Origin: Sialis fuliginosa
Lineage: Eukaryota; Arthropoda; Insecta; Megaloptera; Sialidae
Assembly (NCBI GenBank): GCA_961205875.1
Contig: OY540813.1
Location: forward strand, 4,311,001-4,375,000
DNA length: 64,000 bases
Reading direction: 5' to 3'
Shown here: positions 1-64,000 of the stretch, in pieces
Position numbering within the stretch: the first letter of the stretch is position 1
Layout: every line of letters begins with the position of its first letter
Translations under genes and position numbers: made by a program
Notes under the pieces: model-generated
Databases searched by the model: none
The model's input: the letters and a program-made list of their open reading frames with translations, nothing else
What the model was told of the DNA's origin: nothing

Positions 1-182
1 TTTTCTAAAAGCTCTTAAAGTTGTCCACTGTAAAAAAATTATAATAAAAAAAAGTCGACTTTTTAGGTTATGCTTGGTTTGTAATTTTAGTATCGATTTA
101 TAGACCAAGCTGTCTAGGCTTTAAAGTATCTAAAATAAGTATTTTTGGGTACAGTTTTGCCACTTACAGGATTTGTTACAAA

Positions 183-590
183 TATGGTTTAGAATTTAAA
201 CCATGGTTCAATTGCAAAATTCTTCAGATTTTCTGATTTTTGCTAAATAGCGGTCTTAATAAGTAATATACAAAAAAAAGTTCCAAATGAAAGATATTCG
301 CTATAAAATTCCCTACAACCTCCATTTTGAAGAAAATTAAAAAAATCATTTGTCTATCCGCTACGCTGAAAGAATAGCTGAAAACACACTTTTTTATGCT
401 GTAATAACTAATAAAATTTAACGTTTTTTAAGTTGAAAAATAAACATTTTGTAGTACAGAACATTCACTAAAAATTAAAACCTGATATCTTCAATTGTTT
501 TTGTATAATATTTATTCAGACCGCTATTTAACAAAAATCAGAAAATTGAAGTATTTTGCAATTGAACCATTTAAAATATATATCTAAACG
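183..590. repeat. Inverted-repeat element (MITE-like), about 400 bp
   Basis: Two arms of about 60 bases face each other: the left arm at about 195-256 runs through TGGTTCAATTGCAAAATTCT to TAGCGGTC, and its reverse complement lies at about 515-583 (GACCGCTATTTAACAAAAAT to GCAATTGAACCA). The loop is AT-rich and non-coding. Layout fits a small non-autonomous DNA transposon; no target duplication could be fixed. Confidence 0.6.
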
Positions 591-1073
591 ATTTCCTATT
601 TAGTTAATAACAAATAGTGTTTTTTAAATAGTCTGTATTGCATGCATATCCCGAGTTTATTAACATTAACTGCTATTTCTCATACCAACAATACAATGTT
701 GGTATCACTGTACAAAACAATAATAACAAAAAAAAAACAACAGCAATGGAATTGCAATATTGCATAAAGCTCAACCGTTCGTGCATGTATTAACTCTGCT
801 ATCGTTGTTTAGTGAATGTTCCGCGTCACCACGGATAAGATCTACTGTAAATACGTGTACTGTACATTGGCTATCAAATGGTTTTAATTGAAATATAACG
901 AACTGTCTGTCTGCATAGGGTTTTTTTTGTGATGTTTCAAACATCGATGGGAAATGGAATAGTTTTTTTTTTACTATTTGGCAACAGTCTGTGTAATATT
1001 TTTTTTTATATAAAGGTTAATTTGTTGTAGTTCGGGTGACCCTTCCTTTTTTTATAACGTTTGGTTGTTTTTT
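591..1073. other. Unassigned AT-rich DNA
   Basis: No gene or repeat end recognised. Long A and T runs are interrupted at about 770-860 by a slightly more GC-rich patch without splice sites or a useful reading frame. Confidence 0.5.
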
Positions 1074-1418
1074 AACCGACCTCAAAAAAAGAGGAAGGTT
1101 CTAAATTTGTCTGTATATATTTTTTATGTCTGTTCGGGCATAACTCCGACAAACACGGACCGATTTGCATGTTTTTTTTGTTTGTTTGAAAGAGCATACT
1201 CCTGAGATGGTATCATAAAAATTTCATCAAAATCTGACCATAGATTTCAAAAGGGAAAAATAAAAAAAAAATTAAGAAAAAAGAAACCCTAAAAATACTG
1301 AAATACCTAATAATTAAATTTAACAGTTTTTGAAGTTGGTGCCAAACCAATAATAAACTTTTTAATAAAGAAAAAAATAATATTTTTCAGTGTTTTTAAG
1401 GTTTTTTTGAAGTCGGTT
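1074..1418. repeat. Small inverted-terminal element ending in AACCGACYTCAAAAAA
   Basis: The left end AACCGACCTCAAAAAAAG is mirrored by TTTTTTGAAGTCGGTT at the right end. The interior includes a phrase (TGTTCGGGCATAACTCCGAC, then GGACCGATTT) that recurs widely in lepidopteran repeats. Non-coding. Confidence 0.6.
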
Positions 1419-1887
1419 TTATTTTTTTCTTAAAAAGTTTTTTATCTAATTTTGGTACCTACATTATTTTGAAAATAAAATACTTTTATATTGGATGTAA
1501 AACGTAATATATGTATAACATTTTTGATAAAATCTGAGATTTGTTACATTTTACCAGATTTTCTTTGTTCGCGAGTATTTCTACACTTCCCCTCCCACTT
1601 TTTTATAATTTATGAACAAATGTAAATCGCTTCCAAGAAAATAAAAAAATATATTGGATAATATATTACATTGTACGTTCAAGAAATCCTTTTAATACTA
1701 TTATAAATCATAATTATTTGCACTTTAAGTTATTATTATTTTATCTGTCCATTCTTTAAAACAGTTTTATGTGGTGTAAATTAAAATTTACATGTATCTA
1801 TTAAAAATGTCATAACCTCGTATCAGTTGAAAAAATGGGTGTTTGTACTTATTTATGTACGTGCATTAAAATTTATGGTGTACTGTA

Positions 1888-1958
1888 GTGACATCTAGCG
1901 TGCAAATTCAAAACTATAAACCTGTTTTACCGACTATCATAACAGAAATCTGTATTAT
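1888..1958 (+). repeat. Dispersed repeat segment (CATAACAGAAATCTGTATT family)
   Basis: Runs from TGACATCTAGCGTGCAAA to CATAACAGAAATCTGTATT. The same block recurs at about 18340-18425 and 31420-31478 and inverted at 19112-19200 and 20400-20470, twice inside Helitron-like copies, so it probably belongs to the same mobile family. The flanks (1419-1887, 1959-2466) are AT-rich with no assignable feature. Confidence 0.55.
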
Positions 1959-2466
1959 TTCCGTTGCATAGTGCGCTGGATTCAGTAGAAATTAAGAATA
2001 AAGAACCACTTTATTTTGTTATGATTTTAGAAGTAACTGCTATTACATAATAGACTTGATGTTGTTTGTTTACAATAAGTATATATTGATATAGTTACAT
2101 ATTTTATAACTTAAATGTAACCTTGGCCGCAACCTAAAGGGTGAATGCGTGTCCTCTTTATATTTTGAATGTTTAATGTATTTTCTCAGGGTCAATATCT
2201 ATCCTTGGTTTTATTGATAAAAGTGTCATTTTTGTGTGTACTCCTAGGTAATTAGTGTTTTATGGGTAACATAGTAACATGTTTATGTTTATTTTATTCA
2301 TATATTTTTTTATCAGTACATTCACTTATGTTACTAACCCTGAGATGTAATTAGGAAATGAAAAAAGAGGGAGACAGATGTAAGTAAATTTGATTATAAT
2401 ATTAAAAAATATATTTTCGAGTTGATTGGCTTATAAATTAAACAATGTACCATTTTATATTTGGTA

Positions 2467-3037
2467 CTATAGTCTATTTCATTTAAGATTGCAGCATCTA
2501 CTAATTCATGTTGCCTTGAAAACAAATGCAATTAAATTCAAATTGTCATATTAGTTATTTTAAAATACACATTTCAAAGCTTGCTATAAGGATATTAGAA
2601 AACTAATATTCATAATACAAAAGTGAGTTTTATTTCTTACAAATTTTAGAATGTATGTAAAAACGGTATTATAAAGGAGCTCGCAAATTTGCTAGCTTGC
2701 AAGCAATTTCAAATGAGATATCAAACTTATATGACAGTTCTCTTTGAGTCTGTTAATGATTTTGATAAGTTTCGCGCACGCGTTGTAGGTAAACACCAAC
2801 GGTATTAAAACAGTGGTGATATTATGAAAATTATTTTGTACGGTCAAAGTTGCCAACTGTGTTACAATTAGTTGAAGTATCACTGCTCTAAATTCCATAG
2901 ATACTAGTACAGAATTAATACCCCATTTGAGAGTGCTTGCTAGCTAGCAAATTTTGCGAGCTCCGGACATTACACTATCTTTATTCTGAGGGCTAATCTC
3001 CGCCTACCACTGCAATCTTAAGTGAAACAGACTATAG
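2467..3037. mobile_element. Small inverted-terminal transposon, interrupted by another element
   Basis: The left terminus CTATAGTCTATTTCATTTAA is matched in reverse at the right end (TTAAGTGAAACAGACTATAG). Without the nested element at 2664-2971 it would be about 260 bp. A lone left terminus of the same family lies at about 11689-11745. Confidence 0.65.
2664..2971. mobile_element. MITE, CCGGTATTATAAAGGAGCTCGC family, copy 1 (nested)
   Basis: Long imperfect terminal inverted repeats start CGGTATTATAAAGGAGCTCG, continue with TTTGCTAGCTTGCAAGCA, and end mirrored at CCGGAC. The interior (ACGCGTTGTAGGTAAACACC and relatives) is shared at about 80-90 percent by eye with the full copy at 38479-38786 in opposite orientation; partial copies lie at 43218-43452 and 47947-48042. 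Short reading frames inside this family are repeat sequence, not genes. Confidence 0.75.
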
Positions 3038-3923
3038 AATTAAACAAAAAATGGACTTGTTTTACATTGGCATCGTACTTCTATCTTAATGAATTTTTAA
3101 TTAATCAAAAAATAAATTGTGATATAATTAATTTTATACATCTTTGACAAATTTTTTTATCAAATTATAAAAAAAACTTGAGACAGTGTTTTTGTATATA
3201 TAACTTACAAAGTTTAAGATATTTTTTGCTACTTTGACTAATTATATAGTTGTTCAAAACAAATTTAAATTATGAATGAACATTCTTGAATAAGCTCCAA
3301 ATCAATGTTATTTCATTGAAAATTACTAATGAAAATTATAATCCTAGTAAATAAATATCTCCAGACGGCGTCGAAGTTAGCATGTTTTTCTATCTGCTTG
3401 CATTAATTAATGTTTATGTAGAAAATATTTAAAATATGTGAACTGCTGGTTCAGAAATATTTTAAACTCAATAATTCTAATCGTAATTTAAAGTAAAATA
3501 CATGATATTATAAGATAGATCTTTTCGAGATTTTTTATCAAAAAAAAAATTAATTTTAAACGAATCAGTTATTAAAAACAGGAGAGGGAAGGAGACTTTT
3601 TAATTAAATTCTACAAAAAAAGGTAAGAAAATACTAAATACTTATACAAAGTTAAACTAATTAATAAAAATATGCAAAAAGTGTAATTTTTTTTCTGTAA
3701 GGATTTATTTCACTAATCAAGTTGTAACTTTGAAAGTTATTTTTGGGTATACCGCTTAAACCACATATAATTATTAATATTTTTTGATGTAGTTATACTC
3801 ACCCCTTCCTTACAAATGATTCATCTCATTTAACCAAATTTGTATCTATTACCGTTTATCTTGGACACCATGTTTATTATACTTTTGAAAATATTTTAGA
3901 ATTTGTTATTAATACTGTCAAAT
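3038..3923. other. Unassigned AT-rich DNA
   Basis: Very AT-rich, with poly-A and poly-T runs. No splice-bounded exon, RNA gene or repeat end could be recognised. Confidence 0.5.
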
Positions 3924-4052
3924 ATGGATCTTGGCTTCTGGGTGTAAGATGTTCACTGCAATGTGTGACGAAACGTTGGCCGATAACACGACCAAACCGA
4001 CGCGGCTTACACCCAGAAGCCAAAATCCATATCAAAATCACCGCGGAAGCCA
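3924..4052. repeat. Hairpin repeat family A, rearranged copy
   Basis: Begins ATGGATCTTGGCTTCTGGGT and ends with the mirrored TTACACCCAGAAGCCAAAAT plus a tail CACCGCGGAAGCC. Contains ACTGCAATGTGTGACGAAAC, the part of the family that resembles a hammerhead stem II and GAAA core. Other copies: 9119-9166 (fragment), 12468-12684, 21416-21560, 26432-26599, 26610-26796, 40878-40928. Confidence 0.7.
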
Positions 4053-5639
4053 CAAGACCTGTATAATATTGTCAAATACCCTATTACCTTTGTCCACTAA
4101 TAACCCAAGCAAATAAAACATCGAAAAAAAAAAATTATCAATCGGTATCGTGTTAATTGCATAATTTTAATTAACAAAACACGCCGATGGTAATGACCAT
4201 GATAATACTTACTATGTACACACATTCAGCAATAATGGTTCTCGGAACAGCGCGTTATTCCATATAATGAGGCAGACAGTTAAATGCATTAGGTGTTGTG
4301 TTTAATATACTCGAGTTTCCTAGAACTTGTATCTTCGTGACGTTGTTGCCATATAGCTGATATATTTATAGACCACTGGCGCTTAGATTGTTGCATATTA
4401 AGAAAGATGACTGTAGTCGGATTGGCGCATATTGTATAAAAATAGAATGTATGTGGAAGATTATGAAACTGGAGTTGTTTAATTAATTGATGGATTATGT
4501 TGCAACGGAGGATTGGTTAAATGTTTGTATTTATAAATAAACAATTAGCAAGTGCGTGTTGGGCACGCAGGCGATAGGGTTCCGTAGCCATTTTCACTAC
4601 GATTTATAAAAAAAGAGTTATTTCAAAATGTTTTTGCTATAATTTTTATTTAGTATAGGAGCCAGTTGCAAAATCGGTGTAGATTTAACAACCGTCTGTC
4701 GTTGTGGTTACTTTGAAGTACAAAGCTCGGACGATGAGTCCGGTCCACCAGCTTGTAGGGATTTAATAGATAGGGCCCACGAAAAATACGCAAAAAAAAT
4801 CACGTAACAACTGTTTAAATGTGACGGTTACTAAAAGTAGACCCCAATTAAAGATGTTTTGGATATACGACAGAAATTTTTGCGTAGGGGTTTAATTACA
4901 GGGGCCCTTCAAAATTTCGACCCAAAAAAATTAGGTAGCAACTGGACCAGACCTGGTGCAAAATGTATATTTGGACGTACACTTACATGAAAAATAATGG
5001 CAGATTTTTTTATGTGGGGACTTCGGGGTTTTAGGCCTACAAATGGCCAGATTGAGTCAAAATCTTAAAAATGCTGTAAAATCTAAAATACCGAATGAAA
5101 ACTTCTACCGCGCGGTGTATGCCTTTGTTATGGATTATAAAATAGATATATACCCATGGCAGAAGTTTTTATTTATGCTATTCCCCACCAGCTTTTCCTG
5201 CTGCCACTGATCCTATTAGATGTTCACTCTCACATAATTACAGTTCCGTTATGCAGAAATATCTTACTCTATCGGTACATTTTGAAAATAGGAAACTGTA
5301 ACACATTCACGTGTACCGGTACTACCAATACAACAAAAACTAAATACCATTGTATGCTAAATTATATACAACGACAGAAACAATGGCAAAACTAGACGCG
5401 TGGAGTCCGCACTTTTCAATTGTCTCTGTGTAATTTAATAATAATAATAATAATTTGCACTTCGCAGGTTTGTCATTAGTGCACAAGAAACCGTTAATAT
5501 TGTTTATGTGGATATGTTTTTTTATGATAATTAAGTTTTAGTTCGCTAAGTAATATTATGTTACATTTTCTAAGATGATTTACATATAACTGTCTTTACA
5601 GACATTTTATATAGGAAATACAACCATTATAAAAGTTTA
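4053..5639. other. Unassigned DNA with repeat traces
   Basis: About 4550-4640 carries a repeat (GTGTTGGGCACGCAGG, then ATAGGGTTCCGTAG and AAAGAGTTATTTCAAAA) that recurs inverted at about 22290-22400. The rest up to 5639 is mixed-composition non-coding DNA with a (TAA)n tract near 5430-5452. A 79-codon open frame at 5156 shows no protein-like features. Confidence 0.45.
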
Positions 5640-5970
5640 TATATTTTTGCTTCCTCACAATATCGAAGATACGAGAAACTTTGTGATTTGTGATCATTTT
5701 AAAATGAGACAAAAAATTGTTCTCCAATTTTAAAATTTTAAATTGATTTTTCTGTTTGTCTGTTCCTTAAATCCTCGTATAACTCATGAACCACTGAATC
5801 GATATTAATGAAACTTGGTTGGATGGTTGGGTTTGGCTTGAGAACGGTGCCATTTCAAAATCATCAAAATCGTGTGTAAGGGAGAGGAGTGACATCCCAA
5901 AATATTTATTTTTTCAAGATATCTCAAGAACGACACATGTTACGTAAAAATTTTGACGTTTGCATAAATT
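5640..5970 (+). repeat. Dispersed repeat family E, copy 1
   Basis: Shares a long colinear block with 17856-18240: TTGCTTCCTC, GAGACAAAAAATTGTTCTCC, CTCATGAACCACTGAATCGA, AATCGTGTGTAAGG, GACATCCCAAAATATTTATT. Non-coding; probably the 3' part of an unidentified mobile element. 5971-6488 after it is AT-rich with nothing assignable. Confidence 0.65.
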
Positions 5971-6488
5971 TAGATTTAGATTGAAATTGTCAAAAAATTA
6001 AAAATATACAAAAAACTAATCATGTGCGTCTTATGAAAAAATTAATTAACTAATATTTGTTAGTAAAATTTATCTGAACACTATCGGTTTTTATTTAAAT
6101 AGTACAATAATGAACTACCTTTGGTGAATTTAGCACGAGGAAACACTGTATATTTACTTGACAGATGTTTTTTTAAGTCATCTATTATCAAAATTCGTTA
6201 TCCTACATCAAATCAATAATTTATAAAAATGTAGAAACGTATTCCAATTATTTAAACAAATAGAGTATAACAAATAATATTATATTATATACCTTCTATC
6301 TAAGAATGATATCGTCCTTAATGTGCAATTTTATTTACATCTACAAAATGGGATATTTCAATAATTTATTATTTCAATTTTATTTCAAGTCGAAGTTGGG
6401 ACATTTTTATAATGTATCATAAATATGCTAATGATCATGTTACCGTAAACATCCGTGTCATTAGATTTTAATAGCGGGAATTTTAAAT

Positions 6489-6566
6489 TTATAAAGAGCT
6501 CTCTGAACACGATGGTTTTGTAAAAACATCACGTAGGAATATATGGAAGACATTACTGTAACGAAG
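6489..6566 (+). promoter_or_regulatory. Candidate promoter and 5' untranslated first exon of trc
   Basis: TTTATAAAG at 6489-6497 resembles a TATA box. About 45 bases downstream comes an ATG at 6543 and then a strong donor, AAG followed by GTGAGT at 6567. If spliced to the acceptor at 7050 the ATG opens a short upstream reading frame of 12 codons that ends before the ATG at 7070. The segment is slightly less AT-rich than its surroundings. Transcription start, exon status and link to trc are inference only. Confidence 0.25.
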
Positions 6567-6704
6567 GTGAGTGAATGGAATTTAAACGTTCCCGCTAAAC
6601 GTTCACATATATTTATTTTGTTTCATATGTGTCATTTGTTTTTTTTTACGCAGTTTCAAATGTGTAATGCTACTGATATTATTTTTCTGCTTTATTATTA
6701 TACT

Positions 6705-6930
6705 AGTTGTACTCGCGGCTTCGCTCACGTGGACTACAGAATTATTGTTCAGGGTTTTTGAAAAATATAGTTGAATTAAGTACAAACACGATTAATTATT
6801 ATCGTAATAATAACTAATCAAAACCTGAATTACCAAAGAAACAGAATATAAATTATTTGTAATTTTTGTTCTACATTAAGTATTTATGATGATGAAATCA
6901 TTTATTTCAATAAGGATTAATGTATTGTTC
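6705..6930. repeat. Dispersed repeat family F, possible Helitron-like end
   Basis: Starts at ACTAGTTGTACTCGCGGCTT, whose reverse complement ends in CTAGT after a GC-rich palindromic stretch, as Helitron 3' ends do. The inner part (TAAGTATTTATGATGATGAA, then AAGGATTAATGT) recurs at about 16885-16940. It lies inside the short inferred intron between the two candidate trc 5' exons. Confidence 0.4.
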
Positions 6931-7050
6931 AATTTTTACTTGATTGTTTTGTGAAAGACTTTGGAAGATTAAATATTTTATAGACTGTATGTAATATTAT
7001 TTATTGATATGTATTTACATTTATTTATAATATATTTTCTTTTGTTACAG

Positions 7051-7118
7051 GTAATTTTGAAGTAAACTTATGAACGAAATAAAAAATTACCATATGAATA
7101 ACAAAGAAGTTCCAGGCG
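7051..7118 (+). CDS. trc: Candidate upstream exon of trc (alternative or true N terminus)
   Basis: A 68-nt segment bounded by a good acceptor (TCTTTTGTTACAG before 7051) and a consensus donor (GTAAGT from 7119). It contains an ATG at 7070, with a second in-frame ATG at 7094, followed by 16 codons plus one base: MNEIKNYHMNNKEVPG. Joined to the acceptor at 49482 the reading frame passes through the 11 bases before the ATG at 49493 as GVLD and runs straight into the kinase, which would give a protein of 481 aa. What is seen: the splice sites and the conserved frame. What is inferred: that these exons are joined across about 42 kb. A chance in-frame match has roughly one-in-three odds, so transcript evidence is decisive. 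Confidence 0.5.
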
Positions 7119-7317
7119 GTAAGTTCACATATACATAAATAAATATATTTGTTGTTTGGTGCAAACAAAATATTCCTATTTTTCATTGTCATAAAAAAAA
7201 ACAATTTTACTTAAAATTTTCAGAACAATGTCAACTAGGTGTTAACATTTATTCATTATAAAAGATAATATTTAAATGAATACGTCAAAAACTGTCTGAT
7301 TATTCTGTATTTATTTT

Positions 7318-7470
7318 ATTTTATAAATGCGAAAGTGCGTCTGTCTCTCTCTGTTTGTTTGTTACCTTTTCACGATTAAACCGCTGAACCGATCTTGATT
7401 AAATTTGGCACAGAGATAGTTTGCATCCTGAGGCATGGCATAGGCTACTTCATATCCCTAAGGGATTGCA
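7318..7470 (+). mobile_element. Helitron-like non-autonomous element (Lep1-type), partial
   Basis: Contains AAATGCGAAAGTGCGTCTGT, TTAAACCGCTGAACCGATCT, AAATTTGGCACAGAGATAG and GGCATAGGCTACTTCATATC, the characteristic order of a repeat widespread in Lepidoptera. The GC-rich hairpin and CTAGT end are missing, so this copy is truncated at its 3' side. Confidence 0.65.
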
Positions 7471-7499
7471 ATGGAGTGGAGGAAAAATTTGTATTTGTC

Positions 7500-7584
7500 A
7501 GTGGGTTTCATTTATATTTAATACCTCACAGATAGCGTTAGCTTAGCTTTTGCTCGAAACCAAATTCTTTTTAATACCGAACAT
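7500..7584 (-). repeat. Right half of CCCGGTATTATAA-family element (family C)
   Basis: AATACCTCACAGATAGCGTT followed by TAATACCGAACAT matches the right halves at 26030-26115, 23990-24066 and 27455-27500. The terminal TACCGGGC is mutated to TACCGAAC. Confidence 0.5.
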
Positions 7585-8193
7585 AAAGGTGGCTACACAC
7601 GTAACTGAAAACTTGACAAGTATGCATGATCCATATTTTTATACAAGCACGCACAATTTCCCTGACACCACCACAAGTATGCTTAAACAAGCGCCAGTTT
7701 GCGCTTGGACTATGTTAAGCTCGTTTTGGCTGCTTTTTGCCTTATCCACAAGAGGAAAACGCGAAAGGTGTAAAATGTGGTTAACGAAAAGAAAAACATA
7801 TTCCCACATTAATTTACTGAGTAAATTGAAGATATATCCACGTGATTGGCATAATTATATCAGAATGGATGAAGAAACTTATTTGAATCTTTTGTCACCT
7901 TTAATTAAAAAGGATACGATCATGAAAGAAGCTATAACCCTCCACGAAAGATTTACAGCAACCTGTAGAGCTCACTTACGACTGACGTTTGCTTGTACAA
8001 ACCTGCACGTTCTTAATACACACGTTCAGTTTCGCTTGTGCAAGCGCGGCTTGCTAAGCTTGTCAAGCTTGCATGATTTAAATTCAATCCATCTTCAGGC
8101 GGTTTGTACAATTAAAATGATTGCGCAAAATTATCCTACAGACTGCTTGTACAAAAAGATGTCAAGTTTTCAGTTACGTTTGTAACCACCTTT
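7585..8193 (+). mobile_element. PIF/Harbinger-derived non-autonomous transposon carrying a transposase fragment
   Basis: Terminal inverted repeats of about 40 bp: AAAGGTGGCTACACACGTAA then CTGAAAACTTGACAAG on the left, with the mirror CTTGACATC/GTTACAAACGTAACTG pattern ending in CCACCTTT on the right. The 211-codon open frame at 7550-8185 includes a segment (about residues 72-135) with WLTKRKTYSHINLLSKL, MDEETYLNLLSPLIKKDT and EAITLHERFTATCRAH. This is the N-terminal helix-rich part of HARBI1-like transposases, where the usual order is a W/R-rich helix, then RMDxETY..LL, then REAIxPHERL.ATLRFLATG. After that the frame runs into non-homologous sequence and terminal repeat, so the DDE catalytic domain is absent and the element cannot move by itself. 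Its frame opens in the preceding repeat, so the annotated start is not a biological one. Confidence 0.65.
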
Positions 8194-8704
8194 TGTGCAT
8201 TAAATATTAATTGTTTTAATAAACAAAAGTAGTAAAACTTAAGTATGTCACAATCAGTAATTGCCGAAGATGAATTTTGATGAAAACCAGACCAGAATCT
8301 CATAATGAATCTAAAGTTATATAAATTTATGTTGTAAATTTCATAGTTTGTTCTCTCTGCGTCACTATGTTATGTTCTAAATTAAATGTGTTGAGTACAC
8401 ACATAAGGTCTGTTGTTACCAGCCCAAAGGACAATTCATTCCAACCGAGGCGACAATTAATTTGTATTTAAAGCGAATATTCATGTGAAAACATATTGTT
8501 TTCTTCTGCTGTTGTATGTATTATATTATCTGTATTATGTGTGTGGGGGGAGAAATGTTTATCGTATTGTGTAAAGTTATTTAATGCGTGTGAAATATAT
8601 TTGTTGAACAGCTTCTTTGAAAAGAAGCTTTATTTGTACATATTTCCTTTTACTGAAATATTGAATGAAATTTATTGGTTGCTTTTTGAATGTAATAACT
8701 TTCT

Positions 8705-8925
8705 TATACTAATATTGCAAATGCGAAAGTAATTTTATGTTTTAAGTTACCTTTTCACGGCTAAACCGCTGAACCGATCTTGATGAAATTTGCAAAGGAG
8801 ATAGCTTGCATTCTGAGGAATGACATAGGCTACTTTGTATCCCGAAAAATTGATTAGATAAAAAAAATACAAATTCTACGCGAACGAAGTCGCGGGTAAC
8901 GCTTTACTCTATCTTTCTAACTAGT
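8705..8925 (+). mobile_element. Helitron-like element (Lep1-type), near complete
   Basis: Begins TACTAATATTGCAAATGCGA, carries CTAAACCGCTGAACCGATCT, GACATAGGCTACTTTGTATC and ends with the hairpin ACGCGAACGAAGTCGCGGGT and a CTAGT at 8921-8925. Helitrons end in a hairpin followed by CTRRT, which fits. About 220 bp, no coding capacity. Confidence 0.7.
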
Positions 8926-9118
8926 TATTGTATTGCGTTGATTCCTCGTGCCAATTCAGTCGCTGACAAGTAGTTTGAGGGAACACTGATAACTTTTTTT
9001 ATATACTAACAATAAGTAAGTTTAGTAAAAAAATATACAGTTTTTGTTTTGTTCCTTTTACAAAATATTTTTAAAACCGTTCATTAGGATCTCAGTAAAA
9101 ATAAAAGTAAGATTTTTA

Positions 9119-9166
9119 GGGTGTTATCGATAACACAACCAAACCGACCCAGAAGCCAATATCCAG
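9119..9166. repeat. Hairpin repeat family A, fragment
   Basis: GGTGTTATCGATAACACAAC followed by CCCAGAAGCCAATATCCA: only the arm ends remain. Confidence 0.55.
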
Positions 9167-9331
9167 AATAAGATTGATTTTTGTAACTTTAAATAAAATA
9201 GAAAAATTATGTTTTTAATTTATATTCTTCTAAAATAATTAATAGTCGAATCGACTAATAAAAAAACCTATGCGTAGATAAAATATGATGAGCCTTCTAG
9301 GGTTTACCTGAATAGACATACATATATATAT

Positions 9332-9911
9332 GGGCAAATTCACAGAACGTGGCCGCATTAGCTTTAAATTAAAATACTCAAATGCTTCTTCAAAATGGAG
9401 CATTGAACGCACACTCTTCTATGTCGTCTCAAAATCTTCGTAACAAAGAGAAGAATAATTGGTCTCAATTTCAGGAGGGCGCTTCGGATGTTCCATAAGT
9501 TACAGCAAATAAACCAAATAAAAAACGCTGAAATTGCCGTTCGCTGGATAAAACAATCGCGCATATGAAATGTAAGAGGTGTGCGCCTTTGAAACTCCGG
9601 GAAAAGGTTCATTGTACCAAAAAACATATCCAGTAAAAATTTCAGATTCATTGTTTTGAATCTGAGAAAATTGCGGTGGTATGAATTTTTCTTTTTTTAA
9701 AAGTTCCATTCTGAAAACGTGAAAATAACCGATTTTTCAATGCAAATTGTGCTGCAGTTTTTATATGAATCAAGCAATCGACTTGTAACTCCATGTTTAC
9801 ATCCACAATAAAGTATACTTTGAGTTCGTGTACTTATGGGTGGGTAATATACATTCCCACACGCGCACTATTGCCGTTCCCCCAAAGCGGCCACGTTCTG
9901 TGGATTTGCCC
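9332..9911. mobile_element. 580-bp inverted-terminal DNA element
   Basis: TIRs of 25 bp: GGGCAAATTCACAGAACG with continuation TGGCCGC at the left, and the mirror GCGGCCACGTTCTGTGGATT TGCCC at the right, one mismatch. It sits in an alternating TA tract, so the target duplication cannot be read. The interior is of mixed composition; open frames of 95 and 69 codons on the minus strand have no recognisable domain and I do not call them genes. Confidence 0.7.
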
Positions 9912-10460
9912 ATATACATGTAGACATTTATTTTAAAAACATCTTTCGTCTTTAATTCCACAAAGTTCAAAGATCATGATCAGCTTAAATGCGACAACGA
10001 CAAGGAAAAAAGTTTCATTTACGGCAACCCACTCCAGCCATCTTAATGGTACAGAAAAAAATCGAGACGATTTTATCAATAACTTGAAAGACATCTATTA
10101 AAAAACGTTCCACAAAGAGATGAAGTAAAAGAATGGAACGAAAAACACATAATGATGATAATAACTACGGGCCTACACCAACGGCAATTACATGAGAGAC
10201 TACAATAATTCTACAGCTGTGTGCCGATACGTGGATAGAAAAGAAATGATACGAGTTTGTATCTAATTGAATCTAATTCGCGACAAAGGTGGCTTTGAAA
10301 CTCCGGTAATGGCGCCAGACGGCGTGCGTTTGTTTGCATGTGTTTTCAGTTAATGTATTACGGTAGGGTTTTATTTTGTTTTAAAAAAAAACAACTAGAA
10401 GATTGTTTTTTGTTTTTTTTTTGTATTCGTCGGTACTTTGTATTTTATTTTCGTATGTGA
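9912..10460. other. Unassigned DNA
   Basis: AT-rich, with T runs near 10390-10430. No feature recognised. Confidence 0.5.
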
Positions 10461-10760
10461 TTGTTATCGATCAAAATTTCAGTTGGAATCTGCACACTTT
10501 TAGCGGTCATGGTGGCCCTAGGCAAATTTGAATTTTGGAGAAAGTTTTTTTACATTTTTCTAAAAAAAAATAATAATTTCGTTTATTATATGTATAGAAA
10601 ATGGCGTGATAAGGTGAAATTTTCGAACCGCAAGTCTGTATCTCAAACCGTTCTGGAGATTTGGCCTCCCAAATTTTCAATTTTTTCAAAATTTTGAAAA
10701 AAATGGGCGTAACTTTTAACGAAATCGAAAACCCAAAATTTTTTGTCTGGTTTATGGTTC
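10461..10760 (+). repeat. Dispersed repeat family G, copy 1
   Basis: AACCGCAAGTCTGTATCTCA, then AACCGTTCTGGAGAT, TGGCCTCCCAAATTTTCA and a run of TTTTCAAAATTTTGAAAAAA recur at about 25189-25400. Non-coding. Confidence 0.55.
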
Positions 10761-11688
10761 AAATTTAATTTTTTCATAGAAATATTAACTTAAAGATAAA
10801 CAGATGAAAAATTTTTGTCTTACACTTTTATAAATATATTTTTCTTTATAAAATCAATTGGTATATAATTTCGATTGAGATTAATTTTGTATGCATGGTT
10901 AATTTTTGCTATTGTTTTATTAAACTGATTCAGTTCACCAAATTTGACATTTACTTTTTGGCATGGAAAGGTCATGGATAGTTAAATCGATAAATTCTAG
11001 AAAATGGGTCAACTGAAAAACAACGTTATATATATATGTGTGTTCTAAAATCTCTTTGGCGTCAGGAAAATTGTTTTCGTTTAATATTAATATGAAGTAA
11101 ATATGCATTCATATTAGTTTCTTATTATTACTAACAATAAGAGGATAATAGATATTATATTCTTAATAAAATGTTGTAAACATCTTTGAAAGCTTCTATA
11201 AAAAAAACTTTCTTACAATTTACCTTTTTTAAATATTTGTGTTAATTCTATAAAAACTTCAATAACTTTTTTATATTCAATACAAAAAATCATTCAGAAC
11301 TTGAAATTTATAGGAATCAAATAATTTTATATTGAAAATAAAGTTAAGAAGATAAAAGATTCATGAAATATTTATTGAAAAGTAAAATAAATTAAGTTTT
11401 TTTTATAATTTAAACAAAAATAAAACCAGGGTGTTCACTTTCTGGAAAATCAGAGATTTTTTTATCTCAGGGATTTAAAAAACCATGATGAGTACCTACT
11501 ATATAATATAATATTCTTGTATGGTTTTACTTTTTTCGATATTTCGAATCTCAATTAAAAAAAAATACTGTAATATTGTATTAATAATTATTTTATTAAA
11601 AAGACACTATAAATAATATTATTATTTAAAGTTTAATTATTCGAAAAATTTTGATTATTAAGGAATTTATTTTATGATTTCCATCTAT
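10761..11688. other. Unassigned very AT-rich DNA
   Basis: Contains TATATATATGTGTG near 11030 and many A/T runs. Nothing assignable. Confidence 0.5.
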
Positions 11689-12467
11689 AGTCTGTTTCAT
11701 TTAAGATTGCAATGGTGGGCGCTAGCCCACAGAATAAAGATAATAATAAATTGTTAAAATTGAGTATATGATATTAATTATTAGGTACAGTAATTATTTT
11801 CTTTTATGCCCTCTACATGTCGTTCCCATGACAACGTAATCCATAGTCGTCCGTATCTTTTTATGCAAGACTTAACTTCCAAGAACCCCGTTCTAATTTC
11901 ACAAAACCACAACTGACGTATCACGTAGAGAGGTTCACCCTTTTTACAATGGCAGTGGAAGCAAAACGACGACGACAATAGAAAAGAAAACGTTTCCATT
12001 GGCTTGTTGGCGTGCTCTGATGTACGACACTACTCCGTGAATGGGGTTCTCCCGTAAATCAGTGCTGCCAACCTTTCAGTTCTCGAATCGCCGCTGCATT
12101 TATGTACAACAGAAGCGATTCTTTTTGCCAAATAAATGTACTTTTTCATGTCAGATATCGACAGTTATTGGTAAATATGGTTGGCTGTTGTGAGTATTTT
12201 GTATCCATTTAGTTAGAAAATGCTTTCAGACAGAAGTTCTTTCAGTATCAATCGTGACTGGAAAAGATTGAAATCGAAGAAATATATTGAAATTGGTGAT
12301 TTTTATTAGAATTTCTAATTTAGTTCCTTATCTTTAAATCTTAAACTTCTTATACTAATGTTAAATTATTACATTTTATAAACAAATAGCGAAATATAAA
12401 AACAAAAAAATCTAAATATTCTTTATAAAGATTTACATGCTATCTAATTTCAAAGAGCACATGTTAA
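11689..12467. other. Solo MITE terminus and an unassigned region of moderate GC
   Basis: CTATAGTCTGTTTCATTTAA at 11689-11709, continuing to about 11745, matches the outer termini of the element at 2467-3037. From about 11795 to 12130 base composition is more balanced than the surroundings. A 72-codon minus-strand frame there has no protein-like pattern, and no RNA fold could be assigned. Confidence 0.4.
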
Positions 12468-12684
12468 GGATCTTGGCTTCTGGGTGTAAGCCGCGTCGAT
12501 TTGGCCGTGTTATCGGTCAACGTTTCGTCACACATTGCAGTGGACATCTTCAGAGCTCTTCTAAAAGTGATTTTTATGATATCCACTGCAATGTGTGACA
12601 AAACGTTGGTTGATAATACGACAAAACCGACGCGGCTTACATCCAGAAGCCAAGATCCATTTCAAAATCACCGCGGAAGCCTCA
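12468..12684. repeat. Hairpin repeat family A, longest copy
   Basis: Both arms are about 90 bases: GGATCTTGGCTTCTGGGTGT on the left, mirrored by CTTACATCCAGAAGCCAAGA on the right, meeting near a loop at 12560-12575. Each arm carries the ACTGCAATGTGTGAC-GAAAC type core, the left one read on the minus strand after CTGAAGAT. A tail CACCGCGGAAGCCTCA follows the right arm as in the other copies. Confidence 0.75.
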
Positions 12685-13368
12685 ATACTTATATAGCACA
12701 TGTTAAAACTGACATTTAAAAGCAATACTCGAATTAAATTTATATTTGTACTCACAACAGTATTTTAAAAATATATATGTATATATATACTGACTGTGAT
12801 CAGCATTATCGAAACAGAATTCAGGCAATCATTTATCAACGTAAACACAATCACATTCTAATCTAATAATGCTATAGTGTTTTGTTATGACCGCGAGATT
12901 AGAATGTTATGGGCTTGATTTTCAATCAACAGCGTTTGTCGTAAAAACAAGGGAAAATGCAATCGTAAAAGTGAATCTTAAGTACGTCAGTTTACGACCA
13001 ATCATCGCTGTAAGGAAAAGCCAATATAAACAGGGATTATTGGAAAATCTCGACGTTGAAGTTTTATGTTGTTTCATTTTGTATCAAAACAAAAGCTACA
13101 ATACCGACAAAAGGGCCGGAACAAAATATATTTAAATATCCTTACATTTTTGCACCTAATTCATTTTATTATTATTCTAATAGATGGTGCAGCAAAATAT
13201 TCATTAATTAATAATCCACTAGTGTATTCAATTTATTACTTTTACATATGTATATATGTATGACAATATATGTAGAATTTAAGAAAATGACCATTTTTAA
13301 TGAGAAATGTTGTAAAATAGTCCTATTGTTAAACAGAAATATGTAAAAGTATCATTGTTATCAAAAGA
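12685..13368. other. Unassigned DNA
   Basis: AT-rich with a TA-repeat near 12770-12790. An 82-codon open frame at 12887 is of more balanced composition but has no recognised domain, no splice context and no start context; probably chance. Confidence 0.4.
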
Positions 13369-13412
13369 TACCGATGAAGTCTGAAATATGACGAAACGTC
13401 TATAATAATAAA
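13369..13412 (+). repeat. Hammerhead-like core, degenerate
   Basis: CCGATGA, one spacer base, a 3-bp GTC/GAC stem with an 8-base loop, then GAAACGTC. One change from the CUGANGA consensus; flanking stem I is at most about 3 bp. Likely a relic of the kind of element seen better preserved at 24259-24303. Confidence 0.35.
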
Positions 13413-13522
13413 TAATGTTATATCACATATAACTATTTTATTGACATATAATGACCTAAAACCTGGAAGTCAAAATAAAAAAAATATGACAATATACTTC
13501 CCCCTCGTGGAAAAAAAATTAT

Positions 13523-14022
13523 AGGTACTAAAACTACTCTCGGCAATACTTCAGTATTGGACACTTGTTTAATTTAATATACTAAATTTGAACTATTTGT
13601 TCATATTTAATCACTACTGCCATTACCGAATTATAATCAGCTTAATTTGATGGCAATCGGCCAATAATTGTCAAAATGGTGGACATTTAAACTAATGATT
13701 AGTGTAATTTATGTATTGCATCAATTGTTTCAAACTTTACAATTCTTTATTATAACTTTTGTTTCGTAGTACTTATCATTTTGCAATCATTAGCAAGTGT
13801 CCATCACTGGGTATCCATACTGGTTTTACTTTATCCATTAATGGAGGAAAAACATAAGAAAATAAAAGGTTATATTTTTAAAAACAAACTATATTTGCGG
13901 ACTTTAGTAATTAAATTGATTTAATAAAGAGTTACTTGTTTTATTAGTATCATGAGTTCATTACAAAAAAAGAAGCTTAAGTATAACTTGCTCTTAGAGT
14001 CTAAGACTGGTGCCAGTACCTA
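13523..14022 (+). mobile_element. MITE family H (TIR AGGTACTGGCACCAGT), copy 1
   Basis: Ends GACTGGTGCCAGTACCT on the right; the left end is eroded. The interior shares CGGCCAATAATTGTCAAAAT, GTGGACATTTAAACTAAT, GTAGTACTTATCATTTTG and ACTATATTTGCGGACTT with copies at 14621-15163 (inverted), 32070-32638, 33136-33594 and 37670-38159 (inverted). Non-coding. Confidence 0.7.
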
Positions 14023-14620
14023 ATAAAATTATTATTTTTTGACAGTAATTTTTAATTTTAATAATACAAAATATATAGATAGATAATTATTTATAATTGA
14101 TTGTTTTTTTTACACAATCGATAGATAAGAAATAGACTGATAAATTGTGCTAAAAATATAAGGAACATTAGGTCTATCTCTTAATCTAGCCCTGTTACAT
14201 ACTCACATATTTACCCATACGTTAGTGGTCAGGTCTTTTATCGAGGCGTAAAATGCCTTTCTTTGATTCTTCTCTCGTTCTTTTGTTTGTGGATAATGTT
14301 TGTTAAAGCATTGAGTGGAAACGGGAAATTTAATTTAAATTTTGTTGAAATATTACAGAAATATGTAAATGTAACCAATTTATTTGGGGCTGCAGTTTTA
14401 AACGTGCTGGTTTCAAAATCTTTCGTATGCTTCACTTAGCGCAGTATTTATTAACCCCTGATGCAAAACGACGGTCTGTGTATATGTGTGTTTATCTGCC
14501 AGTGGCTTCGCAACTTTTAAACGGACGGTCGGATTTTTATACGATTTTTTAAACGATCTTTCGAATTTATAATATATAATATATACTTAATTCAAATTTA
14601 AAGTAAACCTGCGTCAAATA

Positions 14621-15163
14621 AGGTACTGACACCAGTTATGGCCGCTATAAGGGCAAGATTTACTGTTTTTCTGATTGACGGGTTTCTTTCTTATAATTCT
14701 CATGAAGTCATGTTACTAATCAAACAAGTAAATTTTTATTTAATCAATTTAATTACCAAAATGTGCAAATATAGTTTGTTTTTTAAATTATAGCCTGTTT
14801 TTCTCCAGTAATGGTTAAAGTAAAACCAGTAATGGGCACGCAGTTAATGATTACAAAATGATAAATACTACGACATAAAAGATATAAAATAAAGAATCGT
14901 CAAATTTCAAACAATGTAAAGCAGTTGCTATGATAATATAATAATTAATTAATAAATTATACTAATAATTAGTTTAAATGTCCACCATTTTGACATCTAT
15001 TGGCCGATTGTCATCAAATCACACTGTAAGACAGTTAAATGTATTTAGATTAATGTTCATAAATGATAGTAATCAAATATCAACAAATATTTCTAATTCA
15101 GTACATTTGATTTAAAAAAAATAGCCATTATTGGGGTCATATCCAAGACTGGTGCCAGTACCT
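14621..15163 (-). mobile_element. MITE family H, copy 2 (complete, inverted)
   Basis: Both termini are present: AGGTACTGACACCAGTTATG at the left and AAGACTGGTGCCAGTACCT at the right. Interior in reverse orientation relative to copy 1. Confidence 0.8.
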
Positions 15164-15273
15164 AATGTAATTTAAATTACAAAACAGCATTGTTAATTCG
15201 TAACATATATGCATGTGGTATGTCACAAGATAAATTACGTTGTCCAACAAAAGTCGATAGTATCTGACCGCTG

Positions 15274-15296
15274 TGACGTCACAAATGATGACGTCA
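15274..15296. promoter_or_regulatory. Two CRE-like palindromes
   Basis: TGACGTCA occurs twice, 15274-15281 and 15289-15296, seven bases apart. This octamer is the canonical binding site of CREB/ATF bZIP proteins. No nearby exon gives it an obvious target and the repeat-rich setting makes chance or transposon origin possible. Confidence 0.25.
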
Positions 15297-15650
15297 TGAC
15301 ACATACGCATTATTTCTGACCTGTTTGTTAATGTTATGTTATGATCTACAATGTAATAATTATATGGTATTGTTTAATGATTTATTTTTCCGTATTATCG
15401 GTTTTATATATTCAACATTTTGTAGAAGTTTTGACGTCAATGCTATATTTGTAGAAGGTTTTTGAATGAACAAAAACATTCATATATCATTGACAAAAAG
15501 TAAATAAATTTTTTTTATTTTGAATGAATTATGCATATAACATGTAAAATACTTTTTTGATCTAATTTTAATAACATAGATAAACATTTTAATGAAATAT
15601 TTAACTGTTTTGAAAAGTTCTTTTGAATTTTAAAATAATGTTGCAAATGT

Positions 15651-15795
15651 GCAGTGAATTTTGAAATAATTTTTGGCATATTATAATGTCAGTTTTGAGC
15701 AAAACTCATTCAATTATAATATGATTAAGCGAGTTTTGCTCAAAACTGGCATTACCATATGAAAGAATGCCAAAAAGTATTTTAAAATCCACTGT
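15651..15795. repeat. Long inverted repeat around TTTTGAGCAAAACTC
   Basis: Arms at about 15651-15707 and 15731-15795 mirror each other (CAGTTTTGAGCAAAACTC against GAGTTTTGCTCAAAACTG, and TTTTTGGCAT against ATGCCAAAAA). Spacer about 23 bases. Forms a strong hairpin; probably a hairpin MITE. Confidence 0.7.
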
Positions 15796-17855
15796 ATTTC
15801 GATTATTTTTTAAACGAACGAATTGTCCTCCATTTTGGTTTTAAATGTTATATAATCCATTTTGATTAAAGCTATTGATCTCATGAATAAACTATATATA
15901 AAGATATGTACCTTAACATATTTAATAATTCCATTATCAGATGAAATCTTAGACATGTTACTGGTATTTGATTTCTAATTAATTTTCCTACGCATGGAAT
16001 TGCCTAGTAACCACCCAAAACCATGACGCAGACACAGGTGCCAATGCATGGGCGTTCGCAGAAAATTTTCTGAGGGAAAACTTCTAGACAAATAATGTTA
16101 GAAAAATAAAAAAGTATTAATTTTTTTCACAATTATAGAATACAAATATTGCATCAAATTATTTGATCTCGGGGAAGGTGGAGGAGGGGGGGGCTGAATA
16201 TCGCATTCCCCCCCCTTAATGTGGCTCTCATTTTAGTTCATTATAATTGCCTTTGTAATATCAGATTTTTTATTATGGATTATTGAGAACTAATTCCAGA
16301 AAGTATTTGTCATCTTTAATCCTTAAAATTTTCAAACTTTCTCAAGAAGTATGTTATTTACAATTTTATAAACATTTTTGTTTATAATAATGGATGTTTA
16401 ATAGTAATTATTACGAATTACTTCCCCTGAATTAATTAGTAAGAAATACTTGTTTGGTTTCTAGTAAGAACCACAAACAAAAATACATTTTAGTTTATCA
16501 CTTTATGTAATTTTATGATTGTACTATTTTCTAGTGTACGAAATTCTCCAAAGTTAAAAGTGGAACATTAGTGTACAAAATGTAGAACGGATTTAAAGTG
16601 CTAGTGTACTTGCGTTGTTTTATTATTTTTACATTTTTTTTTATTCAAAAGCTTTATGATGAAATGGTACGTAATTACAAACAATTTTTGTTCTGTTTAA
16701 ATTTAAAAGTTAATAATTGAAAACAAGATAAACAACTGCCGGCCGAGCGAAGAATCTTCCCTCTCCCCACGACACTTCATCATAGTTCGCGCGAATTGCC
16801 GCGAATAATATGTTATTGTATGTATATTTCACATTATTTCCTAAACCAAAAGACCAAATTGGATTCTGTAAAGGGTAAATTATATCTACATTAAGTACTT
16901 ATGACGATGAAATAATTTATTTCGATAAGGATTAATGTTTTGCAGGTCATTAGTCCACGTAAACAAAACCCAAATATTTTAAATTAATTTTCTTTGTAAC
17001 ATAAAAGCAGTTATTGTGGCTTAAATATAAAAGTTAGACATATGGTGTCGCGGACTTTATTGTAGATCTTTTGATTCTACACAATTCTTTAATACATTAT
17101 TTTGTTCAATATTGAACGGTTTAGGTAGCGTATTGCAAATTCCGACTTGATTTAACGTAACAAAAAATATAGCCTATAACCTGGCCACAGAATGTATTTA
17201 TGAATTAAAAAAGAAACCACGTAAATCGAATAAGTGGTTCTCGAGTGATAAGCGCACTAACGGACAGACAGACAGACAGAAAGACGTTGAGCTTTATATA
17301 TTATTATATTAGGTTATCTATAATCTATATACATATGTATGTATAACCATATTCCGTTATATAATATTTTTAGACATATAATAATATTTGTATCATTCAG
17401 CGTGAGACAGACATATTGAATTGTATGAACGCAAAATGATCTTGTGTGGGTGGTGTGTCCCTTATGTTTGTTCATATTTGCGGTGCCCTACATTTTGACA
17501 GTTTATTTGACGAAGGATATGAACATCGTTCCATGTGTTTTCATGTAACGCCTCTAGGATCGTCTTATTTTTAAAGCTCCGATTCTCTGAATCTGTGATA
17601 AAAATGTGCACGACTTTGCAGAAAATACACATTTTAAACGTTCAGTCTGATATAGGTGCATTGTACATGATAGGATGTTGTAAAAATTGATTGTGTTAGT
17701 GGTTCCCTTTCGGCAGTTATCGGTGTATTGTGTGTTTGGGAAACGGTTATTTTTATTATTACATGGATTTATGTGTATATATGACTCGTTCAGAAGCCGA
17801 ATTGACTAACTTATTTTGTGTGGATTCCTTAAATTCCAAATATGAATAGATATCT
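15796..17855. other. Unassigned DNA with repeat traces
   Basis: 16173-16213 has G-rich and C-rich runs facing each other. 16735-16800 is a short GC-richer patch (GCCGGCCGAGCGAAGAATC). 16885-16940 is a copy of repeat family F. 17262-17286 is a GACA-rich tract at the end of a repeat that closes with TATATTATTATATTAGG. No gene recognised. Confidence 0.45.
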
Positions 17856-18240
17856 ACTTATTGCTTCCTCGTAATACGTATCAAAGATACGAGATGCTTT
17901 GTGATCGTTTTAGAATGAGACAAAAAAATTGTTCTCCGATTTCAAAATTTTAAATTGATTTTTCCGGTTAAGGTCAAGACAAGCACTTTTCGTTCCGTGT
18001 CTGTCTGTCTGTCTGTCTGTGTGTGTCTGTCCCCTGAGTCCTTGTCACACTCATAACTCATGAACTACTGAACCGATATTAATGAAACTTGGTTAGATGG
18101 TTGAGTCTGGTTTAAGAACGGTTCCATTTCAAAATTATCAAAATCGTGTGTAAGGGGGAAGGGTGACATCCCAAAATATTTATTTTTTCAAGATATCTTT
18201 AGAACGACATATGTTACGTGAAAATTTTATATAATCTTTT
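17856..18240 (+). repeat. Dispersed repeat family E, copy 2
   Basis: Colinear with 5640-5970 and with an extra GTCT/GTGT microsatellite at about 17999-18030. Its longer form suggests copy 1 lost the central tract. Confidence 0.65.
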
Positions 18241-18469
18241 TTGTAGAGCATTAAATTTCCTATAATATAGGTCTACAACGTTTGTTGTAAAATATTCCCT
18301 TACAAAGATTTTTCTCAATTTGATATTTACTTTGACATATTAAATGTCGTTTTAACATCTAGTGAACAAGTGCAAAACTAAAAACGTTTTAGAGACTATA
18401 TCATAACAGAAATAAGTATTTTTTATCTGTATTATTTACCTAACCTAACTTGATGGTGTTTTTACTAAC

Positions 18470-18680
18470 CAAAATTCGAAGCGTATATAAATAAATTATA
18501 CCTTGTTAAGTCACTGATCTATAATATATTTAAAAATTAGGTCAGAAGAGTAAATAACATAACCTAACCTAACCTAACCTAACCAAAATTCGAAGCGTAT
18601 ACATATAAATAAATAATACCTTGTTACGTCACTGATCTATAATATATTTAAAAATTAGGTCAGAAGAGTAAATAACATGA
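18470..18680 (+). repeat. Direct duplication flanking a CCTAA tract
   Basis: A block of about 105 bases starting CCAAAATTCGAAGCGTATA and ending GTCAGAAGAGTAAATAACAT appears twice (18470-18560 and 18583-18678) with only a few differences. Between them lies 18561-18584, four to five units of CCTAA, the reverse of the insect telomere unit TTAGG. Confidence 0.8.
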
Positions 18681-19295
18681 CCTGTATCGATTTATTTTTT
18701 GCCAATCTTTTTCTTGATATTTATCACGGACATATTATATCCCCTGTTCAGAGTATTGCTACAAATTGATGAATTTTCAGTGGGCCGACGTATACATGAT
18801 TAATGAAATGCTTAGTTACTTTGCCACATCAGTTGATACTCCATCAATCACGTGGTCGCCGTGTCGTCCAATGAAACAATCGCTTTGTTAAATCACAGCC
18901 ATCTGTATCTATTGTACAGAATATATTGTTTGTTTATATCTTATCTTCTGTATTGTTAAAATTTTAAAATCATTGGTTAATTTTAATAAAATTTTCCTTT
19001 TTTGCTATTTTGTCATGTATAAAGCTTTTTAATATTAAGCATTAAAAGCATAGTTTCTCTTGGATATTAAATATCAATTTGTTTAAGTTATATTTCTTTA
19101 GAAATTTTAATAATGCAACGAATACAGATTTCTGTTATGATAGTTAATAAAACAGGTTTTTAAAGTTTTTGTTTTGTATTTGCTCGCTAGATGTCACTAC
19201 TAGACTCAGTAATTATTTTTCAATCACGCCAAAGAAGTATAACTTCTAACGCGTGTACATAAGTACACACACACACTTTTTTGTATATATATTTA
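18681..19295. other. Unassigned DNA
   Basis: Includes an inverted copy (19112-19200) of the CATAACAGAAATCTGTATT repeat segment. Otherwise AT-rich and featureless. Confidence 0.45.
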
Positions 19296-19556
19296 AGGTG
19301 TGTCAAAAAAAAGCAATATTTTTTTTCTTTTTTCACATTATGAAATAAGTTAGTTAATTACCTAAAACAGGATTACCCTGTCCTTAAAAAAATTTCAACA
19401 GTTAACATAAATCAGTAATACCTACTTCAGTACCAAAGAATCGTTTCCCCATGTTATTTAAATGGGAAACGGGACCCCCCTTTGCGGCACCTCTTAAAAT
19501 TGAATTTATTTAGATCGTAAACTAAGTTATTTCGTAATGTTTTTTTGACACACCCT
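19296..19556. mobile_element. 260-bp inverted-terminal element, AGGTGTGTCAAAAAAA ends
   Basis: AGGTGTGTCAAAAAAAAGC at the left and TTTTTTTGACACACCCT at the right. The interior has a GC-rich stretch (CGGGACCCCCCTTTGCGGCA) near 19470. TIRs of this form are typical of Tc1/mariner-type miniature elements; a TA target site fits loosely. Confidence 0.65.
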
Positions 19557-20383
19557 AATATACATATGTCAAAAAATATAAGGTATCTTTTTTTTTTTTT
19601 TAAATGTAAATATACTGAACCTAATTCTTCAAAATTTACATTTCTATATTTTTTTTAATCACGACCTCGAATGAACCACATTTCAAATTGTCAAAACTTC
19701 ACATAACATTTGAATAGTACATGATATCAGTATTTGCATATAATTATCATACAAGCTACTTGAGATGTTAAACAAATCAAAATATCTATAAATGACGTGT
19801 GTTAAGCCAACTTAAATTGACACTAATTGATAGAGAACATGGGGAATATATTATATGCATTGAATTAATTAACAAATTTTCATAAATATTCTTCAGTGTG
19901 CGTATTTTATCTTTGGTAAAATAAATCTACAGCTGGAAACTTTGTATTTGATTTGACCTTGTAGTATTTTAAAATTAGGTTATCGTTTATGCGTAATTGA
20001 AGACATTGATTCATTGTGTTGATTCTCTTAAAAATATTTATGTGGTTTTTTATGTTTGTTGATAAATTGTATACACGTTTAATTTAATTTATTCTTTAGG
20101 GACCATCACGCAAATTTCATGGTTTTTTACCCCTCCCTCCCCATCGGTCTTTATTATTAGTACCTTCCCACACAAATTTCGAAACAATAATTATGTACTC
20201 AAATTCAGCGAAAAAACAATGAAATAAATATTAATTTTATTTTTATGAAATTTTTCCAAAAACTTCACCGATCTCCAGTTATTAACAATATATTAATTTT
20301 TGCTTTTAGAATTCCTATAAAATTCATTCTTTTGATTTTTTAGATGTGACGTCACAAAGCTTGTGACCCCTTACTAGGTCTTA
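19557..20383. other. Unassigned AT-rich DNA
   Basis: No gene or repeat end recognised. Confidence 0.5.
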
Positions 20384-20640
20384 CCCGCGACTTCGTCTGT
20401 GTGGTAATACAGATTTCTGTTGTGTTAATCGATAAAACAGGTTGTTACTTTTTTACGTCAAAACACACCCATCTTTTATCTAATAAATTTTCGGAATATA
20501 AAGTAGCATATGTTCTTTCTCTGGATGCAAGCTATCTCTCTGCCTAATTTCATTAAGATCGGTTCAGCCGTTTAACCGTGAAAAGGTAACAAACGGACAG
20601 AGTTACTTTTGCATTTATAATTTAGTTTGGATTAAGTTTG
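20384..20640 (-). mobile_element. Helitron-like element (Lep1-type), minus orientation
   Basis: Read in reverse: TACCCGCGACTTCGTCTGTG is the hairpin end, followed by CTAATAAATTTTCGGAATAT, GATGCAAGCTATCTCTCTGC and GATCGGTTCAGCCGTTTAAC. Carries the CAGATTTCTGTTGTG insert seen in other copies. Confidence 0.7.
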
Positions 20641-20673
20641 TCTCAATTTTTAAATTGCAAGATTTAAAACCAT

Positions 20674-20695
20674 GGGGTGGGGGAGGGGGTAGGGG
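20674..20695 (+). other. G-quadruplex-prone G tract
   Basis: Four runs of four to five G separated by T, A and TA within 22 bases, followed some 35 bases later by a matching C-rich stretch (20730-20747). By sequence alone it satisfies the G4 pattern with very short loops. The similar tract at 26822-26840 is less regular. Confidence 0.6.
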
Positions 20696-21159
20696 TCGGA
20701 TAATCAAGATAGAAAATTACCCTTCCCCCTCCCCTGGGTGCGATATTGCATATTATGATAGTACCTACATTGTTTCTAAGTATTGCACAAACAAAAATGT
20801 GTTTTTCTTACAATGCACGTGGTTTATTTCAATTAGCATTAATTCGACATAGCTTTACACATGGCAGTTATAATTGTTTTGATTAGTTTAATATATGAGA
20901 TAACAGTTTGTAAATAACAGGTAGTAAGAATATGTGTATTATGTTCATTTATGTTAATCGAATTAGTAATAGACGTAGGAAGTTGTAAGAGATCTTCAAG
21001 GATAAATACAGAAACAAAACATTCTTTGTATCTACAGGATGTACAGAATTTACGTTACTTAAGTCAGTTTACTCTTTATTATTAATTGTTAATTAATGTA
21101 CTGTCTAGAGACTAGGGATACAAGAAGTAGGATGTTGCTAATAAGCCGATCATAGCAAG

Positions 21160-21345
21160 TTTGAACGAACATGGCAGCCGGTTTTGAAAGAATTTCGTTT
21201 TTAAGCAGATTTACAAACATTTTAATAAATAATTATTTTGTTAATTTTTCATATTAACTAATTTTACAATTTTTATATTTTTAATCATAGTAGGTTTTAA
21301 CGAACATAGTGGCCGGGTTTGAAAAAAAATTAAAGCAGATTTACT
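21160..21345 (+). repeat. Degenerate direct repeat pair
   Basis: GCAAGTTTGAACGAACATGG and GTAGGTTTTAACGAACATAG, each followed by a CCGGTTTTGAAA-like and a GCAGATTTAC motif, recur about 130 bases apart. An old tandem duplication. Confidence 0.55.
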
Positions 21346-21415
21346 TATTTGTTTCAATTTCATTTATTAAATTATAACAGATATTAAGCCAAGGTTTCAT
21401 TAATTCAAATAATAT

Positions 21416-21560
21416 GGATCTTGGCTTCTGAGTGTAAATCGCGACAATTATGTCATGTAATTGGCCTTTTAGAATAACCCTGAAATATTCCACTGCAATG
21501 TGTGACGAAACGTTGCTTGATAACTCGACCAAATTGACGCAACGTACACCCAGAAACCAA
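21416..21560. repeat. Hairpin repeat family A, diverged copy
   Basis: GGATCTTGGCTTCTGAGTGT on the left and TACACCCAGAAACCAATATC on the right, with ACTGCAATGTGTGACGAAAC between. Confidence 0.65.
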
Positions 21561-22850
21561 TATCAATATCCAGATAAACTCAAATAATATGTACTCAACA
21601 AAAAGCTATAGCCCGGTAAGCATGCAAAACATGCCTATACATGGATTTGGGTGATTATTTTTTTGGAAGTCGCATTCTATTTAACTTTCAACCTGACCAA
21701 ATATTTACTTCCAAAAATTTATAGTTTAAAAAAAAAATTATTTTCAAACAATACAATAATAATGTTAAGTGACTTTGTGTTCGCCTGTATACAAACGCAC
21801 ATGTTTAAATCCCTTGTTAGTCTATTTAATGTGTGTTTGTATTTTCAGCATATACGTGAATTGTAGCGTATCCTTGACTTGAATAGATATTTTTGCAGGA
21901 AAAGATCTTGTAAATAGACCAATAAGGAAAATGTGAGAAATTCAAATATTATTATTTATTTCATTGCTGTTTTAGAGGTTGTCCCAATCAGCGAAAATTA
22001 GTTGTTTTTTTGTTATTGCGTGTTGCTTTTTGCAAATTCGTTACGTCATAAATGAAAAAAAAATGTATATTGACCAATGTTTGAAATTAAATATAATTTT
22101 TTAATGAGTATACTCGTACAGTTAGAACAGGGGTCACCAACCATTTTATTAAAAGAGCCACATATAAAATATTGAAATGTCGTTATCAGAGCGTCCCCCC
22201 TCTAATTTCTAAACTAACAATTCAAAAAATCTGGAAAAAATGCAAAATGTAGCTTTTAATTAATATTTTCAATGAAAATTATAACGAACACTGTAACAAA
22301 AAAAGTTTATGAAAAATTTTGAAATAACTCTTTTTTATAAATTCTAGTGAGAATGACTACTGAACCCTATCATGTGCGTGTCCAAGACAGACAGGCACAG
22401 TGTACCTTTTTCCGATTTCGATACGGGACATTAAAAATAACATAAAGTAAAAAATATATCAAAAGTTTTAGAACTTCTGGTTCACGCCAACGATACCAAG
22501 TAACTGTTTCTCAAACGATTTATTTTACAAATTTATTTAAATCTGTGTAATTCCTGGCTGATTTTATGCGTATTTTGCAAGGAAGTCCTTGATCGAAAAA
22601 CAAATATTATTTGGATAAACCATGAAATTCAGTAATTTTTTTTCTTACGGAATTCGATATACTTTGGTATGCATAACGTAATTCTTGATTTTTATCGTAG
22701 AATGAAAATTAGAATTCAGCAATAATAAACGTTCTATTTCCTTATTATTGTATTAAATTATTGCAAAATTAGTTTTATCTTGTTCTAATATTAACGTATT
22801 ATTTACTTTAATATTTAATTATAATTATTAATAATATTTGTATACTGCAC
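21561..22850. other. Unassigned DNA with a hAT-like terminus
   Basis: At 22138 CAGGGGTCACCAACCATTTT, followed by AAAGAGCCACAT, resembles the end of hAT/Charlie-type elements, but no matching opposite end was found. 22290-22400 is an inverted relative of the repeat at 4550-4640. The rest is AT-rich. Confidence 0.4.
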
Positions 22851-22960
22851 TAAGATACTGGCACCAGTCTTGGATATGACCCCAGTAATGGCTATTTTTT
22901 AATTAAGTTAAATTTTTATTAAATATTTTTTCACGTAAAATCAGATCCTGAAAAAATATT
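22851..22960 (+). mobile_element. MITE family H, terminal fragment
   Basis: TAAGATACTGGCACCAGTCT, TGGATATGACCCCAGTAATG and GCTATTTTTTAATTAA match the first 60 bases of the copy at 33136. Similarity fades after that. 22961-23440 is unassigned AT-rich DNA. Confidence 0.6.
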
Positions 22961-23440
22961 TTTTTAATTAATTTATAGTTTGAATTATATTAATTTACAA
23001 TTCGGAATAATAAGTGAAAATTAAACGAATATGACTCATATGTTGACCTTTTAACATTAAACTGACTTACAATTTCCTTAATGTTTTTATCCATAAAACG
23101 TTCCAAGAGAAAGAAAGGAAAATTTAAATAACAAAATGCACATATTTATACTCCCGGGCGGCAACTGTTACGGTCGTAAAATAAAATTTGCAATAATTTT
23201 ATTTTTAGATGAAAGTGAGTTTGAATATTTGACGTGTCATCTTTTTAACGGATGAAAGAAAAATAAATAAAAATGAAACGAGGAAGATATTTTATAAATT
23301 AATTGAATTAGGAAGTTATTTTTCTTTCGGCGGAATATTTTTTCGTTGGAGCCCTCTAATTTTGCATGAATTTTAATAATTTTTTAAGTTTTTTTAAATG
23401 TTGAATCGTAAAATATTATAATATATAGTATGTATATTAC

Positions 23441-24150
23441 TTAAGCCTAGTTGAGACTAGGCTAGTATTTTATTCGAGTGGCGAAAATGTTTTAGTAACT
23501 AAAAAGTGTCCGGACTACAGCGTAACAAAGTCAAAATAAATAAATGTATTTATTTGTAATAGCTATATTAGAAGAAGTAGAAGAAGAAATTAATTCTTCT
23601 CAAGGAATACGAATTATTTGACGGATAGTTGTTTGAATTTTTGTAACAAAAACTTAACTTCAGATTTGTCTAGTAGCTTATTTAGTATTTAGTGAGGGGT
23701 GGTGAGGGTCTCTACTCGACCAAAAAAAATAGAACAAAATGGATCGACTTATAAAGAATTTACTTTAGTGCAAAAACAAATTAGCTTCCAGCTAACGCTA
23801 TCTACTAGGCACTGAATATAAATGACAACACATTATCGTACATATGATAACCTTGACGCAAGTACGATAAGTACAATCAGCTACTTAAAATAAGTGCTCC
23901 CAAGTGTATCTCATAAAATGCATAGTATTTAAATTATTATACATTTATTACCACTACTTTAAAATATCAAGCAATTTCATAACAATATGGCACCTAGTAG
24001 ATAGCGTTAGCTGGATGCTAATTTGCTTTTGCACTCAAGCAAATTCTTTATCATACCGGGCATAAATGATTTTACTAAATTTTTCTGTTCGTAGTTACTA
24101 AATTACTTGCCACTTGACTAAAATATTAACCTATTCTGAACTAGGCTTAA
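23441..24150. mobile_element. TTAA-flanked DNA element with GCCTAGTT termini, copy 1
   Basis: Left: TTAAGCCTAGTTGAGACTAG, then GCTAGTATTTTATTCGAGTG. Right: mirrored CACTTGACTAAAATATTAAC and GAACTAGGCTTAA. TTAA on both sides is the hallmark target of piggyBac-type transposition. A family C element (about 23745-24066) occupies the centre. No transposase frame. Confidence 0.7.
23745..24066. mobile_element. Family C element (CCCGGTATTATAA termini), nested
   Basis: The left side has TATAAAGAATTTACTTTAGT and CCAGCTAACGCTATCTACTA; the right side is the mirrored TAGTAGATAGCGTTAGCTGG, AAGCAAATTCTTTATCATAC and CGGGC. A second near-complete copy is at 48072-48380. Confidence 0.6.
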
Positions 24151-24231
24151 AAGTCACGTGAATTTGTCAATCCTCATCACAGCTTTCTATTCTTTCATAT
24201 TCAAATAGAATATAGGTATCAAATACAAATC

Positions 24232-24370
24232 CCCTAACCATAAAAATTGTAAGAGTTTAGACTTACACGTGTTTCAATAGCAATGCTATCATCATCAGAG
24301 TCTTAAAGACACTGTGTCTATTGAAACACGTGTAAGTCTAAACTCTTACAATTTTTATGGCTAGGGGATT
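24232..24370. repeat. Long inverted repeat with a hammerhead-type core
   Basis: Arms of about 50 bases: CCCCTAACCATAAAAATTGT, AAGAGTTTAGACTTACACGT on the left, mirrored by AAACACGTGTAAGTCTAAAC and ATTTTTATGGCTAGGGG on the right. The left arm, read on the minus strand, contains the full hammerhead-like sequence described next; the right arm has lost the CTGATGA part. Terminal repeats with hammerhead ribozymes are known from Penelope-like retroelements, to which this is a plausible relic. Confidence 0.75.
24259..24303 (-). ncRNA. Candidate type I hammerhead ribozyme, minimal stem III
   Basis: Read 5' to 3' on the minus strand: AGACT (stem I), CTGATGA (core box 1), one extra T, a stem II hairpin of GATAGC and GCTATT closed by an ATT loop (six pairs including one G-U), GAAA (core box 2), the self-complementary stem III ACACGTGT, cleavage triplet GTA, then AGTCT pairing perfectly with the first AGACT. 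Stem I continues outward with an A-A mismatch and three more pairs. Only the extra T before stem II departs from the consensus. A stem III without a true loop suggests that cleavage would need a dimer, as reported for hammerheads in Penelope-like elements and retrozymes. Activity is not shown by sequence. Confidence 0.6.
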
Positions 24371-25911
24371 TTTATTTGATAAGTCATAACCATAGTTTTT
24401 GTCTGTTGTTTGTTATTAGAATATAGGTATCCAAGTCATACAACGAATTTTGATACATAGATCATTTTCAAGTAGCGATTTCTGTTATCATAATCTAATC
24501 TTTAATGAAATATAATAATATATAATAGATCATTTTTACGCATTTACACAAAATTATAACGAAAAACTGAGGTACCTAAATCAAATTATTTTATCAAAAA
24601 CAAACAATTGCTTTTCATTATTATACGTTGATAAAATATATGCGTGGCATAAAAATTATTGGATTTGTAATACATAAAAGATACCTTTTCTGTAACAATT
24701 AAGCTTCATTTCACACTGTGCTTTTTGTAAACGTAGATTTTAATAACGTTTTTGTCGATTCAAAGAATATTCAACATGAACTTCTTTAATTAATTCAGTA
24801 TTTTTTTATGATTGCAAACGATTCTTTTTGCTGTTAGATTTGGCTTTCAATGGGGGTAATTAACATGATGAAAATGTATAAGAGAAATATATGTTTTTTG
24901 TTTTGCTTTTGTTCTTACGTTTCCTTAAACGTTTCGCTGTAATTATAAGTTTTAATGATGAAAATAATTGGTATTTTTAATATACAAAAAATTTTATAGT
25001 TAACAAATTTTACTCAAGCAATATTGATATCTATATAGCTATATATATTCGATTTGGCAATGTTACTAAAACTGTAAGTATATAAGTAAATTATGATGTT
25101 CCTTCTAATTTTCTTACCTTTAAATTGAGTATTGTATGGAATTGTATTTGAAGCATGAAATATAACTCAAAAATATTGAATTTTAGATTTCGTTAAGTGT
25201 ACGTTTTGAAATGAGCTGAAAAGTTGAAATCTTCAAATCGCAAGTCTGTATCTCAAACCGTTTTCGAGATATGGCCTCTCAAAATTTCAGTTTTTCAAAA
25301 TTTTTGAGAAAAATAGCCATAACTTTTGAACGCGTGGTTGAAATTGATTTTAGTTGACGAGTTTGAAATCAGAGTCTCAAAATCTATATAATGAGATGTA
25401 TAACACTTCAATTGAAAATTTACACTAGCGTGCAAACTGATTTCTGCGTGTTACAGTTTCTGAAATGCCCACCCAGTATTTAGCGTAAATGTTATTCACG
25501 TCAGAAGTAACAATCGATAATAAAATTGGTTATAAATACAGCAATAAATTATCATACCATATTTCGGACGAGGCATATAATATTCAGGATAATGTTTCAA
25601 TTAATGACCTCATCTACTTGTCTAATTACACTAGCACAGCTTATAATTATAGGGGTTCAAAGTTTACCACGTCTACGCATAAACCTCAAGTGACCGCTAG
25701 GTGACCATCGTCATATCGCTTTATAATAAATAGGATACCACGTACTTCATCTGTGCAGTGGTGTACTGGAAACACTATTAATGTATTGCTTGTATTAGGT
25801 ATTAGGGAATTTCCATAAATCACTTAGGGAGGGGGGTTACAGCTATATTGTCTACATGGCGTTACATAAAATCGAATAAAAGACAAAACATTAATGGACG
25901 ATTAAAGCCTA
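24371..25911. other. Unassigned DNA with repeat G copy 2
   Basis: About 25189-25400 repeats the block of 10461-10760 (AATCGCAAGTCTGTATCTCA, CGTTTTCGAGATATGGCCTC). The remaining sequence is AT-rich; a 71-codon frame at 25489 has no recognisable features. Confidence 0.45.
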
Positions 25912-26344
25912 ATTCAGACTAGGCTAGTATTTTAGTCGAGTGGCGAGTAATTTAGTAAATAAACAAGCAGTGTGTTAAAGTCATTATAGGTATGTTTGAT
26001 TTCATTGGCTACATTTGTGAGTGGTTGTCATTTATATGTAATACCCAGCAGATAGCGTTATCTGGGAGGTAATTTGAATTTACACTCAAGCAAATTCTTT
26101 ATAATACCGGGTATTAATGTTACAAAGTATTCTTTGGGATCTTCTAATTCTAATTCCTTGAGAACGACATTTCAGCTTTCTTTTCTCTCGTTAATTTCTT
26201 CCTTTACTTCTTCGTATATAGTCATTGCAAATACTATTCATTTGGACGCACACCATTTACTAATGTTACTAAAACATTTAGTGATAAGTAAGTAAATCAC
26301 TCGCCACTTAACTAAATTACTAGCCTAGTCTGAATTAGGCTTAA
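25912..26344. mobile_element. TTAA-flanked DNA element with GCCTAATT termini, copy 2
   Basis: Left: TTAAAGCCTAATTCAGACTA, GGCTAGTATTTTAGTCGAGT, GGCGAGTAATTTAGTAAA. Right: the mirror CACTCGCCACTTAACTAAAT, TACTAGCCTAGTCTGAATTA, GGCTTAA. Same family as 23441-24150 but with cleaner termini. The centre again holds family C sequence (about 26030-26115: CAGATAGCGTTATCTGG to ATACCGGGT). Confidence 0.75.
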
Positions 26345-26431
26345 CCATCGTGTTTAGACCAACGATCCAAAATAGCAACATAGAGTTTTTTTGACAAAAT
26401 TTCAAGTGTTTATCATAATATATATGATAAT

Positions 26432-26599
26432 GGATCTTGGCTTCTGTCGATTTGGTTGTGTTATCGGACAACGTTTCGTCACACATTGCAGTGGACATCT
26501 TCAGGGCTCTTTTCTTTTCAGAAGAACCCTGAATAACACGACCAAATCGACGCGGCTTACGCCCAGAAGCCAATATCCATATCAAGATCACCACGGAAG
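26432..26599. repeat. Hairpin repeat family A, tandem copy 1
   Basis: ATGGATCTTGGCTTCTGTCG start, loop near 26510-26525 (GGCTCTTTTCTTTTCAGAAG), mirrored right arm and CACCACGGAAG tail. Confidence 0.75.
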
Positions 26600-26609
26600 T
26601 CTATGATAA

Positions 26610-26796
26610 TGGATCTTGGCTTCTGGGTGTAAGCCGGGTCGATTTGGTCGTGTTATCGGTCAACGTTTCGTCACACATTGCAGTGGACATCTTCAGGGCT
26701 CTTCTCTTCTTAGAAGAGCCCTGAATAACACGACCAAATCGACGCGGCTTACACCCAGAAGCCAACATCCATATCAAGATCACCGCGGAAGCCTCA
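26610..26796. repeat. Hairpin repeat family A, tandem copy 2
   Basis: Directly follows copy 1 with only about 10 bases between. The minus strand reads AGCC, CTGAAGA, T, GTCCAC-loop-GTG-T-GAC, GAAACGTT: box 1 fits CUGANGA and stem II has six pairs with one bulge, but a matching stem I is not present. Reading frames of 60-90 codons through both copies on either strand arise from the hairpin and are not genes. Confidence 0.75.
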
Positions 26797-26899
26797 TGAT
26801 ACTGCGTTACGTAACATTAAGCGGGGTGAGGGGAGGGGTAGAGGTGAATTAGCTCGTGTTTTAATTAATTTTATTCACTTGTATTAATTAATGAAATAA

Positions 26900-27075
26900 A
26901 ATAAAACAGTCCGAAGATCGTGTTGTGTTCTTCAGACGCCCCTGACGGTTCGTCGCGACGGCGGTTTGCTTTCATCGGCGTCATCTAAACATCTTCGACG
27001 CCACCGCCGCATGGTGGTTCACGAGACGACCGCACGGGCAGCGGGCGGCGCTGCTGTCGGTCACTCTTCACTATA
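26900..27075 (+). promoter_or_regulatory. GC-rich island of unknown role
   Basis: About 175 bases of strikingly GC-rich, CpG-rich sequence (for example GTTCGTCGCGACGGCGGTTT and GCAGCGGGCGGCGCTGCTGT) in otherwise about 70 percent AT DNA. One plus-strand frame stays open through the island, and an ATG at 27011 begins MVVHETTARAAGGAAVG before a stop near 27075. No clear donor closes it. Such islands in insect genomes often mark promoters and 5' exons; an alternative trc promoter, an unrelated short transcript, or foreign or transposon DNA are all possible. Confidence 0.4.
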
Positions 27076-29650
27076 ATGTACATTTATGAGTATATGTAGT
27101 GCGTAAATCGATATTTACTATTCCGTGACATATTGTTATTCAATGTTCACACAAACTAGATCTAGGGATTAACTTTTGTATACATGTTTTGGTACTGTGT
27201 ATTGGAATATATGTGTAAAGAAAATAGCGCCCAAACTTGTACATTGATATTGATTCTATGAATACTGTTAGTCCCCTTTATCTGTTAAGTAGTACTTTTC
27301 AGAATATATAACAATTGTATTGTTTTAAAAGTAGATTTTTATATATAGGTATCATACAGTAATATCAATTTTCTTATTTTTTTATATATGCTTAACATTT
27401 ACATTATACATTGATTACCATTGCTCTAAAATCTCAAGAAAATAAATGTTGAATTAACATCTCGCAGATAGCGTTAACTTAGCTTTTGTTAGTATTAAAA
27501 TCTTTCGTAAAAAAATTCTCTACGAAAATTATAAGTTAAAAATATTTTTTTCTGCCATTTCGATACTTTTAAGCATATCTGAATTGGTTTAAAACTTCGC
27601 TAAAGGTTTTTATCTATGATACGGAGGCTCTACTCGCACTGAATAATAAATAATAATATAATTTGATTTATAATTTAATAGATATACTAAAATACATATC
27701 TGTATATTATTTATGTTGTTTTTAGAACGGTAATATGTGATTTACTTACTTATTGCGATAGTAAAATGCGTTGTATATATAAATAAGTTATTACAATAGG
27801 CCATTGTCGGAATATTTATGAAACCATTGTACTTTTTCTCTATGTATCTCATATGCTATTGCATTTACTCGTGTCACATTTGTGAAGAGAAAATGGCCGT
27901 TAGTTATGTGGTACTTGGAATTTTCTTCTCCCATCTTGGAGAGATCAAATGTTCTAGATTGTTCTTTCTATTGTTTTATCTGATTGTATAAAATATTTAA
28001 GAATCAACGCTGAAATTATATTATAAAAATGTAAAATAATATTATTTTAATAGTCAACATAATTATATAAACTAAATGGTTTTGATTAAACAAAAGTAAT
28101 TACTATTATTTTTAAATACCAAATGTTTTAAAGTGAATTTTCCTGAAAGTTGATATTTAATGTTTGAAATAATTTCTATTTAGCTCCAGGGTTAGTAAAA
28201 TTAACAACTGTAATAATTACACTCACACTGGATTTGTATACATCAAAGCTATTAATTTCATTAGTAATCAAAAGTCAAAAACATTACCTGAAAATGTTAC
28301 ATTTAAAAATATCAAATTGGTACATAATAAATACGGAAATATAATTTAGAAATCAATTAGTACACAAGAATTACTAAAGCCTAATTTTTTTTTTGCAAAT
28401 TGCAAACAAAAATAAATTGCCCTGGTCGACACAAGACTTTTTTATTTTTATCGTGATACAGAAGAAATTACACTTTCTGCTAAGAAATTGAATATAAACT
28501 ACATTACATTAATTGTTGTTTTTGTTAATGTTTGAGATATATTTTAATTCTATTCTGTGATTTTATTTCAAACGTTTTTATTATAAATCGGTATAAAAAA
28601 ATGTTGTTTTGTCAGTGGCTTCTTATTTATTTGATATTTCAACAGTTTTACATGTTTTAGATATTGTTGTTTCTGTGCATTAATTTAATTGACAGTTGTA
28701 ATAATAAATGCTTTTATTTTCATAGATATCTAGATTGTTCATATTACTAAAATTATTTTTAAATAAAAACTAACATTATTATTTTTTGGTCAATTCATAA
28801 AAGATACAAAAAAAATAATAGGACATAAATTATAGAAAATAACATTCTCTACTACTTCTATTATAAACATTTTTCTATTATGAACCATTTGAAATAAAAT
28901 TACAACAAAATCTTTAGATATTAATATTCTCTATAACTTGTATCTAAAACATTTCGTTCTAATACGTACCGTTTAAAAAATAATTCGAAAAATTCAAAAA
29001 TTAAAGAAAATTGATTATTTCTTAAAAAAAATGGAGGGGGGAATGAACAGAACATAAATTATAGATAAGAGCATTTTCTATAACTTCAATTCAAAACATT
29101 TTTTTTCTACTACACACCGTTCCAAAAATAATTCGAAAAATTCAAAAATTGTAAACATCCGTTTTCAAAAAACGTTAAAAAATACAAGACCTTATTGTGG
29201 GGTTGTGTAATTAACTAATCGCTTAATGTGCAAATCAATTACGACACAAATAATCAGAAATTATTAATAAACGCTGGTACGTAACCCACAAGAGCGTGTC
29301 ATTTCTTTCGCTAATCGCTACAATTGTTTTCCTAGGTTCTCGTCACACCCAGTGAGCGTGAATTTTCCGCAAGTTGTGAATGATTTAAACACTCCAGGTT
29401 ATTCACTTGTTATTGAAATCGCGTTGATTTTACACGCATTTGAATACGAACCCGACCGACTGCATCATTATTCTACCGTTTTTTTAATCGTAATTAAGGA
29501 GTCGTGGAAATGTTGTTTTTTCGCTGTAACTATCTGAAAATTGTTAATTGTTGAGTTCCGTATGTCATTTTAAATGTTTTACAATTATCCGATTTGATGG
29601 GCGTAAGAATTTATGTAGTTAAGTGTGTGTAATTTAATGTGTTCATGAGA
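27076..29650. other. Long unassigned AT-rich stretch
   Basis: 27455-27500 is a fragment of family C (CTCGCAGATAGCGTTAACTT). Between 28790 and 29160 the phrase GACATAAATTATAGA or GAACATAAATTATAGATAA with TCTATAACTT recurs two or three times, an old degenerate tandem repeat. Nothing else assignable. Confidence 0.45.
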
Positions 29651-29658
29651 TATTTAAC

Positions 29659-29801
29659 CAGTGGCGTAGTAAAAAAACTTTTCGGGGGGGATAAATACAT
29701 ATGAGTACTGATGTTTTCTCAAAACATACGTTTTTTAAGAACACTGAATATTTTGGGGGGCGGGGGGTCGTTCCTACCCCCCCCCCCTTACTACGCCACT
29801 G
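29659..29801. mobile_element. hAT-type MITE with perfect 8-bp target duplication
   Basis: Termini CAGTGGCGTAGTAA and TTACTACGCCACTG are perfect inverted repeats, flanked on both sides by TATTTAAC (29651-29658 and 29802-29809). An 8-bp duplication and CAGTGG ends define the hAT superfamily. The interior has long G and C runs. The intact duplication suggests a fairly recent insertion. Confidence 0.9.
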
Positions 29802-29809
29802 TATTTAAC

Positions 29810-31254
29810 CCATTAACGTCCGCCGTACACACTTGTGTACACCTCATTTTATAATTCGTGTTACTTTCTATGGATATTAATTCACAATATTTCCTTAAAA
29901 ATCAGATGTTAGTAGTGCAACAAATAAAATCTGTTACCGTTATTAGTTTCATGAGTATTTAAACGTGTTTTAATTGCTGCGAATTATTTTAATATGACCT
30001 TGAAAATGTGTCCTTAATTAATTTGAAATAGTATCGAATTCGATCTCGAGATAAATTTTTGATTTTGATAAATTGTTTTCTTCAATATTATTAATAAAAT
30101 AAACTGCTTTTGCCAGCCCAAGACTTTTTTTGTTATACAGAAGAAATTACTTAATATTTTCTGTTAAAAAATATTTTTTATATCACAAAAGAGTAAATAT
30201 CCGTTTCCGTTTGGGTAGTGCTCTTAAAAAATTGTGCAAATCTACAGTATCTATACAAGAACCTTAAGTTTAAAATGTCATTTTGTAAGTCTCACCATTT
30301 TGGCTGTAGAACGTTCACAGACACACAGACGTCATTGAGATAATGGTTGTACGTGATTCTTACGAATTTTTTCATGATTATTATACTTTATTACCTATAC
30401 AATAAATTTCATGTTTGTATAAAAAAGTTAAAATTATTGGTAGGAAAAATGTATCAAGGTTTCTAAATTATTATATCCTATTAAATATTTAACTCACTAC
30501 CACAACTTCCTGGAACATTTTCACCGGTGAAAATAATACTGTCCAGTGTCCACATAAAAAATAAACTAACATTATGTTAAGACCGCTATGTATATAATAA
30601 AATTTAATATTTTTATAACAATTAAGCAAAGTGACTATAACCACCGCAAGCGAGTGTGTGTTGTGGTGGAGGTGGAGGCGGGGGTGTTACAGTGCTGTCG
30701 TTCTGGTTTTGGCACCAAACACTGCCACCACGGCTTTGTCATCGCCATGGTACCGCAGGTTTCAGTGTAATTTCATAGTCTCGACGTCAGTAATATTCTC
30801 TTCCTTTTGTAATGTCTGTCTCTATGATTCCGTTACCTTGTGTGTATCTAAATAGTACAACTACACTCAAAAAAAAGTCTGTGATACCAAAAAAGCAACC
30901 TATATAGCATTTTAGTATTGGTCAAACATAGTCGAAATCCAATCCATTTTGTATTTGTATTAAAAATATTGTTAATAATATGTAATTTGAATAGACCAAA
31001 ATAATGTCCAGTGTTATTATTTATAAATAACTAAAAGTTAGTTAACAAGAACTTTGACACGTGACAGTTCCATGACATTTATTGACAGTTTAACTTGAGT
31101 TAAAAACAACGATATAAAAATAACTTGTACGATCAAATTTACCAATTTAGTAAATTGAAGTGCCAACCTAGTAGAAGAAAAGGAAAACACGAAATAGAAA
31201 CTGAAATCAAATCAACTGTTTTTTTGCATAGTGATTTCTTGGCACTGAAAGTGT
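29810..31254. other. Unassigned DNA with a GC-richer patch
   Basis: About 30640-30770 is a GC-richer, GT/GG-rich patch containing a short minus-strand open frame beginning MAMTKPWWQCLVPKPE. It has no recognised domain. The rest is AT-rich. Confidence 0.35.
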
Positions 31255-31580
31255 TAAGAAGTTTAGATATAGTGTGTTTGTTTCTCTGTTTATTACCTTT
31301 TCTCTGCTAAATCACTGAACCGATCTCGATAAAATTTGGCAAGGAAATAGCTTACATCCTGAGGAAGGACATAGGCAACTTTTTATCCCGGATTTATTGG
31401 GTAAAAAAATGGATGTGTGACATTTGTACGCACGACCTGTTTTATCGACTCATATCATAACAGAAATCTGTATTACCTAACCTTTTTTTTTTCTTCGTGG
31501 GTTTTATGTCAAATAGATTTTCTCCTTTTCTGACAGCTCTTAACTAACCTAAATTCCACGCAAACGAAGTCACGGGTAAA
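31255..31580 (+). mobile_element. Helitron-like element (Lep1-type) with internal insert
   Basis: TTTATTACCTTTTCTCTGCT, AAATCACTGAACCGATCTCG, GGAAGGACATAGGCAACTTT in order, then the GACCTGTTTTATCGACTC/CATAACAGAAATCTGTATT insert, ending ACGCAAACGAAGTCACGGGT. Confidence 0.7.
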
Positions 31581-32069
31581 AGTATATTAATGAATTAAGT
31601 ACAAATAAAAATACGGCGTAATTCTGAAAATCATTAATCAATTAGTGAAACTAATATAACTTGAAACATTTTAATATCTATAACATTATAGATAAACTGT
31701 TATTTTATATTTTACAAGGAGCTTATTTTCTCCTACTAAAATATTAATGTTTTCATTTAAAATAATTGAAAACAGAATTGTAAATAATATAATAATCTGT
31801 AGGTATGTTATTTCTGTTATTGTTATTATGAAAAAGCTTTCTATTATAATGAATATATTTATTTGACATAAATTAATACAGTTAATGGTCTTCGGTTATT
31901 TTTATTTGAAGATACCAACTGCAACATGAAATCAATTTTGATTTAAAAATACATATGTTACTTCCGTTCAGATAATTTTATCTAAAAATCACATATGTTA
32001 GTCATTTTTCTTGTCTTTCAAAGAATATTAGATCGGAATAATCTTTTAAAATAGTAACAATAAAATTCT
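31581..32069. other. Unassigned AT-rich DNA
   Basis: No feature recognised. Confidence 0.5.
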
Positions 32070-32638
32070 AATCAGTCTTGACAAGGACCCCAGTAATGGA
32101 AATTTTTAATTAAATGTAGTGATTTAGAAATATGTGTTGATATTTGATTACTACCATTTCTGAATATTAATCTATATACATTTAGCTGCCTTACAGCGTG
32201 ATTTGATGACAAACGGCCAATAGGTGTCAAAATGGTGGACATTTAAACTAATTTTTAGTATAATTTATTTATTAATGATTATATTATCATAGAAACTGTT
32301 TTACATTGTTTCAAATTTCCCGATTCTTTCTTTTATATCTTTTGTGTCGTAGTACTTATCATTTTGGAATCATTAGAAAGTGTCCATCACTAGTACTCAA
32401 CGTACTCATTACTGGATTTACCTTTGCCATTATTGGAGAAGAAACATGAACAAAATAAAAGGCTATAATTTAAAAAACAAACTATATTTGCGGACTTTGG
32501 TAATTAAATTGATTAAATAAAGAGTTAATTGTTTTATTAGTAACATGAGTTCATGAGAATTACAAAAACGAAGCCCGTAAATCACAAAAACAGTAAACCT
32601 TGCTCTTATAGCGGCCATAACTGGTGCCTTTACCTTAT
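32070..32638 (+). mobile_element. MITE family H, copy 3
   Basis: Termini slightly decayed (AGTCTTGACAAGGACCCCAG left, CATAACTGGTGCCTTTACCT right). It retains the 60-base internal segment (GGTAATTAAATTGATTAAAT, AGTAACATGAGTTCATGAGA) that copy 4 has lost. Confidence 0.75.
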
Positions 32639-33135
32639 TTGTATAAGGAGTATGTAATTTTCTCAGTTCTGTAGTTGTAACTTGTATTTGCATTATTATT
32701 TTAACTCTATCTTTATAAATCTGACTTTGTAAGCTTAAGTACAGTTTGAACAACGTAATTTATTCAAATTTGTTCTCTGACGTTCGAGTAATCCTTTATA
32801 TTCTTATTGCATTATCTGGGATTGGAGCAAGTTTTGTAGAGTTACAATGGATATAATAAATGTTCCTTGTCTTTTGGTTCTGTAACAAATCAACTTTATA
32901 GGATTTTAAATTAACACATTGAGCCCCGCACTGTAAAATCGTATGTAAAGATTTTATGTTGCTATTTTCAAAAATCGTTTTAAAATTTTATTTTTTTAAT
33001 AATAACACTAAATTCACTAATAATTTTTCGTTTAAAAATAACAAATGTTAAAAAAAACGGACAATATTCAAAATGCGGAACAAATTGGTCAAACCTATTT
33101 TGTTGATACAGATTTCAATATTAATAAAGGGCAGT
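32639..33135. other. Unassigned AT-rich DNA
   Basis: Between two same-orientation family H copies. No feature recognised. Confidence 0.5.
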
Positions 33136-33594
33136 AGGTACTGGTACCAGTCTTGGATACGACCCCAGTAATGGCTATTTTTTAATTAAATGTACTGATT
33201 TAGAAATATTTGTTAATATTTGATTACTACCATTTCTTAATATTAATCTATATACATTTAACTATCTTACAGCGTGATTTGATGACAATCGGCCAATAGG
33301 TGTCAAAATGGTGGATATTTAAACTAATTATTAGTATAATTTATTTATTAATTACATTGTTTCAAATTTGACGATTATTTCTTTTATATCTTTTGTGTCG
33401 TAGTACTTATCATTTTGTAATCATTAGCATGTGTCCATCACTGCATACTCATTACTGGTTTTACTTTATCTATTACTGGAGAAAAAACATAAACAAAATA
33501 AAAGGCTATAATTTAAAAAACAAACTATATTTGCGGACTTTCACAAAAACAGTAAACTTTGCTCTTATAGCGGCCATAACTGGTGCCAGTACCT
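33136..33594 (+). mobile_element. MITE family H, copy 4 (complete, best preserved)
   Basis: AGGTACTGGTACCAGTCTTG at the left and AACTGGTGCCAGTACCT at the right: a 16-bp TIR with one mismatch. Length 459 bp. An internal deletion relative to copy 3 joins TTTGCGGACTT directly to TCACAAAAACAGTAAAC. Confidence 0.85.
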
Positions 33595-34002
33595 TATGTG
33601 ACTTTTAATATTTAATAGTAACAGTTTCCTACACAAATTATTTATTAATAATGTCTTCGCAAATTATAAATGTATAAATTACAAAAACAATTAAATAATT
33701 TAATCACCGAATATCTTCTTTGTGCTAAAACAAGTAAATATTTAATTATTGAGAAAAGCTTTTCAAAGTTTCAATAATTCATTATAGCTGCACACATTTT
33801 ATCGAGCCTAATTTAATCGGAATGTTAAGAATATATTTGTAAAGGAGTACACAATATAATGAAACTATTTCCAAAGTCACGGTTCGTTGAAAGTTCATTG
33901 CCTATGGCACACACACAGACGTACAGGTATACGACAGTGCTTGCAAAAATGTTCTATCAAATATACCTAATTGAAACTGAAAGTCTTATTAAAAACTGTG
34001 AA

Positions 34003-34220
34003 GGGTTGCATAAAGCAAAATTAACCACAATTACTTAATCAGTTGTTTTCAAACCATGATTAATGTTAATTCTCAATTTGTAAATGAACAATTCATTAAA
34101 TATGATTATTTTTTACCTTATAAAATATATCATAACCGTGAGTGTTTTTTAAAATTGACGTAGTAATGGTTTTAAAACAACTGATTAACTAATTATGATT
34201 AATTTTGCTTTGTGCAACCC
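34003..34220. mobile_element. 218-bp MITE with long TIRs
   Basis: GGGTTGCATAAAGCAAAATT, AACCACAATTACTTAATCAG, TTGTTTT on the left is mirrored by AAAACAACTGATTAACTAAT, TATGATTAATTTTGCTTTGT, GCAACCC on the right. About 57-base arms, so most of the element is a hairpin. 33595-34002 before it is unassigned. Confidence 0.8.
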
Positions 34221-35090
34221 AAGGTTAATATTATATTTTTGTACGTAATATTTAAAACAGATTCCATAGACATTGAGACAAGAGAAGCCGCAAACAAGGG
34301 GGGGTAGGGTTTAGAACCCCCCCCCCTTCCGAATTCGTCAATATACATTATTTAATTTAACAAATTAAGCTAGATAAAAAAAAATTACATATTATAGCTT
34401 CAACAACAAAAATTTAACCCCCACGAATTTTTTTTTTTGGTGGACAAAAAGTGAAGATAGAGAAATAACCCAACCAATACTCCATGCTTTTTACATTCGT
34501 GTTTAAATAAAGACAAGCATAGACCCAAAATACACTCTATCTCTTTTTTTATGAAGACTCGGTTTTCGAATCAGATGTACAATCCATGTCATTCATATTT
34601 TTTTATACTTGCTAAAAATAATACATAAATGAATTTTTAATAAATCGCGTCATTGCCGGTTTGGCTAAAAATGGCGACGATGTCGAAACTCTTATTGGAG
34701 TGACTCTAATCTGTACCAGTCTCTTCGGGATTATTAAGTTACTGAGGTACTGTAAAAAATGAGGGTTTTATATAAAATCATATTTACCCACCTGATTTTT
34801 TTTAATATCATTATATTTGTTAGAATTTGGTTCACATAAAAAAAAATTGTAAAATTTTTTATATGCTTTGAATATTTTTATTGACCAAAAAACAACATTA
34901 AAAAAAGCATACAATTAGTAAAATATTTTATTATGAATGTATTTTATTATGTTTAAAAAATTAAAACTACGAACATAATATTGATTTACTAAAAAAAAAA
35001 TGTGACATATTTGAATTTTCAAAAACTAATCTAAACAAAATCAGCCCCTCAATCGTACCGATATAGAACTATTGGCAAGCACTGAAACAT
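34221..35090. other. Unassigned DNA
   Basis: A G run and a C run face each other at 34298-34328. The rest is AT-rich without recognised features. Confidence 0.45.
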
Positions 35091-35108
35091 AACAGACAAT
35101 ACACCACC

Positions 35109-35252
35109 ATGACCATCAAGTCTGTAGCCAGCCAGGTTGTTCTCTGTACAAGATCAGTGGACCACGCTCAGCTCTCGCAGTCTGGTCTCATTGTCAGTGT
35201 ATCTCTGCCGAATTATCTACTATATATTACTAGTTTTGTGATAGTGCCTTAA
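35109..35252 (+). other. Short open frame in a GC-richer patch, unassigned
   Basis: A 47-codon frame (starts MTIKSVASQVVLCTRSVDHA) lies in a stretch of more balanced composition, 35090-35225. The sequence around 35193 (CATTGTCAGTGTA) resembles an arthropod initiator. It could be a 5' exon or promoter of an unknown transcript, or chance. Confidence 0.2.
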
Positions 35253-35471
35253 GTGTTTTGTATGTGTGTGTGTGAGTGGGGAGGAGGGGGTTTTTAATGA
35301 ATTTGTGATGTTGCTACGGTTTCGATACACAAGATGATTTTCATGTAAGATGTTATTTCTTTGTATACTTAATGTATATAACGTGTTTATTTCAAATGAA
35401 ATTTTGTTTCTATTTTCTTCCACGAAATTTTTTATATTTTGAATTAGATATATTTATTTAATTACATTTAA

Positions 35472-36083
35472 GGTAGTTCCAGCATGAAATCACTTTTCGA
35501 CAGATTTGGCCGAATTTTTTTTCTCGGGTTTATAACAACTTTATTTATGAATTCCTAAAATTTCATAATTTTTGGCCGTTTAGATCGCGAGATATTTAAA
35601 GACAAAGTTCGCGATTTTGAGGGTCATGTCCCATTTAAAGCATGTAAAATGTCCGGTCTCTCCAACTATTTTTTATTATATTAAAAAATTCACTCGACAG
35701 AATTGGAAAAAAAACTAGGAGAGTGTTGAGAAATGATTTTCGAATAAGTTAAAAAAATAAAAATAGCACCTCGCCGTTTTATTATCAAGATGTAATAATT
35801 AAAAAAATTAATTTTCGATCCATTTCCAACCTGTTCACTCAACAGATTATAGTGATCTGGCAACGCTGTGCGCAACGCTCTCTGAAATAGTGTAGAATAA
35901 AAACGCGATACTATTTGTACATACTGAGACCATAAACAAAAATACATAAACACTCAGAGCAACGTTGCCAGATCACTGAAACTAACCATATGTAATTGCA
36001 TGTGTGAATGTCTGTGTGCCGAGGCTTCTAAATTTTTATCTATAGTAAATTGTCTGATTATACTATACCACGCTGGAACTACG
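35472..36083. mobile_element. 612-bp inverted-terminal element, GGTAGTTCCAGC ends
   Basis: GGTAGTTCCAGCATG at the left and CACGCTGGAACTAC at the right. Inside, GTGATCTGGCAACGCTGTGC and the mirror GCAACGTTGCCAGATCAC form a second, inner inverted repeat. An 87-codon minus-strand frame spans the interior without a recognisable domain. Confidence 0.65.
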
Positions 36084-36277
36084 TTAAAACAAAACTAATT
36101 TTCATAGATATTATTTAATGACCAGGGTAAAACTATTCGAGGCGTCAATTGCAAATGGACTTATGGCGTTTTACTTTACAGTGGAAAATTCAGGGGTTCC
36201 ACGTGTTTTTTTGTGTTGTTTTGATTATTTTTACAAGCCAAAAATCTAAATTATAACATACGCTTTATGTGTGTATT

Positions 36278-36293
36278 GGGGGGGGGGGGGGGG
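36278..36293 (+). repeat. Run of 16 G
   Basis: Homopolymer G, exceptional in this AT-rich DNA; also a likely place for assembly length error. Confidence 0.9.
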
Positions 36294-36387
36294 TATAAAT
36301 ATGGTTAGGGTTTCGCAATTTTTTTTAAATCGTGTAAAAGGTTTCACGACAAAATAAGTTTTGGAATCGCTGGTGTATTCAATAGAT

Positions 36388-37020
36388 GGAGGGGCCCAGC
36401 ACCCACCAGCGCCCCTCCTAGTGTATTATATTTAAAAAAATAAAAATAAGGGTATCAAAAATTACCCCTGAATTCAAATAAAGTACATCTAATTTTAAAT
36501 TCCTGAGAATTACCTTGCACTCTTATAAAAAAAATTATTTATTACTATAACTGGAATTTAATAAATAAAATATTGGAGGGGCCCTTTATTTTTTTACAAG
36601 TAGTGTATTATATTTCAAAAAAAAGGGTGTCAAAAATTACCCCTGAATTCAAATAAAGTACATTTAATTGAAAATTTAAATAATTAAAGTTATAATATAA
36701 AATTCATTATAAAAATAATATGCAAAATAATAATTTCTTACAGAATTGAACATTTACCTAAAAATTACCGTGCACCCCTAGAAAAAATCAACTATTTATT
36801 ACTGTAACCGGAATTTAATAAATAAAATATTGAAGGGGCCCAGCACCCCCGTTATTTTTTAACAAGTCGGCGCCCCTGCTAGTGTATTATATTTCAAAAA
36901 AAATAAGGGTGTCAAAGATTACCCCTGAATTCAAATAAAGTTAACATTTAATTTAAAATTTAAATAATTAAAGTTATAATATAAAATTCATTATAAAAAT
37001 AATATGCAAAATAAAATTAT
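36388..37020 (+). repeat. Tandem repeat, three diverged units
   Basis: Units starting near 36388, 36572 and 36832 share GGAGGGGCCCAGCACCC or its relic, GCGCCCCTCCTAGTGTATTA, ATTACCCCTGAATTCAAATA and AAGTACAT. Unit length varies from about 185 to 260 bases because the last two carry an extra ATTCATTATAAAAATAATAT segment. Non-coding. Confidence 0.75.
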
Positions 37021-37669
37021 TAAGTATGTATGTGGCAGCTGTGGTGAGAATTTTTTATTACGTCTCTGGTAAAAAGTACCAATGTTATATTTTATAGGTG
37101 TCTAGACAGTGGAGAGTTTTGTACAGTATGTTTGTATATGTGTGGGTTATTTATAGAGGTTTATTTAACGTTTACAAATTCATTGAAAACTGTCGAACAC
37201 CACCGCAAATTAAAGTACCCAGTCATTAAAATATTTATTATTCATATTTTCATTGATCAAAATTCAAATTATTTGCAACGCTACTGTTTTGTGGTTATTT
37301 ATTCAAATGAATTTTTAACGTTGTTTGGATTTGATTTTAAAGCGGAAATTATTAGTTCAAAATTGGCTGTTTGTAAGTGGTTATGACTTATTGTTAGTAA
37401 AAACAATAGAGATATAAAGAAATTATAAATTATAAACACATTCTTTGTTGGTAACATGATTTGATTAGACATGTCAATCAAATTAAATTAGGTTATATGA
37501 CATATATTATCAGATTTAAATATCTCATGTACCTACATACATATATAACATAAATTAAGTTTTTTATTATATTTTCTATATAAACTAAAAACAAGTCGTT
37601 TTTAAATCAAATTCAAATATGTTGATATCTCTTTTTAGATTCGTATAAGAGTAAGTTTTCGTTTTTTTT
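37021..37669. other. Unassigned AT-rich DNA
   Basis: An 84-codon frame at 37132 is AT-driven with no recognised pattern. Nothing else seen. Confidence 0.45.
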
Positions 37670-38159
37670 ATTAATAGGCTTGTTTTTGTAATTATCATGA
37701 ACTCGTGTTACTAATAAAACAAGTAACTCTATTTTTAACCAATTTAATTACCAAAGTCCGCAAATATAGTTTGTTATTTAAATTATAGCCTTTTATTTTG
37801 TTTATGTTTTTTCTCCAGTAATGGATAAAGTAAAACCGATAATGAGCATACTTGCTAATGATTACAAAATGAAGCAGTTGATGTGATAATATAATAATTA
37901 ATAAATAAATTATACTAATAATTAGTTTAAATGTCCACCATTTTGACACCTATTGGCCGATTATCATCAAACCACGCTGTAAGACAGTTAAATCATATAT
38001 TAAACATACTATGTATGTTTAATATATGGTTAAATGTATATAGATTAATATTCAGAAATGGTAGTACCTAATCAAATATCAACAAATATTTTTAATTCAC
38101 TACATTTAATTAAAAAATAACCATTACTGGGGTCTTATCCAAGACTGGTGCCAGTACCT
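37670..38159 (-). mobile_element. MITE family H, copy 5 (inverted)
   Basis: The right end is intact (AAGACTGGTGCCAGTACCT); the left end is lost. A small palindrome (ATATATTAAACATAC facing GTATGTTTAATATATG) has been inserted at about 37994-38027, interrupting the conserved AAGACAGTTAAATGTATA block, and is a duplication-type change unique to this copy. Confidence 0.75.
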
Positions 38160-38478
38160 TATTATATCATAACATTTTTATTTTATTTTCGTTTTAAAGG
38201 ACCATTGATTTTAACGAATAGACTAATGTCAGAGTCACGTAAATCACCTATGCATATACACACACACACACAATGCGTGAGAGAAAATCGTCTGATATGT
38301 GACGTAAGCTAACAGGTGCGTGTGTGTATCATCTAGCCGGTAGGTATACCTGATTATACCGGACTGTTTAACCAGTGGCGGGCTATCTATATGGCACGGG
38401 GGCATGTAAGACTTATCCACGGACAGCATTGTCAGCCCACATCAGTAATAATACTTTTTATTTAATTGTAAGGCTTAT

Positions 38479-38786
38479 GTCCGGTATTATAAAGGAGCTA
38501 GCAAAGTTTGCTAGCTAGCAAGCACTTTCAAATGGGGTATTAATTATGTACTAGTAGCTATGGAATTTAGGGCAGTGATACTTCAACTAATTGTAACACA
38601 ATTGGCATCTTTCACCGTACAAAATAATTTTCATAATATCACCACTGTTTTAATACCGTTGGTATTTACCTACAACGCGTGCGCGAAACTTGTCAAAGTC
38701 TTCAACAAACTCCAAAATATGTTTGATATCTCATTTGAAAATGCTTGCTAGCTAGCAAATTTGCTAACTCTTTTATAATACCGGAC
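38479..38786. mobile_element. MITE, CCGGTATTATAAAGGAGCT family, copy 2 (complete)
   Basis: Left: GTCCGGTATTATAAAGGAGC, TAGCAAAGTTTGCTAGCTAG, CAAGCAC. Right mirror: TGCTTGCTAGCTAGCAAATT, TGCTAACTCTTTTATAATAC, CGGAC. Opposite in orientation to copy 1 at 2664-2971. Confidence 0.85.
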
Positions 38787-38924
38787 ATTAGAATGATTTT
38801 AATAATATAAAGAAATATATTTCTTATTCTTGTAGTAGATACTAGATACAGATATTAATATAAAAAATAAAATTGGATATGAATTTAATTCTGGGGGAAA
38901 ATGAAATTTGAGAAAATGTATTAC

Positions 38925-39359
38925 GTGACCACTCTGCCACCTATCGGATAGAACTTGAACCCTTCTGAAGTTCCCAAACAGCGATTTGAATTCAAATTAA
39001 GATTTCTATTATTAATATTATTTACCGTTCAATGTAAATGTACTATTAAAAAGTAATTTGGGAGTAAAGTGTGCCCAGCAAATACAAATATGTTTATAAT
39101 TAATGGAGATTAAATTTAAATTTTTCACCCATATTTCTTTGACAGCTGCATTTTTTGTAACAGATAAAAACTTAATATTTTATTGGATGAATTATTGTCA
39201 CAATTTGGTACATCACAACGTTATACATATTTATTCTTTTATTCTTGATTGCATTTTAATAATTTTAATTGCTTATTTACATAATTTGTACATTATATTT
39301 GGCTGTTAAAGAACTTCAGAAGAGTTCAAGTTTTATCCGTTAGGTGGCAGAGTGGTCAC
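38925..39359. mobile_element. 435-bp MITE with about 50-bp TIRs
   Basis: GTGACCACTCTGCCACCTAT, CGGATAGAACTTGAACCCTT, CTGAAGTTC on the left, mirrored by GAACTTCAGAAGAGTTCAAG, TTTTATCCGTTAGGTGGCAG, AGTGGTCAC on the right. The interior is AT-rich. Confidence 0.85.
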
Positions 39360-40874
39360 TGACCATAGCGAATAGTCAATATATGAATTTTATTGTTAGT
39401 TATAAAAAAAATGTTATGTGTTTCTAAGTAATTTTTTTTTGTACTTTTTATTTTACTTATTTGTTAAATGAGAAAAAGTAAAGAGTAATAAATATATCGT
39501 CTGTGCAGAGTAAAGATCTAGCTTCGATATTAATGTCATTTAAACTGCAGATGAATACGAACATTGCAAATAGATTCATCAGTTTTCGTCCGTATTATAA
39601 ATAACACAAGAATGTGTTATTCATTGCTCACAGTCTGGATATAACAGTGACGGCTGGTGACCTAACTTCAAAGATTTTTAGTTTGACTAATATAATAATA
39701 ATAAAAACCGTAATAATGAGACATTATTTTTTATTAATAATAAAATAATTCACCCACCTTCAAACCTTCCGCCCAACACTGACTTTTTTTTAAATATAAA
39801 TGTATTATTTTGTATTTATAAATAACCAATTTATTTAAATCTAAACTAGCTAGATCGGACCCCTTTCAAACCCGGTTTTAGGCCAGGATTTTGCGACCCT
39901 AGGAGAAAAAAACGGTGATATTATATCTTCAGAGGAATTAAATCAAGCAAGCACAGATCTCTCATCGTTTGTCCTTTAAATTAGGAAAGACTATGGATAC
40001 ATAACAACCAATGGCTATGTCGTATATGAAACTATTACCAAAATTTTACGGCGGCCATTTTTTCTTAAATGTCACAATCATCATTTCCATGCATATTATA
40101 TGTCATATAACTTCGATACCTCGTTTGAAAGTGCTTGTTAGTAAATAAATTTAATTATTTCTTTAAATGTGTTCTAAAAATAAAGAGGTATAAGTTGTTA
40201 TACAAGTTAAGTATTTTCACCAGTTTTACCTGTCCCTGAAATAGATCCTGTGTACGCCTATGTCCACTGAACGTCACAGCACCGTCGGGTACAGTGTTTG
40301 ATATCTAGTCGGCCATGCACGCATACGTATGTATGTCTGATTTAACCTCAGTTCCGTATCGATGCCGCGTGCGTTGGACACTGTATGTTGTTGGACTGTC
40401 AAGCAATAATTATGCATTGTATTGTAGATTTTTAATACATTTATTACTCGCATTTGTGTGTGTTTGTGATAGTTTTTTGTTTACTATGAGGTGATTTTTT
40501 TCGATGGTGTAAGTTATTTTATAGTTTTTGAGATATATTCATCATGTACTTTTGTATTGAAGAATAGATGTGAAGAGACACGGGAATTATTTATTGTTAA
40601 TATATTTGAAGCTACCATATTGGTTATATTGATATGGATCATCTGATTGGGCCATATTTGCCTTTTAAATAAGATCTATTTCTTCAATGTTTTTAAATAT
40701 GTTTATTTGTCGTAGTTATTAATATTTTGTTATTTTATAAATACATACATTTAAACTTTCCATAAGAAAGTGTACGTATATGAAAAATCTGTCGGAAAAT
40801 TTAGGTTAAAATCTAAATTTCCTTTCAAACCTATCAACATTGACATTTGTATATATTTTATACAAGTTTTGATC
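39360..40874. other. Unassigned DNA
   Basis: 40240-40400 is of more balanced composition (CACAGCACCGTCGGGTACAG, TATCGATGCCGCGTGCGTTG) but has no splice-bounded frame that I can defend. The rest is AT-rich. Confidence 0.35.
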
Positions 40875-40877
40875 TTG

Positions 40878-40928
40878 ATATGGATCTTGGCTTCTAGGTG
40901 TAAACCGGCTTACACCCAGAAGCCCATA
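40878..40928. repeat. Hairpin repeat family A, collapsed copy
   Basis: ATGGATCTTGGCTTCTAGGT joined almost directly to CTTACACCCAGAAGCCCATA: both arm tips remain and the whole middle is deleted. Confidence 0.7.
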
Positions 40929-42068
40929 TCTACATTTTTCTTTAAAGGGAATTTTAACCTATCAGTGCATAGAGTTAATTTTTTGATTTTATAATACGAT
41001 TTCACAACATGACATTATAAAATAAAAAAATCTGTTAATACGTGAACATCGAAAATTATCGTACGTTTTTTTAGTATTTATTATAAAAGAAGGTAAATGA
41101 AAGTTATATCATTCAAAAGATAATGTACCATAGATGTGCTGTATGTTTATTTCCCCTCGTATCGTTCAACAGCATATTAATACTCCTAGCGCCGTCAAGC
41201 GGCAAAAATAAATAGTTTTTGGTTTCTGTCAGACGTAGAGAATTCGTATAGATTTCAATTCGCGTTTAATTGCAGTGTTTTTATTTGGAAATTTTTGTTG
41301 TAAAAGCAGGTTAGATTAAGTACTGTGCCATAGATGTGCACAAAAAAAATTATGTGTGTATGTTGCCGTTAAGGCAGGTAAAAACTTGGTCGAATTTCTA
41401 TCATAGGCGATACTAGTAGATATTATTACATATATCTTTCCATATCCATATAAAATGGTTATTCCATTAAATAAACACCAATTTTGTGTTACTGCAATTA
41501 AATAATTTAAATACAAATATTATTTTAATAAATTCAATGCTCAATTGTTCATTTAATTATTGCAAATTTATTATTTTTAAACATTGCACCTGGAAGTTAT
41601 TCATTTATATGTGGTATATTTTATTTTCTACAAAACAATAGAATTAATATACAATATACATAAATAGAATAAATACCTACATACGTATTCGTATAATATA
41701 ATAATATTATAGTTTCATTGTACAGAAGAACATAAAATATTTATGCTATGCAATTTACCTTCCCAGTTAGAACTCTATGAATCATGAAATTTTATGTGTC
41801 TGGTGTAGTGGATTCTGTCAAGAGAGTTTATCTCATCTTGGTGTTCTTGTTATTTACAAAATAAATCAACAATTGTGGAGAAAATAGTTAAATAATACAT
41901 ATGTATACCTGCATAATATTATTTAAAATTAAATTGCGTTTAATGACCGAACATTCGGTCACAATTAAGCCGAAGGCTGAACTATTAAAACTATTATACA
42001 TTATATCCTTTTTTCGGGCAAATGTTTTTTTTATTTTTTCATATAGAATCAGATTCAAAAACACCTAC
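40929..42068. other. Unassigned AT-rich DNA
   Basis: 41160-41215 is slightly GC-richer; a palindrome GACCGAACATTCGGTC lies at 41945-41960. No gene recognised. Confidence 0.4.
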
Positions 42069-42250
42069 AAATCCATACTAATATTATAAATTCGAAAGTA
42101 ACTCTCTCTCTCTGTTTGTAACCTTTTCACAGCTAAACCGCTGAAGCGATTTTGATTAAATTTAACAGGGAAATAGCTTGCATCCTAAGGAAGGAATTAG
42201 GTTACTTTATATCCCGAAAATTCCACACGGGTAATAATAATAGCTAGTAA
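42069..42250 (+). mobile_element. Helitron-like element (Lep1-type)
   Basis: CATACTAATATTATAAATTC, CTAAACCGCTGAAGCGATTT, TAGCTTGCATCCTAAGGAAG, ATATCCCGAAAATTCC, ending at AATAGCTAGT. The terminal hairpin is largely lost. Confidence 0.7.
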
Positions 42251-42336
42251 TAAATAATATAATGATATTGCCTCCTCAAAATTGACAATGAGTTAAAATT
42301 TTCAACTGTTTAAAATATTTATAATAGGACAGCTAT

Positions 42337-42508
42337 CAGGGGGGAGGGGGGCAGTTTATTAAGGGCGGCAAAATTGTGGATTAGGGGTGGCAAAAAAAGG
42401 TCATCAAAACTACTAGAATGCAATTTCTAAAAAAAAGAGTTCAATTTTTTTCATATTTAGGATACAGTGCAAGGGGGTGGGGCGGCAAAAACCTACGGTA
42501 CGCCACTG
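42337..42508. mobile_element. hAT-type MITE with perfect 8-bp target duplication
   Basis: Starts CAGGGGGGAGG and ends GTACGCCACTG; flanked by ACAGCTAT at 42329-42336 and 42509-42516. The interior carries GGGCGGCAAAA repeats. The two ends share CAG...CTG and a G/C-rich inner part, so the duplication is the stronger evidence. Confidence 0.8.
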
Positions 42509-42516
42509 ACAGCTAT

Positions 42517-43217
42517 ACCATGTTTTCTCTATATACGCTCCTGTTATACATGGGGTAGTTTTAATGTAAAATATGAATCACATCATTCTATTTAGATTGA
42601 AAGTGAATGCCATTTCATAGAAAATGTGCTGTTTTTCTATGAAATAATAATCTACTTTCTATTTATAGTTCATACTCTAATATGGTTACCCTACTTATTC
42701 ATTATAAGTACTGCATTTTATGTTGTGATTAATTATTTAAAATTAAATATGAGCATTAAATACATTTATCTTATATTTTCTTTACTCTCTTACTAAATAT
42801 GTTTAAGGAGAATTATTAGGGCATGAATGAACTTTACTTGGTCGTAAAAATTAAGTAATTTGTCTGAAATTCATAGACATAGAAATCGAATGAACTGTAC
42901 ATCTGATTCGAAAATCGTTTCTATTCTGAGTCTTTATACTTGTCTTTATTTAAACATGTGTAAAAAATATTGAGTATTGTTTGGGTTATATCTCTATCTT
43001 CACTTTTGTGAACCAAATTTTATACATTATGTTAATACAGTATGTCTTCCATTTATCACGTAAGCGCTCTCTATAAAGAGATTTATTAAATTCAGCTTTT
43101 AAAGGCGAGGGAAGGAGGTAAATGCAAAATACTCTTCTATTAAAATAAATCGAGATTTTTTTTAAATTTCAAACCTAATAAGAGTAAAAAAATGTTCCAG
43201 TATTACCAAGTTATTAA
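42517..43217. other. Unassigned AT-rich DNA
   Basis: No feature recognised beyond short inverted repeats (AATGCCATTTCATAGAAAAT facing TTTCTATGAAATAATAAT near 42606-42650). Confidence 0.45.
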
Positions 43218-43452
43218 GTCTATACTAGTATCTATGGATTAGCTATGGAATTTAGAGCAGTGATACTTCAACTAATTGATAATATCACCACTGTTTTAAT
43301 AATTTAATACCGTTGATTTTTACATACCACGCGTGCGCGAAAATTGTCAAACTTTTCATAAAACTTAAAAAGAACTGTCAGATACATTTGAAACCTTATT
43401 TGGAATTGCTTGCAAGCTAGCAAATTTTATTAGTTCGTTTATAATACCGGAC
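43218..43452. mobile_element. MITE, CCGGTATTATAAAGGAGCT family, left-truncated copy
   Basis: Retains TACTAGTATCTATGGATTAG, GCAGTGATACTTCAACTAAT, CACGCGTGCGCGAAAATTGT and the right terminus TTTATAATACCGGAC. Confidence 0.7.
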
Positions 43453-43593
43453 ATAAAAATATTGATTTAAATCACGTTTGTAATGCACCAAATCTACTTT
43501 AAACAAGCATTTGGCGCTATGGGGGTATTAAATTAGTAAGTCATATTAGTTATAATAATATAATCCAGTATAGCTAAAATCATTATTTTACTA

Positions 43594-43789
43594 ATTAAAG
43601 CCTTGGCACTTTACAGAAACTGTCCCCGTCTCCGCTTCGAACTTGCAAATCTATTACATGTTAGCTGAGTCAAAACGCAGCGCCGTTTCGACGCAGCTAA
43701 CATGCCACTTGTATTGAATCACATATTATAGATTTGCAAGGTAGAAGAAGCGGTGACGAAGACCGTTTCTCTAAAATGCTAAGGCTTAA
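43594..43789. mobile_element. TTAA-flanked hairpin element with AGCCTTGGCA termini
   Basis: TTAAAGCCTTGGCACTTTAC on the left, mirrored by CTAAAATGCTAAGGCTTAA on the right, with the arms continuing through GTCCCCGTCTCCGCTTC against GAAGCGGTGACGAAGAC to GCAAATCTAT/ATAGATTTGC. The centre is a second palindrome (ACATGTTAGCTG facing CAGCTAACATG). TTAA ends and the GCCT start link it to the elements at 23441 and 25912. Confidence 0.7.
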
Positions 43790-44156
43790 ATCTTTAATGG
43801 TGGAAATAAAAATTAAAAAGCAATATTTCGTTATATTTTATACACCAAAATATAAACTGCTTTATATAAATAAAGGCTATGTATTTTATAAACCGCTGGT
43901 TTATCAAAACATTGTGAATATATGCATATTTATATACAGAAAAAGATAAGAAGATTACGTGGGTCTCTAATAAAATAGATCAATAATACTGTATAAATTC
44001 TGTTTCGATAAATATTCCTAAAGAATGAAATAAATAATGATTTATAAAAATGATATCGTGCATGTCAATCATAAATAATTTTTCTGTAAGTAGAATCCGC
44101 CGTTTTGGCATTATAATAACAATAATAAATAAACAAATAACAGTGTTATCAGTAGT

Positions 44157-45736
44157 ACTAGGGGCTTTGCCCCTGGGCGCTACGCGCCCCAACCCCAAAT
44201 CGTGCCACATTTGATAAAATATTGTTTGATAAAATATAAATTATTATTTTATATTAACTTTTGTCATATAAAATTTTCATAAAATATTTCACTGTAATTG
44301 TTTTAAATGCTGATAAGTAAATAATTTTTGAATTTGGCGGGGATAATCATTTATCATTATTACCTTTCCAATAATATTACAATTTACATGTACAAATCAC
44401 TAAATCACCCTAACCTCAGAACGTACTCGGGTCTCAGCCTTCGGCTGCGACCCTCGTATCCATCGTAATTTATACCTTTACCATTAATTTTGATAACACC
44501 TTTGAGATATTACCAAAAATTCATTGTGAATATCAGTTTCCACATTTTTTTTGCCTACAACATATTCAAAGAATGCGTTGAAACATTTTCGATGTTATTT
44601 ATTAGGTTAAATTATCTTATTACGATTTTTATTTTATGTTTACGCCATTTTATGAAAAAATAGCAAAAAAAAATTTTTTTCAAGACTAACTTATTTATTA
44701 TTTTTATAAATTTCTTAAGTTTTTAACTTTTGTTCAGTTTCAATCAAATCAATTTTTTTTCGTCACGATTAAAAAATAGCAATTTTAAATATTTTTTAAT
44801 GCGGTGCCACTAACAATACTAAAAGAATTTATTAAATAAATTTTTTAAATCGCAAAAATAATTAATTTTTCAACATATCTGGTGTTTCCCTTTAATACTC
44901 CAGCCCTGTCTTTATTATTATTTAATATAAATTGTTCGATACATTAAATATATCTTTGAACTACCAAATGATTTTCAAAAATGTTTATTATACAACTCTT
45001 AAAAAATAACAAATATTTTTTACTATGCCGCACCTGACTTAATTGTTAATAAATATAAACTTTTGGGCAAATTACATCAATCCCCATAACAACTAAATGA
45101 CTAAAATAACCGTTTCATTTTAATACAATTATATCAGAAAAAAGAAATAAAAAATATTCTTGTAACCACGCTCCTGACGTAATTCTTATTAAATATAAAC
45201 GTTTTTATATTAAATATAAATAATTATACTAATTACATCAATATATCAACCAATTTTGATTAAAATTTTCATTTATATACAATTTAATTGCAATGTACCA
45301 ATTTGACACATTTCTGTACACGCCCCTGACGTATTTCAAATAAAAAACAGCTGTTTATGACAGGCAAATATCAAGTCCACGTGGAGTGTTTAAAATTCAT
45401 ACGAAATGTCAATTTTTGACCAATCACAGCGACGAAATTCTAAGAATTCCAAAAACAAATGCCTAGTGTCGCAACTGCTAAATTTCAAATCAAACGCAGA
45501 AAGTAAAATTTTGTGCCAATTTTACACGTCGTTTTTTGTAAAAAAATCAAGAGCATAAAAAGTATAAATGTTTTGAACAAAAATAATAGCCTAAGCACTG
45601 TATGAAGGACGAATCTAAAAACAGTGAACATTTGAAAAAAATCCACTGAAAGGTTTATGATCGTATAAATTTATAGTGGCCGGACAGACATATAAATTTT
45701 AAATATATATATATATATTAGGGTTTATATTATAAT
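44157..45736 (-). mobile_element. Helitron-like element, tandem copy 1
   Basis: Read on the minus strand it ends in a GC hairpin, GGGGCGCGTAGCGCCC, then GGGGCAAAGCCCC and TAGT: a hairpin followed by CTAGT, the Helitron 3' signature. The other end is GGGTTTATATTATAAT. The interior is AT-rich with no Rep/helicase frame, so non-autonomous. Shares GTGGCCGGACAGACATATAA and AGCCTAAGCACTGTATGAAG with copy 2. Confidence 0.7.
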
Positions 45737-47606
45737 ACTAGGGGCCTTGCCCCTGGGCGCTACGCGCCCCAACCCCAAATCGTGCCACATTTGATAAAAT
45801 ATTGATTGATAAAATATAAATTATTTTTTTATATTAACTTTTGTCATATAAAATTTCCATAAAATATTTTGCTGTATTTGTTTTAAACGCTGATAAGTAA
45901 ATAATTCTTGAATTTGTCGGTGATAATCATTTATCATTATTACCTTTCCAGTAATATTACGATTTACATGTACAAATCACCCTAACCTCAAACGTACTCT
46001 GGTCTCAGCCTTCGGCTGTGACCCTCGTTTGTTTTTTTTATGCCCTTATCAATAAATTTTGATACTTTAAAAAATTACCAATAAATTATTGCGAATATCA
46101 ATTTCTATATTATTTTGTGTTCATCATATTCAAATAATGCGTAGAAGCATGTTCGATGTTATTTATTAGGGTAAATTATTTTATTACGATCTTTATTTTA
46201 TGTTATTTATATAATCTTATGAGAAAATACTAAATTAATTTTTTTTAAGACCACACCCCTAACTTAATTATTATAAAATATTAATTTTTGGGTAAATAAC
46301 ATCAATTTCACAACAACCGAATGATTAAAAACTATTTGTTTGTAAAATTGTGTAAGAATACAAATTTATGATTTATTTATTATTTTTATATATTTCTAAA
46401 GTTTTTAATTTTTGTTCAATTTCAAACAGAATCAATTTTTACGTCATGATTAAAAAATAAAAAAATTAAATATTTTTTATGCGACGCTCCTGATTTTATT
46501 TTTTTAAATATAAATTTTTAGAAATGTTATATCAATCTCACAATTTCTAAAAAATAATAAATCATTAGATAAAAATTTATTAGAAAATGATCATAGTAAA
46601 TTTTTTTCATACGCTCATGATTTATTTATTATTTTCATATTTTTCTGAAATTTATAATTTTTCAACAATTTCAATCAAAATCAATTTTTCAAGTCACAAT
46701 TAAAAAAAAGCAATTTATTTTTTTTAATACGACGCCCCTGACTTTATTTATAAATTTTTAGATAATATTATTTCAATCTTACAACTTCCAAAAAATAATA
46801 AATATTTGAATAAAATTTGATTAGAATATGATAATTGTAATTTTTTTACACGCCTCTGACTTATTTATTATTTTCATATTTTTCTGAAATTTTTAATTTT
46901 TGAACAATTTAGAAAAAAAAACAATTTTAAATATTTTTTAATTCGCCGCTCCTGACGTAATTATTATTAAACGTAAACTTTTTGATATTAAATATAAATT
47001 AGACTAATATCATCAATATTCTGTACACGCACCTGATGTATTTGAGACAGAAACAGTTGTTTATGATTTCCTTGTTGGTATTTTTGATAATTTCAATCAA
47101 AATCTATTTTAACGTAGTAATTATAATTAATTCACAAATCTGACATTTTAAAATTAATCAATTATTTCATCAGTGTGTTTTTTATTATAATGTCAATAAA
47201 AAATCCATGTGTTTTCTTCTTTATAAATGTCATATACTGACAGATGTAAACAAAACACAACAGTCAAATGTTAGAATTTAGCAAATTCTCGTAAAAATTC
47301 TATTTTTCAAACTACCATCACACTACCTGGCAAAACAAACGACTATTGCCGAAACTCCTAAATTCAGTTGGAAAGCAAATTGTGTGCCAATTTTACATGC
47401 CGTTTTTCACAAAAAAATACACATCACAGAAATTATTATAGTGTTGTGGAAAAAAAATAGCCTAAGCACTGTATAAAGGACGAATCTAAAAACAGTGAAA
47501 ATTTGAAAAAAATCCACTGAAAGGTTTATGATCGTATAAATTTATAGTGGCCGGACAGACATATAAATTTATATATATATAAATATATTAGGGTTTATAT
47601 TATAAT
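45737..47606 (-). mobile_element. Helitron-like element, tandem copy 2
   Basis: Begins immediately after copy 1 with ACTAGGGGCCTTGCCCCTGG and ends with the same GGGTTTATATTATAAT. About 290 bp longer than copy 1 because of internal divergence and repeats of CGCCCCTGACTTATTTATTA-like segments. Both copies share the ends and the first 300 and last 150 bases closely. Confidence 0.7.
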
Positions 47607-47946
47607 GTAAGATATTTTATACATTCGACCCGGTGTTTTGAAAACAATATTAGTTTTGTTATTATACATATTTACTTACACATATATATATGTAATATAC
47701 ATATAGATATAACTATGTATTCTGTTTGTTGAAATATTATTCCAGTTTTGTGTTTTTATAAAATACGTTCATGTAAAATAATAAAATTTATAATGTATTA
47801 ATAAATCTGTGAAATCGTAAGTTTTTAAATTATCATTTTTTTTTTATATAAATACTTATAAAAAATGATTTTGAATTATGGCGTTATTATTATTCTTAGG
47901 AATTTGATTGCCTTGTCATTTTTGAAAATCAATACTATTTTTTTAT

Positions 47947-48042
47947 GTCCAGTATTATTATAAATGAGTTCGCAAAATTTGCTAGCTTGCAAGCACTCTC
48001 AAATGGGGTATTAATTCTGTACTAGTATCTATGGATTAGCTA
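47947..48042 (+). mobile_element. MITE, CCGGTATTATAAAGGAGCT family, left-end fragment
   Basis: TGTCCAGTATTATTATAAAT, GAGTTCGCAAAATTTGCTAG, then TACTAGTATCTATGGATTAG, the point at which the 43218 copy begins. Confidence 0.65.
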
Positions 48043-48071
48043 TAATATAATGTTTAATATTCTATTTTAAT

Positions 48072-48380
48072 GCTCGGTATTATAAATAATTTGCTTGAGT
48101 GCAAATGTAAATTTGCTTCCAGCTAACGCTATCTGCTAGGTGTCAAATTGTTACGAAATTGTTCGATATTTTAAAGCAGTGGTAATAAATGTATAATAAT
48201 CTAAATGCTATGTATTTTATAAGGTACACTTTGTAGCACTTATTTTAAGTAGCAGATTGTACTTATCGCGCATGCGTCGAGGTTATGAAATGTACGATTT
48301 CATTCGTGAGTGTGTTGTCATTTATATTTAATACTTAGTAGATAGCTTTAGCTGGAAGTTAATTTGCATTTTTTGCATAA
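48072..48380. mobile_element. Family C element (CCCGGTATTATAA termini), near complete
   Basis: CTCGGTATTATAAATAATTT, GCTTGAGTGCAAATGTAAAT, CCAGCTAACGCTATCTGCTA on the left and the mirror TAGTAGATAGCTTTAGCTGG on the right. The right terminus itself is replaced by GCATTTTTTGCA. Confidence 0.65.
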
Positions 48381-48478
48381 TAGTTTTAAAATTTTGTCTG
48401 TCTGTTTATTTGTTCCGATTTGACATGCAAACTACTGAACAGATTTTGAAGGGACTTTCACTGCTTGAAAGCTTAATA

Positions 48479-48690
48479 CCCGGTATTATCAACTTTAACC
48501 TAAATTTTGTATATTACAAACGTGATTTAAATCAATATTTACGCTATCAATTCAAAATTGACATAATATGCGTTGTAAAAACATAGTGCAGAAAATTAAA
48601 AATCCATTTAATTAAATATATTATGCTTGGTTCTGTAGAAAATATAACAGTTAGTTAAAGGAGTATTTAGTTAAACTTGATAATACCGGG
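48479..48690. mobile_element. 212-bp MITE with CCCGGTATTATCAA termini
   Basis: CCCGGTATTATCAACTTTAA at the left and TTAAACTTGATAATACCGGG at the right, nearly perfect TIRs of about 20 bp. The interior has no similarity to families B or C except these ends. 48691-49481 to its right is AT-rich and unassigned. Confidence 0.8.
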
Positions 48691-49492
48691 CGTTATACCA
48701 GGTAAATTTAGTTGTGATATTGAGATATTTTATCAAATAATTATTTTATTTTGTTCTTTTTCAACTAACTCCACACCTGTATTGGTTAAAGTGTATTATT
48801 TTATTTAATAAGCTGAACAAATTGATATTATAATAACAATATTGAATTTAGACAATTAAATCGATATTTTTGTTTTATTAGTATTTAGTGTAGATAACAG
48901 ATGTGTGACGTCAAAATAATTAATACATACATAAAGTTGGTTCTAATTAATTATTCATTTTTTTTATAAATTCATTAAATTGTGTATTTGTATGATACTG
49001 AAATAATTCTATCTACATCGATATAATATTTATGATATCTGTAAAATATTAGTTGTGTTGTTTTAAAAATGAAAAGTATTACAATTTTTTGAAGTTGTGG
49101 ATTCGAGTATTGATTAAATGTCGAATATAAAAATAAATTGTAGAAATGTACAAAAATAGAAACGTATTTATATAAATGAAATGTAGTTATACGATTTTTA
49201 TTTATATATACTGATTTAACATGCTGGCTATTTTTGTAGATAAAATTCACTAAATATTTTATGTAGACAGTTTTTGTCATATTCACATGTGTGGGAAACC
49301 AAAAGATTTTCAGCAAATTCATTTTTTTAGTTGTCACTTAAAAAGTATAATTAAAAAAAAAATGCAATTGGATCCAACACTATACCGTGAAAATTTATAA
49401 AAATAGCACTATATCTGTAATTATATTTAAGTCATTATTTTAATGCAAAGTTATTAATGTATATTTTTTGTTTTGTTTCAGGGGTCCTGGAT

Positions 49493-51925
<2,433 letters not shown>

Positions 51926-54622
51926 TACGTGGACATGACGTATCGAGCAACTCACGAACGACAAATACAGCAACCTGATGAAGCCTTAGAAACTCTGCAG
52001 CGCACGCTCAGAGATTTCCTTCATTTAACGCAGTCCGGACTGTCGCGATGGCTTGGTTCCGGCTCGTCGATTTGACTGTTTTATTTTCAGACATTTTCTT
52101 TTTAAATACGTGATACTTTGAAATTGTTCTTTCCTTTTAATTAATATTTGATTTCAACTCTTTCAGTGACGGGTGTAAAGAATATATAATTGTCTGTGGT
52201 ACTTTTTTATAACTTTGAACATTATATAGGAAAATATTTTTTGTGAAGGTTACGGCTATTGTAAAATTTGTAGATGTCGTTGTCATTGAAAGGGTTTGAA
52301 TTTATGTATTTGAGAAATAGATTATATATTTTTTAGTTATTTGACTGGCAGAAGCACTGCACTTTGATTTTTAAATTTTAATTTAGTCACATATGAAATA
52401 TCAGCACAATAATAGATATAGGTGCGAACAAAACATTAAAAAAAGTAACGTTTATTTCATTATTACAAGCAGTATAATGATATATTAAACAGTTAGGAAG
52501 TCTATATCATTAAACTTTAAATAAACATTGTTGATAAGTGACTTCGCTTCACTTGGTTTATTTTCTAGTGTAGTAGCTTGAAAAATACAGTTGTGATTGA
52601 AATTTAACTTGTTACTTTATTAGATAAGAATTATGTTTAAATATCTCAATAATAAATCATTTATTTCTTTATGTTTGTTCACAGAATATTAAAAAAAAAA
52701 AAAACTATTAATGTTAACGTTTATTTATTGTAATTAACAACTAAATATATACAGATCTGTAAATACTTCCTAATGAATTGTATTTTATTTAGTATAATGT
52801 ATAAAATATCTGTGTTAATAAACAATTATAACAGAATTACAATGACTAACTGTTATTTGAGATATTTAACATAATATGTTACAATAAAGTTACATTTAAA
52901 ACATACATGTTTATTTTCAAAGTATTTATTCTTCTAGATCGGTTATAATAAAATAAATAAATTAGAAACTACATTGCAGTTGATATATTCAGAACATATC
53001 ATGAAGTTTGATCATTGTTTTATGATAAATCCATATTTTCATCAATTGTATGATAACTGAAATGACCGGTGTGGAATACAAGTCTAAATTTCTATAATAA
53101 ACATTTTGTCATGCTGAATTAATAAAGAATTCAGAAAAATCAATCCTATAAATACGGCAATGGCATCCGTTCAAAATCAAAAAAAATTCATATCTCCGAT
53201 ATCAATTATCGGATTGATGATATCAAATATGTTTTAGAATCCTCTCAATAAGACAAAAATATCATGTACCTTGTGATTTTTCGGTATAAAGTACCATTTG
53301 CTTGATATTTTTAAATTTACAAAAAATTATAATAGATCTTGCAACCCAAGGGTCCTGAGTTCAAATCCCAAAACAATAAATAAGAATTCCAGCATGTACT
53401 TTTAATAATTTTTACTTCCTGCAATTGTTGCAGACAGAATTATACAAATTTTTATATACTTTTAACATTATATACAAAAAAATTATTTAAATTATAATTG
53501 TATAATATAGCCATGTATTCTACACTGTTATAAGTCTACATTTAAATAGTTGGTAATTTGTGAATACTAAGTATTTTGCTATAAGGGCTTAATTGTGTTA
53601 TAATAATATCTGAAATCTTGTTTATACTTAATGAATTGCAGTATGTAAGTGGACCTTATTTATTAAATAGAAACCAATTCATATCATACCCCATTGAAAG
53701 CTATTTGTTAGTATTTAAATCATTATAAGCTTTGGCTTTTAAAAAAATAATTCTAATGTTTGAAAATGTGAGTTTAAAAAATTAGAACGAGCAGCTTGTA
53801 GCTGACATTAATGATGATCTGCGACTTGTCGTTAGGAGCGATTGTATATTTAATGATAAATAATTAAATTAAGCTATTTTATATAAATGATAAGAAATAA
53901 TAATGTTGGTTATGTATATCATCTTCTATACTTATTTAATAAATCATGACGATGATTAAAGATAGGTCTATGAACCTTTCTTATAGCTTTCAATGAGGTA
54001 TTTAATTCCTTGAAATCAATTTAAATGTGGACTTATTGTCAATGAAGGTGTTAATTTTTTTATTTTTAATCGAACATCAATGTTGTAGCTTTGGTATGTG
54101 CATAAAGATTGGTCCTTAGGGAAAAGTTTAGTAGGCATAGTTTAAAGTGATTGTTTTCATGTATTGGTGTGCTCTCTACTATCGCGCTCATCATTCTTTA
54201 TAATCGATATAAAAAAACGTCTAGTGAATTCCAAAAAAATAACACAAATTGGACGTTTTATGGGCGTAAAACACTTGACACACCTTAATTTCTGTGTTTT
54301 ACCTTTTTGTATGCTGATAGCTATTTTGTTTGTGGTGCAAATTATTTGAAATGTAGATTATATTTATCTTTAATTTGTTATTTATTCTAATTTGTATTAT
54401 GAATGCAGATCGTCAAAAATATAATGTTTACTTCTGTATATAATTTACTCACATAAAATGTGTATAACAATAAATAAAAGTAATTGATTACATATATAAT
54501 GAGTTTTATTTATCCCTATAAGTCGATTATTTACTTTGTAAAGCATAAATAGCACAAAATTATAATATGTAGGTAGCAAAATATTCCTATTCATGTATAC
54601 ATTATGTATTTATAATTAATAT
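51926..54622 (+). other. trc 3' untranslated region and intergenic DNA
   Basis: AATAAA polyadenylation signals occur at 52520-52525 and 52883-52888; either would end the trc transcript at a sensible distance from the stop at 51925. Further AATAAA near 54470 would imply a much longer 3' UTR. No reading frame of note. At 53336-53375 a short string resembles a tRNA T-arm but is not a tRNA. Confidence 0.5.
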
Positions 54623-54839
54623 CAGTAGTTCTCAAACCTTTTCAGATGAAGAATTTAAAATAAATAAAAATCGTTTCTTCATAGTAATGTACCTAATGTG
54701 ATTTTTTAATTTAATATTTTTTTACTCATATGTAATTCGTAAATTAGTTTCAAATCTTGGCTTCCCAAATTTAGTGTAGTAAATAGAGTTTAAAATTTAA
54801 ACTGATTAACATTCGCTGCACTCCGTTTGAGAACCACTG
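54623..54839. mobile_element. hAT-type MITE, 217 bp
   Basis: CAGTAGTTCTCAAACCTTTT on the left and CCGTTTGAGAACCACTG on the right are the well-known inverted ends of Charlie-like hAT elements. The 8-bp flanks do not match, so it is older than the copies at 29659 and 42337. Confidence 0.75.
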
Positions 54840-55536
54840 CATTGTGTCTATAATGAATTCAATAAAAATACATTAAAGTCATGTTTAATTACATGCTGTG
54901 TTTTATGCCTAAACCTAGAATATGACTGTAATTATAAAAAGTTTTATTTCCATACATAACTATTAATTTGTAACCAATGTCACATGTTTATGACGTCATT
55001 TATTATTTATTATGTCGAATAAATAAGGTGTTGCAAAGTAGGTAGTTCATGAAAGTAGAAATACAAATAATGTTTTTATTCAGATTTTTCATTTGAATAC
55101 GCGCAAATAACGGAAATAATTATCAAATATTTTGATATAAAAACCACAAAAGTTGGCAATGATATTGATTACCAATTTAGTATTTGATTAACCTATTTTG
55201 CAATTTTATATTATTTGACCATAAAAGTAGAAGCATTTAATGAAGCAGAGTGTTTTTTACGTTTTACAATTAAATTAGTTATTTCTTCGATATGTGCATC
55301 AAGTGTAAATTAAAATTATACATCAACAGGTGGTCTAAGGTACATAAATAAATAAAAATATTTGCAAGTGATGGATACTCAAAACTTAAATCACTCATTT
55401 TTTGCTCAAATCAAAAGATAATGATCATTAACGAACAAATGTCGCAATAATTATTTTATATGTATATATTGCATTTATTTTACATATCATGTATAAATAG
55501 AATTAATCAATATTAAGAAAACAATCAATACTTACA
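54840..55536. other. Intergenic DNA upstream of the KRAP-domain gene
   Basis: AT-rich; no TATA or initiator could be singled out. Presumably holds the promoter and 5' UTR of the gene starting at 55537. Confidence 0.4.
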
Positions 55537-56617
55537 ATGCGTCGAAAGTCTCCTATAACAATACAGCAGTGGGTAGACTCCTTACCCACACCGATGGAGA
55601 ATCAAAAGCAGACTGAACCAAGCATATCAAAGGCGAAAAGTGAGAAGACGGCCATATCATCTCAAGAACATTTAGAATCTACTCGCAAGTTTAGTCTGAG
55701 AGGGGTTTTAACAAGAGATGCATCATTTCAATCAGATGATGCCAGTAGTCATTGTTCAAGTGTAGAATCTGTATTGGAATCTCGTAAACCTGATCCTGAA
55801 GCCGTACTTATAGGACTAGGTTTTGGATCGTCCATCGTAGAAAATGATGTTTCTAGAATACCAAAGCGTTTTCTACAACCTTCCAAGGTAAAGGTAATCT
55901 ATTAATTTGATTTTATAATTTTAAATTCTGTAATGTATTATCTCGGAGAGGTGATTTTCTAATAAACCGGCAAATGTAAAACAAAAGAACATCTGTTGAT
56001 AAGAAATATCAACAAAAATTCAATGAGCTCTCACAAATATGAATATAAACTATAAAATATGTACGCACAGATATTAATTAAGGCAATCTCTACATTTTAT
56101 ATTTTCGTATTAATATTTATTACATAATGCAAATTTTAAAAGTTTGCTTTTACTTTCAGGTGGCTGGAGTTAATATAGATAGATTTCTTCAAGAACAACA
56201 AGCCGCTTCTGCAGCTGCAAATAGCTATTTTTGGCCGCAGTATGTATATCATAATTTTTTTGGTTTGTAATACATTCTAGTGTATTGGGAATGACAAACG
56301 TGTACTATCGCATGCAAACTTGATATAAATACATACGTCTCATAATTGTTCAAAATTTCGTATAGTCGTGAATATAATTATATTTGATTTTCAAAAAATA
56401 ATTGAAAGATAACCAATAATGGTTAATATTTAAAATAAGTCTCTTCAACAGAGATGAACTGTTACTTTTGCATTCAATAGTAGAATATGAAATTTCCACA
56501 ACTGTAAAATTTATGTTGATATTTAATAATTGTTACAGTTTACAATCATCACTGAACGTTGGCAATCAATACAGGAACATTCCTTCAAAGGACCAAAAGT
56601 CGGAACCTACATCATAG
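55537..56617 (+). CDS. Small KRAP/TESPA1-type (IP3-receptor-binding) domain protein, 169 aa
   Basis: Three coding exons: 55537-55887, 56160-56239, 56539-56617 (stop TAG), 510 nt. Residues about 86-130 carry the diagnostic pattern of the KRAP/TESPA1 IP3-receptor-binding domain: DPEAVLIGLGFG at 86-97, DVSRIPKRFLQPS at 104-116, then GVNIDRFLQEQQ. In vertebrates (ITPRID2/KRAP, TESPA1) the segment reads like DPEEILLDLGFG...IPARFF...GIDFKVFL and tethers IP3 receptors to actin or signalling complexes. The N terminus (KSPITIQQWVDSLP) and a serine-rich middle (62-80) suit a regulatory adaptor. It is far shorter than vertebrate relatives and ends soon after the domain, so it may be a minimal insect version. 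A second donor six bases downstream (exon end 55893) would add two residues. Domain call good; function in insects is inferred from vertebrates. Confidence 0.8.
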
Positions 56618-57339
56618 ATTTAAGAAAGCTTACAACTATATAGATAATAATTGGACCATTATTGTAAGGACTGGTGATATTGGATCTGTTAAGAGATAAG
56701 AAGGTTATTTAAAAATGTGATCAGGGTTTATAAACGAAATATTAATATGGATATTGCTGTTATATTTTAATTAATATTAATATATTGTGTTTATGTAGTG
56801 TTTGAAATATTTCATTCCATATTGTTGTATTTTATTTTATTGTATACTATTAATGAACAAATGATTATAATACTTTGTTGTATTTTAATTTTATAAGTAA
56901 ATATTTATTTTGTTGAAGTAATTTTTATTTGATGTTTTCCTAGTTTATAAAATTTACTAGCATTAAAACCGGTGAGTGTATGTACCCTGCACTTCTGAGA
57001 TTTCAAGGAACACGTTGGTGCAAGTTTCATAAAAATCAGTCCAGTGGTTTAATCAGTATTGATTTGAAAATAGCTAGGTATATAGTGCACAATGCACACT
57101 CAAGACATGTTTTCATATGCGTTTATGACGTCACTATTATTGTAAAATGAATAAAGAATAGTTTTTCTTTTTCCAATCGAAATGAAGTGGCGCCACGTGT
57201 CAAGTTACTATTAGCAGGAGGTGTCAAAATATAGTTTGTGGCACCGGTACATTAAATTTTAATTTCCTCAAATTCGATTCGGACTGTTATCATCACTATT
57301 TGTTTTTATTGCATGTCAGAAGTATTTTTATAGTCAAAG
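56618..57339 (+). other. 3' UTR and intergenic spacer
   Basis: AT-rich, with an AATAAA near 57148. 57180-57300 just before ribophorin II is the probable promoter and 5' UTR of that gene. No separate gene seen. Confidence 0.4.
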
Positions 57340-59528
57340 ATGTTTAAAGGTAACACATATTATAAAATGAAGAGTTGCCGGTGTTTCTAACCAAACTTTT
57401 TTTTATAGGGGTGTTAATATTTAGTGTAGGATTTTTACTAGTATCCTTAACAGAATGTAGCGTAATAGGATATATACGTCCGATAGATCATTCTAGATAT
57501 TTGCGTATTCTTGAAGAAAATTTAATTACAAATGAAGTACTGAATATACATTATGCATCGCACGGCTACAAACTTCTATCACAACAATTACCGGTTGATA
57601 AATCTACAGCAGCGTGTAGAGTACTACAAAATACCATCAAGAGTGGTGGCCTCAAATTAGATTCAGTTTATCATTTATCTTCTGCATTGAAATATTTGGG
57701 AACTTGTAAAGATGTAACGTTGAAAGATGCTGATATAAAAGTAAGTTATATTGTATTCAAAATGCTGAACAAGGATTATTCCTATGTAGCTTATATTTTT
57801 GTGTGAGGGTTTATTAACATTTTATTTTATTAATATGTAACTTACTGATTCCTTCCATTTTAGATTGCACATGATACAATTTCTGATAGTTCTGCTTCAA
57901 TACATGATCTATTTTATGCAGTTATTACATTAAAGAATTTGGGAAAACCAATTGAAAATGGTGCAAAAATAGCACAGAATTTACAGACTAAACTCAAAAC
58001 AGAAGACTCACTTCAAAAGTAAGTTTAAATAATATCCGTAAATGTATATCAAATTATTAAAACATATATAAACATTATAGTTTGGGATACGCTTTTCACA
58101 TTGCTTCTAATTTGGGTGCATCTGGAAAATTTGCACAAGATCGCATAGAAGAAGCTTTAGTCCAGGCTGATGAAGTTGATGGAAAAATGTTACAATTTGA
58201 AGGAGGGTTAAGTGTTACTTCATTATTACTAGTCGGCATTGACAGTGTCTTAAAATCTCAAAACAAGCCTAATGTTATAACAATCGCGCAAGCTGAAAAA
58301 TTCGGAAACTACCTCATGTCAAGACGTAGCATTCAGTCAGTGAAAGGAGTCTGCAACTTACTCGAAGCAGTTAAAATTTTCACTGACAACAAACAACTAT
58401 CACCTGCAAGTATCAGTTTGGCCAGCACTGGTCCTGTAATGGCAATAGTATCAATAAGAGTGTGCGATATGTTGGGCAAACCATTATTATCAGCATCTGA
58501 TTCGGTTATTGCTCAATCCGCAACACGATTAGGAGATGACGTCGTTGTATTGGCAAAACAGAAACTTGTTTCAACCGCAGACTCTAGTATCTTCAATTTA
58601 GAATTACCCCGTGATCGTATGGCTGCAGGATTGTACCGTGTTGCTGTCAGTGCTGGATCACATTCAGCCTCGTTAACAATAACTGCTTTAGCTAACGGAG
58701 CGATATCTTATTTAGATATTGGTGTCGTTGATACAGACCAATCTTCTCCAGGCAAATTGCAACGTATAAAATATCCTTCCACTTTGCAAACGATTCTGGA
58801 TGCTGATTCCCAACAGAGATTAGCAATTAGATTCTTATTTGTTGATGAGACTACTAATAAACCATTCCAAATTCAACAATCATTTGTACGATTGATGAAC
58901 GTGAAGACCGGGCAAGAAATAGTTTATGTAGCGGAACAGGAGGATTCTGGAGCATATCGGGCAGATTTGGTAAGATTGAATTATTTATTTATTAGGTTAT
59001 TATTGTAATATATATACTTAATTGTAATCGTTTCAGGAAATTGGCACAAAATCAGCTGACTTGAATGGTGAATCAGGAATCTATAACATAGACTTAATTC
59101 TTGGTGATACTGTTTTAAGCAATCCATTCGAATGGAAGGTAGGACAAATAAACATTAAAGTTCCTGCACTTGAGCCGGAACCAGTCCGTCGTACTGGACC
59201 AAAACCAGAAATACATCATCAGTTCCGTGAAGCTGAAATAAGACCACCGCAATTTGTGTCCATGCTATTTACCGGACTGTGCATAGCACCCTTACTCTTA
59301 TTGTTAATTTTGTGGTTTAAACTTGGTGTAAACGTATCTAATTTCCCGCTCAGCTTGAGTGCAATTATCTTCCATGTTAGTTTAGCTGGAATCTTTGGGT
59401 TGTTTGGTGTATTTTGGTTAAGTTTAGATATGTTCCAAACGTGCAGATGGTTGCTTCTTCTAGGTCTAGTCACATTTGTTTCAGGACATAAGTTGTTGAG
59501 TTCCATAGCGGAAAAACGTAAACACTAA
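57340..59528 (+). CDS. RPN2: Ribophorin II, oligosaccharyltransferase subunit, 625 aa
   Basis: Five coding exons: 57340-57349, 57409-57740, 57864-58018, 58081-58969, 59037-59528 (stop TAA), 1878 nt. Part of the ER-membrane complex that transfers the preassembled glycan to asparagine of nascent proteins; the homologous yeast subunit is Swp1. The first coding exon is only ten bases (MFK plus one base) and completes a signal peptide, MFKGVLIFSVGFLLVSL, with cleavage expected near TEC at 20-22. A long lumenal region follows (YIRPIDHSRYLRILEENL near 25-45, then helical repeats and a beta-rich part 270-500). Three C-terminal membrane segments are at about 535-557, 566-591 and 597-616, ending in the basic tail AEKRKH. 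Length agrees with human RPN2 (631 aa). AATAAA at 59664-59669 is the likely polyadenylation signal. Confidence 0.95.
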
Positions 59529-59663
59529 TAGGCTGTTATTAGTTTCATCACAGTCTGCAATATAATGTACTTTGTATGTATTTCTCGTTTGACTGTAACA
59601 TTTTTTTATTGTCACAATTTTGTTTTGTATGTATGTCCATAATTAGTTCGTAAGAAACTTGGA

Positions 59664-59669
59664 AATAAA
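59664..59669 (+). terminator. Polyadenylation signal of RPN2
   Basis: AATAAA 136 bases after the stop codon, followed by a T/GT-rich stretch (TTTTGTTGTC). The rest of the spacer to 60178 has no gene; the TSG101 promoter must lie there. Confidence 0.7.
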
Positions 59670-60178
59670 TACAATTTTTGTAAAAATATTTTGTTGTCTT
59701 ATTTTAACTGATTTTTCTCCCTTTATCACCTAAGTGCAGTCACAGGGGATCTAAGAATTTTTGTTTTTATTGTATCAATAGGTAGGTATAAATACTAGAT
59801 TTTTATATTTCACAAGGGAATCTTGTTTATATTTAGTATTAATTATTTAACGAGGTAAGATCAGTAATTTTATTAGACTTTCATGCTAATTATCGTATAA
59901 TAAAAAATTGTCAAAAGAAAAGTTTTAAAAATCGCGCTAAATATTATGCCACAACTGCTCATATCGTCACTGTTGTCAACCGAAAAATATGAAATATAAC
60001 AAGATTCATGAAAAGTGAAGAGTGAAAAGAAGAATATATCGCTTCTTCTTTAACTTTTAATTTTCTTGTTTATTAAAACAAACATTTATATTAAAAATCC
60101 CCAAGTATTTATTATTTTTAAATGACAGGTCACGTCATTCTTTGTTAAATTAGTAATAAAGTTTTATTAATTAGAAAA

Positions 60179-62321
60179 ATGAATAGAACAGTCGATAATG
60201 TTATTAAGCAGTATATAAATAAAGTACGTATAAGTGAAAAATACGTGTTTTTAATTTATTTAATTTCAAAATATTTATTAAATATCTATTTTTTAGTATC
60301 ATAATCCAGATGCAACTCGAAGAGATGTTATGATGGCATTAAATATGTATCAAAGCTTAGTACCAAAACAAGAACAATACGGTATGTTAATTCATTTTAT
60401 TTGTTATTAATTAAATGATTACATTTGTAATATTTAACTCGTGTTAATATTCAATTACTTTTTAGTATTCAATGATGGCTCTACTATAGATTTATTGAAT
60501 CTTGATGGTACTATACCAGTTACATATAAAGGTAATTTCTATATACTTATACTGTATACTTTGTATACTTAAATACACATGTTGCTTAATTGTAGGAACT
60601 GTCTATCATATACCGGTATGTATTTGGCTCATGGATACGCATCCAAATAATGCTCCGATATGTTATATCAAACCTACATCAGATATGAAAATTAGAGTTT
60701 CAATGTTTGTCGATCACAACGGAAAAATTTATTTACCCTATCTTCATGACTGGGTCCCTGTAAGTAGCCATAATTATTTTTTATAAGTAATAAATAATTA
60801 ATAAGTAATAAACATTTATGTTTTATTTTTCAGCATTCTTCAGACTTGCTTGGATTAATTCAAGTTATGATTGTTACTTTTGGAGACATGCCACCTGTTT
60901 ATAGCGTTAAATCAACTGTTGATTTAGCATACCCAAAATCATGTAAGTTTTTAAAATCATAATATAATTGAAAATTTTACTATTTGAATTAATCATTTTA
61001 GCATACATGCCACAACCTGGAGCTGGCACAAATCAATCATATCTGCCTTATCCTCCTACATTTAACCAACCAGCGGCATCTTACGGTAGCGGTTACCCTC
61101 CGTACCCACCCACAAGCACACCTAGCTATCCACCTTACCCAACATACAACTATTCTACTCCGTATCCTCCTGCTATGCCACCATCAATATCTACTTACGA
61201 AAATCCATTTCTTCCGGACACTTCCGAACAACCCCGACCTACCGAAAATCCATTTGCTTGGTCCACACCTGCAGGACCTCGGGCTACCGGTACGATAACA
61301 GAGGAGCATATTAGGGCATCGCTGTTATCTGCTGTTGAAGATAAGTTAAAGCGTAGAATGAAGGAGCAGTTGTCGCAAGCGCAAGCTGAATTAGATACTT
61401 TACGTCGTACAAATCAAGAATTGAGTCAGGGGAAGTCACGGTTAGATGATATATTTATCCGATTAGAAAAAGAAAAGGTAGTTGTAACTTAATACTTAAA
61501 ATATGTATCAAATATACTTAATAAATGTTTTTATGTCTTAGGCTGAACTGGATAAAAACATAACAATATTACAAGATAAAGAAAATGAACTACTAGAAGG
61601 CCTTGAACGTCTAACGGATGAAGACGAAATCGACGTTGATGAAGCAGTTACAACAACTGCTCCTATTTATAAACAGTAAGTGGTGTAATGTTTTTTCTAA
61701 GAATAGAGTAATCCAGTCAAAAATGAAAACCCCTAAAAACCTGTTTAATGTAATCTAAAGATAAAAAAAACATTGTAGAACATTTTTTTCATACTTCAAA
61801 TGTTTATCCCAACCCCAAAATATCAAATTTAAAGAAAGGTATTTTTCAAATGCTCCCAATTGCACGCCATGTTACGTGACGTCATAATCCAGTGATGAAA
61901 TGTCAGTTAATGTTTAAATGTAGAAATTTTGTATACAAACAACATTGACAGCTGGATAAAACATGAATCAATGAACCAATCAGATTGCGTTTTAAATGCA
62001 ATATGATTTTTATGAATTTAATATTGAATAATTTTAAAATGAACAATAAAAAACAATTTGTTCAATGCTATTATTATTTTTTTAGCCTAATCTTTGTAAT
62101 TAGAGTATTATAATGTTAAAAAAAACTTTTACAGATTATTAATTGCTTTTGCTGAAGAAGCCGCCACAGAAGATGCAATATATTATATGGGAGAAGCGCT
62201 AAGAAGAGGTGCTATAGATTTAGATGTATTTTTAAAACAAGTTCGTGCATTATCTCGTAAACAATTCATGTTACGAGCTCTAATGCAAAAGTGCCGTCAA
62301 AAAGCTGGTCTTGCTGGTTAA
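60179..62321 (+). CDS. TSG101: TSG101, ESCRT-I subunit, 421 aa
   Basis: Eight coding exons: 60179-60223, 60297-60381, 60466-60531, 60596-60759, 60834-60942, 61002-61477, 61542-61675, 62135-62321 (stop TAA), 1266 nt. TSG101 recognises ubiquitinated cargo at endosomes and starts ESCRT sorting into multivesicular bodies. Residues about 5-150 form the UEV (inactive E2-like) domain: VFNDGSTIDLLNLDGTIPV, IPVCIWLMDTHPNNAPIC, IYLPYLHDW with Y114, SDLLGLIQVMIVTFGDMPPV; there is no catalytic cysteine at the E2 position. Residues about 160-260 are a Pro/Tyr-rich linker (PYPPYPPTSTPSYPPY). A coiled coil spans about 265-345, and the C-terminal steadiness box covers about 360-421, ending KCRQKAGLAG. The intron before the last exon (61676-62134) is the longest, 459 bp. 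Longer than human (390 aa), mostly in the linker. Confidence 0.96.
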
Positions 62322-62975
62322 ATATTTAACAAAACATAACTACAAAAAGAGAATTATTTTTTGTAGCTGATTGTTATTCTTATCTTAAAGCTGGCTCAAA
62401 TTTTAAGTTGTTCAGTATAGCTAATTAAAATTTAGATTATTTAAAATTTTAATTTGAGCTGGTTTTATTTATTTTTTGTCCGATATTTGTATTTTTTTTA
62501 TTTAATTTCATTGAATATGTAAAGTACCCATTTTTAATTATGTTACAAAGTAATCGTAATATATTGTATATAACATTTTTAAAGTTTGATATTTGAAAGT
62601 AACAAAGTTATAATGTTACTATTATATTTATGTAAAAATAAGCATGGATTTTTATTTTATTATTAAATATATAATATATAAATTTAATCGGTGCTCAAAT
62701 CATTATTTACAGGTACATATTAACAACTCGTATACTACTTGAGTTTATAAAATATTTTTTTTAAAGTAATGTCTTATTTTTATAAAGGTTGTAAAAATAC
62801 AGTTGCAATTGATTTGTATTAATCATATTATAATATAATCTTTCATTACAACATTTCATATTTCATTTAGTTACATTTTTGCTTTAGTGTAATTTTAATA
62901 CCATGAAATAAAAAAACATAATCTTTATTTACAAGAACTTATTTATTATCTTAACGTACAAAAAAAGTTTATATC
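62322..62975. other. Convergent 3' UTRs of TSG101 and TMEM258
   Basis: 654 bases between the two stop codons. On the minus strand AATAAA (plus-strand TTTATT at 62924-62929) lies about 47 bases after the TMEM258 stop. TSG101 has no perfect AATAAA close by; ATTAAA near 62663 is a candidate. Confidence 0.55.
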
Positions 62976-63379
62976 TTATACATATATTCCGACCCATAGT
63001 AATAAAAATAATATTCCAAATCCAGAAAATATCGATGCGACTAAAGATACAAACAGTTCTTTGAAGATATCACGGGTATATTTTGTACTTGTAACTTCGT
63101 ACACAAAGAACCATGCAGTGAAGAATATTCCAATTCCTAGCAGAACAACTGTCAGATGTGGAAAAACTGCCGGGTTTACTGGAGACACATATCTGTACAT
63201 AGACTCGATTTCCACCTGCAATGTTTAGTTATTGTTGTTAATAATCAAGAAAAAACGAAAAACATGAATTGGTGTACGCAAACATAAATTGAGATTATTG
63301 AGTTATTATAATTTCAAATGATGTACTTGTAATTTTTATTTCATAAAATAGGATGCATAAGTATAAAGTTATTTACCAT
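62976..63379 (-). CDS. TMEM258: TMEM258 (kuduk), oligosaccharyltransferase-associated membrane protein, 80 aa
   Basis: Two coding exons on the minus strand: 63379-63377 (only the ATG) and 63215-62976 (stop at 62976-62978). The donor GTAAAT follows the ATG directly and the acceptor is TGCAG. The product starts [16 protein letters not shown] and is nearly identical to metazoan TMEM258 through [31 protein letters not shown] and LLLWVGIYV. Two membrane spans, about 18-40 and 55-78. TMEM258 is the counterpart of yeast Ost5 and stabilises the catalytic subunit of the ER glycosylation complex. An unspliced reading from an ATG inside the intron (MQVEIES) is possible on paper, but the splice signals and the family's start favour the two-exon model. 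Confidence 0.93.
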
Positions 63380-63688
63380 TTTGATATTTTCTGTAAAATT
63401 TAATTTAATTTAATTTTATCGGTTTCTTCAGAATAGTATATACAACGTGTCAGCCAGTTGTCAAATTAACCGGTACTAGGGATATTATTTTTAACAATGG
63501 AGAATATGTTGCCAGCTTCATGGTAAATGTATTTAAAAATAAGAGGGAATAAAAAAAGAAAATAGAATTTCTCAAGATTATATAAAAATTCTGATAATAA
63601 ATTTGATTATAACTGAATATTTATAATTTTATTTTATTTTATTTTATAAATACTACAAAACAGTTAAATTATATCAACAATATACAAA

Positions 63689-64000
63689 TTATTTTTGTGT
63701 TTGAACTTCTTTCAATCTAGCTTTAAGATCAGTCGTATCAAGATTATTTTCTTTATTATATTCTATTCTAACTTCTAATTGCTTTTCTTCTAAGCCTGGC
63801 ACTTGTTCAAATAAATTTTGACCCAATTTTTGATCAATATCACTCTCTTCTCGTAATACACAAAAATAAAATAGAAATACAGACAAACAAGCTGATATGA
63901 CGTAAGGTTGAAACCAAGGTGCTGTTTCTGTACCACCACTTCTCGATTTCATAGCTTTCCATTTCGAAGCGTCACTACTTAGAAATGGTATTGGTTTGTC
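63689..64000 (-). CDS. UQCC4 / CCSMST1-like mitochondrial complex III assembly factor, C-terminal part
   Basis: Runs off the right edge: 104 codons on the minus strand including the stop at 63689-63691, so the N terminus is missing. The readable protein begins DKPIPFLSSDASKWK, has a single membrane span at about residues 33-49 (PYVISACLSVFLFYFCVL) and then the hallmark LREESDIDQKL, followed by a charged tail ending KEVQTQK. The order PI-F-SS-A...W, membrane span, LREESxxDxxL is that of vertebrate CCSMST1, now named UQCC4, a small inner-membrane protein involved in assembling cytochrome b into complex III. An ATG at 63950-63952 lies inside the conserved part and is not the true start. It is followed, 310 bases downstream on the same strand, by TMEM258. 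Confidence 0.75.
   Translation of the reverse strand, partial: DKPIPFLSSDASKWKAMKSRSGGTETAPWFQPYVISACLSVFLFYFCVLREESDIDQKLGQNLFEQVPGLEEKQLEVRIEYNKENNLDTTDLKARLKEVQTQK

Follow-up and report, generated by a model that had tools for sequence, protein, structure and literature searches.

At positions 24259-24303 of the window, that is, of the whole 64,000-nucleotide stretch of Sialis fuliginosa DNA analysed here, a first-pass annotation placed a candidate hammerhead ribozyme on the minus strand and attributed it to a Penelope-like retroelement (PLE). The locus raises the questions of whether this motif is a hammerhead at all, what kind of element carries it, and how its RNA may act there. The motif can be read from the sequence and is present as first described, apart from the extension of stem I. 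From 24303 to 24259, it is composed of the following parts:

24299-24303, minus strand: stem I, 5' strand AGACT (sequence and covariance model R1)
24292-24298, minus strand: box 1, CTGATGA (sequence; CTGATGA or CTGAAGA in three other PLE families)
24291, minus strand: spare T between A9 and stem II (T, G, T and T across four PLE families)
24276-24290, minus strand: stem II hairpin, GATAGC-ATT-GCTATT (22 of 24 positions paired over four families)
24273-24275, minus strand: box 2, GAA (G12, A13 and A14; sequence)
24265-24272, minus strand: self-complementary stem III, ACACGTGT, from A15.1 to U16.1 (minimum-energy dimer fold)
24264, minus strand: H17, an A, with the predicted cut between 24264 and 24263 (alignment to model R1)
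24259-24263, minus strand: stem I, 3' strand AGTCT (sequence and model R1)

This arrangement has the type I order of CUGANGA, GAA, A15.1-U16.1, H17 and stems I, II and III, with one extra base after A9. Stem I had been credited with three further pairs, of which only two (T-A and T-A) are found past the A.A mismatch. Stem II is closed by a G.U pair and has a loop of 3 nt; PLE hammerheads are said, in an excerpt of PMC6155905, to be without loop-loop contact of stems I and II. Since ACACGTGT has no loop, a single molecule forms at most two stem III pairs, around ACGU, and all eight pairs form only between two molecules or units.

Matches of this kind are rare in random sequence. A relaxed descriptor found 169 matches in 16,963 random 64-kb windows drawn from a first-order Markov model (0.010 per window), and four were equally strong. 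Covariance model R1, built from 25 phage type I hammerheads whose loci had been fetched by pattern, gives the motif the top score of the window, 17.6 bits (rough E 0.0011), with the next site at 10.9; applied to 46 held-out phage loci, the same model scored 70 matches at 12.6-66.1 bits, and 67 of these exceed 17.6. A check with the Rfam covariance models, as envisaged in the first-pass annotation, returned no hammerhead: there were 0 matches at gathering score, 7 matches in the window at E up to 10 without a hammerhead among them, and 35 matches at E up to 10 in the 201 bp around the site, all below gathering score, none to a hammerhead and mostly to microRNA models fitting the long hairpin. 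Phage controls are likewise missed, since 14 loci with real phage hammerheads gave 0 matches at gathering score, and phage locus L037, searched in E-value mode, gave RF00163 four times at 25.1-30.2 bits versus a gathering score of 34. Because this threshold misses real phage hammerheads too, the silence of Rfam on the motif says little.

The motif is embedded in a near-perfect palindrome of 165 bp (24217-24381) with 64-nt arms that are complementary at 62 of 64 positions; the inverted repeat described earlier, with one arm lacking box 1, is thus borne out. The parts of this copy and its borders are as follows:

24206-24220, no strand: target-site duplication, left copy TAGAATATAGGTATC, a direct repeat with 24417-24431; its last four bases, TATC, coincide with the pseudo-LTR (pLTR) arm end
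24217-24313, minus strand: tail-less pLTR arm, AGTGTC to GATA on the minus strand (97 of 97 nt identical to L347 7544-7640, sense; L349 196-292)
24314-24317, no strand: four extra bases, GTGT on the plus strand, at the arm junction (the arms being L349 196-292 and 229-325)
24318-24381, plus strand: tail-bearing pLTR arm (L349 229-292)
24382-24414, plus strand: 33-nt tail AGTCATAACCATAGTTTTTGTCTGTTGTTTGTT, also at L349 293-325 before the ORF start (574 genomic core matches)
24417-24431, no strand: target-site duplication, right copy TAGAATATAGGTATC, a direct repeat with 24206-24220

The tail-less arm contains the complete hammerhead, and GAA, ACACGTGT and the 3' strand of stem I all lie within the palindrome arm. 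The hammerhead of the tail-bearing arm is without box 1 because that arm begins inside stem II. The direct repeat flanking the site was also considered as the mark of an empty-site paralogue, an idea rejected in favor of a target-site duplication, 15 nt long in the window copy. Exact words of the arms had 0 matches when searched in viral contigs.

Our first reading of such a structure was a chance hammerhead likeness inside a palindromic DNA transposon (MITE). The near-perfect palindrome, the TA at each arm end and the lack of a hammerhead in the Rfam output all suit it, as does the low stability of the hammerhead fold relative to the fold-back. For the palindrome RNA, the predicted hairpin has -102.4 kcal/mol; when the hammerhead pairs are imposed on the window copy, with 60-nt flanks, the fold comes out 33.6 kcal/mol worse than the 64-bp fold-back; by these computed energies, the fold-back should oppose hammerhead cleavage of this copy. 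The MITE reading was abandoned after a genome search showed PLE copies. That search covered the window's own 392-Mb assembly, where the 40 scored of 1115 candidates gave at least 82 matches. Thirty-nine other places, chosen by likeness to the window copy, were fetched with their flanks, and box 1 is CTGATGA in register in 36 of the 40 aligned rows, window included, the exceptions being L252, L260, L266 and L276. The hammerhead core has 980 genome matches at up to 3 mismatches and the tail core 574 at up to 2, with 0 for the reversed-pattern control in each case. The copies carry the fixed tail on one side and the GATA end on the other, some ends being truncated or diverged, and both strands encode the motif because the longest copies have it in each arm.

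Target-site duplications were scored starting from 70 loci (39 chosen by likeness, 30 by tail, and the window). Fourteen with a missing end or tail were set aside, and eight that repeat the first 150 nt of another row were dropped (five fetched twice, and three other insertions, L255-L257), leaving 48. A duplication of at least 9 nt was found in 35 of the 48 copies (9-17 nt, median 13), two of which, L264 and L298, have a common duplication and may be copies of one region; when flanks were exchanged between copies, 0.3 copies on average, and 2 at most, had such a duplication. Beyond these counts, 33 of the 35 copies were seen to share 1-6 nt between the duplication and the GATA end, which may reflect microhomology, at priming, or a target or cutting preference. 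At one locus (L278, G000:C14:16464500-16465129), half an element and a flank with the target-site copy are repeated in tandem directly behind a full element.

Neither a duplication of fixed length nor symmetrical terminal inverted repeats, as looked for in a MITE, are found here. The varying duplication length, the presence of the tail on one side only, the partner coding for a reverse transcriptase (RT) and a probable GIY-YIG domain, and the pairing retained in three other PLE families despite changed stem sequences (both treated below) all speak against a MITE, and we now consider a chance motif in such a transposon to be exceedingly improbable.

The partner is a 535-aa open frame, 5'-truncated (L347), beside one tail copy (L303). 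It matches RVT_1 at E 1.9e-13, above its cut-off, and GIY-YIG at E 5e-4 and 20.7 bits, just under the Pfam cut-off of 22.6. The frame ends 102 nt before a sense hammerhead pLTR, which is followed by the tail, and has 82 genome matches, some in tandem. In the tandem junction L349, the stop codon is at 94-96, TATATAA at 163, AGTGTC at 196, the predicted cut at 245/246, the GATA end at 292, the tail at 293-325 and the ATG at 332. The element family thus combines RT and C-terminal GIY-YIG in one frame (the latter under cut-off) with pLTRs that are direct in L349 and inverted in the arms, one of them bearing a tail within the 30-40 bp seen in PLEs, and with target-site duplications of variable length in those 35 of 48 copies.

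The proposed origin from a Penelope-like retroelement is upheld by the match of the window arm, at 97 of 97 nt, to the pLTR of this coding element, and the proposed recent mobility by that same identity together with the 15-bp target-site duplication. The window copy is an internally deleted PLE, made of two head-to-head pLTR arms with the 33-nt tail on one, and it was inserted recently. As the best explanation of the locus, we are highly confident that the hammerhead is the type I hammerhead of a Penelope-like retroelement's pLTR, copied and inserted along the route proposed below.

PLE hammerheads were already known before this case, and hammerhead motifs of Penelope-like elements are reportedly the subject of papers by Cervera and de la Pena in 2014 and by Lunse, Weinberg and Breaker in 2017. 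As described in excerpts of later accounts, they are minimal type I motifs in the pLTR with most of helix III missing, which may cleave as dimers (PMC6155905, PMC7761336), and their role is called unknown by a review (PMC7761336, in the part quoted). The present motif is like the published ones in being a minimal type I motif in a pLTR with little helix III, and differs in that stem III is an 8-nt palindrome in two families or ACGU in two, with a spare base in all four. A palindromic, weak helix III is known also from salamander hammerheads, according to an excerpt of PMC7229834.

As described for PLEs and for Poseidon of the green anole (PMC11167929), an optional tail of 30-40 bp lies between two RT start sites. 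Poseidon resembles the present element in RT plus GIY-YIG, this placement of the tail, an AC-rich RT start site, AT-rich targets, and a hammerhead near the ORF start. In that account, its RT starts 111-118 bp inside the ORF, which begins at stem II, so that C3 and G8 precede the start codon, and its hammerhead is reported to have cut only when protein was present (PMC11167929). Here, in contrast, the tail precedes the ATG (L349 293-325 and 332), and the frame begins only downstream of the complete hammerhead. Penelope of the rotifer Adineta vaga is alike in its inverted pLTRs with a 31-bp tail on one, its short target-site duplications, the palindromes at the inverted junction and its internally deleted derivatives; the passages concerned name no hammerhead (PMC3846280). 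Unlike what is described there, short non-coding palindromes make up half of 70 tail-selected copies here. In the publications consulted, no earlier description was found of short palindromes forming half of tail-selected copies, nor of an arm-end count.

Four PLE families of the same genome bear on whether the hammerhead pairing is kept. Sixteen stretches behind or between PLE frames (two of the element's own family, four of family B, three of C, two of D and five of others), which include near-identical copies of one family and are not independent, contain a sense CTGANGA..GAAA in 14 cases, with one antisense match besides; 2000 draws of random window stretches of equal lengths averaged 0.68 of 16 and never exceeded 4. 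Protein identity to the own family is 53-56% for family B, 33-34% for C and 36% for D. Stem I is GACT-AGTC in the own family, GCTC-GAGT in B, GAC-GTC in C and GTAC-GTAC in D, with 5, 4, 3 and 4 contiguous pairs, respectively. Stem II, in the same order, is GATAGC/GCTATT, GACTTC/GAAGTC, GGCCGA/TCGACC and GGACAG/CTGCCC, and is paired at 22 of 24 positions over the four. Shuffling the stem letters reached the stem I or the stem II total in 0 of 200,000 trials, in a test that comprises four families with pieces anchored by structure, MAFFT having misaligned C and D. Families E and F (L359, L361 and L362), which show the box, the spare base and stem II with 0 to 2 stem I pairs by eye, were left out of the pairing count. 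Model R1 finds family B at 20.6 bits and, in the same search, neither C nor D. A self-complementary stem III is present in all four families, as a perfect palindrome of 8 nt in two and as ACGU in two. Judged from these sequence comparisons, the motif is a real hammerhead-type RNA motif, of a kind known in PLEs.

The covariation of the stems lies between families. Compensatory changes among close genomic copies, to which the first-pass annotation had pointed as a check, are not supported: the core is no better conserved than the rest in these copies and shows no sign of selection. Variant rates are 0.011 for the rest (35/3292), 0.009 for stem II, 0.011 for stem III and 0.012 for the 3' strand of stem I, with 0.027 for box 1 (11/409 cells) and 0.093 for the 5' strand of stem I (27/291), the last two being higher at least partly because they border the junction. 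Such rates would suit a hammerhead fossil, in which the motif is inherited via overlap with a promoter, a 5' leader or a protein-binding sequence and cleavage no longer matters. Two further points agree with a fossil, namely the arm ends described below, which pile up at the uncleaved 5' end and not at the cut, and the report, in an excerpt of PMC11167929, that anole hammerhead mutants left in vitro insertion unchanged. Against it, families only 33-56% identical in protein agree in the box residues, GAA, U16.1 and H17, and their stems I and II differ by paired changes; this combination is hard to explain without the hammerhead fold. We judge the fossil unlikely, if still worth serious weight.

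The hammerhead of the four PLE families has a further peculiarity in the base between A9 and stem II. The first-pass annotation had noticed a spare base at the same place in other hammerhead-like cores of the window; in the genome, it is present in the three other families, as G in B and as T in C and D. In families C and D, the spare base turns A9-U-G into an AUG opening a frame of at least 35 codons, and this creation of an AUG may explain its presence in those two; in the own family, the AUG frame at A9 runs for nine codons before it closes, and B has a G at this place. The notion of the spare base as an oddity of this window was rejected, as it recurs in phage hammerheads (viral contig loci L079 and L121-L239) and other PLE families. 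A pattern that demanded a spare A, C or T has at least 125 matches listed in viral contigs (94 T, 17 C and 14 A). Among these matches listed, 32 have stems I and III (31 T and 1 A), and 25 (24 T and 1 A) have them in stricter form. In the CChMVd hammerhead, as reported in an excerpt of PMC3705267, an extra A10 lowers trans-cleavage moderately and its change to U raises it 3-4 fold. The likeness consists of one extra base between A9 and G10.1; that case is a viroid with an extra A, versus U or G here, and type and context differ (PMC3705267, same excerpt). A spare base common to four families of one genome likewise had no earlier description in the publications consulted.

Several other features of the window were recorded. 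Another palindromic repeat family, with GGATCTTGGCTTCTGGGTGTAAG ends, occurs at 12468-12658, 26446-26801 and 3922-4032. The repeats at 12.5 and 26.5 kb contain a core of CTGAAGA-T-GTCCAC..GTGTGAC-GAA-ACGT-T, with the same spare T and at most one stem I pair, and the CTGAAGA-T core of this family has 2982 genome matches at up to 3 mismatches (control 0). Among ten stretches of the family, TTTAGAAGAG(C/T)C precedes the box in five, where it follows dissimilar sequence, and a GCC/GGC stem I can form in three. This is probably a further PLE-like hammerhead family. Tandem 118-bp units at 18465-18683 adjoin (TAACC)6, the complement of the insect telomere motif TTAGG, at an internal position. Exons of a protein kinase, a KRAP IP3R-binding domain protein and ribophorin II lie at 50432-50878, 55507-55905 and 57366-59528, respectively.

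As to how the ribozyme may act, action as a double hammerhead is expected because stem III is loop-less and self-complementary. The minimum-energy dimer of the own core is predicted to be a double hammerhead, at -26.3 versus twice -8.2 kcal/mol, in which the two molecules share an 8-bp stem III and exchange their stems I; 25 of 300 shuffles are as low in dimer energy and 54 of 300 reach the energy gain, so that neither value is extreme. The family B dimer folds nearly alike, with two extra pairs in box 1, and energy folding of families C and D gives no double hammerhead.

The use made of the RNA was approached through the arm ends of 70 copies, chosen by exact tail match alone in list order from C1 and C2 (30 plus 40, the palindromic copies L249, L254 and L275 being skipped in the second set). 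Of the 70 tail arms, 27 end at L349 194-200, with the TATA box starting 33 nt before; 12 end farther upstream, 5 within 3 nt of the predicted cut (1 exactly), and the rest are scattered. An inverted tail-less arm is present in 35 of the 70, which are short palindromes without coding sequence, and among these 35 tail-less arms, 18 stop at 194-200, another 4 farther upstream, and 2 no more than 3 nt from the cut, 1 of them exactly there. The same peak at 194-200 is seen in a mixed set of copies. If the 31 tail arms with ends at 201-293 were spread evenly, about 2.3 would fall within 3 nt of the cut, where 5 are seen; minor use of cleaved RNA as template may occur. Because arm ends pile up at the TATA-predicted 5' end and not at the cut, these 70 copies suggest that insertion mostly uses uncleaved RNA as its template and that the ribozyme does not trim the RNA that is copied. 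Private variants common to both arms, as expected if one RNA gave both, number 5 of 81, which is not above chance (permuted mean 2.6, maximum 8 in 1000).

These ends also bear on whether the locus could be a metazoan non-LTR retrozyme, in which a small circular RNA made by double hammerhead cleavage is then inserted. The copies are small and AT-rich and have a type I hammerhead and target-site duplications, and retrozymes occur in insects according to an excerpt of PMC7229834. The units are nevertheless not bounded by hammerhead cuts: they end at the tail, at GATA and near AGTGTC, and an end exactly at the cut is seen in a single arm of each kind (1 of 70 with a tail, 1 of 35 without). Moreover, the copies stand as inverted pairs, carry a PLE tail and are identical in sequence to the coding PLE's pLTR. 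A retrozyme is accordingly very unlikely, and we return to the Penelope-like element.

In the route that we propose for this element, the pLTR would run from the TATA box to a predicted RNA 5' end 33 nt on, with the hammerhead directly after it. By likeness to the anole element, the GATA end would be the second RT start site, the 33-nt tail would end at the first, and the frame for RT and GIY-YIG would have its start codon after the tail. The element protein would cut AT-rich DNA and reverse transcribe from both start sites, and the tailed and tail-less cDNAs, head to head and joined at their RNA-5' ends, would give the palindrome. In the window copy, one arm would have reached the RNA 5' end with the whole hammerhead, and the other would have stopped before box 1. 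The hammerhead would act for the most part through the pairing of two tandem units into a double hammerhead.

A broader proposition, which we offer tentatively and regard as possible but doubtful, is that the PLE hammerheads of this genome form a class of their own. Its marks are the spare base behind A9 and a palindromic stem III that lacks a loop, and it would cleave solely when tandem units combine into a double hammerhead. The ribozyme would be the first structure of the mRNA, and its cleavage would remove the capped 5' end. It would not serve to make the template, as integrated cDNAs reach the uncleaved 5' end, and its selected role would lie elsewhere, for instance in uncapping the mRNA or in parting tandem read-through RNAs. 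The arm-end result agrees with the anole in vitro result on hammerhead mutants. Seen in four families, the spare base and the palindromic stem III can also serve as a simple search pattern for PLE hammerheads that are missing from the Rfam output here. Each arm keeps the point at which cDNA synthesis, or the junction, stopped, and the several hundred copies of this genome are a natural record of it.
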